Assembly: GCA_963971425.1 (NCBI GenBank)
Contig: OZ020519.1
Location: 22,360,786 to 22,424,785, forward strand
DNA length: 64,000 bases
Reading direction: 5' to 3'
Source of the DNA: Bryoerythrophyllum caledonicum
Taxonomy: Eukaryota > Streptophyta > Bryopsida > Pottiales > Pottiaceae
Each line of letters opens with the position of its first letter. Within the stretch, counting starts at the first letter, position 1. The notes below the pieces were generated by a model. The model made no database searches. It saw nothing but the letters and a program-made list of their open reading frames with translations, and was not told the DNA's origin. Shown here piece after piece: positions 1 to 64,000 of the stretch. Position numbers and translations under genes: made by a program.

Positions 1-186
1 AAGTAAAGGTTCGTCTAAAATGCCTTCATCCTTCAGGGGTTAAGACAAAAATCACTTTACATGTATGAAATACAACATAGTATGTGGCATGGTATATATA
101 GATATATGTGACATGTAGATACTAATGTATTTTACGATGTATTCCTAACTTTGGCATGGCATCTAGTCAATTTGGCTTGAGATGCG

Positions 187-232
187 TGTTAATCAGAGAT
201 TTGGACTTATTGTAAAGTCGCGGTAGTAATTT
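187..232 (+). repeat. 5' fragment of an LTR (copy of the 2011 LTR start)
   Basis: This 46-bp stretch begins TGTTAATC and matches the LTR start at 2011 almost base for base, with two substitutions, before diverging in a T run. It is probably the truncated 5' LTR of the element whose 3' LTR starts at 2011. Only the first part of the LTR is shared, so a deletion or rearrangement must follow it. Confidence 0.6.
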
Positions 233-2010
233 TTTTAGAGATTCCAGGTGCAGAGTTGATAGATACTTTACTCAAGAGCTGGTTTTCGCATGAGGAGGAA
301 TATTCTGACCCAGATGTCTAGATTAACCAAGGGAACACCTCTTCTAGGGTACCTCTGGACTTGCAGGATAGTGAGGGGGACTCTCGGGGACGGACTCCCC
401 TCAATCCCATACCTATCACCTTATCTCCAGAGGGACCACTTCCTTCAACCACTACACTTCCAGGCAGACGATCAACAAGGAGCCATTCAATGAAGAGAAC
501 TCCCCCCAGAGGCTGATCAGGAGCCGGAAAAGGTCCAGACAGGTCCAACCTCCACTCACTCCCCAGACACTTGCAGCCAATACATCGTCAGAGCTGGACT
601 CTCAAGAACTCCGGGAGTTAGAATAAGGCGTGGTCACTTGCAGCCAAAGGCAGTTTTCCCAAGAGGATGCAAGATTGGAAGTAGATGTATCCAGCCCACT
701 TCCGAGAATCACCAAAAGTTTCCGAAGATTGAAAAAACATTCGGAGATGGAGGACGAGTCACCATCTCTACCAAGTCTAGTGCAGTCCGTTGTATCAAGG
801 AAGTCCCGCGATATGGTGCTAGAGGTGGCAGTTCCGGTGGCACTGGAGGAACCACCTCCAATACTAAACACTCATGTCTAGGCAGTGAGTCCTGACAACA
901 GATCCGGAGAGCCTCCAAGTAGTATTGCTGGAGATCTGGAGATGGAACGGACCATCCTCCACATCCAGCAACAGAATCAAGATGTGGCGGCAGGGTTTCA
1001 GGAGGCATTTCACTATTTGGATCTTAGCTCTGAAGCCTCGTCTAGAACTCAAACATTACGGGAGCAGTTGGATGAGGGACCGCCAACTCGGGAACAATTA
1101 CTCCAAGAGAACACCCTACTTTGCAGGACCATCCAGGAGCTCCAACTCCAGATCCAGAGTTAAGATCTTATCAGGCCGATCTGCCTGATAAGATCTTAAC
1201 TCTCGATCTTATCATGTCGATCTGGATCGTTTTACCAAGTATCTTCTTCGGTTTATTGATGCTTATCCAGAATTCAACTATTGTTCCGAAGATGGGGCGG
1301 AAGAACTTTCAAATCTGGGAGTTATTTCAACTCCGGATTTGCAGCCCCCGACCAATCAATTCTTGCGTACAGCTCATCCTCCTCAAGGAGATTCCAGTTC
1401 TAGATCGGTACAAGGTCCAGCAGGAGTTCTTTGGGACCTCCAGACCTCCAGAGTGGTAGACGAGTGCCGCTGTTTCAAATGGCAATGCTGTAGCAGTATC
1501 CTCGGGCAGCAGGTTATGGTGGTCACTTTTCTTATCTACCTCCGGGACATCTCCCGTATGGTGGCATATCTGGAGACTGGACCCTGTGGTATGAGTTCAG
1601 TTACTGGAGGGTTTGCACGCCAGTATCAACAGTACTACCCGATGGCTTTTCCACCGACTGTCCCGGAGACTATTGGGACGTCTATGCCGCCTCCAAGGGT
1701 GGCATTATCCAGAGTGATTGACATGCCGACCGTTCCAGGACCCGAATCGATTCCAGAGAAGGCGACAGTGTCCAGATCTAGACATGACGTGGGAGCATAG
1801 ACCCGTTTTGAGTATGGAATTGGTGCGCCGAGCGTTGAAGATCTTTCCAGTGGGGTAGTTCCTCCTTCTAGTGGCTAGAGATGTCCAGTAGAGCTTCAGA
1901 GGTGACTTTGTATTTTGGATATTAGTCACCAGTATTATGTGTCTAGAGTTATGTTATTCTCCAGCACCACTTGAACATCTGAGGGCAGATGTTGTTAAAA
2001 AGGGGGATAA
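233..2010 (+). mobile_element. Internal region of a decayed or non-autonomous LTR retroelement
   Basis: This interval lies between two copies of the same LTR start and ends in a polypurine tract (AAAAAGGGGGA at 1997-2008) immediately before the 3' LTR. That is the expected order for a retrotransposon interior. No reverse transcriptase, integrase or protease motif is visible in any frame. The longest meaningful frame (885-1163) gives a Gln/Glu-rich, coiled-coil-like peptide ending at a hairpin; it could be a gag remnant but I do not recognise it. The rest shows only short overlapping frames. The element looks either non-autonomous or internally deleted. Confidence 0.5.
1157..1202. repeat. Perfect inverted repeat: 20-bp arms, 6-nt loop
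   Basis: Arms at 1157-1176 and 1183-1202 are exact reverse complements, with the loop CGATCT between them. The arm begins GAGTTAAGATC. The hairpin closes the short frame that ends at 1163. No mismatch in 20 bp means it is recent or maintained. Function unknown. Confidence 0.9.
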
Positions 2011-2700
2011 TGTTAATCGGAGATTTGGACTTATTGTAAAGTCCCGGTAGTAATTTTTGAGTTACTAAGTAGTTATGGATAAAAAGTAAAACAATAGATG
2101 AATCCGGACTGTGGATGAAACTGTCTAGAATTACAGTGGATGAAACTGTCTAGACTTTGGATGAAACTGTCTGGACTTTGGATGAAACTGTCCATACATG
2201 GATGTCATCGATCCGGACAACTTTCATCCATTGTGGAGGATTAGGGTTTGGCGGGGGTAGAGAGCCATTCCCTTGGACCTTGGACTCTTTCTCTTTTTGG
2301 GTGGATCTCTCTTCGTGTGTTAGAGCTAGAGTAGAGAAGGGGGGTTAGAGAGCTAGGAAGTAGAGGTATTGTTTGGATCTTGAGTTGTATTGAGTATGGA
2401 AGAGGTTTATGGAGGTATGAGGAAGTAAAGCAAGACTCGGATACTATCAATTGTGTGTTTGTGTTAGTATTGTGAATGTGTGAGTAGATCTTGTTGTTAG
2501 AAGAGCATTTGGGGTGAAATATGGTTGTGGGTATTGTAGATCTGGCCTAAATACCCTAGATCTGGTGTAGATCTAGCTTGATCTACTAAATCCTAACCAA
2601 ATCTAGTGTGTTAGAGTTAGAAACAAGTCCAAATTTGTTGTGGATATGGTCTGATTTGTTGTAATCGAGTGCGGAAACTTCAGATCTGTGAGTTAAACTT
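2011..2700 (+). repeat. 3' LTR (start supported, end uncertain)
   Basis: The sequence begins with TGTTAATCGG directly after a polypurine tract, the usual arrangement at a 3' LTR. Its first 45 bp recur at 187. I could not identify a convincing CA terminus or target duplication, so the end given is approximate. It contains a short tandem array at 2112-2192. Confidence 0.45.
2112..2192 (+). repeat. About 21-25-bp tandem repeats in the LTR
   Basis: Four successive units share the core GGATGAAACTGTC. Spacers after the core vary slightly (TAGAATTACAGT, TAGACTTT, TGGACTTT). Such arrays are common in LTR U3 regions; no function can be read from the sequence. Confidence 0.8.
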
Positions 2701-2810
2701 AAGCAAAATAGCGGAAACGCAATTCTAACTAATTCTAGATTCAGATCTAGATTCAGATCTGGATTCAGATCTAGATCGATTCTAGAGTTTTAGACCAAGT
2801 AAAGGTTCGG

Positions 2811-4372
2811 ACCGGGACTTTTGTCTTATTGCCCTGAAATTGCAGTTTGAATGAGCGTAGAGCAGATTTTTCACTTAAGGTAAAATCTCCCTTTAACAAT
2901 ACGTCCTAGTGAGTCAAAGCTGGAGCCGTCCAATTTTTACAAGATACCTCGCCAAGGCTTCTTTTTTAATCCCTACACTAAATGTCCAAGCTCAAAAATG
3001 TGGAGAGAGGAGAAGACTTCGATTCTTTGACGGTAGTCTGACAAAGGTGTTTTTGGCATTGAGCATCTATTGAACAAAGACCGTAAGCTATGGATCTTGC
3101 CTGAGGAGCTACAATCATTGACAGACTCGAGGATTATTGTCTCTCTTCATTTGGCAATCACCTCCTCAATCCCTTGGGACCCTTCTATCTGCAACATGCT
3201 TAAACAAAAAGAGTGGTGGACTTGGTGTGCCCTAGTTAGGACCCCCTCCAAGAAGTTCTTTCTCACCACCCAAGTTGACAGCTTTGGAGCTACCTCTGTT
3301 CCCCATATCAGGTGAGTTAACTTAATGGTACCAATGTTTTTGTTTCAGGCGAAATATCGCACAAAAACATGAAAATAAATCATAAATGGAAAAATGGCGA
3401 CAAATGGCAGGTCTGGGTTCGCTGCAGATCACCAAATTTTGGCAAATTGAGGCCTTGTTTTGCCCATCTTTTCCAACTTTACCTAGATGTCTAAGTCTTT
3501 TGCGAGCATGTCATTTCCTTTTTCAGAACTCCTGTGATTGGTTGTCGCCAAAGTTAACCATAATGGCCGTTCAGATCCAAGTTTATCGCCAGATGGACTC
3601 ACCTCCTTTCACCTCAAATACCCATTATGGACCTCATTGTCGCCACCATTAGTGATGATGCATCACATGATCACGCCGTCCTTCCCACGTATCGCCAGTT
3701 TTGCATCTCCTTTTTAGTTTTGTGTCGCTCTTCTTGGTCTTGCAAGGAGCGTACCTATGAGTTTATTAATCAATTTCTAAGTGTCCTTCTTGAAAGCAAG
3801 ACGGTTCAGGGTTCAAATTACATTGTAAACTCAAAGGAGTTGTACACTGAATTGACATCGCTGCATGATTGTTTTTGTTGGGATCCTGGTATCTGGAACC
3901 TTCGTCGCGTGTGTTTTGTGTTCCTTCCTTCTATATGTAATTGCCATTGTGCTTATTTGCATTTGTAATTTCAGTCTTGGTCCAGAGTCCAGAGTCCAGC
4001 AAGTGAATACTAAATCGTGATCACGACCGTGTTGAATTGTGTCATTAACTACAGTATTGTTTGTGGTTCAATTGTGGTCCGGATTTCCTTTACGGTTTAG
4101 TTCCCGGAGGGATCTCTGGCATGTGAAAGGATAAGTTGTGTGCGGTGAAAGGCTTGGTGTCTTGAGTCTGGTGTCTGCACTGTAAATTCTACTTTCCGAC
4201 TTGTGCGGTGTATCCTATCGCATGTGTCTGGATGCTAGAATTTGTACACTCGATTGTGTTTTGTGACATTTTGGCAGCGTTGGTACCGTGGTTGAGTCTG
4301 CGTGCATTGCTTTCTGTGTACTAGCGTGGATATTTATTGTCAATTGTTGAGGCCCAAGGACTTTGGTTCAAT
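2811..4372. other. Intergenic or 5' flank of the hAT gene; no recognised gene
   Basis: Only short frames are present. A frame at 3070-3315 encodes a Trp-containing peptide that could be a TE scrap, but I recognise no family. The last several hundred bases probably hold the promoter and 5' leader of the hAT gene that begins at 4373. I could not find convincing terminal inverted repeats or an 8-bp target duplication for that element. Confidence 0.4.
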
Positions 4373-7300
4373 ATGTCTTTAGGGTCGGCGCTTCATAGAT
4401 ATTTTGCCCGTGTCCCTAGTTGTAGTCCCTCGTTAGGACCCTTTCCGAAAGGTTGCAATGGCACTGCTGTAACAAGTTGGAGTGAGAGTATGGAACTCTG
4501 CACGTCGGAGCATGGCATGTCTGAAAAGAGTCATGTCCTCTCTGAACTAGGAATGTTGAGTAATTGCAAAGGCATGTCAGTTTGCAATGTCCCTCGCAAG
4601 CGCAAATCAAAGACTTACGTGGTTCACCGTCGATCAAACTTGGCTATAAAATTGATCCAACCATCAGATGTTCTTGTGTCTGATTTGCCTGCTTTGGATT
4701 GTGTAGAAGTTATTGCCCTCTCGTCAGATAGATCCAACTTGTCGACAGCTTCACCTCCTCTTGACAAGGGCAAGCGGAAGTTGGTGGAGTATAGGACCTC
4801 AGAGTCAAAGGATGACGGACCCTTTACTCCTGGCCCGATTGAGGTTAAAAAGATGAAGAAATCCTACAAGGCTTCTCGTCGTTTCCAAGAGACATGGGCA
4901 GCAAAGCTGCTATGGGCGGAGCTGCATAGAGGAGAGGATGGTCTTTGTAAGAGAGTCGTGTGCATTGTATGTTTTGCTGTGAGAAGATCGGAGAAAAAGC
5001 TTGGTGCAAAATGGGATACGCTCCTCAAGCATGCCGGAAAACGCAAGGCTAATAAAGACATGCGTAATGGCGTCAAGAAGGGCCAGTGGTACGTGGATAA
5101 AAGTTGTAAGCATAATCGCAATGAGAGGGCATATGCTAGTTGCGGTCGCACCACTGTTGTGGAGCAAATATGCGCAGTGAAAGGTAAGCGCGCTCGTAAA
5201 CAAGTCCAGTTTGCTACCATTCTCCACTTGTTGCGTAAAGGTCGTCCCATGGAGGAGTACGAAGCCATCAACTCTCTCTTGAAGTTTCTGCAAGTGCCCA
5301 AACTTCCCACAAAGCATTGGACAGGCACCTCGGGTTGGCAATTGGCACAGTGTCATTATGCCCAGGTACAGGAGAAGACACGCCGAGTCATGCAGGAGGC
5401 CCGAGTATTCTCAATTACATGTGATGAGGTTTCAACTTTGGACACCCAGAGTTGGATCAACATACATGGTTATGTGTGTGACAACTGGGGGCGTCAACCT
5501 CTACTCCTATCACTTGAAAGGGTGGTGGAGGATGCCAGAGCTGCCCACTTGACCAAAGTGTTGCTAGCAGCGACAAACTCCTTTGTTGGGATCCCCGGCA
5601 ATGAGCTCGCCAACAAACTGGCATCGTTCGGGGCAGATACAATTCTATTTTTGACTTCAATTTGCTTTTTGTACACAGCTGAAATTACAGTGCATGTATT
5701 CACTTGACTTTGTAAGTCTGTATGACAAAAGGCTTTTCAACGTTTAAATGTTGTCATCATATATTCATGGTTATGTGTATGGTGACATGCTTGGTCACCC
5801 TTAAAAGTTAAATCATGATGCTTGCAGTATTTTGTTCTGTGTATGGTGACATGCTTCTGAATGCATGTTATTGATGCGTGTCATGTCTGCCAAGTGAGAT
5901 TTCTTTATGTTTGTTTCATGTTGCAACGAACTGCTTGTGCATATATATATTGTATGGTTATAACTTGTTAGTGCATGCAATCTGAACTTGGACGTCCTGC
6001 ATGTTTGTTAGTTCGACTTCACCTAGGGTGATGTAGCATGTGTTGATGACTACAATGTATAGTTGGTCTGATCATTTGCTATGTGTGTAGATGGTGTGAG
6101 CACGTTTCAGGGGAAACGAAATGGTGTAGCAAAGCAGCTGGAAGACAAGTATGCACCAAGGATGTTTGGAATACATTGCATGGTATGTGAAACTACAAGA
6201 CTCCCTTCTTCTTGTTTTCCTTGATTGTAGTCCCTGATATATGCTTTAATGTCTGCTGCAGGCTCACAGGACGAATTTGGCGGTTGTAGCTTTGGCCAAG
6301 ATCCCTGTTGTTTCCCGAATTGAGGCCATGTTGAGCTCGCTTCATCGCTTCTCTGCCAAGTCGCCAAAGAGGCATCTCAATTTCCAGAAGTTGGCGGAAC
6401 TGATGAATTCGAAGGGGCTGAAAATTTTACGAAACGTAAAGACTTGGTGGATCTCAATGTTGTCTCCGGCAGTGCGTGTGATGAATGAGTACAACGTCCT
6501 TCTAGTTGAGATGGAAGGAGACTCTCGGGATCAGTCGCCATCTCCTGATGGCAAGACCAAGGCGAGGAAGGATAACGACTTGCAAGCAATTGCTGCAACG
6601 AATCTGAGTTACCTCACGGACATCAAGATCTTGTTGGGCCTCGCAGGGCTACTGCCTCTGCTGCAAACGGTTCATAATTTGATGAAGTTTGTCGAAGGTC
6701 GCAACGTTTTTGTCTGCGATTACGTTGCCGCAATCCAACTGTGCATTGCAGACTTGCAAGCATTCTACAGTGACGACAAAGTTGCCTTTTCTCAGGATAT
6801 TTTTTGGGATTTTAAGGCACTACTTCAGTTGAAGCATGACCACATTCCGCTCACTTGGAAGGCCAGTGAGTCTCTCGATCTGAACTTGGACGGCATGAAA
6901 ACGTTGCATTTTAATCCGGCCTTTGGCTGCAACATACTTGCTATCTATCTTGTAGATGCCCGTGGACTGAAATCATCATGTGGCAAAGCACATAGCGGCA
7001 AAGAGGGGTCTTCTAAACCTGTCCCAATAACTCGGGCTCTTTATGTTGACATATGTGACCATGTCAAAAAGATGTGTACAGGTGAGCATTCTATCTTCCC
7101 TACTTTATCATGCTTGATTGTTTCAACCTTTACAAATGCATTTAATGTGCCAATTTATAGGTGCGGCGTCAAAGCTTGTTGCAGAATTGAAAAAACGATT
7201 CCCTGCATCGGCAGTGATGGACGCCTTTGGGGTCGTATATCCACAATACTGGATAGAGCTTCATGCGGAGGTACACTTTGAAAAGCACTTGGAAGCATTG

Positions 7301-7903
7301 AAGGAGCATTACTGCTTCAGCAAAAAGTTTGATATCCCGACCAAACAAAACATCGGTGCGTCAGCCGCGGCGGAGGTCCATGACGATGACGACCTAGTGG
7401 TGGATGAGCATGACGAGGATGAAGCAGAAGACGAGCGGATGGAGAAATGGACTAGTGCAGCTCGAGAGACCGTATGCTGCGATCCAAAGCTTGTGGAGGC
7501 GAAGGTTGCGGGCCCAATGCTGTGTGCGCAAAAACTTGAAGAGCAGAAGTTCATGCTCAAGACGATAATGAGAGCAAACTGCAAAGCTGCATTGGATGGG
7601 AACTCGCCTTTGAATCCTTTGACACGTCTCTGGCGTCGATTGGAAGCAAGTGGGCTCCTGCGACACAAGCTGTCTGAGTTTATTAAGCTCATGGAACTGG
7701 TTGTCCTTACTGTACTTGGCAGTGTCGAGGATGAGCGCACGTTTTCTACTCTAAGCTTTATGAAAAATAAAGTTTGCAATCGACTATCGACGCACCTGCC
7801 CCTAGTGGTTGGTATGCATGCTCAGCAGTTCTATGACCTCACAGACTTCCCATATGATGCTGCATATGAGATGTGGCAAAGCACAAAGAGGATGGAATCC
7901 TGA
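4373..7903 (+). CDS. hAT-superfamily transposase, ZNF862-like, four exons
   Basis: Proposed exons are 4373-5636, 6091-6182, 6262-7081 and 7161-7903. The last two introns are canonical (GTATGT...CAG; GTGAGC...TAG). The frame stays open across all junctions and ends in TGA. The N-terminal third is basic and poorly conserved. A zinc-finger-like segment follows (ICxVCFxV around 4960), then CDEVSTLD...WINIHGY, FGAD|GVSTFQG and GIHCMAHRTNLAV, typical of the hAT core. Near the C terminus are an acidic linker and the hAT dimerisation region with GSVEDERTFSTLSFMKNK. Such transposases cut and paste DNA in the nucleus. The start is the first ATG in the frame; the open frame extends upstream to 4337. The gene is nearly intact. 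Intron 1 lacks a GT donor, so this copy may not yield a full protein. It could also be a domesticated hAT-derived gene. Confidence 0.8.
5637..6090 (+). other. Non-canonical intron or insertion in the hAT gene (AT...AG)
   Basis: Coding joins perfectly as GAD then GVSTFQG if 5637-6090 is removed, but the removed segment starts ATACAATT and ends TGTGTAG. The four bases AGAT occur at both edges (5635-5638 and 6089-6092), so the junction could shift by up to four bases, yet no shift gives GT...AG. The simplest reading is a donor GT changed to AT. An inserted segment with a 4-bp duplication is possible. Confidence 0.55.
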
Positions 7904-9476
7904 ACCTTAACTTATTTTCTTTCATTTTTTCTTTTGTTCTATTTCCTTGTTGTCGTTCTAACTATGCATTTGAGCTGCAGGTCTCTATTACAAAGTCAAT
8001 GATGATCATGATGTGGAATCTGCGTGTGTTGGGCTCACATCCCAAGTTCCAACCTTCCCGAATCTCCATCGAGCAGTTAGACATGCTCATTTGTCTTTGC
8101 CAAATTCCCATATTTTTTATCGCATGCCGTCTGGTTGTGATTTGACTTCTACTTCTTTCTTATTTTTAGTCTAATTTCTTCATTTTCCCTTCCATTGCAT
8201 ATTTTTCTTTGACTTTTTGCTTCAATTGTTGTAGTCACTCACTTGTTTAGCTTGCAGCCTTACTCGATTCTTTATTTTATTTCATTCTTAATTCTTCTTC
8301 GGGGCTTTTTTTCTTTGCCTCGTTTGCTTCACTTGCTGAAGACGTTCACTCGCTGTAGCTTGCAACCTTACTCAAGTTTATCCTCTTTTTTTCTTTTCTT
8401 TTTGTATGCTTTTGCTATTGATCTTTGCCTTGTTTGCTTCACTTCATGTAGTCAATCACTTCTTGTAGCTTGCTGCCTTGCTCATATTAATTTATTTATT
8501 TTCCTCCTTTTTATATCAACGCTTTTGTGTAACTGCAATGACAATGGGGAAGGACTTTGGGCTGAGACACGACAACTTGCAAGCACCGGAGTGCATACTT
8601 TGAGGCGAATCTTATCATATATTGCAATTGCTACCTTCCTTACTCATAGTTTAATTGTCAAAGATATAGTAATATCTTTTTGTAAATATTGTGCAATGTG
8701 TTTGCTTGTAATTAGTTAGGAGTGCTTGTAAGTAGTTAGGAGTCACGACAGGACACAATCATAGAAGTTTGAAGCAGGTTTGTAACATTCAGGTCTGAAG
8801 CTGAAGCAAAACTAAACTTTTTATTCCAAATCGCCAACACTCATCCATGACAACTCGATATATTGATATTGCCTAAGTAGACCTAGTAAATTTAGGGCAT
8901 TTCGCCACACTTACACTTTTCCCTTTGGCAGATGTCACCAGAGAAGGCTACAAAAAGAAACTTTGTATAGCCATAATTCTATTCTAATTTACTAGGATCC
9001 CTTGTGGACTTCGCCCATAATTAATAAAAAAATGCCACATTTGTTCTCAAAAATAAAAATGCATATGCCACATCTGCACCAAATCAAAATTTCCAATTTA
9101 AACACTGAATGGTACTAAGTGCCTTGAGTTGGTCTCAGGAGGCGCTATTCATCTTCCCCGGGCCCTTTCACAAGAGCCCGGACGGTGCTCATTAGCCCAA
9201 ATGAGGGCTTCCGCAAGTTCAATCCCCGGGATAAGCCCCGAGTTGATAGAACAAAGTACAGAGTGCGCCATGGGAGGGTCTTTGATCTTGCACTAGATCT
9301 ACAAGATTAAAGTGGAAGAAGGTCGGCTACCTCAGAAGACGCAACTTCTTTGCATATTCCATAAAGTTGGATTAGAAGATATATAATACAAGAAAAGGAG
9401 TAACTTCAAAGTTCACGACAATTCTCCAACACAAGGATTTCAACAGTTAGCAAATCTGCAAGTTCTACAAGGACTT
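7904..9476. other. hAT 3' flank and intergenic DNA; diverged short repeats
   Basis: Between about 8230 and 8480 the motif GTAGCTTGCAACCTTACTC, or close variants, recurs three times in T-rich sequence, a diverged tandem arrangement. The remainder contains no coding or RNA feature that I can support. The hAT element's right end should lie here but no inverted repeat convincingly matches the left side. Confidence 0.45.
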
Positions 9477-9677
9477 ATGGGACGTGTGGATCCCAAAAAA
9501 GTTTTCCACTATGGTGTGGGTTATGTGCTAGGGTGGTCTTACTCTCGCAAATTGGAGAAAGAAGAAAGGTTTCCAGGAGAAGACAGGGTGTGTAGTCTAT
9601 GCAACCAAAATGCCCAAGAGACGTTGGAGCATGTCTTCTACCACTATCCTACCATTTTGGGAGTATGGAAGAAATAG
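9477..9677 (+). pseudogene. LINE reverse-transcriptase zinc-binding (zf-RVT) fragment
   Basis: The translated segment contains CSLCNQNAQETLEHVFYHYP, which matches the C-terminal zf-RVT pattern of plant LINEs (CxLC...ETLxHxFxxC). The last Cys is Tyr here. Just upstream, a neighbouring frame reads FYKDLWDVWIPKK, the usual lead-in (LWxxxxPxK), so a one-base shift in the A run at about 9495 separates the two parts. Nothing else of the LINE is present nearby. It is a short dead fragment. Confidence 0.6.
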
Positions 9678-9863
9678 GTTCAATTGCATTGTTTGGCGGG
9701 CTTGTACCCCAAAACCATGTCCTCGTTCGAAGCTCAAAGCGCATAAAATTTTAATTTACACAGAAGTTGTGAGATATAAGAATCTTCAACATTGAAGTTC
9801 TAATTTGGATGCACATTGCATGCGCACTTTTTAAAAAAAATCATAATTGAAATTTAGAACTCT

Positions 9864-10183
9864 TTAACCCTTTAGTGCCGAGGTGGTTGTTTTTGGGTCA
9901 ATTCTTGTGCTTTTCGGGGTATAGCTCCTTCTGTGTAAGTTAGATGCACTTTTTTCACAGAGAAGATGCTTAGCACTAGTTCATATGCTTGAAATGGAAC
10001 AATTCCCTTGCGCATTGGTGCAAGCATTGGAGAGCTACAATGATTTCGTGAACTGGGGTCAACATAAATGTACCCTATGTGTAGATACTGTTGTGCATTA
10101 TCTACTAGCTGTTGTGCATGATGTAGTACACTCGTGGATTCTCCCAAGCATTATAAAGTCTACCTCGGACATTAAAGGGTTAA
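9864..10183. mobile_element. 312-bp MITE flanked by TTAA
   Basis: The element runs 9868-10179. The left end is CCCTTTAGTGCCGAGGT and the right end is ACCTCGGACATTAAAGGG, imperfect inverted repeats, each bordered by TTAA (9864-9867 and 10180-10183). TTAA target duplications and ends starting CCC are the signature of piggyBac-type elements. No coding capacity. Confidence 0.75.
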
Positions 10184-10374
10184 ACATTTAGGAATACACC
10201 GTCAAATACATCAAATACCATGCCAAGCACTGTACAGTACCCTCAACACAAGTATACGTACTTTTTTGATTTTGTACGTTTCCACACTACACTACTGCCA
10301 ACTTTGGCACTCTCCTGAGGGCTGAAAAATTGTCAATTTACCATGAAATTTTTGGCACAAGATCATTTCTATGT

Positions 10375-11307
10375 TTAACCCCTAAAGGACCAGAGTTTCC
10401 TTCGGGGGGATTTCTGATTTTGGGCAGGTTCCTAAAATTCGAAAAAAAATCCTTTTTCTCTGAATTTTTAAATCTAGATTGCCTTTGATAAGAGCTTCGT
10501 GGACATATTTTTATTTTATTTTTTGGATTTGTGGTTTGAAAGTTAGTACCACTTGAAGCCAAAAGTGGGGAGACCGGGCACCTCCAAAAATTTTGAAAAA
10601 AGTTTCTATTGACATTGAGATTTTTCACACACATAAAGAATATTTCCTTTTTTGGAAATTTTCAAAAAAAAATCTTGTCTTTAGTGTAAAAAGGCATTAT
10701 ATTCCAAGTCAAACATTTTCACACATTGTCGGGCAACATGGGAAAAAAATTCATCTTTTCTACATAAAACCTAGAGATCTTCATATTTTTCACTTTTTAT
10801 TTTTTCAAAAACAATATATGGTGCAAACCTTCTTATTGACCGTTTGGATTATCATTTGAATACATACGTAGTTCACAAAAAAATAAAACGTGAAATGACA
10901 ATTTCTGAACCTCCACTCCTTGCACACTTGTTTTGAATATGCTACACCTTTTTTTTACCTCTAAAAATTGGTGTGCTGGGAAATAACATCATGCTTAAGA
11001 CAATGGTACAGGATTTAGACCTAGTACAATTCAAAAGTTTGATACAAAGTGAAGTCAAAGTCTGCTGATCTACTCAACGCAAGGAAGAACTTGAACCATT
11101 GTTTTGACTTCAAACACTAAAATCTATCAATCCGTGCGGTGGATTGCAACCAAAATTACATTGCATGTTTATATAGATGTCTATTTTAAGATCTTACGGT
11201 TGAAAATCCAAAATTCACTTTAAGATGTGATTTTCATGTCTCTTTTTGGCAGTGGCAGTTTTGGACTGGTTTTAGAGCGAAAGTGGTCGTGGTCCTTTAG
11301 GGGTTAA
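10375..11307. mobile_element. TTAA MITE, family copy A (925 bp), nested in the foldback
   Basis: The element occupies 10379-11303 between two TTAA sites. The left end is CCCCTAAAGGACCA and the right end is its complement GGTCCTTTAGGGG. Its interior matches copies at 25748, 28153 and 34257, for example the shared run around AGATCTTCATATTTTTCAC. No open frame looks like protein coding. It resembles a non-autonomous piggyBac-type element. Confidence 0.85.
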
Positions 11308-11539
11308 AACATGTGTGCCAGATTTCAAGGCCAGAAGATGAATACAAAAAAAGATATTCAAAATCTACCAAGATTTTGTTGTGAGCCATTCACAGCTAAC
11401 CAACTTTGACACCCTCCCAAGGATTGAAAGAATTTTTTTGCCCATGGAATTTTTAGCATGAGACCACCTCTATGTTTATAATAAGTGTGCCAAATTCCAA
11501 GGCCACATGATGAATAGAAAAAAAGATATTCAAAATTGT

Positions 11540-12430
11540 TTCTCGTAGCTACATATTTTGGTAGATTTTGAAGATGGTTACTTGTATTCATCTTCTCGCC
11601 TTGAATTTTGGCACACATGTTATCAAATTGAAGGTGATCTTGTGCCAAAAAATTCATGGTCAATCAACAATTTTTCCGACCCAGGGAGGGTGCCAAAGTT
11701 GACAATAGTGAAATGGTTTCGCTGATTGTTTCTCACAACTACACATGTTGGTAGATTTAGATTTGTTTCTTTTCTTTTCTGGGTCTTTTGGACTTGAAAT
11801 TAAGCACATGTATAACCAACATAGTTATGGTCTTATGTCCAGAATATCATGGGAAAAAATAAAAAATTGAATCCTTAGGAGGGTGTCAAAGTTGGCAGCA
11901 GTGAAATGTTTCTCACAACTATACATATTGGTAGATTTCAAAAATCTTTTGATATGTAGATATTTTGGCCTTCAAATTTGGCACGCATGTGATCAACATA
12001 GAGATAGTCTCATGTGAAAAATTTCATGGGAAAATACCAAAAAATCCAATCCTTGGGAGTGTGTCAAAGTCGGCTAGGAGTGAAATGTTTCTCACAACTA
12101 CACATGTTGCTAGCTTTTGACGTAGTTTTAATTGTGTGGATCTTCTGGACTTGAAATTTTTCACACATATAATCAACATAGAGGTCGTCTCATGCTAAAA
12201 ATTACATGGGCAAAAAATATTCTTTCAATCCTTGGAAGGGTGTCAAAGTTGGCAGCTGGGAAACTTTTCTTACAGCTACCCCATGTTGGTAAATCTTGGA
12301 TATCTTTTTAAGTACAAATCTTTTGGCCTTGAAATTTGGCACACATGTTTCCAACATAGAAGTGATCTTGTGCCAAAACTTTCGTGGTAAATTGACAAAT
12401 TTTTAGCCCTCAGGACGGTGCCAAAGTTGG
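11540..12430 (+). repeat. Tandem array with about 178-bp period (right arm of the foldback)
   Basis: The phrase CTCACAACTACACATGTTGGTAG or variants returns near 11550, 11730, 11906, 12086 and 12266, a spacing of 175-180 bp. Each unit also has TTGGCACACATG, a TCATG phrase and GGGTGTCAAAGTTGGCAG. At 11370-11480 and 10290-10375 the same units appear in reverse orientation, making the arms. Confidence 0.8.
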
Positions 12431-12495
12431 CAGCAGTGTAGTGTGGAAACGTACAAAAGCAAAAAGTACGTATACTTGTGTGAGGGTACTGTACA

Positions 12496-12919
12496 TCAGA
12501 AGTTGAAGTATCTGATGATGCAATAACATTAGAAGATGAAGGAAAATACACAAAAGTTAAAAAATGCAGTCGAAAATACATTAAAACTTAGGCTGATAAA
12601 ATGCAACAAAACTATTCTCCAAATGTCGTAGTGCAAACTTGGGGATGGGAGTTGCATGGGTGGGGATGCTCGTGTTGGAGCCTGAGTCCTTCGTCAATCT
12701 GAATCAGTGCAGCTCCAGTGAAAGCCGCGACAATCGACAACAACAACAACATGCGAAGTTGTGGTCGACGATTGCATCCCGCACTCGGAAATCTGCTTCC
12801 AGGACCAATGTGACTTGCGGATTGATTGCTTCGGAATTTGTAGAGGCTTCCTTCCACATTTGTATTGTGAAGCTTTATGGGAGAGACCAAGTAGCGCCAT
12901 CAGTAGAGGAGGCCAGCCC
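12496..12919 (+). promoter_or_regulatory. Presumed promoter and 5' leader of the ISE2 gene
   Basis: This stretch separates the foldback element from the helicase start codon. The open frame of exon 1 extends upstream to 12761, but sequence before 12920 lacks helicase-like content. I see no clear TATA box or other element; the assignment is by position only. Confidence 0.35.
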
Positions 12920-15900
12920 ATGGCGATGTCCTCCGCTCTGCCGTGGGTGGCGCCGGCGTCGCACCTTCATCGCTCCGCGTGTTGCCTCCTCTTCCGCACC
13001 TACCACCGCCGCTGCTCGCTCTCCCGCGCCGCGCGCCTTCTCTCCACACTTCTCCACAGTCCACGCAATCCCCAGGCTCTCAGCGGATGGAGTCACCGGG
13101 AACTAGGGTTTCCGCCTCTGAAGCTGCCATTCTCGGTCGGCAAGGACTTGAACGCGGCCCCCAGCAAGGAGGACACGCTTCCCGTGGAGAATTTCCAGGA
13201 CCAGCAGGAGGACGAGCTTGACTCGGATGACGAGGAGGATTGCGTTTACTATGATGCCTTTGCGGGCGAATCTGAGGAAGACGCAATCGCAGTTGGTGTT
13301 TTGAAGCACGGTGGCAAGGATAGAGAGAGGTTGAGGGAGCTTTGCGCGAGAGTGCAAGCGAGTGGGGAGCGCGCTGTATCAGCTGGAGACATTGCGGCTC
13401 TCTATGCCTTCCACTTCGACACGTTTCAGGTCCTTTGCGCTCTTGCTCTTCCACTTTTACAAGTTCTGCTGCTCTCGAGATTGGGGATGTGATTTTTTTT
13501 TTGTGAATCTGCAGAGGATGTCGATTGATGGATTCTTGAAGGGATCGTCGTTGGTGGTGTGTGCGCCGACTAGCAGTGGTAAGACCCTCGTTGCTGAGGC
13601 CGCGGCTGCAGCCACAATTGCAAGGGGGAAACGTTTGTTTTACACTACACCACTCAAGGCACTGTCGAATCAGAAACTTCGTGATTTCCGGTGCATTCTC
13701 GTTCTTGCATCCTCTTCTTTCTTTTTGGTAGTAGTTGGATGATTATCTTGCGTTGCGTGGTCTGGAAGGGGAATTTTTTTGGTTGAATCTGGTTTTTGTG
13801 ACTGGCATCATGCAGGGAGCTATTTGGAGAGGAGAATGTGGGGCTGCTTACAGGGGACGCCGCTGTAAATAGAGAGGCTCCTATATTGATTATGACCACG
13901 GAGATTCTGCGCAACATGCTTTACCAAAGGTATAGTGTTCACGAGAATTATTTTATTCAGACATCCTGGTTTAGGGCTTTAGCTTCGTAGAATCTGAATT
14001 TACAGTACCAAGGCAGAGTAGTCTTTCTAAAATGATCTGCAGTAACAGGTGCTTTTCTGGTATTTGTGACAGAGAGGTCTCATTTCTCTTTAGATTTTGG
14101 GGTTTGCAGTGTTGGAAGTGTGGAGGACGGTGGTCGTCTGGTGGATGTGGATGTTGTAGTGCTGGACGAAGTGCATTATCTCAGTGACATTTCCCGTGGA
14201 ACTGTGTGGGAAGAAACGGTACTTTCCAACACCCTCCCAAACGTATCAGCCAGCCATTGTTGCAACCGTTGTCTTTCTTACTCAGTTGAGGGTGTCGAGG
14301 AGTTCAATACGTTCAAGAGGAATTATCTCATGAAGTTGACATTCCTGTTGAGCAGGTAATTTATTGCCCCAAGGAAGTGCAGCTAATTTGTCTGTCAGCT
14401 ACGGTTTCTAACCCGGAGGAGCTTGCTGGTTGGATTGCTCAGGTTCGTCCATTATCATGTCACATTTAAATATGATCAGGTTGACAGTATATTTTGAATT
14501 ACGAAGAGTTGTATCATGCACCAGGAAATCTTACGATGTTTATCGACCTTAATACCAGAATATCTTGTCGAAATCACTTTGTGTGATCGCCTGCTCATAT
14601 ACAAAAAGCTTAATTGCTATAATGGCAACCCTCTGTCGTTCTGCTTTAAGACCTAGAACAATATGGGAAGCTGGTCTGTAGGAAATGCTTGAGGTGGGAT
14701 GCCATATGAGTTAAGATTGATCCTGTGCTGTATGGTCAGGTGCATGGCCCTACCGAGCTTGTGACATCATCAAGAAGACCTGTTCCACTTATTTGGCATT
14801 TTTCTACACGTCACTCACTTCTTCCACTCTTAAACGAACAGGGGAATGGAATGAACTGGTAAACCGTTCAGTCATATGTCTGGTCTTTATATTTCAGATC
14901 TCGATTACGTCAGAAGTACCATGTATGCTATCTCGCTGAAGGTTCGCTTTTGCAGCTTTATTTAGTGCTGATCATGTTGTAAGCACATAGATGTTGACGA
15001 GCCTTCTGCTTTTTCTGGTGATTCTTTATTTTTGGTCTGCAGGAGACTGAACCTTAGGAAGACTGAACGTGAGAGAGAGCCTGATCCATTCTGGGATGAA
15101 ATATCGGATCCACCTCGGAGGAAGCAGCGAAAACTTCTCAAAGCTGGTAGAGGCTCCAAAGAATTCAATTTTGGCAGTGAAAATCAACGGCGGTCAGGTG
15201 GGTGGGGCCAAACGGAAGAGCGTATGTCTGACGAAGAGGTTCAGTTTCTTCGGCGCAGACAGGTATAGCAGGATCTCAAGTCACAAATTGGCTCATTTTA
15301 GAACATATGACTTTTACCTCTGAATACGTCCTTCAACGCTTGGTTTTGTGCGAAAATATGGTATGGTAACAACTTTCTCTGGCCTACATCAACTCACCTA
15401 TTGAGAGCTGTCGTTTGGAAAAGTCTGTAACTCTCTTCTTGTTTTAAGCAGGTTCCACAAATCAAGGATACACTGCAGCAGTTGAAAGACCGGGACATGC
15501 TTCCAGCTATTTGGTTCATCTTCAGTCGCAGAGGCTGTGATTTAGCTGTCCACTATCTTTTGGTATTGTCTGCACTCCTCGTGTACTCATCTGCCCCAAC
15601 ACGATAATTCTGCGTTTTATAATATTCGTATGTTCCTGTATTGACTTGCTAAATTCGAATCTTAATTGGTTCTGTAAGTGTTGAAATTTTCTATTTCTCT
15701 GATCTTATTTATCTATTTTCTGAAGAATTGTTCGTCCATGCGTGTCAGGGAACAGATTTGTTGACCCTTGAAGAGCAGAGGCGAGTAAGAGATGCACTCG
15801 ACAGTTTCCAGGAGCAGCATCCAGATTCCGTGCGTGAAGTGGCAGTGAAACCACTTCTGCATGGAGTGGCTGCACATCACGCTGGTTGCTTACCAACGTG

Positions 15901-18900
15901 GAAGTCCTTCATTGAAGAGCTTTTTCAACAAGGTCTTATCAAAGTTGTCTTTGCAACGGAGACTCTCGCAGCAGGGATTAACATGCCCGCTAGGTATGAA
16001 TATGTGGACCTCTGGCAAAGAGTCGAAAGTCCTGTTGGCGACTGTGCAAGATGTGTGGATCAAGTCCTATCTGTGAGAGTCGGTCTGTTACCTTGTATAG
16101 ACTCAGTTTAATTTGTACACTTCTTTGTGCAATTCCAGCATTGGTGTCACATATGATCTCCATTTCAGGACGACTGTTCTGGCTTCCCTCAGCAAACGTG
16201 GCGACAATGGGCATCAACTGTTGAGCGCAAACTCAATGCTGCAGATGGCCGGCAGAGCAGGTCGAAGAGGTATTGATGTGCAAGGACATACAGTAGTGGT
16301 GCAAACACCATTTGAAGGTGCAGAGGATTGTTGCAAATTACTGTTCGCAGGAGCCGATCCCCTCATCTCGCAGTTCACGGCCACCTATGGCATGGCTCTC
16401 AATCTATTGGCGGTAAGGGCATACTTTCGAATGTCACCAGGGTGCATGCAGTTTTATTTATTTATAAATAGTCAAGATTCAAGACTCATCGATTGATGGA
16501 GTTTTTGTCGTCTGCAAGGACCAGTGCATTCATAGTATGTCCTGAATCCTATTTTTGCAGGGAGCAAGAGTAAAGACCACTCCAGAATCAGGCGGAAGTG
16601 AACAGATAAGAGTGGCAAGAAGTTTGGATGAGGCGCGTGCACTCGTTGAAAAGAGCTTTGGCAATTACGTGGGAGGTGAAGTAATGGTTGATGCTAGGCA
16701 GCAACTGGCACGGTTTTACAAAGATATTGAGTACTTAGAAAAAGAATTGTCTAGGGATGATGACGTTCTAGAAGGTCGTCTTACGCAAGGAGAATTTCAG
16801 GAATATCTTGTCATCAAGGAGAAATCGAAGGTAGCTTTCTCTCCCTTTAACTGCGATTTTTGCTTTGTTTTGCTGCAGAATAAGTTTCCCAATCTTATTA
16901 GGCGATTGTATTGTTGACAGGAAGCAAAGCGATTGATGAAAGAGCAGAGAAGAGTAGTTGAACGTCTGCGAGTTGCAACGGTGCAGCCCTTGCTGGATGC
17001 TCCCTCTGATGGAAAACCACCCTTCATCTGCCTATCTTTCCTTGAGCACCGCACTGGCGATGAGCGCCTTGTCCCTGCTTTATTCGTGGGACATGTTCCG
17101 CGCCCACCATTTGTCTCTGACTTAGTGAAGGTAAGGTTTCTCAATTTCTCAGTCTTTTGGTTGAATTGTTCAGAAAGCTTCGTGCAAAGAGTTGTAGCGG
17201 AATCGCAGGAGATTGTGGTATTGCTCTATTGAATGGTTAGTCATGAGCTTCTTTGGTCGCTTGGCAGTTGACAATGGAAAAAGGCCGATTGGAAGAATTT
17301 GAAGGTAACAGGGATGATGAGTCTTCGACAGAAGATGACGGTGATTCTGATCTTCGGCATTATCTAGCTTTGAGTTCAGATAACTCGTGGTACATGTTTA
17401 CTGCTAGAAGTGTTAAGAGTGTTCATACGAGTCTGATACATTTTGGCGAAGCGGGAAGACCTGTGGAGGAATTATTGAATGAGAAGCTGCAATTGAGGAT
17501 TTGGAAGTGGGAAAATCTTGGTCGCTCAGGATCTGGTCCTCTGAGTTGCGTTTGGTGTGCAGATAGCTCAATAGATACGTGGGCTTGGGGTTGTCAAGTT
17601 CCTGTGTTGAGCCAGCTCTCTAGTAGTACCCACAAGGTATTATATCTTACTCTTTCATTCTTGGTAGAGTAAAATATGCTGAATGGCATTTAGAGTGCTT
17701 CTCAAGCATTAACTTCATTTCTAATTTTGTGTTTCATTATGTTAGAAGCGGAGAAAGCCAGGCAGTAATGTAACTATTCTCCATGTACCCCTTTCGCTTC
17801 CATGAGCTGACAGCTAACAAATTTTGACCTCGGAAAATTTGCAGGTTCCCTCAGATCTTGTGAAGGCCGAGAGAGTGTTTGCTGATCTGCGGAAAGAAGC
17901 TTTAAAACTTCGGAAGAAGCTCAAAGGAACACAAGGCTATCGTGAATCAAGAAAACTTGTGGATCTGCAACGATCGCGGATGGATAAACTACAACGCATA
18001 AGAGCTAAAGCTTCCGGTATCGAGAATCGCATTAGTAGGATGCAGCCTTCAGGATGGAAGGAGTTCTTACAAGTAAGGCGAAGCACTTAGTAGCAGCTTT
18101 TGAAATGACTTTTTATTTTTTAAGCATAACTTCTCCGGAGACATGCAACTTAGGGAATGCTAATACTCATACGATATACCCTAGGAAGTCTGCGTTCTGT
18201 TTTCGTTTCATAACAGCTGTTGGTGGGACAGGTAGTGAAGGTGCTGCAAGCAGCCGGGGCATTGAATCCTGAATCTAACGAGCTTACACCGCTGGGCGAA
18301 GTTGCTGCGTCAGCAAGAGGAGGCAATGAGCTCTGGCTGGCTATTGCTTTTACCCATGGCATTCTTGATTCTCTTGAACCCGCTCAACTCGCAGCTGCTT
18401 GTGCTTCTCTAGTTTCAGATGGCATGAAATCTCGTTCTAAGGAAAGCCCCTCAAGGTACAGTACATAGACCCATGCCATTTTTTCAGAATTATTACTATG
18501 TAACTTACCTTTTGAGTTAGTGTTCTTTGTTTTTGGCATTTATCGTTTTGTAGTTAGTCATTAACTCCATTCATCATGTTGCAGTGGCATTTATGATGCA
18601 TCAAGTGACGTGAATGAATGGGCGGAGTCAATGGAAGAAGCACGGTCGCGGCTTCTCAGCATGCAAACTAAACACGGAATTGCTGTAAGTGCTTTATTCT
18701 GTTGATGCCAAAAGCCGCGTTAAAGGTCAGTTAGTTTCAACATAATGGTACGCTGTGTAGAAATACTGGATCATACATGGGAATTGATAAGTCTAATTTT
18801 CTCGCAGATTCCTGTCGAAATCAACACAGAGTTCGCAGGGTTGGTGGAAGCATGGGCAGCAGGAGTTACGTGGAAAGAGCTCATGGATGACAGTGAAATG

Positions 18901-19256
18901 GACGAGGGCGATGTGGCTCGTCTTCTCCGACGGTCTATTGACCTCCTTGCACAGGTGAAGTCACTTTTGTCCAACTTTCTGTTTACAAATAAATTCCTTC
19001 GTTTCTTTTTCTTTTTCTTTTAATAGCTCCCAGAAAACATTCATTGAGCTTTCAAGCGTAAATTCTAGAGAGCAATGTCAAGAAACCTAACCCTGTGTCA
19101 TTGCATGATAGTGAGCTTGCTGTTATTAATTGACGGCTCTGATTTTTGTGGTTACAGATTCCCCATTTACCTCATATTCATCCAAAGCTGGCAAGAACAG
19201 CTCGTGAAGCCTCCAAAATCATGGACCGGGCTCCCATCAGTGAGCTTCTTGGGTGA
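12920..19256 (+). CDS. ISE2: Plastid DExH-box RNA helicase ISE2/DExH15, 18 exons
   Basis: Exons are 12920-13429, 13515-13690, 13816-13929, 14110-14218, 14356-14442, 14740-14858, 15043-15262, 15452-15562, 15749-15993, 16169-16412, 16561-16830, 16921-17130, 17268-17636, 17845-18072, 18232-18455, 18585-18684, 18808-18954 and 19158-19256. All introns are GT-AG and phases agree, giving 1193 residues against roughly 1170 in land-plant ISE2. Residues 1-50 are Ser/Arg-rich, like a transit peptide. Helicase motifs: APTSSGKT (187-194), DEVH (286-289), SAT (317-319), [14 protein letters not shown] (about 550-564), [10 protein letters not shown] (589-598). The C-terminal Ski2/DSHCT-type region ends [14 protein letters not shown]2 acts in chloroplast RNA processing, translation and plasmodesmata regulation. 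The region between motif III and the second RecA domain (exons 6-7) is basic and diverged. The start is the first ATG followed by a transit-like stretch. No defect is visible; this is the one clear host gene. Confidence 0.95.
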
Positions 19257-21411
19257 AGGCATTCACTAACATCTGAGCCGGAAAATCACACTCAAAGTGG
19301 ACGCTTTTGTCGTGAAAAATCGCCAAAGTGGAGTTGCTTCTAGTTCCTCATTTTGCAGGTTAGTAAGTGCAACCTTTCTCTTGTTCTGTTATGTACCGTC
19401 AAGATTTATAACGGCCTCAAAGTGTGCCAGGGTCTGAGGTCTGGGAGTGCTTGTAAGTAACACATGGCGTGGATTTGAGAGAACGGCTATCACTGGGTGA
19501 CTCTTGAGTGTGGAAATACACTGACTGACTTGTTTGATGTGTATGTTTTAGGGAGGCGTAGATCCTCCTCAACATGATGGACTTGAAAGAGGTGCACTTC
19601 TCCATACATGGGGCCTACACTACAAGCCTCTGATGTGCAATGTATCGCACCATCACTGATTGTATCCATTCTTTCAGCTTCCGATCGGAAGCTCCAAGCA
19701 GAAGCCCTTGAGGCAGTACTTCAAGCACGTAATGCGGTCTATGCACATTTTGAAACTGGTCTGTTTCATGGAGGGCAGTAGCTGGAAGCACGACGCACGA
19801 TAGATTCCAAAATTCCCATCTATTTCCCAGATCTCAGGCATCATGATGAAGATATCAGCACATCGTAGATCATGTCCTGAGCATTCTTCCATGATCTGAT
19901 CATTGTTATCCACAATAGCAGTGTCAGCCTCCAGGCTACTACCCAGTGTTTATCTGACAAAACGCCAAACAGGGGCAGCCTTCAGAACATCGATTCCAAT
20001 TTTTGTGAGATTATTCATTAGACAGGAGGATTAATGCACCAGCAAAGGACCAGCATGATTGACCACCGCTTTGCATTACAACTGACGCTCCCGATTATGC
20101 TCTGCAGACCTTTTCACGGCTTTGCTTCGGAAGCAAGAATCACCAGGGCATGTGCATCATTGACCTGCAGCGAAGTACAAAAACACTCAGAAATCATCAC
20201 TTATCAGTAGTAAACCAGCAGAAGACTCCGGGACAGTTGTACTCACTGAACAAAAATGCAACAGATAAACCCACATGAGACGCGATAATTGATGAGGAAG
20301 AAGGCTCATCATGATGAACCACTAGAATCTGATAATGCACGTGAGATGCCGAGATCAGTCGCACAAAGCATCTCAGAATCAGTTTCCAACTGCTGTTCCT
20401 TTAAAAATATACTAATAATAAAATGCCGACTGGCCGTGAGATTCGCAGTGAAACCAATAACTTACATGTTCTAACGCCCTGAGCCAGTCCTGAGGAGCGG
20501 CGCCCACGTGCACACTTAGGAGATGGCACCTCTGAAGCCCCAGCCAAGGCAATTGGTGATCTCTTCGTTGTTTTGAGTGAGAGGCACTAAACTACAGCTT
20601 CCTACGTTGAAAAAAATACCTCCAAGTTGAGAGAAAACGGAGAAACTGTGAGGTGCGTTCTGAATTTAGTTGGTTGTGTCCAAATATTCAACACCGGCTA
20701 CTGTGGTGACGAATTGGGCCCACTAGTGTTGAAGCTTCGTTGCGGATCATGTAAGCGTCCGAGAAGCGTCTGAGATAGGTGCAGTAGTTGTTCCGGCCAT
20801 CAACAGCGTGCACCACCTTCTCCGAGTCTACCCACAACCTCACCTGCCTGCGTCTCGTCATGTGCATCTCTGGAATGATCCGAGGACGCTCGTCAAAATT
20901 CGGTCATTTGCTACTACCAGACTATGCTCTTGCCCAAAAAGCCCCTAAATGTAATCAATGAGGTAAATATCAGTAAATGCCAATCTAGGGGATTGGGGAA
21001 ACCTCACACTAAGTGTACACATGTGACCTTTTTTCTACTCTAAAGTTTTTCAAAAAATGACAAGTCGCGTTAGTTTTACAAATAGTGTTTGTAGCATTCA
21101 GGCCAGTAGTGACATGTAGTGTTTGAGTTTATGTTTAGTGCTGCCAACACTAAATTCTATTGGTAGTGTATTCGTCGTGGGCACTTGCAACAAGTAACTG
21201 TTGCCGTCTGAAAACATCTAGAACTCTCGTTTTCATTTAAAAGAGATATCTCAACTTAGTAAATGAAAACGTGTGAATAATTTATGAAAAGTCTCAGGGT
21301 TGACAAGCAGCAAAGTTCAACTTCAAAAGAAGCACTGAAAGTGTTTGAAAAACACATTTTAACATGTCAACTGCTTGTATTGCTGATGGAGTTCGCTGAC
21401 CACCGATGACA
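19257..21411. other. ISE2 3' flank and intergenic DNA; no gene recognised
   Basis: The first few hundred bases are probably the helicase 3' untranslated region. Beyond that only short frames are present and none resembles a protein family. No transposon ends or RNA genes were recognised until the tRNA at 21412. Confidence 0.4.
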
Positions 21412-21483
21412 GGTCCTGTAGTCTAGTGGTCAGGACATTGGACTCTAAATCTAGTAACGCGAGTTCTAAACTCGCCGGGACCT
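21412..21483 (+). tRNA. Gln-type tRNA with anticodon CTA (UAG-reading), candidate suppressor or pseudogene
   Basis: The 72 nt fold into a full cloverleaf. Acceptor GGTCCTG pairs with CGGGACC (one G-U). The D stem is GTCT/GGAC. The anticodon stem TTGGA pairs with TCTAG (two G-U). The T stem GCGAG/CTCGC is perfect. The loop CTCTAAA puts CTA at 21445-21447. The body resembles plant tRNA-Gln, whose loop is normally CTCTGAA, so one G-to-A change in the last anticodon base would convert CTG to CTA. The T loop is TTCTAAA, with T instead of the usual purine after TTC, which weakens the B box. The first T4 run follows about 45 nt downstream. It may be a pseudogene or SINE head, or a functional amber-reading tRNA; the sequence alone cannot decide. 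Confidence 0.7.
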
Positions 21484-21529
21484 CTCACTCGCTTCCACTG
21501 AAAGAGAATGCATCTCCTCCTTATTTATT

Positions 21530-21658
21530 GATTTTCCCCCTTTTTTTCCTTCCTTTTCCCCTTCCTTTTTGTCTTCCTCCCCCCCCTTTTCCCCTTTTTT
21601 TCCCTTTTTTTCCCCCTTTTTTTTTTCTTCCCTTTTTCCTTTTTTGTTCCCTTTTGGA
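21530..21658 (+). repeat. Polypyrimidine tract of about 130 bp
   Basis: Nearly uninterrupted C and T runs follow the tRNA-like gene by about 45 bp. This could be the tail of a tRNA-derived SINE or a simple-sequence tract. The frame through it (21426-21680) gives only Pro/Phe/Leu repeats and is not a gene. Confidence 0.7.
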
Positions 21659-22569
21659 GGGGGAGAAAGATTGGCTGTGAATCGGACAAGACACCCCTAA
21701 ATTAAAGCCCTCTAGCCCAAGTCACAAGATGGCCTTGCTTCCGCACACAACCTCAAAACGACCCCAATTGGCGTTGAATTGAGTGAGAGCTTTGAGCCTA
21801 TTATGCTCCGTGTTGGCGGCCATAACTCTCCCCCATGCCACTCTCTCATAACTGGTGAGGTCGTGCCAAAATGGTGCAATTTTCTATTCTATTTCTTGTC
21901 CTTACCATGTATGACATCTCTTGTTTATATTACCAGTATATGCAGACTACTAGTTGTGTCCGTTTTGGCAAGCACAAATATAATCAAAGAGGACTTTAAA
22001 TAACCTTGGCATTACCAATTTCTTGATTGGGCAGCTATTTATACTATTGCCACACTATATAGTCAGACCTTTTTAAATGATACTCATCGAGAGCGGAAAA
22101 AAATGTAACACTCATCGAGAGTATCACTTATCTAAAATATCATTTATAAAAACTTATAACACTTATCAAATATAACATTTATTAAAATTCAAAAAACAAA
22201 TAATTACACTTATCAAATAAAACATTTATAATTTTTTTAAAATAAACTATAACACTTATCAAAAATAACAATCATAAGCTTGAAAAATAATATTGTAACA
22301 TTTTCAAAAAAAATTTAAAAGACATCAAAAAATAAATCTATGACACATATTCAAGGTCACAATTGAAAGACTTCAAACAAAGTTTTATGGAAATAAGGGA
22401 TGAAAGTACAAATCAACTAAAAATTATATATCAATTAAGTCAACTCAAAAACATAATCTATATTGGTCTGGCAAGATTCTTTCACACGCCACATAGAAAC
22501 TTTCATCTGAAGCGAGCGAATGTTCTTCACATCTGACAAAACATTTTTCCGTCATTGCTCCAAAAATGT

Positions 22570-24581
22570 CTACAAGGTCTCAAGAGTATGATCTGCAGCA
22601 TCTAGTCCAACCTGTTGTACTACATCTTCACTATTCACCATATCCTCATCTAAATCACATTGTTGATAATCAAAGGGTAGTGAATCTATGATATCCTACT
22701 ATAATACAGTCTATTTGATGTTATATCACTAACTTCCGGTAATGAGCCTTAAAAGATGCAATAATACCTGCATCCATAAGTTGAAAAAAACTATTGGTAT
22801 TTGGTGGCAAGTACACTAACTTTGTTATCCTCAACTGTGAAGCCACATTTGGCACTTGATGACCAGAAAAGTTATCAACAAGTAGAGCTACTTTCTCTTT
22901 CCCTGCCGAAACCATACTTCTCTCAAAATCTAATATAAACCGCTCAAAAATATTAGTAGTCATCCATGCTTTCTTGTTAGCGGCCCGCAAAATACTTAAA
23001 TTCTCTGGATTCTCAATGTGTCTAGAAGTAAAAGCTCGAGGCTTGTGGTATTGGTTTATAACTAATGGAGGAAGACAAATACTACCATCAGCATTTGCAG
23101 TCAAGGCTACGGTGATACTCTCCTTTTTCTTCTTCCCTCCCACTCGCTTTGTAGCTAAGGTACTGTAATTGTCGTTTGTCTAGGATTGGAAATCCCAAGA
23201 ACACCAAACTAGTATAGGTGGATTCGAACACAAAGAAAGACTAGTTATATGAATTGGCTTTGTTAGTGTCACAATTGATAGTACTCTAATTACCTGAAAT
23301 TGGTTATACCATTCCAATACTCTGAGGATCATTACTTTGTCTTCACTCAATCTCCCTCAATTACAACAATTCTAGTTCCTCTAAACGTCCTCCAATTCTT
23401 AATCAATCACTCCACAATGTCTATAATCCTTTATTGCTTCACAATTCATTCATAATAATTGGCATTCTTGAACACCATAGCATTCTTAATTTTCTTCCAC
23501 AATAATTCAATTCACAATGTCTTCAATCTTTGATTTCCACATCACTTATACTATTCAATAATTTCAACTTCCACACATATTGATTCTTCACCAAAACTAT
23601 TACATTTCCAGACTTTACATTACACAATATTTCCATCACAGTTTCAATACTTCTCTCAATCACACTCGTTCATAACAAAATAACAAAATAAAGAAAACAA
23701 AGAGGTAGCACCAAGCTTACCCCGGCCCACCACTATCACAGTTTTGGCCTTGATTTGATAATCCTCAACTACTTTGTACCTTCAGCTTGAGATACCAACA
23801 CTTTTCTTCCTTCGGCCAGCTGCTAACAGTTACTTAACCTCTTTTTGAATCTAAACTTTTCAAATTGACTGACAAACTACTAACCAAGAGAGCAATTACT
23901 GAACTTTAACAATAACTAATGAGTAATCTACCACAAAATTGAATTCACTATTCTACAGGTACGGTTGGGCTCCAACCTAAAAAAATGACGGGTCTTGTCC
24001 ATGTTGAAAACATCACTAATTTCGTACTCAGCTACAATGGCCTTAATATTCTCCATTTGCACCAAAATTGTTGTTGAAGTACCTGTTGATGCATCCTCTC
24101 CGTGACGAACATAACTCTTGATGTTGAATCTTCTCTTAAATTTCCCTATCCATCCACTCGAAAATTGAAGTTCCTTCTCACTAGCATCTCTTGGTATCAA
24201 CTCATATAGCCTCTTTGTTGTAGCTACCACAGGATCATCTATTTAGGTAACACCCTTCTCCTCCATTCTAGTGAACCAATCAAAAGTTGCTTCCTCCAAT
24301 TTTGGACATTGTGCCTTCCTCACACGCTTGGAAGCACCTACACCCACGGCGATAGCCAATGCCTTCCGTTTCAATAACCTCCCAATAGTCAATGCAGATG
24401 CAAAATTGTTGAACTTGTCATTTGCCCACTCAACCAGTGCCTTGTGTGAAATCTTGCGGCCTGCAGCCAAGAGCTCCTCATGATAAGAAATGATTTCCTA
24501 TTGCTCCTGCAATGTGAATTCACGGCCCTTGACCGCGGCAACCTTCAGCCAAGGTGCAAGAGACAAAACCAGTAAATTCAT
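22570..24581 (-). pseudogene. Pogo/Tigger transposase, CENP-B HTH plus DDE, broken
   Basis: Read on the minus strand from an ATG at 24581, the protein begins with a CENP-B type helix-turn-helix (KGREFTLQEQ...EIISYHEE, ALVEWANDKFN). A second DNA-binding part follows (SSGWIGKFKRRFNI). The DDE domain has NMDKTRHFFRLEPNRT with the first Asp, LLVDNFSGH with the second, and MDAGIIASFKAHYR with the third. Breaks are visible: TAG at 24498-24500, TAA at 24243-24245, TAA at 22721-22723, a frame change near the end, and a 794-bp LTR inside the DDE domain. A C-terminal acidic tail continues to a TAG at 22570. In an intact copy this enzyme would cut the element at its TA-flanked ends. Confidence 0.85.
23164..23957. 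mobile_element. Solo LTR (794 bp) inserted in the pogo transposase
   Basis: The segment starts TGTAATTGTC and ends TTCTACA, so it has TG...CA termini with TGTA/TACA inverted tips. It is flanked by the perfect 5-bp direct repeat GGTAC at 23159-23163 and 23958-23962. Removing it and one repeat reconnects the DDE reading frame from NRT to LATKRVGGKKKK. No coding sequence lies inside. The pattern is that of a solo LTR left by recombination between the two LTRs of a retrotransposon. Confidence 0.88.
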
Positions 24582-24904
24582 CCTTGATACTTAATTATTC
24601 TACTTGCACCACTCTACAATAATAAAATTTGATCATTAAAAAATTAATTCTTTTTTATTTTTTAATAAAACTCTCTCTTAGTCACACCCAAACCCTCTCT
24701 TTCTCCCCCAAACCTCTTTCTTTTAAAATTAAAAATATAAACCCATTGTCCCAGCCCTCTCCTTGGCCTTCACTACATTGATCCCCTCTCTTCCACCCCC
24801 TAGAACCACCCCCCTAAACCCCCCTTAATCGCTCTATACCCTCCCTAAACCCACACCTTAAACCTTAACGCTCCCCGACCCTCCCTCCCAAACCCGGATG
24901 TACG

Positions 24905-24975
24905 TCCTCCCTTGCACATTGTCCGCCCTCCCTTGCACATTGTCTGCCCTCCCTTGCACATTGTCCGCCCTCCCT
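24905..24975 (+). repeat. 21-bp tandem repeat, three units
   Basis: The unit CCTCCCTTGCACATTGTCCG occurs three times head to tail inside the pogo element's 5' subterminal region, with one base difference. It lies in a C-rich stretch (24750-25070). Confidence 0.85.
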
Positions 24976-25404
24976 CCCGACTCTTCACCGCCCTCTCTCC
25001 CGACTCTTTACCACCTTCCCTCAAACTATCATAGCACCCTCCTTCCCTCTCTCACTAACACTTACAAGTTCTTTCCCTCACTAGCCCTCTTTCTCCAACA
25101 AGTATAGTATAAGGAGTTACTAAATAATCATATTTAATTGTAACAAACAACATCTTAGGTGCAAAACATATGGGATAATTACATGAAGTAGCACCAAATT
25201 TTTGGCTCTAATGTCAATATATATTATAGTGTTTTAAAAAAAACATCACTTATTGAGGTGCATTTAGCAAAGAAGGGAGCGGAGAATGTTATAACACCTA
25301 ACATATAACACTTAGTAGTGTTAATTTTTTGGGAGCAAAAGTTTTCATTTCATTTATCGAGAAATATCATTTATTGAGGTATCATTTAAAGAGGTCCGAC
25401 TGTA

Positions 25405-25747
25405 TATCATTGCAAGGTTGACTTTGGGGAACATGAGGTCAATGCACGTAACTATTGGGGTTCCATATTTAAATCCTCTATCTTGTTGGATATGTTTTTA
25501 GTGAGGAGAATACAGACACATTTGCTGTCATTCTACTTCTCCAGTGGTATGCCTCAGAATTACCATGAATTTAACCAAAAAAATAAATTGAAATATTCAG
25601 CCATCATGTTTTAGCAGTCATTCTTTGTCTGCAACAATACTTGTTTCTCAAGAAGAAGTACGGCTGCCCTTTGGAAAGAATTCCCATGTTGGTAAATTTT
25701 ATGATTAAATTTGTGTGACATGATTATATCATCAGTGCAAGAATTCG
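25405..25747. other. Short spacer without recognised features
   Basis: This stretch lies between the pogo element and the next TTAA MITE. I see no coding or repeat feature in it. Confidence 0.4.
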
Positions 25748-27031
25748 TTAACCCTTGAACCCCTAAATTTCCAAGAGTCCCCTTGGGAACTCTTGGAGGT
25801 TTAGGCAGGTTCCTACCGTTGACTTATAACATTTAGAAAATATATATAGTGTGGATGGACATTACTAAAAGCTTTGTGTGAGTTCAATTTTTTCCTAAAT
25901 CCGATAGTTTATGAAAAAGTTATAGGGTTTTGAAGTTCAAAAGGGGAGAGCAGGCACGTCGGGCAACTCCAAAAACTTTTGCTAGGACACTCTATTCAAT
26001 ACTAGAAAATAATATTATGTCCTTTCTTATGTCATAAAAAAATCTCTTGTTGTTAGTGAAAAATAGCATATTACTTCAAGTCAAACATTGTCACACATTG
26101 TCGCACATTGTCGCACATTGTCCAACAAGGTACCCAAAGATCTTCTTCTTTTCCACATAAAACTTAGAGATCTTCACAATTTTTTATTTTATTTTTCCAT
26201 CAACGTTATGTGAAGTAAGCATTCTTATTGACCATTTGGATTCTCATTCCAAAACATATCAAGTTCACAAAAAAATAAAATTGAATTGACAATTTTTGAA
26301 CCTCCTCTCCTTGCACAATTTTTTTGAATATTCTACACCCTTTCTCTACCACTTTAAAATGGTGTACAAGGAACTAATATCATGTTGGACATGATGGTAA
26401 TAAATTAAGACCTTGTGTAGTGCAAAATTTTGACATCAAGTGAAGTCAAAGTTTGATGATCCACTACACGCAAGGAAAAAAATGAATCCAAGTTTTCTCT
26501 ACTTCAAACACTATTTTCTTTTAACCCGTGCTGTCAAAAAGCATGAGTTTTGTAAATATGTTAATTAATAAGTCTCAATTGAGATCTACGGTCAAAACTA
26601 GAAGTAAGAGTTTTGTTTTTCTTCCTTACCCATTACACTAAAACGAGCAGTTTTGAAGTATTTTTGATGTGAAACTCGTAAAGAAATTTAGAGAGAAAGG
26701 CTTAACAAGCTCGCTAGGCCTGGGAGAATGTACGAGCGTAATAGATGGGAGAATGTACGAGCGTAATAGATGGGAGAATGTACGAGCGTAATAGATTATG
26801 CATAACGTCATTTACAAAGCGGGTATTTTTCATAGGGACTCCACTTCAGGGAAATTATTGTTGTTTGCCAATGTCTGCATCAATTTTGGTGGCCTTGGTC
26901 CTGGTAGATGCTCATCTTGCTCCGCCTCTAAGTTGCACTTTGCATTTTCTAAAGAGGTGGTCTGTGGCGCCTACTACAAGGGTTAGCATGCCCAAACAAC
27001 CAATATAGGTGGTTAGGCCTTAAAGGGTTAA
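25748..27031. mobile_element. TTAA MITE, family copy B (1276 bp), chimeric
   Basis: The element runs from CCCTTGAACCCC at 25752 to AAAGGG at 27027, bordered by TTAA on both sides. The left 920 bp are homologous to copies A, C and D up to about 26675. The remaining 350 bp are unrelated to them and end in a different terminal repeat. It therefore looks like a fusion of two TTAA elements or a longer family member. A 25-bp unit is triplicated at the junction. Confidence 0.7.
26721..26795 (+). repeat. Three identical 25-bp tandem units
   Basis: The unit starting TGGGAGAATGTACGAGCG occurs three times without a mismatch at 26721-26745, 26746-26770 and 26771-26795. Perfect identity in old DNA implies recent expansion. 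It sits at the junction where copy B stops matching its family. Confidence 0.95.
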
Positions 27032-27156
27032 CAATGATTTGGAATCCATAGTGAATGTATAAGTATTTAAATATCCAAAATATGTTGTACTACTTGCTCC
27101 TCATATTTCAACAACCAATCAAGTGATAGTTGGTGATAATTCTTAACAATCTCTCA

Positions 27157-27271
27157 CAATTCCTTATGTTAGGTATTAGTTGGTTGATTTAGCAAACTTA
27201 GAAAAAATTATGGTGATTTTGGGTCTTGGTGGGTCTCTCACAATTCCTTATGTTAGGTATTAGTTGGGTGA
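27157..27271 (+). repeat. 38-bp direct repeat, 77 bp apart
   Basis: The phrase beginning TCTCTCACAATTCCTTATG and ending TTAGTTG occurs at about 27157-27194 and again at about 27234-27271 with at most one difference. It is a local duplication with no visible function. Confidence 0.8.
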
Positions 27272-27299
27272 TGGTGGCTTCCAAGGAAGTTTAGGATAC

Positions 27300-28152
27300 A
27301 CAACATATGTTGTTGATAGGATCTTTTTATTCCTTTTAGATGCTATTTTTTGTCACATGTAGAAGTCAAACTCAAAGAAAGACTTTTTAACGGAACAATG
27401 TTAGAGGATAATAGTATTAGATGCATGTGTGCACTATCTGACCAAATGAACAAAGAATGTTTTTTAATATATATACTTGCAATATCATGTAGCATTGACT
27501 TTGAAAGGAATATTATTTTACCTCATTATAAGTTTAATCTCTATATAACCTAGATTGTTTTCCACCAAAAACATTCTAAAAAATACACATTCTTGAACAA
27601 GGAGAGATGAAGGGAATAAAAGACCTTTGTTCCCATTTCCAAATATGGGATTCCATATTTGGACTACTAGAAAAGATGCATAGACAAGTTATAAATTTTA
27701 ACTACAAGGTTTAGGAGACTATTAATAGTGTTTCAAGTTTGTTAAATTCAAAGTGTATTAAATTGATTTTCTCCCTTGCTTTGTAAAGAGGATCAACATA
27801 CTTCACTTCTTATCAATGATCTTTTATAAGATATAAAGACATTTATAATGATTTAAAATTTATTATTCAAACAATCCACCAAGTTGAAAAACTATTATTA
27901 TCATGAATTTGATTTATAAATTTCAAAGAAATTGTTCTAGATCCAAAATAACATTTAAAGTACCCAAATGATGGCTAACAAATGGTCTTATTTTAATTGC
28001 AATTTACGACACCTTAAAGATCATTGGTGTTGTTTGGGTTACATGCATTGTAAGTGATAAAGCCACTTGCTTGATTACAATCCATAGCATGACGTGGTTG
28101 CTCTCAAGCTTTATGCTTCATGAAGGCAGTATTGTATCTTGTTAAGAAATGA
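27300..28152. other. AT-rich intergenic DNA; no recognised gene
   Basis: Only short random-looking frames occur here. Nothing resembles a gene, an RNA or transposon ends until the left border of copy C. Confidence 0.45.
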
Positions 28153-29088
28153 TTAACCTTTAAAGGACCAAGTGTCAAAAATGGGCTTTTTGAAAGTTTG
28201 GTCAAGTTCCTATGGTGTCAATTTCCAACATTCCTTTATGAAATGTTTACAGCAGAAGGGCATTACTAAGACCTTAGTCGGAGAACAATCCTTTTCTAAA
28301 TTAGACATTTGATGTACAAGTTATAGGGTTTTCAATTTCAAATGTAGAGAGTGGGCACCTCCAAAAAGTTTTGCTACTACACTCTACTGAAAGTGAGATT
28401 TTCAATACTAGCAAGTGATATTATTTCTCTTCATATTGTTGAAAAAAAGTTTTTGTCTTTAGTGAAAAATAGCATATTAACCCAAGTCACACATTTTCAC
28501 ATATTGTCACACATTGTTGGACAAGGTACCAAAAAAACATCTTCTTTTCCATAGAAAACTTAGAGATCTTCATATTTTTTACTTTATATTTTTTCCAGAA
28601 CAATATGTGGTGTAAACCTTCTTATTCACCATTTGGATTATCAATCTACAACATATTAAGTTCACAAAAAATTAAAGCGGGTAAATTTTGAACCTCTACT
28701 CCTTGCACAGTTGTTTTGAAGATGCTACACCCCTCCTCTACCTCTAATAATTGGTGAATAAGGAACTAATATCATGCTTAACAAGATGGTAATGGATATA
28801 GACCTTGTGTGGTGCAAAAATTTGACACCAAGTGAAGTCAAAGTCTGTTGATCCATTAAACGTACGGAAGAAAATGAACCATTTGCTTGACTTCACACAC
28901 TATAATCTTTCAATCCATGCGATCAAACTTTATGAAAATTTGTGAGTGTGTTACTTAATAAGTCTTATTTGAGATCCTACGGTCAAAACTAGAAATGAGT
29001 TTTTGTTTCCTTCTTTATTCATTGCACTTGAATCCAACAATTTTGAAGTATTTTTGGTGTGAAACTATCACAGTACCTTCGGGGTTAA
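28153..29088. mobile_element. TTAA MITE, family copy C (928 bp)
   Basis: The element occupies 28157-29084 between TTAA at 28153-28156 and 29085-29088. Ends are CCTTTAAAGGACCA and GGTACCTTCGGGG-like, more diverged than in copies A and D. The flanks joined together read GTTAAGAAATGATTAAGAAT, and exactly this string occurs uninterrupted at 29128-29147, which acts as a neighbouring empty-site copy and fixes the borders. Confidence 0.88.
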
Positions 29089-29156
29089 GAATATAGGAAT
29101 TGTTCTATAAATAAGTATTGTTTCATTGTTAAGAAATGATTAAGAATATAGGAATT

Positions 29157-32038
29157 GATCAATAAATCTGACTTCTAAGACTCTTTGTACATTTAACTTC
29201 TAAGAATCTTCATTAAAAATATTAAGTTGTATATCCAATATTTAGATTAAACAGTAACCAAAATGAGTTGAAATTTGAAAAATCCAACCCTTTGGGTTAC
29301 TAATGATTTTAAAGGGTAATCAAAATGTCTACAAAATTAATTGTAGAGGAAGTTGCACTTTAAATATTCATCGTGATGTTATACGCCATTGACTTTCAAT
29401 GGAAATAAAGTATTAATTTACTTCCTAAATAAATAAATAAAATTAAACAAAAATATTTTCCTATGATTACCAAACCAAGCAACTTCACAAATATAATCTA
29501 CTATGACGTAGTTATTGTTGCATATATGAAAATTTCTTAGAGTCAAAATTTTATATTATGTGATGTAGTACTTGGATACTGCAACATTAAATCAAGGAGT
29601 GGATCAGTCTCGGAGGACTTTCACATTAAAGACCAAGGTCAAAAGGGCTTTCATACTAAAGACCAAGGTCGAGAGGTAGAATGATTCTAGAAATTTGATT
29701 GGTCAGAGCTCAAACTCAACCTATGGGGCTTCAAACTAGGGACCAAGAGCCAAGGGCCAACATTGTTGATAATACCTATATGGTAGCACTTTTTGAGAGT
29801 TTTGGTGCCAAGATTTTATCTCTCGGGGAGAATTTGGACCAATGAGAATGAAAACCCCAACTCTTGCCATGGTCTCATTTTTTCATTAAAATATTCCAAA
29901 TTTGACAAGACCTTCTCCTTAGTTTAAAACCGCTATTCCTTTTCACCTGATATTTTAATTGAATTATCTATATTTGCCTTTGCTTGGCCCTCAAGATCCA
30001 TTTTTCCCTCAAGGGAGATGCATTAGGCTATGTTGATGTAGGAATTGGAAATCAGTCTCCCTCGTACCACTTTATGGGTCTATCATGCATTGGCAAATAT
30101 CCCATCTACTCTCTTTTGGTGAAAGAAATCTCATGTATTTATGTTTTGTAATAATTACAATGTTGCTGCTTATGTTGGGGTATTTAAAACAATGCACAAA
30201 TGATCCATTTCTTGGATATTTTTGGCCAAAAATGTGTTTTCTTCTAAGCTCCATGACTAGAGAAAGTGATTGAAGATTTTTTTATAAAATTGGAACCATT
30301 AAGGACTAAAACTTGACTTGGGATTTGCCAAATGATATGGGTCATAGCCCCTCAACTCAACCCTTCACACTACAAATATCCGAACTCTACAAGTTACATA
30401 TTCTAATTGTTTTTTTTTTTCAAGTCAATACTCTGCCACTTGGCCCTTAGCATAATTTGGTCTTCAATGGAGTTTGGCACTTGGGTCATGTGCAAAAGCC
30501 CCTTATATTCTCAATCAAAGATCTGCCAGAATGCCCTCAGTAATGATAAATACTGAAATGAACATTTGGGCCTTCACTTGTGTCAAAAAAAAAATTAAAA
30601 AAATATCTGGGAGATACTCAAATTCAATGGAAACATGGAGGGGAATCCTGGCCATTAAAGTATTTTTCAGCCATGACGTTATATTTTCATCCAGATTAAT
30701 GTGTTTTCATCCAAATGGCCGATTTAGTATTTTCCACAATAAAACTCCTTGAAAACATGGAATCAGTAGCAAATATTCATGTGTCGAATTTCTGGATAAA
30801 GATCTTCAGAAAAAGAAGTGATTGGCCGTGGTTGCCTTTTTCAGATGGGGAACAGTTATTTGGAAGTTTGCGCTTCAGACAAGAAGGAATATGGGCACAA
30901 AGTGGGTCCTTTTCCTCTTCCCCCAAGAGAATATCTTTAAAGAATCCGTCTTTGGCGCTCAGCAGCCGAGTTTTGATCTTGCCCATGTGATATAGGTTGC
31001 CACATATTCATGCATAATGTATGCCACATTCTTATGCTTGCTAGGAAGCACGGACCTAGTTTGTGGTAGGCATCCCACTCATCATGGCTGGATGGATCAT
31101 GCACTCTTGTACAGTCCCTGCAACTCAGCATGATTACGTGCACAACAAATCCCTGGCCACTTGCACCAAACTTTCACTCATATTCCCTCCAACTGAAATT
31201 CATACCACTGCGCTTCCATATGAACAAAAATACAAAATCATCCACAAAAACCTCATAACGGAAATCACCTTCATGCATGCATAATCGCTTGAAAGCCACA
31301 TGGAAACACATATTTTATTTATGTCATGAAACCCGTTTTGTTGGTACTGAGCCTTTGAAAGGTTCCCAAGTGAGAGAGGAGGCTTGGATGAGCAGAAGCA
31401 GATTTTTCAAGAGCTGAGTTCCTTGCACTTTTCCACTACGTCATGATATTTTAGAATGATCGTCATGACGAAGTGCCAACAGTCATGTACAACGTCATCT
31501 ACAACATAAAATGTGCAGAATTGTGGCAGGAGCGAGGATGATGGGCTTTGGCTCGGAAAGAGAAAGGTTCAGAGCTGTAGAAAGCAATAAGGAGCATCTT
31601 GACACCAAAGCAAGGAGAGAACAATAGTGGTTTGGAAATGGCTTGCTTGACATGCACATTTCACAACAGGGACAGACCCCACAGGAGTCAGGACAACCCT
31701 GAGGCACTTTAGTAGAGAAGCTGATCCTGCCTCTTCCCTGCTCCTTTCAAGGCAATTGCGGTGAGAGCAAGGCTCCCATTCAGTGGTGAAGACACACAGT
31801 GGGCCATTTGGAAGAGCTCACGACAATTTGTACTCTGAGCGTGTCAATTGCTCATTCATATCCCTTTGGCTAAACATCATTTGCTAGATTTCAGACAAAG
31901 TTCATGCTTGATGTAAATTAAAATTTGTACACTTCATGTTATGAATAGGGAAACTTCAGTTTTGAAAGCAATTTTTTTTAATTTTTACACTTGGTGGCAA
32001 CCTAAGTTTTCACGATTATGAAGTGCTACACTATTGAA
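29157..32038. other. AT-rich intergenic DNA with minor repeats
   Basis: A roughly 33-bp phrase (TTTCACATTAAAGACCAAGG and variant) is tandemly repeated near 29618-29680. A poly-T run lies at 30412. No gene, RNA or transposon border that I can support is present. Short frames at 30.4-31.0 and 31.5-31.7 kb are not recognisable. Confidence 0.4.
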
Positions 32039-32269
32039 TTAACCCCTAGTCTATTTTGCACCAAAAACACTTCAGAATTGCTCATTCTAGTGCAAAGAGT
32101 TGAGAAGATAAATAGATTACTCATTTCCATCTCCAATTGTAAGATCTTAATATAAATAAGTAAAAACACATGCTCACAAATTTTCATACACTTTGACAAC
32201 ACGTATTAAAAGATTGTGGTATTTGAAGGGAAGAAAAAAGCTTTCTTCTTCCCTATAGTTGAAGTCTAA

Positions 32270-32720
32270 GGGCCTCTTTACATTAGAAACGAGAAGCCTC
32301 CGGCCAAACTCCACTTGGGCCATGGCACATTCTTGAGAGGCCAATCCTTGAGAAGCCATGGCCTTTGGGTGTGGTGTAAAGTGAGAGAAGGCCAAAAGCT
32401 CCAATGTTAAGCTTTTTCAAAATTCATCTTTAAATATATTAAATGATTGGTTGTGAGTTTTTTGGCCAATGGCCCCCCGGATTTATAGTTAGGCCCACCT
32501 CTTGAGGTAGGCCTAACTATAATTCCGGGGGCCCTCATTATTATGCACTTTCGTTGCCACGGAGGATAAAAGTGTTGTCCATGTCATTTTCTCCTCTTTC
32601 GTCCCTTGGACTGAAAATATCGGGTGTAAAGTGACATTCATTGGTCTTCTCGATTTCTACGCCTCCCATTGGCTGAAATTTCTCTCCTCACGGCCTCTTG
32701 CCTCTAGTGTAAAGAGGCCC
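32270..32720. mobile_element. Tourist-like MITE (451 bp) nested in copy E
   Basis: The ends are GGGCCTCTTTACATTAGA and TCTAGTGTAAAGAGGCCC, inverted with one mismatch, and they are flanked by TAA on both sides (32267-32269 and 32721-32723). Ends starting GGGCCT and a 3-bp TAA target duplication are typical of PIF/Harbinger-derived Tourist MITEs. No coding sequence. A hairpin is nested at 32471. Confidence 0.85.
32471..32533. repeat. Near-perfect 63-bp hairpin inside the Tourist-like MITE
   Basis: The left arm GGCCCCCCGGATTTATAG...GGCC pairs with GGCC...CTATAATTCCGGGGGCC, and even the centre ACCTC-TT-GAGGT is complementary. It forms one almost continuous stem with a two-base tip. It may be a very small insertion or a palindromic expansion. 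Confidence 0.85.
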
Positions 32721-32850
32721 TAACTAAACGTTGACTTCACTCGGTGTCAAATTTTTGCATTAAAAAAACTCTAACTTTTATAATATATTCTCGTATACAT
32801 GATGTTAGTTCTTTGTACACCAATTTTTACCGTAGAGGAGAAGTGCGGCA

Positions 32851-34256
32851 TTTAAAAAAATAAAAAAAGGTACCATAAGTGAACCTCTGGTTCGGCACCT
32901 TAATGCCGAAGAATTAATGAAAGTGAAAAAATGACATTCGGCATTCAAAATAATAATAATGTAATTTTCAGCAAGAAGTCATAGACTACTTAGTTTTACC
33001 TACTTTGATGTCCATGGGGATTGAACTCAAGACCTTGGGATTCCAAACCCAAGAATTCATGCATGAGGCCATGTATGAAGACTTTTTCAAGCCTTAATCC
33101 CGTTTGATGTCTCTCAATGCGACAAAATCTGTAAATATACATTTCCAATAAATTTGGCATTTTCAAAAAATTATTTTCCACTTAATTCGGCATGTAATTC
33201 TCTAATTATTTTAAGCCAAACTAGAGATTCACCTACGGTAACGAAGAGTGATTCAATGATTGCCAAAACACATTTTCATTTTTTATAAATCTATCATTGT
33301 GTAAATTGAACTTTCAAAAGGTAAAAAAAGGTTCATGCGTCATATTGAAGCAAGTAAACTCAAATGTGAACAACTTTTAAATCTCTAATTTTATGATGAA
33401 ATTCTTTTTTTTTACCCATGCCCCAAAAAGGTGAGAAAACTTTGGCTCATTTTGGAGTGAAGTTTTTACACTATGGATTGTTAGTTTTTTGACAATCTCA
33501 AATAAAACAATGTTTCTCACCTATATTAAAAATCTCACATTTGATATAGGGTTGTAGCAAATGTATTTGGAGTTGTCCGACATGTTCATAATGTGTAAGG
33601 CCACTCTCCAACGTTGCCTCCTTTGTCACCTCATGAGGATGTGCACAATACGGGGTTGGGCAAGGTAGAGGAACTTGATGATGGACCATGTCATGCAAGT
33701 GGAGGTCAGGCAATGGATTTGGATGTGGAGTGCAATGCGGTAAGGTAGCGGTACCCAATTCCGACCGGCCACCCAATTCCAATCAGTAGAGTATGCTTAG
33801 CATGGTGCATGAAAATGGCAAATGCTTGAATTGGTGCATGAAGTGATCCAAAATCAAGAACTCAAAATTTGAAAACACCAATCATTATCGGCATTGGGTC
33901 ATGATGTGTGCAATTTTGGGTTGCTCCACCTCAATTGAGCTCTCATTGGTGGCATTGCCTCGAAAGTCGAACAAGGCCAATCGGTATTGGGTACCCTCCA
34001 TGAGTTGTTATCCATGGCATGTCTTCTCTCTTTTACTCACTCTCACTTATTGGCATTGGGTGAAGGAGGGCACCAAATCTCACCTACTCTAGAGTTTGAT
34101 TATGGGCTCTGGTGGTTTTTGGGCTTCTAAATTCTATATCAATTCCAAATCTTTGTGATTAAATTTGGAAAAATATTTGTTGAGTTTCATTCCTAATTCC
34201 GCATCTTTCTACATTAATGTTTTTGACATACAATGACATTTGAGTCCCGAACTGGC
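32851..34256. other. Intergenic DNA; no recognised gene
   Basis: Short frames only. The phrase ACCCAATTCC recurs around 33760 and a related GAATTGGGTGCC occurs at 35218 beyond copy D, suggesting a repeat interrupted by that MITE, but borders are unclear. Confidence 0.4.
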
Positions 34257-35209
34257 TTAACCCCTAAAGGACCAAGTGTCCAAAACGGGCTTTTTGAAAA
34301 TTCGGTCAGGTTCCTATGCTGTCAATTCCAAACATTCATCTTTGAAATTCTTACCATAGAAGGGCATTACCAAGACCTTAGTGGGAAAACAATTTTTCCT
34401 AAATTGGACATTTGATGAAAAAGTTATAGGGTTTTTAATTTCAAATGGGGAGGGCGGGCACCTCGGGCACCTCCAAATTCTTTTGATAGGACACTCTATT
34501 GAAAGTGAGATTTTCAGTACTCGCAAGTAATATTATTTCCCTTCATGTTGTCAAAAAAAAGTTCTTGTCTTTAGTGAAAAATAGCATACCAACCCAAGTC
34601 AAACATTTTCACATATTGTCACTCATTGTCGGGCAAGGTACCAAAAAAACTTCTTCTTTTCCACATAAAACCTAGAGATCTTCATATTTTTCACTTTTTA
34701 TTTTTTCCACAACAACATGTAATGTAAACCTTCTTATTAAGCATTCGGATTATCAATCAAAAACATATTAAGTTCAAAAAAAAATTAAAGTGTGAATTAA
34801 CAAATTTTGAGCCTCCACTCCTTGCACACTTGTTTTGAATATGCTACACCCTGTCTCTACCTCTAAATATTGGTGTGTAAGGAGCTAACATCATGCTTAA
34901 CAAGATGGTAATAGATTTAGACCTTGTGTAGTGAAATATTTTGACACCAAGTGAAGTCAAAGTCTGCTGATCCACTAAACGCAGGGAAGAAAATGAACCA
35001 TTTGCTTGACTTCAAACACTATAATCTTTCAATCCGTGCGGTCAAAGTTTATGAATTTTTGTATATGTATAACTCAATAAGCCTTTATTGAGATCCTACG
35101 GTCAGAACTAAAAATAAAAGTTTTTGTTACTTTCTTTATTCATTGCACCAGAATCCATTAATTTTGAAGTGTTTTTGGTGTAAAACTGCCTTGGTACCTT
35201 AGGGGTTAA
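34257..35209. mobile_element. TTAA MITE, family copy D (945 bp)
   Basis: The element occupies 34261-35205 with TTAA at 34257-34260 and 35206-35209. The left end CCCCTAAAGGACCAAGTG and right end GGTACCTTAGGGG are inverted repeats. The interior matches copies A and C along its whole length, making this a good family reference. No protein coding. Confidence 0.9.
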
Positions 35210-35359
35210 GTGATCCGAATTGGGTGCCTCTACCTTAGTCCACAAGATTCCAAGCATACTGAAGTTGGTTATTGAATTTTGCTTTGAATTTGCTCCATTG
35301 ATTGTACTTGTTGGATTTTTATCCCACTGGTATTGAGGCGAGTGGCCACGTTCTGCACA

Positions 35360-35475
35360 GTTTAGGCCAGGTTCTCCATTTTGTTGAGGTCAGGTTCTCA
35401 AGTTTGCTGAGGCCAAGTTATTCATTTTGTTGAGGCCAAGTTATTCATTTTGTTGAGGCCAAATTTTTCCTTGGT
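35360..35475 (+). repeat. About 24-bp tandem repeats
   Basis: Units of the form TTTTGTTGAGGCCAAGTTATTC recur four to five times with small changes (AGGTCAGGTTCTC, AGGCCAAGTTATTC). Non-coding microrepeat. Confidence 0.75.
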
Positions 35476-35855
35476 TCTAAAATTTGTTGGCCTCAGCTAC
35501 TCAAAATTTTTATGTTTAGTGTAGGCACACTATGTGATTTATAAATGCTATAAGTTTTTGCTCTTGATGAGAATTTTTACCAACCATGCTGACATTGATC
35601 ACCCTCTTTTAAGTAGTATAGACAATTATTCTATTAGTAAAAATCTTCATAAGAAGTAAATAGTTATAGCGCTTTCAAATCATAAAATACCACTATACTA
35701 AACATAAAATTTAGTGTAGTCCACTTTATTTCGGCTTCTGAATTTTAAAGGTAGAACTGTATGTTGATTATTGCACTATCCTTCATATGTTGAGAAGATA
35801 GGTGAGCACAATCATAAAAATATAAAATTTTTTGGAATTAATGGAGTTGAATTAT

Positions 35856-35965
35856 TTAACCCTTTAAGGACAATGGCCAAATCTGGTCCTCACCTGTCGT
35901 AGATTGTGCTCACCAAATCTACGAAAGGTAAGGACAAGATTTGGCCATCATCATTAAAGGTTTAA
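35856..35965. mobile_element. 102-bp hairpin MITE flanked by TTAA
   Basis: Between TTAA at 35856-35859 and 35962-35965 lie inverted arms: CCCTTTAAGGAC...GGCCAAATC on the left and GATTTGGCC...TTAAAGG on the right, with inner complementary parts around GTAGATT/AATCTAC. It is a short foldable element using the same target as the larger TTAA family. Confidence 0.75.
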
Positions 35966-38522
35966 TGACCGTTGCATCATATTTTGAACTCATAGGTCTT
36001 ACATAACACACAATACTACATGTATATTTGTCATTCAAATTTATAAAATTTATGTACATACAAATAAGACTACAAAATGAATAGAAATTATACATTAGAA
36101 GATTATTTAAAAACATGAAAGTCTACAATTATGATAACTATCATAGGATGTGGCATATGGGACCTCTTTGTGTCAAAGTAATAGTTGCCTTGATAAGTTT
36201 TTATTTACTAATCTACTTGTGTTGGAAAGTATGCGACGGGGTTATATTTTCTCATCCAACGGGTAACTCATCTGCCTAGAATTTTGAGTGTATAGGTGTG
36301 CAACCTTCCTTAACTTGACAATCTTTATAAGTGAGATAGGAGAGTAATGATTGAAAGTTCTTGCTTGTAAGTGACGGTTTAGCTATTGGTAAAGACTCAT
36401 GCTTTCAATTCTATCTTGAACTCTTTGATTCTTCTATTGTGTTGTAAGAGACGTTTGATTTTAGTTTGCTTTGCTCTTTTTTCACTTAAAATTCCCTTTT
36501 CCATATTTACTTTGTTAGATCTCAAAATTGAGCTTGGGATAGTGAAGAAATTTTGTGAGTACTTAGTAAGATGTCATAAAGCGCATTTAAACGAAGAAAA
36601 CATAACAAGGCCTCAATCCATCCTACAATTTTTGCACAAGATGTGAGCAGTGGAACTTTGGGAGGGTTTCAAGTTTCTTTCCTAGACCGGCCACGGATTG
36701 AAATGCGCTAGGGTTCAAATTCCAAGGTACCCAATTCCGTTAAGACCTTAAAATTGTCTTTGAACAGCTTTCCTAAACCCATCTACTGCGACTTCATAAC
36801 TTTGGCAAAACAACTTTTTCAAAGTTTTGAAGGTGGATTTGGGGCTTGCAATAAAGCACGCATGTAGTGGAAAAGAGAATTATTGTATTAAAACTTTTTA
36901 AAACCCAACTTTTTACTTGTTAAAAATGGTATGAAGTTCAAATCTTGAAGTTTAATTGTAAGGGAATCTTGAGTCGGTTTGAACAAGATTTGTGCCAACA
37001 ATGTATAAAATTTGCCATTGAATCCAATTTTGTTGTTGTATTGAATTTTGGAGTGTTATTTTGCCCTGAATGGTGTTATTCATGGGTTAAATCGTGTTTC
37101 TAAACACCACTTCTAATTTTTCCAAAATCTTTGAAGTGTTTGATATAGAAAGACCCTATTAAGTATCATTTTTTGAGTGGCAGGTTTTGCAACTTGGTGA
37201 TTACTACTACACCCGCTTGCTAGTAGTTTTTTAAAAAATCGGCACCCTATGACCATAGATTTGGTATGATTTGCGGGAATTTCTTTTCTATGTTAATATA
37301 TTTTTGCGGTGTGAGAAAAGTTTAAAACTGGTGAAATTGGGGTTTAGAACACTCAAAATAAGATCTTTGAGTGGAAATGGATGAATGTAGATGAATGAAT
37401 AAATGTAGGTGGATGAATAGAGACGGATAATAGTTATTAGTGGTGGATCCCATATTGTTTGGCAGTTCAACCTCGGACAAGTATGTAACAGAGGAGCAAC
37501 CTAGATTTCATTAGGATTCACAACTTTGGATATATTATACAACAAATCGGTGCTCGTCACCGAGGAGGTGCATGGGGTGCTGCATTGGTAGTTCCTTTTG
37601 AAAACATTTAACTTTTTAAATATTTTTTGAGTTCTAAATTTTTTTTGGTTTTTTTAAATTTGAGATCTTTTTAAAAAGTGTACAATTTTATTTAGCACAT
37701 TTAGTGTCGAAAACATGATGGAAGATGGCATCTTTAAAATTGCTATAATAATTGAACTTTAGTCAATTAAGTTGCTACTTTTTGATTGTGTGTCATTTAG
37801 GGTCATTTCTTCATATTATTCCTAGAGTGTACTATAGTAGAACAATAAGGAATTTTCATATGTCCAGTACAGGACCTTAATACGATTCTTATATACTGTG
37901 AAAATATTTTGAAAATAAAGAGCAATAACCTTGCTTAACACCAACAAAAATGCCATCAACCAAGTGCTCCTTGGCACCAAAGAGGCTTACAAGTATCAGC
38001 TAGTATGGTATGCATGCAATTGACAATTGTGATGAAGGCTGAGTGAGCTCCGTATTTTATGGTGAGGGGGAGTGCGGGACTTAGTGTCAAATCAAACAAC
38101 ATAGGCCACAAAGAGTGCTGGACCTTGTCGAGATCCCCTATTTTGCATCTGATTTGATTATAGGGTTAGGCCTGGGAAGCAGGCTGTGTTGGAAAGGCTC
38201 ACAAGCTCCAGATCTCAGGTTTTAGTGAGGAGATCGAGGTACTTTGGAGTAGGATTTTGTGGAGAGTTTTAGATCTGAAAGCTTGGGGACTCGTGTTGGA
38301 CACAAATCTACTCTTCAAAGTACCAACATACCTGACCGCCCTAATCTGTGAGAGGTTCCGGATCTGCAAGCCGCCCACAAGTCCCACACCCTCCGAGCCA
38401 GCGCCACAGCATACAACATTGGAGGAAGAACCATCAAACTTGAGTCCAGGAGCTATCGCGCATCATATCAGGCTATTTCTTACCTACACACCTTCTTTTC
38501 ATTTTTTCTCATCTTAGTACTA
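35966..38522. other. AT-rich intergenic DNA; no recognised gene
   Basis: Only short frames are present. An ATGAATG-type microrepeat lies near 37376-37425. The 5' end of the large LINE may begin within the last few hundred bases, but no border or target duplication is evident. Confidence 0.4.
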
Positions 38523-39281
38523 GTGTGTTTTGCTTGCAGCTTCCTAGTACACTTTAAACTCACATCAACACCAACAGTATGCTCACTAGTGCACACACCT
38601 GACGATGAAGAATACAACACTCTCACACACATAAAATTTGCTCGCAAACAAAACGTTAGCGCACAAGTAAGGAAATGCCAATCTGTCCAACGCAATTTCA
38701 ATAAGAAGTCATACAGGCTAAGCACCATCCACCTAGCTTACACCGACATAGGCACATTGTCTAGACCTCTAACAGGAGATTCAGTATCTCCACAAGTGAA
38801 CGGACTCTGCAGCAATACAGGACTGTGTGCCGTATCGCTGTGTCGCAGCAGAGACCCCGACTCTGCAGATTTGAAGTCCACGATCAGAGGGCAAATACGC
38901 AATCTGCTGAGGGCCGCGAGCAAGACGAAACCCTACAAGGCAACGGAGTACATCAGAACAAGACCTCAACCGCACCTACAAAGCAGACCGAAGCAAAACA
39001 AAGACCAGCACCAACACACGCAAGATGGAAGCATCTCGCCTAACCCCGAATGCACACACTCCACAACAACAAATCTAGGTAAGTTTTCTAACACCCTCAA
39101 TTACTGTTGTTCATATATTCATGCTGAGAAGAAACATAACGTACATCATAACCACGAGATTAATAGAACTGAATCCATAGCATCCATAGCAGCAGTTCAT
39201 AACATCAAAAACACAAGAAGAAGCTGCTATACCCGCACTAAAAGTAAAAACCCTAACAAAATCCTACTAAACAAAAAATAA
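38523..39281 (+). CDS. Unrecognised 252-codon ORF in the LINE 5' region
   Basis: The open frame encodes a Cys-, Thr- and Asn-rich protein with no family that I recognise. Its codon pattern is not convincing, and several overlapping frames on both strands are also open between 38.5 and 40.1 kb. A good splice donor (AG|GTAAGT) sits at 39075. It may be the LINE 5' untranslated region, an extra ORF or chance. Low confidence that a protein is made. Confidence 0.25.
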   Translation: MCFACSFLVHFKLTSTPTVCSLVHTPDDEEYNTLTHIKFARKQNVSAQVRKCQSVQRNFNKKSYRLSTIHLAYTDIGTLSRPLTGDSVSPQVNGLCSNTGLCAVSLCRSRDPDSADLKSTIRGQIRNLLRAASKTKPYKATEYIRTRPQPHLQSRPKQNKDQHQHTQDGSISPNPECTHSTTTNLGKFSNTLNYCCSYIHAEKKHNVHHNHEINRTESIASIAAVHNIKNTRRSCYTRTKSKNPNKILLNKK

Positions 39282-39967
39282 AACAGCGTAATCAGCCAGT
39301 AGACAAAGTAAGGCAGTACGTACCTGTGCTTCGAAAAAATCTGGTCTGGATCCTAAGCTGCAGCCAGTACCAAGGAGATTCGACCCAAAAGCGCCTCGGA
39401 CAATGGTGCCGTAGCCAACCTGCACGGGGAGTGAAGAAAATCAGCAAACATTGCCGCCAGCCCAAAGACGAAGACACCGACACGACCAACACGAATCAAG
39501 ACTACGTAAACACCGAAGAGGACAATAGAGGAAGGAGCTGCAGGACGAAACCAAGCAAGAAGTAGCTGTCAAGGAAAGAAGGGACTCTACACAAGCAAGA
39601 CGAAGCCGAAGAACCGCAGAGGCCACCCAAGAAGACCGAAACCAAGACAAAGTCGAAGACGAGCCGCGAGACCAGAAACAGGAGGCAGGAAGCAAGAGAG
39701 CGCGAGAAAGAGGCTGCAGCAACAAGCCCGAGCGAGAGAACCCAACACAACAAGACCAAGACACATCAAGATCAGGAACGAGCAACAACAAGACCAAGAA
39801 AAAGAAGTCCGAAGAAGCGAAGACCGAAAACAAACAATCAGGAGCAGCGAGGTCAAGAGCGAGTACGCGAAACGAAGAACCAAGTGCACCAAGACCAAGA
39901 ACGCGAAACATACACTGCAAGATCAGGAATCGCGAGGCGGCTAACGGGAGGCAGCGAGACCAAGTGG
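39282..39967 (+). other. LINE 5' region, purine-rich, no supported ORF
   Basis: The plus strand is rich in A and G (AGAAGA-, CGAAGAC-like words). The reverse strand is therefore open over long distances, but the implied proteins are low-complexity Leu/Ser/Cys strings and look like shadows. Probably 5' untranslated region. Confidence 0.4.
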
Positions 39968-41854
39968 ATGTCAGCAGGAACATTTCCCCGCAGCCACAGC
40001 CCCGGGCGAGAGCAGAGGAGCGAACCCCCGAAGCCACAACCCCGGGCGATTACGAGGAGCGACCCCCCGAAGCCACAGCCCCGGGCGAGAGCAGAACGCG
40101 CAAACAAGACTTATACGGGCCTCCCCTGCTCGGCGAGAGCGGGGCTCCTCCTGAATTGGGCCGAAAGAACTGCAGGAGAGGCGGAGGTCAGAACTATACG
40201 GGACGCCCCAGTGGCAAACGGCTACCCAGCCAGCATGGCAGGGAGCTCCAGAAGGACTGGCTGCAGCAGCGTCGACATGAAAGGCCTGGAGGAAAGTCCC
40301 ATCAGAGCACCATCAAAGGGTACAACGGAAGCCAGCAGCCACAAGAAGAACAAAGTCTCGATCACGCAAAAAGGTAAGTCACTACACGAAACAGACTCAC
40401 CAAAGTTCAAATTTTGGTTGGGTTTCCAGGACATGGAGACCTTGGCATTGGAGGACGGTGCCGAAGAATTGTACAGCAGTGAATCCATAGAGGACATGGT
40501 CACACGTGGAATGAAGGCGGAGGAAGCTATGGAGGTATGCAACGCAAGAGTGGCCTTCCCCCGAATTCCACAACTACTTTACCCCATGGTAACAAGCGAT
40601 AGAATGGGCCAACATTTCAACATCACCCAAGTCTCCGTTGACATCAAAACTAGTGAGAATTCTGGCCTCTCCCTTGACTTTCACATTGCCATCTTCTTTA
40701 AAACACCTAAAAACCCACTCATGCATGATGTAGTTAAAAAAATGGTTGTAGAGAGACTAAAGAAAATGAACATAGCCTTAGGAGAAGACCTTATCGATCC
40801 GATTGCTATCCAATGCTTAAGCATTAAGAATGGGAAAACTAAAGGGATTTGGGCCGATAACATTAAGTTGCATCTCGTCAAACCGGAGATTGATGGGCTA
40901 ATGCTACTCAAAGGCCTTAGGCCTTTTATTCTAACCATTGATGATGAATGTGTAGTTGGAAAAGTGTGCAAGTCCTATCATGGCATTGCCAAAGGATCTA
41001 ACCTCTCCGTGAAGATCAAGTGTGACACTTTGATAGGAGTTTCCGCTCAAGTAGTGTTTAAGGAGATACTTGGCAATAGCTTCCATCGTGGCCACAAGTT
41101 TGAGATCTCGGGCGTCCAAAAAATGATTGGAGACTCACATGCCTTTGTCATTGCCACTACCCCCCAACAAGTGAAGAAAATATTAGCACACCACATCACC
41201 ATGCGAAGTGAAGTCTTGGAAGCAAGACAAGTCCTTGACACCAAAGGACCAAAAGGTATTTTCGAAACCAAAGCCCGAAAAGATGCTTTAACACTCACCT
41301 TATCTCCCCTTCCTATTCGTTTGGACCTCGCAAACACTACCCATGAAATATACAAAGTCATGGGAGGTACTAATGTGCGCTCTATTTGGTTTCATAGGGA
41401 CAATGGCACTCACCACAATGGTAGTGCAAACGTCCTTTGTGCTAACCCAATAGTGTATAGGACTTTTGTGAAGAAGACTCACAAAATAGGGGGGAACTTT
41501 GTGGATTTCGCACCACATAGAAGAAGCTTAGAGGGGGTAGACCCTCCCACCGCCGAACAAGTGAAGGAGTTTGGGTTTGAAGACATCAACACCGCAATTG
41601 TCAACACCATCACCACGTTCAACATGCAAGAGAAGAATGAGCACATCACCAAGAAGGACATGGTGGAGTTATTGGAAGAGAACAACAAGAAACTAAGACA
41701 AGAGAGCAAGGAGTACACCGACAAACTACACGACGAATTGAAGACTCAAATGGAAGGCATCCAAGAATCAATGTTAGCCACCCTCCAAAGTATGAGAGCA
41801 TTCACGGGAAGAATCAACAATCCAAGAATTGAAGAAAACCGGCCAAACATGTGA
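39968..41854 (+). CDS. LINE ORF1 protein with C-terminal coiled coil
   Basis: The first ATG in the frame is 39968; the frame is open from 39884 and ends at TGA 41852. The first 150 residues are basic, Pro/Gly/Ser-rich and partly made of repeats, so a later ATG (for example 40434, METLALEDG) is also possible. The middle is a well-structured globular stretch (FHIAIFFKTPKNPLMHD, DDECVVGKVCKSYHG) that I cannot assign. The last 80 residues (KKDMVELLEENNKKLRQESK and following) have strong heptad character and should form a coiled coil, as in many LINE ORF1 proteins that bind RNA as oligomers. Base composition is normal here and changes abruptly just after the stop. The frame is intact. Confidence 0.65.
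   Translation: MSAGTFPRSHSPGREQRSEPPKPQPRAITRSDPPKPQPRARAERANKTYTGLPCSARAGLLLNWAERTAGEAEVRTIRDAPVANGYPASMAGSSRRTGCSSVDMKGLEESPIRAPSKGTTEASSHKKNKVSITQKGKSLHETDSPKFKFWLGFQDMETLALEDGAEELYSSESIEDMVTRGMKAEEAMEVCNARVAFPRIPQLLYPMVTSDRMGQHFNITQVSVDIKTSENSGLSLDFHIAIFFKTPKNPLMHDVVKKMVVERLKKMNIALGEDLIDPIAIQCLSIKNGKTKGIWADNIKLHLVKPEIDGLMLLKGLRPFILTIDDECVVGKVCKSYHGIAKGSNLSVKIKCDTLIGVSAQVVFKEILGNSFHRGHKFEISGVQKMIGDSHAFVIATTPQQVKKILAHHITMRSEVLEARQVLDTKGPKGIFETKARKDALTLTLSPLPIRLDLANTTHEIYKVMGGTNVRSIWFHRDNGTHHNGSANVLCANPIVYRTFVKKTHKIGGNFVDFAPHRRSLEGVDPPTAEQVKEFGFEDINTAIVNTITTFNMQEKNEHITKKDMVELLEENNKKLRQESKEYTDKLHDELKTQMEGIQESMLATLQSMRAFTGRINNPRIEENRPNM
39993..40095 (+). repeat. GC-rich tandem repeat of about 35-40 bp, 2.5 units
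   Basis: The phrase CCACAGCCCCGGGCGA followed by GAGGAGCGAACCCCCGAAG repeats with small changes. In the ORF1 frame it encodes Pro-Gly-Arg-rich repeats. It is much more GC-rich than its surroundings. Confidence 0.8.
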
Positions 41855-43500
41855 GCTCCAAGGACTACATAGTAAAACACATCTCTTCTATAGCATACTA
41901 CAAAATACGATACGAAGTAGTGTATTCATTTAGAAATATAATTAAATACATACTAGCATACAAGTACATAAATACAAAACAAATACACCATACTAAAAAC
42001 TATACACAAAACATACACATCACTAGAATATGTAGACTATACCACATAGGGTACCGTACAAAAAATATATATTGTATTCAATACTACATTCAATACAAAT
42101 ACTATACCGAACACCTCAAAGACTACTCTCAAGACTATACAAATAATTACTATCTATACAAAAGGATACTTTGTAAAATATACACAAAACTCAAATTAAC
42201 ACCATACTATACGACATTTAGTACAAAATATGATAATAATACTAGTACATACACCGCTAACTATAGTGATACATCTACGAATACAAATATCGGTACAAAT
42301 GCTAATACGTATATCCGTTCGTATATTGGTATGATCCCTGATAAATATATTGGTACATATATGTATACTAATACGTACACTAATAAATATACCGAAATAC
42401 ATACTAATACCAATACTAATACAAATACCGGTCCAAATACTAATACAAATACTAACATAAATACTAACATAAATATGGACACACACACCAAGACAAATAT
42501 TGAGGCACATACCCATACAAACTTACATATAAATACTAACATAAAACCAAACACAACTACATATATACAAAAATATACAAAGACAACCACACACCATCAA
42601 AAAAAAAACAACAACAACAACAACAACAACAACAAAAACAACAACATATACAAAGACGAATACACACAATCAAATAAACAAAAAAGAAAATACCAAAGCC
42701 ACATACAAAACCAAAAAACTCTAAAACAAAACTTCAAACCCATCTATTACAAAACACTAATACTAAATATGTATACCAATATAAAACCAAATACAACCAC
42801 ATCTACACACCCAATATACAAAGACAACCACACAACATCAAAAAATACATACATACACACATACAAAGAAGAATACATACAATCAAATAAACAAAAAATA
42901 AAAAACCAAAGCCACATACAAAAACAAAAAATTCCAAAACAAAACAAAAAACCCATCTACTACAAGATACTAACACTAAATGGAAAAGACATAGAGACTA
43001 ACCCAAGACCCATGCCAAACGCTCTAAAAAGGCACCTTGCCTTGCACAAAAAGAATACCAAAACATATTTTTTACCAAACACCATAAAACTACAACCCGA
43101 ATACGTGCACATAGCCCAAAAACGTGCCCCCCTCTCTAAAACAACACACACAACACATCAACAATATAATGACACATACCCATTTATCGCCATATACTTA
43201 AATCAAAATAATAAACACCCTCCATCCCACATTTTTTACGCCCTAGGAAACCATGAAAAATCAATATACAAGGTATCATACGTTTTTTTTTTACATAGTC
43301 AAGCCATACCTTCCTCAATTAAAACAATAAAACTAAAATTCCCCTACCTCCCTAACACTAGTATCAATGAATCAATGAATATAAATAATGAAATACATAC
43401 TGATACAAACACCAAAACAAACACCTTTTTAAAACCCAACATAAATAGTAACACAACTGCATACGAAAGTGACTTAAATACCCCGCAAATACCAACATAA
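41851..43500 (+). CDS. Low-complexity LINE ORF with degenerate 2A segment
   Basis: This frame overlaps the ORF1 stop in the -1 frame and has no good ATG at its start. It encodes Tyr/Lys/Ile/Asn-rich sequence, then long Asn-Thr repeats and a poly-Asn run, then two tandem copies of a segment (about 42538-42768 and 42769-42985) ending KPIYYK. After the second copy comes GKDIETNPRPMPNALKRH, which parallels the intact GGDIETNPGPMPNILKRH of the next ORF. The stretch 42988-43370 is a shortened diverged duplicate of 43857-44410. Its low complexity means that part of it may be non-coding. It could join ORF2 by a -1 shift near 43473-43500. Confidence 0.4.
   Translation: MSSKDYIVKHISSIAYYKIRYEVVYSFRNIIKYILAYKYINTKQIHHTKNYTQNIHITRICRLYHIGYRTKNIYCIQYYIQYKYYTEHLKDYSQDYTNNYYLYKRILCKIYTKLKLTPYYTTFSTKYDNNTSTYTANYSDTSTNTNIGTNANTYIRSYIGMIPDKYIGTYMYTNTYTNKYTEIHTNTNTNTNTGPNTNTNTNINTNINMDTHTKTNIEAHTHTNLHINTNIKPNTTTYIQKYTKTTTHHQKKNNNNNNNNNKNNNIYKDEYTQSNKQKRKYQSHIQNQKTLKQNFKPIYYKTLILNMYTNIKPNTTTSTHPIYKDNHTTSKNTYIHTYKEEYIQSNKQKIKNQSHIQKQKIPKQNKKPIYYKILTLNGKDIETNPRPMPNALKRHLALHKKNTKTYFLPNTIKLQPEYVHIAQKRAPLSKTTHTTHQQYNDTYPFIAIYLNQNNKHPPSHIFYALGNHEKSIYKVSYVFFLHSQAIPSSIKTIKLKFPYLPNTSINESMNINNEIHTDTNTKTNTFLKPNINSNTTAYESDLNTPQIPT
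42988..43014 (+). other. Degenerate 2A motif DIETNPRP
   Basis: The codons read D-I-E-T-N-P-R-P-M. The key Gly of NPGP is Arg (AGA at 43006-43008; one G-to-A change from GGA). Ribosome skipping at 2A needs NPG|P, so this copy should be inactive. Confidence 0.8.
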
Positions 43501-45860
43501 ACCCATATACAAATATCTTTACACATAATATTCACATATTCAAAAAACCAAACACAATCACAAAAATAGACAAACAAACATACACACACCTACACATCAT
43601 TAATAAAACAACAACCACTAAACAAATAAACACACAAGCACAAAACTGGTTAAAAATCAATTCAACTACACCCACTATAGAAATCAATAACAAAAAATTC
43701 ATTACCCACATACTAAATATAAACAACCACCTCCCGCCAAACAAACAAGACCTTAATAACATAACTAAGTCTAAAACAACTACTATACAAAAAATAAAAA
43801 CGCTAACATACAATACTAAACAAACACATAACAAACTCTTACTACTTCTAGGAGGAGACATAGAAACCAACCCCGGACCCATGCCAAATATACTAAAAAG
43901 GCACCCTACATCACACAAGAAAAATGCCAAAATATACTTCATACCTAATACCATAAAACTACAACCGGAATATGAACACATTGCAAAATCCTTTGCACCC
44001 TTTTTAAAAAACACACATACATTACACCACACACATAACACCACACACCCAAACATTGCCCAATACATACAACAAAAAAATACGGATCCACCTCCCGACA
44101 TTCTATATGCACTGATAATCACTACTCACCCAAACATCGATAAATGTAACCATCTCTTATACCCACAAAATTTGAACACAATTACATGGGCCAATACACT
44201 TCTACAAACTCTACAAAACTTACAAAATCCACCAGAACGACACATTTTCACTATACACCCGTATACTAAATTCCTAGTAGACAACCAAAATATTATAAAA
44301 CATGAGAACTCAATACATAAAAAATTATACGACTTCTTACATAGTCAAAACATACCACCCCCAAATAATATAATAAAACAAAAATTCCCTTACCTCCCTA
44401 ACAACCTCATAAACAAAACACTAAAATGTCTAGACCCTATACCAGAATACACCCACCCACCCACACCTCTTCCCTACATCCCTCCTCAAAATCAAAACAT
44501 TAGATCAAACCAAGAAAAAACATATATAATCACATGGAATGCCTCCTCACTAGACATTGCCCTTCTTAGCTTACAAACTTTAGTCACAAACACAGACACA
44601 CCACCAGCCCTTATTGTAATACAAGAAACAAAACTAACCGCCACAAAATCCACAAAATATACACAAAATTTATTTCAAAACTATAAACTCATCTTTAACA
44701 ATACACATACACTTACAAGATGCATGCAACAACGGAGACCATACACTCCGGGCCGAGGTGGCTTCCTTGCATTAATACACAAAAAATATACATTCCCAGG
44801 CAACATCAACAAAATCCCTACCCCAATGCACATATCACCATACATTCAAATAATCAAAATCGCTAATCACCCACTACAACCGTGGTTAATCTTTCACATG
44901 TATATGCCATCCCATCCTAAAGATACTAGATTTCTCTTAGATATACAAAACACTATTACATCCCAAATTAATAATAATCCCAATCATACATACCTATTAT
45001 GCGGAGACTTCAACAGAGACATAGCGTTAATTGGCCGCCAAAATGGAAACCATCACACCCCCCCTCAAAACCTAGATTACCAATGGCGTCGCTTCACAGA
45101 AAACTTAAACTTCACAAATATCATTACCGATACACAATTCTCTAAACATGGTGGCTATAATTACAGTGATTGGAGTCTAATAGATGGATTCTATATAAAT
45201 ACAAACAACAATACACAATGCACCTCCTCAACAAACAAAGATATTATTCTCAACTCGGACCACTCACCCGTACAATTGCACATCCCAAATAACACACTAA
45301 TTAGTAGAACTCCTATAACCCTAAACAAAGACACTATACGTATACTCAACCCCATCCCAAAATCCAACATAGAAAAATTCAACACAAAATTCTTCGAAGA
45401 AAACTCCGTACAAATAGACTCCCTCATAAACACTCTTGAAAATAATAGTCAATTAACACAAGCACAATGGCAAGAAGCATGCCACACCCTAGACAAACTC
45501 ATCAAAAAAATCTCTGACACACTAGAACAAACTTGTAGAGCACACCCAATACCTCAAATGACAAACAAAACTTCTCAACAATGCGGGTACCTACCCCGCA
45601 AACTCTCTAAAACTTGGAAACAACACTTAACCACATACCATACCATACGCAAAACCATTAGAATTGTAAAAAACAACCCTCAATGGCGTAACCACCCAAT
45701 ATACAATGAACTACTAACTCTACAACACATCCAAATCCCTACCCCGCCGCCCCCAGACTTTCCCCACGATACATGGATAAATGATATCGCGCTAATTGCA
45801 AAAAATGCCAACATACAAACCCGGAAAGTAATCACAAAATACACCAAAGAAAACATTTAA
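43473..45860 (+). pseudogene. LINE ORF2 N-terminal part: 2A peptide and APE endonuclease
   Basis: The frame is open from 43473 to a TAA at 45858. Residues 128-136 are GDIETNPGP (43854-43880), an intact class-1 2A motif preceded by KLLLLLG; the first Met of the frame directly follows at 43881. The APE-type endonuclease spans about 44520-45290 with TWNASS (Asn at 44538), QETKL (Glu at 44625), GDFN (45003-45014), SLIDGFY and NSDHSPV (45252-45269). All recognisable catalytic positions are present. The enzyme would nick target DNA to prime reverse transcription. The TAA at 45858 falls where Gln (CAA) fits, and a run of nine A at 45911-45919 marks a frameshift into the RT frame (reading KVFKNLESPPMD). 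In an intact relative this would be continuous with the RT. Confidence 0.85.
43854..43880 (+). other. Intact 2A ribosome-skipping motif GDIETNPG|P
   Basis: Codons for G-D-I-E-T-N-P-G-P run 43854-43880, directly before an ATG. It fits the 2A consensus D-(V/I)-E-x-N-P-G|P with the usual hydrophobic Leu run upstream. 2A motifs are known from the N-terminal part of some non-LTR retrotransposons (trypanosome L1Tc/ingi, animal CR1/L2-type elements). Confidence 0.88.
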
Positions 45861-45946
45861 AAAGCCATCTCAAAATACAGACAACTATACGAAATTAGCC
45901 CCAAAAAATTAAAAAAAAAGTCTTTAAAAACCTTGAATCCCCGCCA

Positions 45947-48019
45947 ATGGACTGTATCACAGATCAATATAATAATATTCTAACTAGCCTCGAAGACATT
46001 GCGAATGAAATATTTAACCAACAAACAAAAACCAATAGACCAACAGTACCAACATGTAATTATCAGCCACAACATACAATAGAATGTACATGTGCAGCAC
46101 GCCAATACCCATGGCATGACCTGGACGGATATACTCTTGACAAACGGGGCGAACCAGAAATTCCAATACATAAATACTTCAACAGAGCCACATACGACAC
46201 ATGCCTTCAAAATCTTGGAAATAATAAAGCCCCAGGCCCAGACCGCATACCAAACTCAATACTCAAAAACATGCCTCCAAGATTTCATAAACTTTTATTC
46301 CTATTCTTCTCTCACTGCTATAAACAAAAACAAATACCAAACTCATGGAAAACAAGCACAACAATTTTACTATACAAAAAAGGCGACTCGTCAATGCTAC
46401 CCAACCATAGGCCAATTGTACTAGCTAACACAATATATAAACTCTTTACCAGTACACTCACCTCCATATTATCCTCATACGGTGAAAAATTCAAAATCCT
46501 ACATGATAGTCAAGAAGGATTTAGAGCAGAGAGAAGTACCGCACGACAAATACAAACTATAATAGCCACGCTAGAAGACGCAAAATTTACTAACCAAGAT
46601 ATATACATACTATACGTGGACTTAAAAAATGCCTTTGGCTCAATTGACCATGCCCGACTTCTAGCAATAATGATAGACCTTGGGTATCCAAAAGATGCAA
46701 CTACACTTGTTGGAAACATCTATTCTCAATCATCTACTTGTTATACCGGTGAACACGTTGGAAAAACAAAACCTATACCCATCCAAAGAGGAACTATACA
46801 AGGGGACACCCTCAGCCCATACCTATTCATTATATTTTTAGAACCACTACTCAGATGGCTAGAAAGAGGCAATTACGGGTACACTTTTGGCACATCACAG
46901 GTCACAATAAACTCCGCCGCATACGCGGATGATCTAGCCACCATAACTAACAAAATCAAATCAATCCAGATACAACTAAACAAAATTGATAGATATTGTA
47001 AATGGGCCGGTATGGACGTAGGTGTCCCAAAATGTGCCGCTACCGGATGCCCAAACAAATCCAAATTGAACCCTACCACTTTCAAAGCCCTAATGTAAGC
47101 CTCGAACATCAATTACCGCAATCAACCGATCCCCATACTACACCAAAATGAACCATACATATACTTGGGTACAAACCTTGTTCCCTCACTAAAATGGAAA
47201 ATCCAAATCCACACCACAGCGACGAAACTCATCAAACAGTGCAAAGAACTAACAACATGCCCAACCACCATGAAACAAAAAATAAAAATGGTGGATACCG
47301 TACTACGCCCAGGGGTGGCATACAGTTTCTACAATGTACCATACTCTATACTAGCTATCAAAAAACTTGATAAAAAAATAATAGCCATACAAAAAACCAT
47401 ATGTGGACTACCAAAATGTATGTCAAATGCAATAACCCAACTTCCACATAACCTATTTGGACTAGAAGCTTTCTCCCTCAAAAACGCATATCTCCGATGT
47501 ATAGGCGAACAACTGCAAAATGCTTTAAACAATAAAGGAAGGCTTGGAAAAATATACATTGGACTAACTCATTATGTCCTTGCCCAATATGGTGGCACCG
47601 AAAACATACCCAGAATTAAAAAAGGTGACTGCTTAAGATCACCAATAACACGAACATTCTTCTCATTAAAACATATAGCTAAAGTCCACCTTAAAAGTAC
47701 ACTCCCAAACTTCCTCATTAATCCTACAACACTAGAAATACTATGGCGCCAAGAAACACTAAACCACAACACACTAAATGCCCAACTCTCCCAAAAGCTC
47801 CTACAAAAGCTCCTCTCAAAAAATATTTTTGAACTAAACCAAATTACTTTATCCAACGGCACACACATCATGAACAATGAGGACTTCAAAACCTACCATT
47901 TCACCCCATCCAAACTAATAAAAAACGCCCTAAATATTGCTAAACAACTATTTTGCCACCCTACTTGCCCCACTACATGTCACACTCCTTGTAACATACA
48001 TCCCTACTCACATACTTAA
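45947..48019 (+). pseudogene. LINE ORF2 reverse transcriptase and thumb region
   Basis: The RT shows NNKAPGPDRIPNSIL (motif 1), LYKKGD...NHRPIVLAN (motif 2), DSQEGFRAERST, VDLKNAFGSIDH (motif A), QGDTLSPYLFIIFLEPLL, and YADDLA (Asp codons at 46928-46933). These are the palm residues that copy element RNA into DNA. A TAA at 47096-47098 interrupts the frame just after the palm, between ALM and ASNINY, again where CAA would fit. The frame resumes to 48019 with the thumb and connector. Near 48010 the reading continues in another frame (ILKDSFITLNNS... to 48350), so there is a second frameshift. Confidence 0.87.
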
Positions 48020-50900
48020 AGATTCCTTCATCACCCTCAACAATAGCATCATCCCAAGAAACATCCCCACACCAATCAATCCCCCTAACCCTCCACATAC
48101 ACACCACCCTCGTCCCCCTACATACATCCCCAAAAACCCTACCACATATCCCATTAATAACATCATACGCCATAAACATATCCAACACACAGACACAAAT
48201 AACATACAAACTACCTACACAAAATATTTATGCCAATGGCAACACAATGATAATACATACAATAAATGGCTCCCTCAAAGAAACCTTTTTCCACGGCACG
48301 ATACCAATACCTCCACACATAACACCGAAAAATTAAAACAATACTACTAAATGATCCAAAACAAAATATACTCAGATATCATCCTTGCCCACCACCCACA
48401 AGAACAATTTTCAGACTCAAGATCCGTAACACCACCCATAATTATCCCACTCTTAAACATCTACACAACAGAATGCAACCCTGAAAATGATATCCTTACA
48501 TCCTCAAACACAATTCAAATAGATAACAATCAAGCACATCTATATGAAGAAAACGGCCGACATTTACACACCATCCCTGTTACCCGACTCCAATGGCTAT
48601 GGAATCAATATAATACAAAATTACAAACTCCTACAAACATCGAACCAACGACCCAACCCTTTGAAACCGAACTAATATGGCTCTACCAAAGGTATAAATA
48701 CCGAATACCAAAAACTGACCCCCTCAAAAATGCCCAATACACAATACCCACTCTCGTTTTAGACCCACTGATCTCATCCTTTAATATCGAGCAATCATAC
48801 TTTTCTTCCCCGGTCACATGTTCTACCAAACTAAAAAATTTCTACTCACCTTATGAAAGAGACAAAATATTTGGATCCATAGGAAAGGCCTTTGACTACA
48901 AATGGATCGGTAATGGCATAGCCCACCCCCACAACGAGAAGGACATGGAACAAGCCATACATTGGGCTAGACTTGCCGCCAAACACGATCCAATTAACAC
49001 AAAAACAATCATCATCACACCGAACAATAATTGGTACCAAAACAACAACCAACATCCAAATCCATTCCCAGATTCCCATATCATTGCATTATTTGAAGCA
49101 GACACAATACCATACGAAGAACCTACTATTCCACCCGAGCTAAAAAAACCCCGAATAGAGCCATCTATATTACAAATACTATGCGTCCATCATCAAAATC
49201 ATACCCTTGGTTCCCTAGAACAACTTGCGGAATTTACCTCCATAACAAACAATCTAAACATACACCGACTATACAAAAAACCGGCCCCACCAACACCCAT
49301 ACAAACCCCCGTAAACAAAAGTAAAAACTGGTCAAAACTAAACTATGTCAACAACACATTAAACTACTCCGTCATACCTCCCCCTCTTCCAAACTACCAA
49401 ACCCATACCACACCAAAATTTAACCCTACATACAGTTGTTACACCGATGGCTCCTTTAAACCACCAGAACAAATTAGCCCGGGCTCTTGGCGCAGAGAAA
49501 AAGCTGGCTATGGCATATGTAATTCTACCAAAGAAATTAAACTAGCCAAAAGACTTCATGGACTACAAAATATCCTCAGAGCAGAACTCATGGCCATCCA
49601 CAAAACACTACAAATCATCACAACAAAATTCAATGATGAACCCGCACATATATTCACCGATTGTATAAATGCCCTCTACCTACTTAATACTCAAATAACA
49701 CACCCTACCCTTCACAATAGCCACCCCGACCAAACCATATTAACATCAATGGTCCAAATGTTACAAAACCATACACAAATCACAACCCTCCACAAAGTGA
49801 GAGCCCATGCCAACATCGATGGCAACGAACAAGCAGACAAATTAGCAAAAGAAGGCCGAGAAAAAACACACAAAAATGCCAAAGACCCACACGAACATGC
49901 CCATGCCACCCCATACTACTTTCAAAAAGAAGATTGGCCTTCCAAAGAAGATACCCCCAACAAAGGCCCAATTAGATTTTTGGGCAAATATCTCAAAAAA
50001 CAAGACCTCTACAACAACCTTGACACAATTTCAGAAAATATTCCTAACATAGAAAAATGGACTAACAATAACGACATAGACAATGAACTCTCTACAAACT
50101 TTTGGAAAAACCCCATCATCTCAGACTCGCAAATAACATGCCTCATCAAATTCCGTACGGGTCAATATATGGGAAACTCTCGCAAACAACTCTTCTTTGG
50201 AATAGAAAGATTCCCATCCATAACATGTCCCATATGCCCCTCAACGGACCCCGACACATGGCTCTATGTCCTTCTCAAATGCCAAAACCACCACATACAC
50301 TCTCTAATTGTTAAAAGACATAATAAAGCGGTATGGGAAGTCCGAAAACTAATCACCTCCTACAATAAATCGAGATGTTTCATATTAATGAACGCCGGCA
50401 CTTATAATAATAATCCACAAGAGAATACGGTCCTCCCTTGGCTACTCCCATGCTCGTGTATGACCCAAAGATGTCATTGCAACGCTAGGCTCAAACCAGA
50501 CATCCATTGCGTTAAAGGTTTACCATATAATGACCCACCACCCGATAACATCAACCAAGAATATACCATTCAATTCATTGAATTCACATATTGCAACGAT
50601 AGATTTTCCCCGGAAACAATCCAAAATAAAATTGATAAATACCAACCCCTTATTGACGACATCGTCGCCCTCGGATGGAATGTCGACCCCCTTATTGTAA
50701 TCACATCCGGCGCTCGTGCCACCACCTTTATCCCATCTATGAAATCTCTAGAAGATACCTTCAAGATACCCATTGAAACAATTAAATCCTCCTTTAAAAA
50801 CATTAACACCATTGCTATTCAATATGCCATGTCCATTTTACTACACAAACGCAAAATCGAAAACAATCAAGCCCTCCCCGATACACAGGACCCCCCTTAA
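48020..50900 (+). pseudogene. LINE ORF2 C-terminal part: RNase H, zinc finger, RLE-like endonuclease
   Basis: Coding continues from about 48000 to a TAA at 48348-48350 (QYY*MIQ) and then 849 codons to 50900. RNase H carries YTDGS (Asp 49446), RAELMAI (Glu 49584), FTDCINAL (Asp 49659) and NIDGNEQAD (Asp 49818), the full catalytic set. A zinc-finger-like segment CPIC...WLYVLLKC...KRHNKAV follows at about 50226-50320; Tyr at 50265 stands where R2-type fingers have His. Then come paired Cys (CSCMTQRCHC), LKPD (50490-50501) and FIEFTYCND (Glu 50580), matching the K/R-P-D...D/E layout of restriction-like endonucleases, followed by KYQPLIDDI and VITSGARA. RLE assignment is by motif order only. Downstream to about 50935 is probably 3' untranslated region. 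Confidence 0.75.
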
Positions 50901-50935
50901 ATTCTCCCCCCACCTTGATTTATCATGGCTAGTTG

Positions 50936-52300
50936 GTTTTGAGATTTTCGACTAATTGCTTGATTTGTGGTTGATTCGTTGGCTAGCTGGTTAGTTAGTG
51001 GCTCGTTGGTTGGTTTGTGGTTCCTTGGCTACTTGTTACATAGTGTCTATCCTCGAGAGAGGGAAGTAGTTCCAGTTTACTAATTCCTTGTCCTGTGGGC
51101 ATGGTCTTAGAAGTGGAACGAACAGACACTTTATTCACGCCGGTCCCCTTCGAGAACCGGCATTCTTCTTCTTCTGCATGCAATTGCCTCAACTTAGCAA
51201 TAAATTAGCCAAAGATCTAAAATGTAATGAACAGGAAAATGCTTCTCAGCAGCGAGTTGGTTTTGCGCAATGGAATTTGCTTCTTGGAAGCCTCGTTAGT
51301 TTCATGGAGGAATACGTTAAGGGTGATGGTCGGCTAAACTAGCATGAAAAAATTGTCACAAAAGGTGTAGGGACAAGTCACAAGCCTTCTTTTGCTATCT
51401 AGTGTCAATGTGGGTTTGATTTTGGAATTCTTCTAATGGAATGTAATTTCTTACTTCAATAGCAATATGAAAATCCTAAAAAGTTAGAGTTCCGGCTCAT
51501 GATTTGGCCGGTAGAAGTATATCTTTCATTGCTACATACTTGTCACAGGTATCTCAAATCAGACAAAAATACTTTTTTTGAGAATTACATGAGGTAAAAT
51601 AATTTTAAAATTTTAGAAGACATTTATACCATAATGTGCTCCTACATTATAGTTGAAAATTCTAGATTCAAAACTTAATTTGACTTTTATTGGTAAAAAA
51701 AGTTATTTTTTCAAGAAGCCTAAATAAAAAATGAGTGTTGATTTTTGCTCCAGATTCTTATTCAACCTTCTTCAATATATAAATATATATCTTGATGCAT
51801 TTGGTGTTTTATAAAAAAGGTCTTTTTTCCATCATTTTCTTCATAACCTAATTTTTGTTGCCTTGATTCAACATATATACTACGTAGTACATTTGGTATA
51901 TTTTTAGTCTCTGCAGTATGCATATACTCATCTCGGGAAAGAATTGGGCCACCTACGGAACGACATGTGTTATGACAAGACAAAGTTAAAAAAATCAGCA
52001 CCTTGTTCAAGATATTTTCTGTTCACCTAACATTTTATTGGCCATGATTACTTCACACCTACTCAAAGGACGGTTGGCATTCAACAATGATTTAGCAAAG
52101 GGCTCCAAAACAAATATACTACGGAGTATATATTTTTGTCCAAAAGTGAGTCACCTTAGTGGACTTCTACCCTTAAGGATACATTTTTACATATCATGCC
52201 AAGTTTATACTAATTTTAGGTCGTTCAAAGAGAGTGGATTTTGTCGAAGGTGCTTAATCAATGGAAGCCTCCCTGACATCGAGGAGCAAATGCTGGCTAA
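50936..52300. other. Intergenic DNA downstream of the LINE; no recognised gene
   Basis: The stretch 50930-51030 is rich in GGTTGGTTxGTGG-like words and may be the LINE 3' tail. A frame at 51088-51342 ends in a plausible soluble peptide but matches nothing that I know. Short near-palindromes with TACGTAGTA and TACGGAGTA occur at 51880 and 52120. Confidence 0.4.
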
Positions 52301-54010
52301 TACCCTTATCCGCTGGTCACCATTGAATAGTACGAGCCAACAACGGAGTGGAAGAGTCCAATGAGAGCTGTGGAGCATCAAAAGCATCCTTGATCTCCCG
52401 ACTGCGACGAGTGAGCTCCAATTGGATCCCCCAAGGAAGAAGTAGATCCTTGCAATGACGTGCAGAGATCTCCACTACTATGTGCTCATGTGATTTTGCT
52501 ACCCCCGACATAAAAGCATATGTCTCCTCCAAAAGCGTAGAATCACATGGCAAATTGAATGCCAAAGCACTGCACCAAAATATAGCATCCGCTGTAGAAG
52601 TCACCGCGCTAGATGCGAAGACAACCGGAATGAGCTCTTTTCTACCATTACCGGTAGACCACCCAATCCTAACTCATGCCTCCTCCTATTGATGTTAAAA
52701 GAAGTATAGAGATGGTTGTAGAAGCAAGTGAAAGACACACAAGGTAGTACAAACAATGCTTGGAGTGAGATGTTGCCTTCTTTCAAAGGCCTTTACTTCT
52801 ACTACCACTTAGTGGCATCTAAAGTATCTTGCAAGTGGCTTCTCAAGCAACTTGCACGTCACTCTATGTCAACTCATGGCCACCTACTTGTCCTTGCTTA
52901 TCCCATGCAAGACATGTAAGTCGATCCTACCTCTTTGACCTTGCGCCATACATGCACCTCTCAAGTTCCTTTCACCTCTCCTCTTTTTCTCCCCATTTAC
53001 TTTTCTCTCTAAATTTTCCTCAATAACTATTTATAATGCCGTAATAAATTCGAGCAACTCTTAATTCCAGCACCTCAGTCCAATTATCTACCCCAAAACC
53101 AAGTGGATGAAGCGTCTGCTGACCCACCAGAATGTCATAGTTGGTGGCAGTAGTCTCAACGCATTGGAGAGATAAATGGGAGAACAAACGACCAAATCCA
53201 ACGCTGAGCATCAACTAAAACGGATGTTAGCTATAGCCTATGGCCTTCTCTGTGCCCCCGCACCGATGTAACAATCATAAATGGGCAAGGCTCAAGGTCC
53301 GAAGCACCTAGACCCTAATCATTGACTAGTTCTTGTCAATCATCATTGGTTGAGCTATGGAGTCCAATCTAACAAGTACGGGGGTAGTTTGAGTGGGATT
53401 GACATCCGTATGGCCAACCACCATAACTCCATCATCATTTACTAAACGTACCACCCCTAGACGCACACTACGTCCCTCTCGTGCCAACGGGCTGCAACGT
53501 CAGACAAATAAGCAACTTCAGAGATCAAGGGCTGATCTCCGAGAGACTGCTCCATAGGTGTGGACTGCTCTATAGGTGTCAAAATTCAATGTTAAAAAGT
53601 CCACACCGGCAAACACCGGCAACTGCAACACCTTATACGCCAAGGTGAGTGTGGCATCTCCACGAGTGGATAAAATTGGAGGGACCGGGGTCGGAGTTGG
53701 AGCGGCAGTAGAAGTCGCCACATCGCCGATGTTGAAAGATAGAGATATATGGGACTAGCCAATGTGGTTCGGCAAATCCTTGTGGCGTGGATGGCAACAA
53801 CCACCGGGCATAGATGGAGAAGGTGCCACCGCATGTGCAAATAGTCTGAGCAGGAGTGGCAATTGCTGCCACCACCTCCCCTAAAGCGCCATAGAAATAG
53901 CGATCTAGGGCTCAAGATGATCTCTAACCCCTCACCGAAGATTGTGTGTCGGCCACTTGTCGCAGGAAAGCCATCGCGCTCATCTGCTTCTTGAACTCCA
54001 CCATTTTGGC

Positions 54011-54385
54011 CTAATGTGTCTTCACAACATCGGATCCAACAGTCGAAGACCCTAGGCGCTTCTCCAAGTGAAGAGCAAAACAATTTTCATCACTCTGGCT
54101 AGACTTGCCACAGTGAGAGCATGTCACAGCCTTCTTCTCCTTGCCTTTAGCCTTCTCTCTAGTCTTAGCCGCCTCCGTCTTGGGCTTGGCCTTCACCGCA
54201 CATGTCCCCTTCTTCTTAGAGCCATTAGGGTCTTCCTTGGCGTGACCCGCCTCTCCACAAGCCCAACAACGCACAACCTTTTTAGGTTGTGCCTTCGCCA
54301 AGCTACTTATAGCTGTAGCAAGCTTCTTCGGCTTCAGAGCCTCCAACAATGACTTGACCAAATCCATGGCCTTACTCACATCCAA
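54011..54385 (-). pseudogene. Gag C-terminal fragment with two zinc-knuckle-like motifs
   Basis: The 124-codon frame contains a Lys/Ala-rich stretch, then CWACGEAGHAKEDPN and, 45 residues later, CSHCGKSSQSDENC. Both resemble the CX2CX4HX4C zinc knuckle of retrotransposon gag, but the first has Asp in place of the last Cys, and the second lacks the His. These knuckles normally bind and package element RNA. Flanking frames contain stops. It is a remnant. Confidence 0.65.
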
Positions 54386-56102
54386 CGCTCTATCAATGCC
54401 TCCACCTTGGCGTACGCCTGCGCCAAAAAGACGTTTTGTAATATCGAAAAAGAAGATGTGAACTAATCAACTCCACCATTCGTTTATCCAACTTCGAAAT
54501 GAAGATCTTTACCACAGGCGCTCCGTGAACACATCACTGGCCTCTACTGACAATCGTGCCAACCAAGAATACATAATGCGAGGGGTATCCTCCTTCTCTT
54601 AGCAGAAATCTCGGATGTGTTGCATCTAATCACGTATAAATCCCCCATACTCCACCTCCAGATTCCACCTTGGGCTCCTCCATGGAAGTTGAGAGTTGGG
54701 CAACCGCACTCTCTTTGGGCGCAGTGACCAGCTCTACACGTTGGTGCTAGTAATCCTCAACGGGGCGCAACTGTACGTCGTGTTGTGTGGTCGACCTCAG
54801 TTATGACTGAAGAGCCTTTAACTCCATATGTTGGAGCAAGAGCTCAAATATATACCACTCGTTAATCAATGGCGTCCGCTGGCGCTTCTCCTTCATCCAG
54901 GTCTAGAATCAGAGCCGCTAATCGGGCAGGGAGATTCCCCTAGCGCGTCTAAGAACCTATCTTGTACAACATGACGGAGATCGTCTCCATGTCGTCAAAG
55001 GTGTCCATGCGCTAGACCCAAAGTCTACGATCCGTATTCAACGCCAAAACAGACTCGATAGCCTTGTCGATATCCAATCCAGGTATAATTTCTTTGGTGG
55101 AAGCTCTAACCTAGCGGTCTGGTGAGGAAGAGCGGTGATACCGGCTCCGTGTACGCACGGACCACCTCTGGATCTATCTATGGGTACTATCTAAAGGGTA
55201 AGGGTATGATTGGGCAAAACCTGCACCTGTAAAACCACCAAACTTTGTGATTCACCGGTCATCACGTTTGTCTAGTATAGGTCCAATCACAACTTTCTAC
55301 ATAGAAAGGTCTTGCCACTTATAAACCCAACTTTACCTCTACAATGCCCTATCATAATCTCAAACAACAAGAAATGGGGCCGTCGGAAAACATTGGCAAC
55401 AAGCCCGCAACACATGGAAGGTACCGCACAAAGATCCAGAAATCAAAATCGGATCCTCTCCTTCAACAACATAAAAGCAATAAATGAAAATGATCCGAGC
55501 CACTAGCACACCTATAGTGGATGGTTACTAGTTGCAAAACCTACAACAACAGAAGGGAAATACCCAAAGGTGTCCTTCCGGAAGTCTAATACTAAGGAGG
55601 TAGCGAGCTAATGCGGTCGCAGTGTTTACAAACACAAGTCTCCCAATGAAAATGACACATTGGGTGACAAACGTGCACATCACCTATCCAATACCAAAAT
55701 TTGATTAACGGTGAAATGTCCTAAATATAAGCGCAAATTTCACTCGAAACTGAGTTAAATTGCCCTTGTTACATACCTCCAACGTTTAGACACTAATCTT
55801 TTTTTTAACAACCCACAAAAATGTGTTTTGAAAAAACTTTTTCCACTTAAATTTTTCTCACCTTCCTATGTTGAAATCCCTATGGGGAGTTCAAATCCAA
55901 AGTCGGAATTCAAAAAGAATGATTAGTTTGAGAGATATTAACTCACAATTAATGAATTCTGCCCAATTTTCAATTTCATCCACAATGGATGAAAACTGCC
56001 CACAGCGGATGAATTAGCAAAATGGATGAAAAATCGCAGCTCAGGTCCAACAACTATTCTTCTTCTTCCAATTCTTGCGCCGCTCACAACTTGCTCAAAA
56101 AT

Positions 56103-56120
56103 TGTCCGATTTGGGCGCCA
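56103..56120 (-). other. Primer binding site, tRNA-Lys-like
   Basis: On the minus strand the sequence TGGCGCCCAAATCGGACA follows the LTR end CAACA by two bases. TGGCGCCC complements a tRNA 3' end GGGCGCCA, as in elements primed by tRNA-Lys. The primer identity is inferred from these eight bases. Confidence 0.55.
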
Positions 56121-56122
56121 TT

Positions 56123-57000
56123 TGTTGCGTTGGCTCCACCTTGATGCATTCTACCAAAAAAATAAAAAAAAATAAAAACTCCAATCTTCAAAGGAGATGG
56201 GCGTGAATATAGTGTTTGTTCATTCTCTTCACTAAGCATATGGCCATGGGACATAGGCTAGCGTAATAGAACTATTCCCCCTTCTCGAGGTTAAACACTT
56301 TTCTACACTAAGTGCTTCTCTACACTAATTGTCTTAGAGACAACAGACAAGTCATCTCCCCAAAGAGCTTTGTGGGTCCCCATGCAACGAGGCCTTGGAA
56401 CCTCCTACCATAATTGGTGGACTATAGTGGTAAGCACTACGCCAGCAATAGGACTTGAACTCACAACCACCTCACCGGTGTGCCATGACTCAAACCACTA
56501 CACCAAGGCGGTGGTGCCTTTGCGCTCTATACTATTAATCTTAGCACCCCAAACTTTTTAAACTCACCCAAGCTCAAATTCTAGAACTAAAGAGTAGAAT
56601 GTGGGAGGGTCTTTGTCAAGTGAATTATTAGTGAATGACTAGAGTAGTCAAGCGTCTCGCACTCCACAAAAGGAGAATCAACGAGTGTAAGTAGTATAAG
56701 GGAATGCGGAGCCTTTACTAATGATAAACAATCACTTACAAGCAAAGGTAATCATCAAACACTCTCAAACTCACTCACAAAGCTTGACTTCACAAAGACG
56801 TCAAGTCAAGGACGTGTACGGTGCTATACGCACACACACACCACTCTAAAAGGATGGAAAACATCCATGGATGAATGTGGTATGCCGTCGTACGTCCCTA
56901 AACCTGTAGATTAGTAACAAACTAATTTACGCCAAAACACTACAATGCAAAGAGGCCCTTGATGCCACGTCTCGTGATAGCGTCTTTTAAATCCTAGGCA
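56123..57000 (-). repeat. 5' LTR of the minus-strand element (outer end uncertain)
   Basis: The plus strand begins TGTTGCGTTGG at 56123, so the LTR ends in CA on the minus strand next to the PBS. The other end was not found. The stretch includes a tRNA-related segment at 56441-56509 and paired phrases such as TTCTACACTAA. The boundary near 57000 is a guess. Confidence 0.4.
56441..56509 (-). repeat. tRNA-related SINE-like segment with A and B boxes
   Basis: On the minus strand, TTGGTGTAGTGGTTTGAG matches an RNA polymerase III A box and GAGTTCAAGTCC matches a B box at tRNA-like spacing. The acceptor and T stems do not pair well, so it is not a functional tRNA. It fits the head of a tRNA-derived SINE or a tRNA pseudogene. 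Confidence 0.6.
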
Positions 57001-57639
57001 TAATGTGGCTCTTGACTGATCCTAATTTTCCTTTTCATGTGTGTTGTTTTGCAACTGTTCAGGTTCAATGCATAATCCAAATCTATCTTGTGATGTACAT
57101 AAATTCAGTGCTTGTTCTTTGTAAAAAATGACGACAATGCTTTAACACATGTGCTTTGGGTTAAGTTTATGGCGATGCCAGTCTTGAAGCATGATTCAAA
57201 ATTGTATTTGAATCCAATAATTCACCAAATCTGTGCTGCAAGACTCATCTAAAAACATAGTAGTTTACTTTAAGTTCACAATCACATTACTACTTTTCTT
57301 TGGTGATTCATGTTTGGTTGTGCAGCCCCATGGAAGATCACAAAATTATTATTAACTTTTAGTTATTAAATTTTCAATCAAGTTGAAGTCTCCTGTGAAA
57401 ATTCCTAAGTCTTCAAATATGATACAATTGTTTTAGTATTCTTTGTTGGAAATTGAGTCCTTTGAGATTCTACGGAAATTTGAAATTTCATGTGTTGTTG
57501 CAATGTGTGTCATTATGTCATTTTTCCTTTCATGTTATAGTTGTGATAAAGCGGATTTGGATTCCCTAAGCAAGACGGATCTTAACGCATCATTATGTCA
57601 TAGTTTCATTATTCATCATTGGTAAGTCTGTCATTGCTC

Positions 57640-58990
57640 CTATTGGTGAAGAAACAAAATGTTGCATGATGATGTCTTTATAGTCTTGGTCTTTAAAAGT
57701 ACAAAAGGCGGTTGTAGAATAATTGCCGTTGCCGTATTGATGTTTGTTGTTAGGACGTTATTATAACAAGTTTCACTTATAGCTTCCAAGAACTTCGGTC
57801 CATGTCTTGGATTTGCTATAGATGCCAACTTGTCAAACTCAGACCTATATGATTTCACCTTCAATTGCAATGCTTCATTCATGGTGTTGGTGAGGCCTCT
57901 AGGATTTTGATTCGTCTGATCTGTCCGCTCTTGATACAGTTGTGCCGCCTCATCTCTTGCAGCACAAATTTCTTGCTATACCCAATCATATGGATAATAT
58001 GAAAATGAGATGCAGAACCCAAATAAAATTAATTTCATGTCTAGAGTAAACATGCTTACCCAGTTTAGGAACTTGATAAATACTTCTGATGACAGTGGAT
58101 ACAAAGCATAGGGCTTGATTTGATTCTGACATGCTTTATAATCCTCATCGAAAAGTAGGTCCTTGAATTTGGACAACTTTTATTGTTCGTACGTGTTCAT
58201 CCGATGGAGTTGGTGCACAAGGTTTGTCTTGACGTGGGCATTCTCCGTAGACTTGTGATGAGTCATGACACTACCGACTCAAGTTGGTGAATCATAAAAT
58301 CATCATTACAAGAATGGACATGTCTTTAAGCAAGTGTAACTGAACAAAAATATGAACTTACTTGTTTGTATCATTCATGGCATTCATCAAAACGCCAGTA
58401 TTGCCCCTACTTGTTAGCAAAATGGAGTCAAACCACTAATGCCAATCTACATCATCTAAATGTAAACGAGAAATGTAACAAGTTCACAAATTGTGCCTGC
58501 AAATTCCATACCAAATGAAGAACATTTGGTTTGACAAGAATGTCAGGTGTTCATTTGCAAGGAGCCACATCTTGAATGCATCTTTTTTATGCAACCAATA
58601 GAGGTCCCAATCTTTGATAATTTTGTCCGTCACGGTTGCGGACTTTCCGAAGTGATTTGTATGAGACACGTAAAACAAAAAATTGCCTTCCTGATATCCA
58701 TGAACTACGTCCAATTCAAGACATCTAACATCAGTTGATAAAAAGGGACGGACTTTTGGAAGTTGGATCATTTGACATAGAGGAATCTTTAAGCGTGAAG
58801 CACTGAAAGGCTTGAAACGGAACTCTTGAATAATGGTGTTTGAATCTAGCTTCTCTTTCAACTTGAAAGCATCTTTGGCTTTGTCAAGATTGAATCCCTC
58901 CACACCTTCCGCAACAGCAAGATCAGATCCGCCTAAGTCCTCCATTGTTTGATCATCCTCCAAATTATCACCTTGCACTTCAACACACAT
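57640..58990 (-). pseudogene. Unrecognised multi-exon gene, decayed, probably TE-derived
   Basis: Coding-like exons on the minus strand are about 58990-58487, 58455-58362, 58270-58060 and 57975-57640. Donors GTAAGT (58361) and GTAAGC (58059) and acceptors TAG support three of them. Conserved-looking pieces include LELDVVHGYQEGNFLFYVS, WFDSILLTSRGNTGVLMNAM, KFKDLLFDEDY and EICAARDEAAQLYQE. A TAG at 58436-58438 and a TAA at 58180-58182 interrupt the frame where Gln would fit (DWH*WFDS; YEQ*KLSKF). The first junction does not keep phase in my reading. I do not recognise the family; the style and decay suggest a transposon-encoded protein. Confidence 0.5.
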
Positions 58991-60780
58991 TTAGATGGGT
59001 ACGAAGGTTAAGCTGACAACTACTTGTATGCAAAGGAGAATTTGAAACAACCAACAAATCAACAATGTAATCGAAGCATTACCACCATACATATATAAGC
59101 ATCATCAGTCAAGCATCACCACTTAGCACCATAACAAATTCATGACATGTTGTGTAAAGTTGTAAACAAAGCATTTAAAATGCACAGCAAAAGCTAAGCC
59201 TCCATTAGACTTGAGATGCTTCAAGCTCGAACCTGCTCTTTGGTTGAAATCTAATCCAAACCCTCTCTGAACATGCTCCTCGGCACTGAGGAGGCACTAT
59301 AAAAAAACCATGTTTTTGGTGTCGTCAAGGCTGTTATGTATTGTGTTTCTGAGATGTCAGGTGTGTGTCGGACAACGGCCGCAGTACCTCAAATATAGTT
59401 TGACTTTGCATCAAATGTATTCTAGTAAAAGACAAAACGTGGAGATGTAATTGTGGACATGCACGTTTTTGTGGACGTCAAAAGAACCGTGGTCATGTGT
59501 GAGTGCAACGTCATAAAAAACACGAGAGGTCCACGTCAGCCATTGCGTTTATTTTCATTGTAGGATCAATGCACAGTGTTTCCCGGAAGCAAAAAAATGA
59601 GAAAATGGATAGCTCCTCTACATAGATAGGCAAAACTTGTTTGTGTGGAAACATTGGCTTTGCAAGCTATGAGCGTTCAAACACAGGCACAGACCTCCAC
59701 CATCACCATCACAATATGCACCAATTCCTATCTCCACCTTCTCTCTAAACACGCACTTCTTCTTCTTCATCCTTGTCGCAAAATTGGAGTCGGGTTTTGG
59801 GAAGGGAGGGTGCAATTGGAGATTGGAGTTGGGTTTTTGCAAGAAAGGGCGCGATTGCTGGGATTTTTAGGGTTTTGCAATCTCCCTCCCTTCAGTCACT
59901 AAAATTCTTGGTGAGTTTTGTGATGGGTTTCATCAAAATTTGCAAGAAATTCTTTCAATTTTGTGGGAATGCAAAAACGGGGTGAATTTGATAGTTTGGT
60001 CAATTGTCTTTGGTTTGTTGATGAGCCAAAGGAAGAGAGATTTTGGTTTGGATGTAGAGACTTGTAGATTTGAGGTTGTGGAGGTTGATTTCTTTGGGTT
60101 TTTGCCATTTGAAAGAGAGGGCACGATTGTTGGAGTTTTTGAGGTTTTGCGATCTTCTGCCTTTTTATCGCTGAAATTGTCATTGAAATTTGTGGTGAGT
60201 TTTATTGAATTTGCGTAGGCACCTTTTGACATTAAATGGTTAATGCATTCTAGAGGTCTAATTGTTTCAATTTGTTGTTACGGTCTATAAATCATACAGG
60301 ACAACTAATCAGCATCACGACTCAAAATGATATTGAGGTAAGATCTATCTGATTTCCTGATGTGGTACGCATATGAGATGTTGTTATAACTATTTTTCTC
60401 TTGGGGATGTATGATGTTGCTACATCTCATGTTGTTTAGATATGGAATCTAGGAATCTAGGAATCTATTTAGGTATGGAGGTTAGTTTCTTCCAAACTTG
60501 AGTAGGTCTCGCGCACCTTGGATTGTTTGCCCCTTCTTGAAACAAACATTTTTTTTCTAATGTGGTTGTCTTGACGCAAAAAAAACAAGCATCATGTTTG
60601 GTTTCACATCACATGTAATACACTGTTTGGGAAAAGGCAAATGGGAAGCTGAGGACTCCACACTTAGCTGCGGCCACTTAGAATGGATCTCCACTACACC
60701 TTTGAATATTGTACTTTGTTTCATTTATTTAATTGTGGTAGAAGTAGGGCATACGCGCATAAAGTGCATTGGCTTTGTGA
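58991..60780. other. Intergenic DNA with a diverged 240-bp tandem duplication
   Basis: Segments at about 59830-59945 and 60080-60215 are related: both contain GGGTTTTTGC, a CACGATTG/CGCGATTG phrase, GTTTTGC(A/G)ATCT, a CTGAAATTxT-like phrase and GGTGAGTTTT. The duplication makes parallel frames on both strands. No gene is recognised. A GGTTAATG with preceding ATTAAATGG at 60225-60240 may be the end of another TTAA element. Confidence 0.45.
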
Positions 60781-60800
60781 ATGAATTGTTTCTTCTGCAG

Positions 60801-61122
60801 CCGGGGATATGACACGCATTTAGGGGGTGAAGGCAAAGACTTTGATGGCAACACGGATGATGTTATAGAAGTTGTGCATCCGAAAGACAAAAAAGGAGGA
60901 ACTAGTGCCATGGAAAAACCCATTGAAGTGGACAGCCATGGGCAGCCCTTCAGGTCCATGAAGGAGGCCTTCTCTAATGGTGTGAAGAAATATGCAAAGG
61001 GCCTTGACCCTAAGATTGGTTGGGGCAAACAACCATTGCATTTGAGGAAGAAATTGCTCAGAAAAGTATATATAGATATGCACAGAAGTGAGACCCTTTC
61101 TTGGAGGATAATCCAATCTTAA
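60801..61122 (+). CDS. Exon resembling a plant transposase N-terminal region
   Basis: An exon may start after TTCTGCAG at 60800 and the frame stays open to a TAA at 61120. It has an acidic start and then IEVDSHGQPFRSMKEAFS and GWGKQPLHLRKKLLRKVY. A short GQPF phrase followed by W and a Lys/Arg-rich helix is reminiscent of the plant En/Spm-type transposase family (Transposase_24), but the match is weak. A donor-like AAAAG|GTATAT is absent; AAAA|GTATAT occurs at 61064. A frame at 62076-62384 with a Lys/Ala/Thr-rich linker may belong to the same gene. Function unknown. Confidence 0.35.
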
Positions 61123-62540
61123 GATTTCTCGTTCTACAACATTGTGTTTGTTTGAACCGACGTCTTGGAAAACTCATTGGTAGACACGTTGTTGTTCAGT
61201 TTGATGTCAAGTGATACGTAAGTGGAAAACCCTAACCCCAAGGCTGCCACCTCTCCCTTTGAGCAGACATAGCAGTCATTATTAACGGTATTGATGTCAA
61301 TGGAAAATGCCTAGTTTGGCAATTGTTTTGACAAAATAAGGCTTTATAAGAGTGTACTGTGTTATGAAGCTCAAGTATGTCATTTGATTTAGATTGGAAG
61401 GCGTGCGGCAATTTTAAAAGAGTGAGCAAGAAATTCTTGGGGCCGAAATAATCACGTTGCCTTATTGCATCCGTGCATATATTACCTTAGGTAAGACTTC
61501 TAGTGTGGAAAAAATCATATTCATCATGGGTTAAAATATGTCCAAGATCAAACTATCCGCATAATCTGATGTCGAATATGTGCATTTTTAGGTGGATTAG
61601 TAAAAGCTAGAAGTAGCATTGGAACTTGAGTAGTTGGTATTCTTTTGCAAGTAAATGCTGCATTTAGCAGGAATTGCTATGATTGTGCGTTGTAGAGATA
61701 TGGGGTACCAGAAGATAATGACATTTTAGGTTCATGATTAACCATTCCTCATCTCCTAAAGTGTTGCTCATAAATTTACAGGTGCATGTTTAACGCTTGT
61801 GTTTGCACAGGTTGATGATTGCATACGGAAATAGGTTGTTTGTGTCATGCCGGAGTCTTCGACATGGCAACCTCTCGTTAATCTTGACGTCTTTTGTGAC
61901 GTCAGAGATGACACTTTGTAATGTTAGTGACGATGGGGGAAGTACTTCTAATTTATCTTATGGGTGACTGTAGTCTCCAAATGTGTTCATTTTTACAAGA
62001 AAGTTTTTTTATTAGCATGTGTGGATGCTAGATGTTGTATTCCCATGAAATTGAGAAAAGTCAATCCGTTGAGCTATGGAATGGATGCAAGTATGCACTC
62101 TAATATGTCATCCTACTGAACTCTTGCAGCAAGAGATTGAAGCACCGGATGAGCCATCAACTCGCCCAAGACGTGATGTAAAGACGTCACAAGCTGCAAA
62201 GGCAACAAAGCAAACGGCTAAGGCAGCACAAAACAAAGGTCCAACACAGAAGTCAGCCAATCTACCCAAACCTCCACAGGTTGTGTCAAAGGTGACTAAA
62301 AAGTATCTATTTTTTTTTTTATTGTGTTGGATGAGACAGACTTTGGATGTCATACTTGAATTAGTAGACCATGAGGATGTATAGGATGCTTTCTATTGCT
62401 ATAGACGACAAATGCAGCAACGATGTTCCACGGTTTACTACCGACTATGTTAATACGATTGTAAAAGCCTCGTTGATGGCATGTTCATCTCTCACATAAG
62501 GGCTAACAGTGTTGCACATCTCCACTCACAACACGCCTTC
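61123..62540. other. Intergenic DNA; one weak ORF
   Basis: The frame 62076-62384 encodes a Lys/Thr/Ala/Gln-rich linker (STRPRRDVKTSQAAKATKQT) that looks disordered and could be an exon piece of the neighbouring TE-like gene. No other feature was recognised. Confidence 0.35.
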
Positions 62541-62567
62541 ATTAGGGTTATCAGGACGCTTGACGTC

Positions 62568-62587
62568 CCTGACGTCCGGACGTCAGG
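62568..62587. repeat. Perfect 20-bp palindrome with GACGTC sites
   Basis: CCTGACGTCCGGACGTCAGG equals its own reverse complement. Neighbouring copies of GGACGTC flank it (62561-62610). ACGT cores are plant bZIP sites, but here they are part of the repeat design. Confidence 0.9.
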
Positions 62588-62964
62588 ACGGAGGACGTCC
62601 TTGGGCCTATCAAGACGTCCGGTGACATAACGAGTTTTGTCAATTTACCCGGGGGAAAATAGCCGTCCGCAACCTCGGCCGACCGCTCGGCCGTCAGATG
62701 CGACCACCCTCCGTCCGCCCGGTGGTCGGTCAGTGGCGTCCGCCCCGCCGTCCGCCCGCCACGACCGCTCGGTGGTCGGTCGGTGCCGATCGCCATGCCG
62801 TCCGAATGGCGGTCGACAATTAGCTGTCCGCCCGGCCGTCCAAATGGCAGTTAGGGGTTGGCCGTCCGGTAGCCGTCCGAATGACGGTCGGCCGTCAGCC
62901 GTCCGCTTGGTTGTCCGAATGGTGGTCGGCGCTCGGCCGTCCGCTGTGCGGACGGCCCTTAGGT

Positions 62965-63435
62965 GTCCGCTGCGCGCTATATACCGTTGAAAGCGCATTT
63001 ACAAGACGCTTTCAACGGTATACTACACGTTCAAAAACTCCCAAAACTGAGGGAGTTATGGCCAAAAAACCCGTGCGGACGGCTAGGCAGTCAACCGCGC
63101 GGACGGGGCGGCCCTTGGGCGTCCGCTGCGCACTATATACTGTTGGAAGCCCATTTTCAAGACGCTTTGAATGGTATGTTACACGTTCAAAATCTCCCAA
63201 AACTGAGGGAGTTATGGCCAAAAAACCCGTGCGGACGGCTAGGCAGTCAACCGCGCGGACGGGTGAGGGCCGACCGCCGTGCGGACGGCCCTTGAGTTTC
63301 CGCTGCGCGCTATATACTGTTGGAAGCGCATTTTTAAGACGCTTTGAATGGTATATTACACGTTCAAAAGCTCCAAACAATGAGGGAGTTATGGCCAAAA
63401 AACCCGTGTGGACGGCTAGGGAGTCAGCCGCTCTG
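62965..63435 (+). repeat. Three tandem units of about 156-176 bp
   Basis: Units begin at about 62965, 63121 and 63297 with TCCGCTGCGC(G/A)CTATATAC, continue AAGACGCTTT...GGTAT...ACACGTTCAAAA, then GAGGGAGTTATGGCCAAAAA and CCCGTG(C/T)GGACGGCTAGG. Units 2 and 3 are separated by about 20 extra bases of CGGACGG-type sequence. In one frame they encode three copies of a peptide containing GVMAKKPV; that may be coincidental. Confidence 0.9.
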
Positions 63436-64000
63436 GCGGACGCCTATGGCCGACCGCCGGGCGGATGGCGAGGCAATCGATGGGTCGGACGGCCAAGAGT
63501 CGACCGAGCGGCGGTCGGCCATAGAGTCCGCAGGGCGAACCGTCGTGTAGTGACAAGTGGCAGTTGGAGAGGCGGACAGGGGAGGGAAGCACCCAAATGC
63601 CAGAGACGCACGGCGGGGCGGACGGCCATTCCAATAGGCTTGTGGTTAGTAAAGGAGAAAAATGAATCTAGATTTCTTGTGTATTCTATTTTAAGTGAAA
63701 CCACTATTCACAAGTTCTATTCTTCATATGTTTCCAAGTGCATAGGATATTTGAAATGGAATATTCATATATATTTGCATAATATCTTTGAGACATTCTT
63801 CTGACTAATAATGCACGTGACTCTTTCTCCTAATTTAGAGTGCACATGCAATGTCTATCTACCCAAAAAAGTAATGTTCCAAACCGCTTCCGTGTTGCCA
63901 AAGAGTGGAGAGAAGTGGAGGAGAGGGAAGGGAGTTGCTGAAATTTGAGGCTTGGTGGCTTCGTGGCCGTCCGCCAAGCTCCGGGGCGGACGGCATGGCG

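Follow-up and report, generated by a model that had tools for sequence, protein, structure and literature searches.

The window is a 64,000-nucleotide stretch of the Bryoerythrophyllum caledonicum genome (contig OZ020519.1, positions 22,360,786 to 22,424,785). A LINE copy spans ~39.5 kb to ~51.18 kb of the window and is very probably one decayed member of a young, multi-copy family of LINE-type retrotransposons with two endonucleases. The ORF2 domains are ordered APE, RT, chromodomain-like fold, PCIF1-derived domain, RNase H and a CCHC-RLE unit. The following features were assigned in window coordinates.

39566..41851, + strand: ORF1, stop-to-stop frame; homologous ORF1 in copies L009, L011 and L019
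About 40412-41407, + strand: conserved core of ORF1, FWLGF ... WFHRDNG
41833..43497, + strand: low-complexity 5′ portion of the ORF2 region, with a -1-frame overlap with ORF1
42982-43011, + strand: decayed extra 2A-like motif, located by script
43851..43880, + strand: 2A motif GGDIETNPGP, located by script
44532..45269, + strand: APE endonuclease domain (Pfam, motifs, relatives)
46226..47095, + strand: reverse transcriptase, KAPGPD at 46226 and YADD at 46922-46933 (Pfam RVT_1; PDB matches R2 and L1)
48147..48347, + strand: chromodomain-like region (profile matches to chromodomain chains; model of a relative)
48444..49199, + strand: PCIF1/CAPAM-derived methyltransferase-fold domain, AHPHN at the motif IV position, 48921-48935
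49434..49859, + strand: RNase H domain (Pfam PF00075, 4.8e-13, residues 362-503 of the 48351 frame)
50226..50294, + strand: CCHC-type finger, H replaced by Y in the window copy
50316..50726, + strand: restriction-like endonuclease (RLE), with RHN, KPD, E and K..KY motifs
50901..51175, + strand: 3′ UTR, with a hairpin (51139-51161) at its end and a TTC-rich tail

The initial annotation had described a single element at 44520..50900 with APE, RT, RNase H, an R2-like zinc finger and a KPD...E domain, and motifs, Pfam and fold confirm this composition. The motifs were located by script where they had been reported, namely TWNASS (44532), QETK (44622), GDFN (45003) and SDHSP (45255) of APE, YADD (46922) of the RT, CYTDGS (49437) to GNEQADK (49821) of RNase H, and CPIC (50226), RHN (50316), KPDI (50493) and IEF (50577) at the C-terminus. 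However, the proposed span was too short, as ORF1 occupies 39566-41851 and the 3′ end lies at ~51175. Pfam searches of the window returned RVT_1 (5.8e-27), RNase_H (4.8e-13) and, unexpectedly, PF12237 PCIF1_WW (8.6e-11) above its curated cutoff; Exo_endo_phos (7.6e-05) scored 23 bits, slightly under its cutoff of 24.5, and no Pfam domain exceeded its cutoff in ORF1. The 2A motif and the ORF1 that had been invoked are both real. The domains of the "unusually complete architecture" likewise stand, but the window copy itself is broken: in-frame stops and frame shifts divide ORF2 into several frames between ~43.5 and 48.35 kb. Other genomic copies are open across this stretch, and an alternative genetic code was set aside as an explanation for the stops since those copies are open without it. 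A viral-contig scan with the ORF yielded no relative. The original interpretation of a dual-endonuclease LINE, APE plus RLE-like, with RNase H is supported; what escaped it were the two extra domains (chromodomain-like and PCIF1-like), how far the element extends, the decay of the window copy and the youth of the family.

Sister copies were sought in the 437-Mb assembly (894 contigs), where 5213 first-look candidates led to 104 scored RT places. Identity to the window RT was 94-95% for the other 103 places, and an open frame of 2809 aa was common to 15 of the 104 scored copies. Gene layout was taken from twelve stretches of six copies and comprised ORF1, the ORF2 overlap, a low-complexity stretch (with poly-Q in L009 and L015), the 2A motif, a segment of ~200 residues, APE, RT and the remaining domains. 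The chromodomain-like and PCIF1-like domains of intact sister copies apparently were borrowed from the host. In L009, L011, L015, L017 and L019, the ORF2 frame shares 55-121 nt with ORF1, in the -1 frame. A -1 overlap was seen in the window and in all five copies showing both ORFs, which suggests frameshifting or re-initiation. The coordinates of the overlap are 3339-3453 in L009, 4997-5117 in L011 and 41833-41851 in the window. The decayed 2A-like motif, GKDIETNPRP, lies upstream of the good 2A motif and is followed by a similar segment; the upstream motif appears as DMETNPRP in L009, L013, L015 and L017.

Three protein searches provided 112 proteins, mostly ENA or JGI entries without an organism name; P0061 derives from the green alga Cymbomonas. 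In an unrooted RT tree of 74 rows, from which the partial RTs P0001, P0084 and P0102 were omitted, the window fell inside a 41-row clade (98/95). R2 and other RLE-only rows (17 rows) formed their own group (99/96), as did 11 L1-like rows (99/98). With four rows left out, clade support was 98/97 and P0086 joined at 100/97. P0086, a distant relative, carries APE, RNase H and RLE and gave no PCIF1-like match; as it is sister to the clade, dual-endonuclease LINEs exist both with and without this domain. P0016 belongs to the LINE family, yet is named as a protein of an archaeal (Nitrosocosmicus) MAG, and probably reflects eukaryotic contamination of a MAG.

Among the 40 clade members other than the window, APE was detected in 35 (over >100 aa in 33), PCIF1 in 35 and RLE in 32, and APE, RT, PCIF1 and RLE occurred together in 29. 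The window RT thus does not sit in a clade whose C-terminal domain is unrelated, a possibility that the initial annotation had raised. First-pass profiles recovered PCIF1 in 33 members and are the safer evidence, as these same clade proteins served to train the iterated profiles (P0042 was already in the first profile). The five members without PCIF1 end 300-608 aa past the RT, where the usual RT-PCIF1 spacing is 391-1004; P0039 carries a PCIF1+ label on the tree but ends before the domain. Three further members without RLE end 73-207 aa past PCIF1, the usual spacing being at least 333. Where a full APE is lacking, the protein starts 40-482 aa before the RT, with the exception of P0083, which has 706 residues before the RT, yet no APE match. 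The 2A consensus D.E.NPGP is present in four of the five close relatives P0037-P0041, P0039 beginning downstream of the motif position. Motifs of the 2A type also were noted in a further clade member, P0057, and in P0105, P0106, P0108 and P0110, in which APE is present and no RLE or PCIF1 match was found.

LINEs fall into RLE-bearing and APE-bearing groups, and nuclease replacement has been argued from the dual group Dualen (PMC4640811). Judged by published description only, the element probably works like, and belongs with, Dualen/RandI of Chlamydomonas and other green algae, and the likeness drawn in the initial annotation is plausible on the same footing. APE plus RLE plus RNase H has been reported for Dualen/RandI (PMC4640811), as have microsatellite-like 3′ repeats for 8/8 RandI families (PMC3747384); here APE lies upstream of the RT and RLE downstream, and RNase H and a TTC-rich, microsatellite-like tail are present. 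This correspondence would suit a plain Dualen/RandI member, published representatives of which would already carry PCIF1-like and reader domains that went unrecognized, so that only the annotation would be new. In contrast, the sister position of P0086 at 100/97 places both forms among dual-endonuclease LINEs, and the accessible parts of the two reports do not mention PCIF1-derived or chromodomain/PHD domains (PMC4640811, PMC3747384). The chances of plain membership are evenly balanced. Dualen/RandI reportedly also encodes a cysteine protease. Pfam detected none in the window ORFs; P0051 and P0068 have Josephin-like (cysteine protease) matches upstream of APE that are below the cutoff. R2 is not known to carry APE, RNase H, a chromodomain or a PCIF1-like domain. 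In R2-type LINEs the RLE is the sole endonuclease, whereas APE also is present here and the RT groups in the separate clade (98/95) outside the R2/RLE-only group (99/96). The element is not an R2 member.

Selection was assessed in pairs that are not independent and in sets that excluded L020 (near L012), L015 and L019. Pooled dN/dS values for five open C-terminal halves were 0.02 for RT, 0.13 for the chromodomain, 0.15 for RNase H, 0.21 for the PCIF1-like domain and 0.25 for RLE. Four N-terminal halves gave 0.14 for APE, 0.19 for the region from 2A to APE and 0.54 for the low-complexity leader. Each measured domain is under purifying selection, and constraint is apparent on the two nucleases as well as on the two extra domains.

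The chromodomain-like region comprised three strands plus a helix in the model of a relative (VIA-align), and relatives of the window copy produced profile matches to chromodomain chains. Thus, a three-stranded sheet, a C-terminal helix and sequence similarity to chromodomains coincide in the relatives. The Pfam Chromo signal was weak (best E 0.13, in 2 of 24 relatives), and Foldseek with a 765-aa model found no match at E 0.001 or better. In some relatives the slot holds a PHD finger instead. Residues 2004-2077 of P0066 form a C5 DNA methylase segment. Chromodomains are described within the polyproteins of chromoviruses and Chronos (PMC5348765); these are LTR elements, whereas the present element is a LINE. 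From the matches listed in a literature search on chromodomains, two papers place these domains in LTR elements, and no LINE with the present domain set was among the matches.

The PCIF1-derived domain shares both fold and sequence with the methyltransferase domain of the cap-specific m6Am methyltransferase PCIF1/CAPAM. The alignment covers mainly PCIF1 residues 423-668, that is, the methyltransferase domain; accordingly the cap-binding helical domain was not identified, nor was the WW domain. The element further differs from PCIF1 in that the domain is embedded in a LINE ORF2 and the catalytic NPPF motif is not intact. The motif IV position reads AHPHN in the window and AHPH in 22 of 25 close relatives, and among distant relatives it is NPEY in 19/34 and NPPF in 0/34. 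As no intact NPPF motif was found, the domain is not classed as a PCIF1 methyltransferase. NPPF mutations lower or abolish PCIF1 activity (PMC6318281, PMC10544176). On these sequence grounds, methyl-transfer chemistry probably is lost, or changed, in the domain of the window's family. An alternative is that the domain still acts as an adenine-N6 methyltransferase and marks the element's own capped RNA or freshly synthesized DNA, a role like that proposed for methyltransferases of other retrotransposons. This would accord with the PCIF1-like fold and sequence, with purifying selection on the domain and with retention of N, P and an aromatic residue in the NPEY proteins. Nevertheless, the substitutions at NPPF, the weakened or dead PCIF1 mutants and the alignment without the cap-binding domain make continued activity unlikely.

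Among the matches listed in the literature search, which left most subscription papers outside its reach, neither PCIF1 nor PF12237 was linked to a retrotransposon-encoded domain. Captured methyltransferases under purifying selection are described for SymbioLINE-Dnmt, SymbioDIRS-Dnmt3 and Dam-bearing DIRS elements (PMC5890265). Those elements carry cytosine enzymes (LINE ORF1 or DIRS) or Dam-like enzymes (DIRS), whereas a PCIF1-type domain in a LINE ORF2 is found here. We lean towards a history in which an old and large clade of dual-endonuclease LINEs captured the PCIF1 methyltransferase domain once and kept it with swappable chromodomain or PHD modules before it, the catalytic motif being rewritten to NPEY (AHPHN here). 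Such elements would thus carry their own recognizer of RNA ends or adenine together with chromatin targeting.

The cysteines and histidine of the C-terminal finger are strongly conserved in relatives (C 29/29, C 30/30, H 33/34, C 34/34), as are the RLE residues (R 33/34, H 32/34, P 29/34, D 33/34, E 30/34). Structure comparison matched the predicted fold of the region to the finger-RLE region of R2. Conservation and fold together take the C-terminal motifs beyond chance. The initial annotation had allowed that the C-terminal fold might not be PD-(D/E)XK; it was modeled as an R2-type PD-(D/E)XK finger-nuclease. CCHC-type tails are common in many LINEs, and phmmer against the PDB with the C-terminal piece alone returned no R2 chain and nothing useful, as might be expected of a mere zinc-knuckle tail with no nuclease. 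The predicted match to the R2 finger-RLE and the conserved PD...E residues contradict this reading, which is very improbable and was rejected. An origin of APE and RLE from two separate elements, brought together by insertion of one next to or inside the other, is suggested by the interrupted frame between the two halves in the window, but is virtually dismissed by the single long open frames of same-genome copies (2809 aa in 15/104) and by APE and RLE in one protein in 29/40 clade members.

Insertion marks were examined in one subfamily, for which a 5′-end search identified 23 exact copies (L081-L103). The 3′ end was recovered in 18 of these, the remaining five lacking one in the stretch examined. 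Duplications of at least 10 nt flanked 15 of the 18 copies, one within a TA repeat and the other 14 of 10-13 nt. In a mismatch control without L102 (TA repeat), duplications of at least 10 nt were found in 14/17 true pairs versus 4/272 mismatched pairs, and no mismatched pair exceeded 10 nt. In another set of 31 pairs, 17 did not have the 5′ end of this subfamily at up to three errors. The TTC-rich tails vary in length between copies. Extra sequence of 4-44 nt lies between the 5′ duplication and the element, differs in each of 15 copies and begins with a purine (A or G) in 15/15; two such leaders were searched and both were unique in the assembly. Separately, ATC ends 11 of the 23 upstream sequences. 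One L013 stretch (~3921) starts right at the TTC tail of the 3′ part of another copy, hinting at insertion of copies into element tails.

Given the target duplications and the enzyme set, the element would move by target-primed reverse transcription, its cuts staggered by 10-13 bp. The 2A motif may release ORF2p from the low-complexity leader. APE and RLE may divide the two strand cuts, one each, as the selection maintaining both suggests. Tethering of the complex to modified histones would fall to the chromodomain, or to the PHD finger in some relatives. Adenine or RNA 5′ ends of the element transcript may be bound by the PCIF1-derived domain.

With 29 diverse dual-nuclease proteins and a young family with many open copies, the strand cut by each nuclease can be tested. 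A captured PCIF1 domain that is under purifying selection, with a rewritten catalytic motif, offers a lead to a role in retrotransposition for the recognition of caps or adenine. The chromodomain/PHD slot, in turn, suggests that LINE integration is guided by chromatin.
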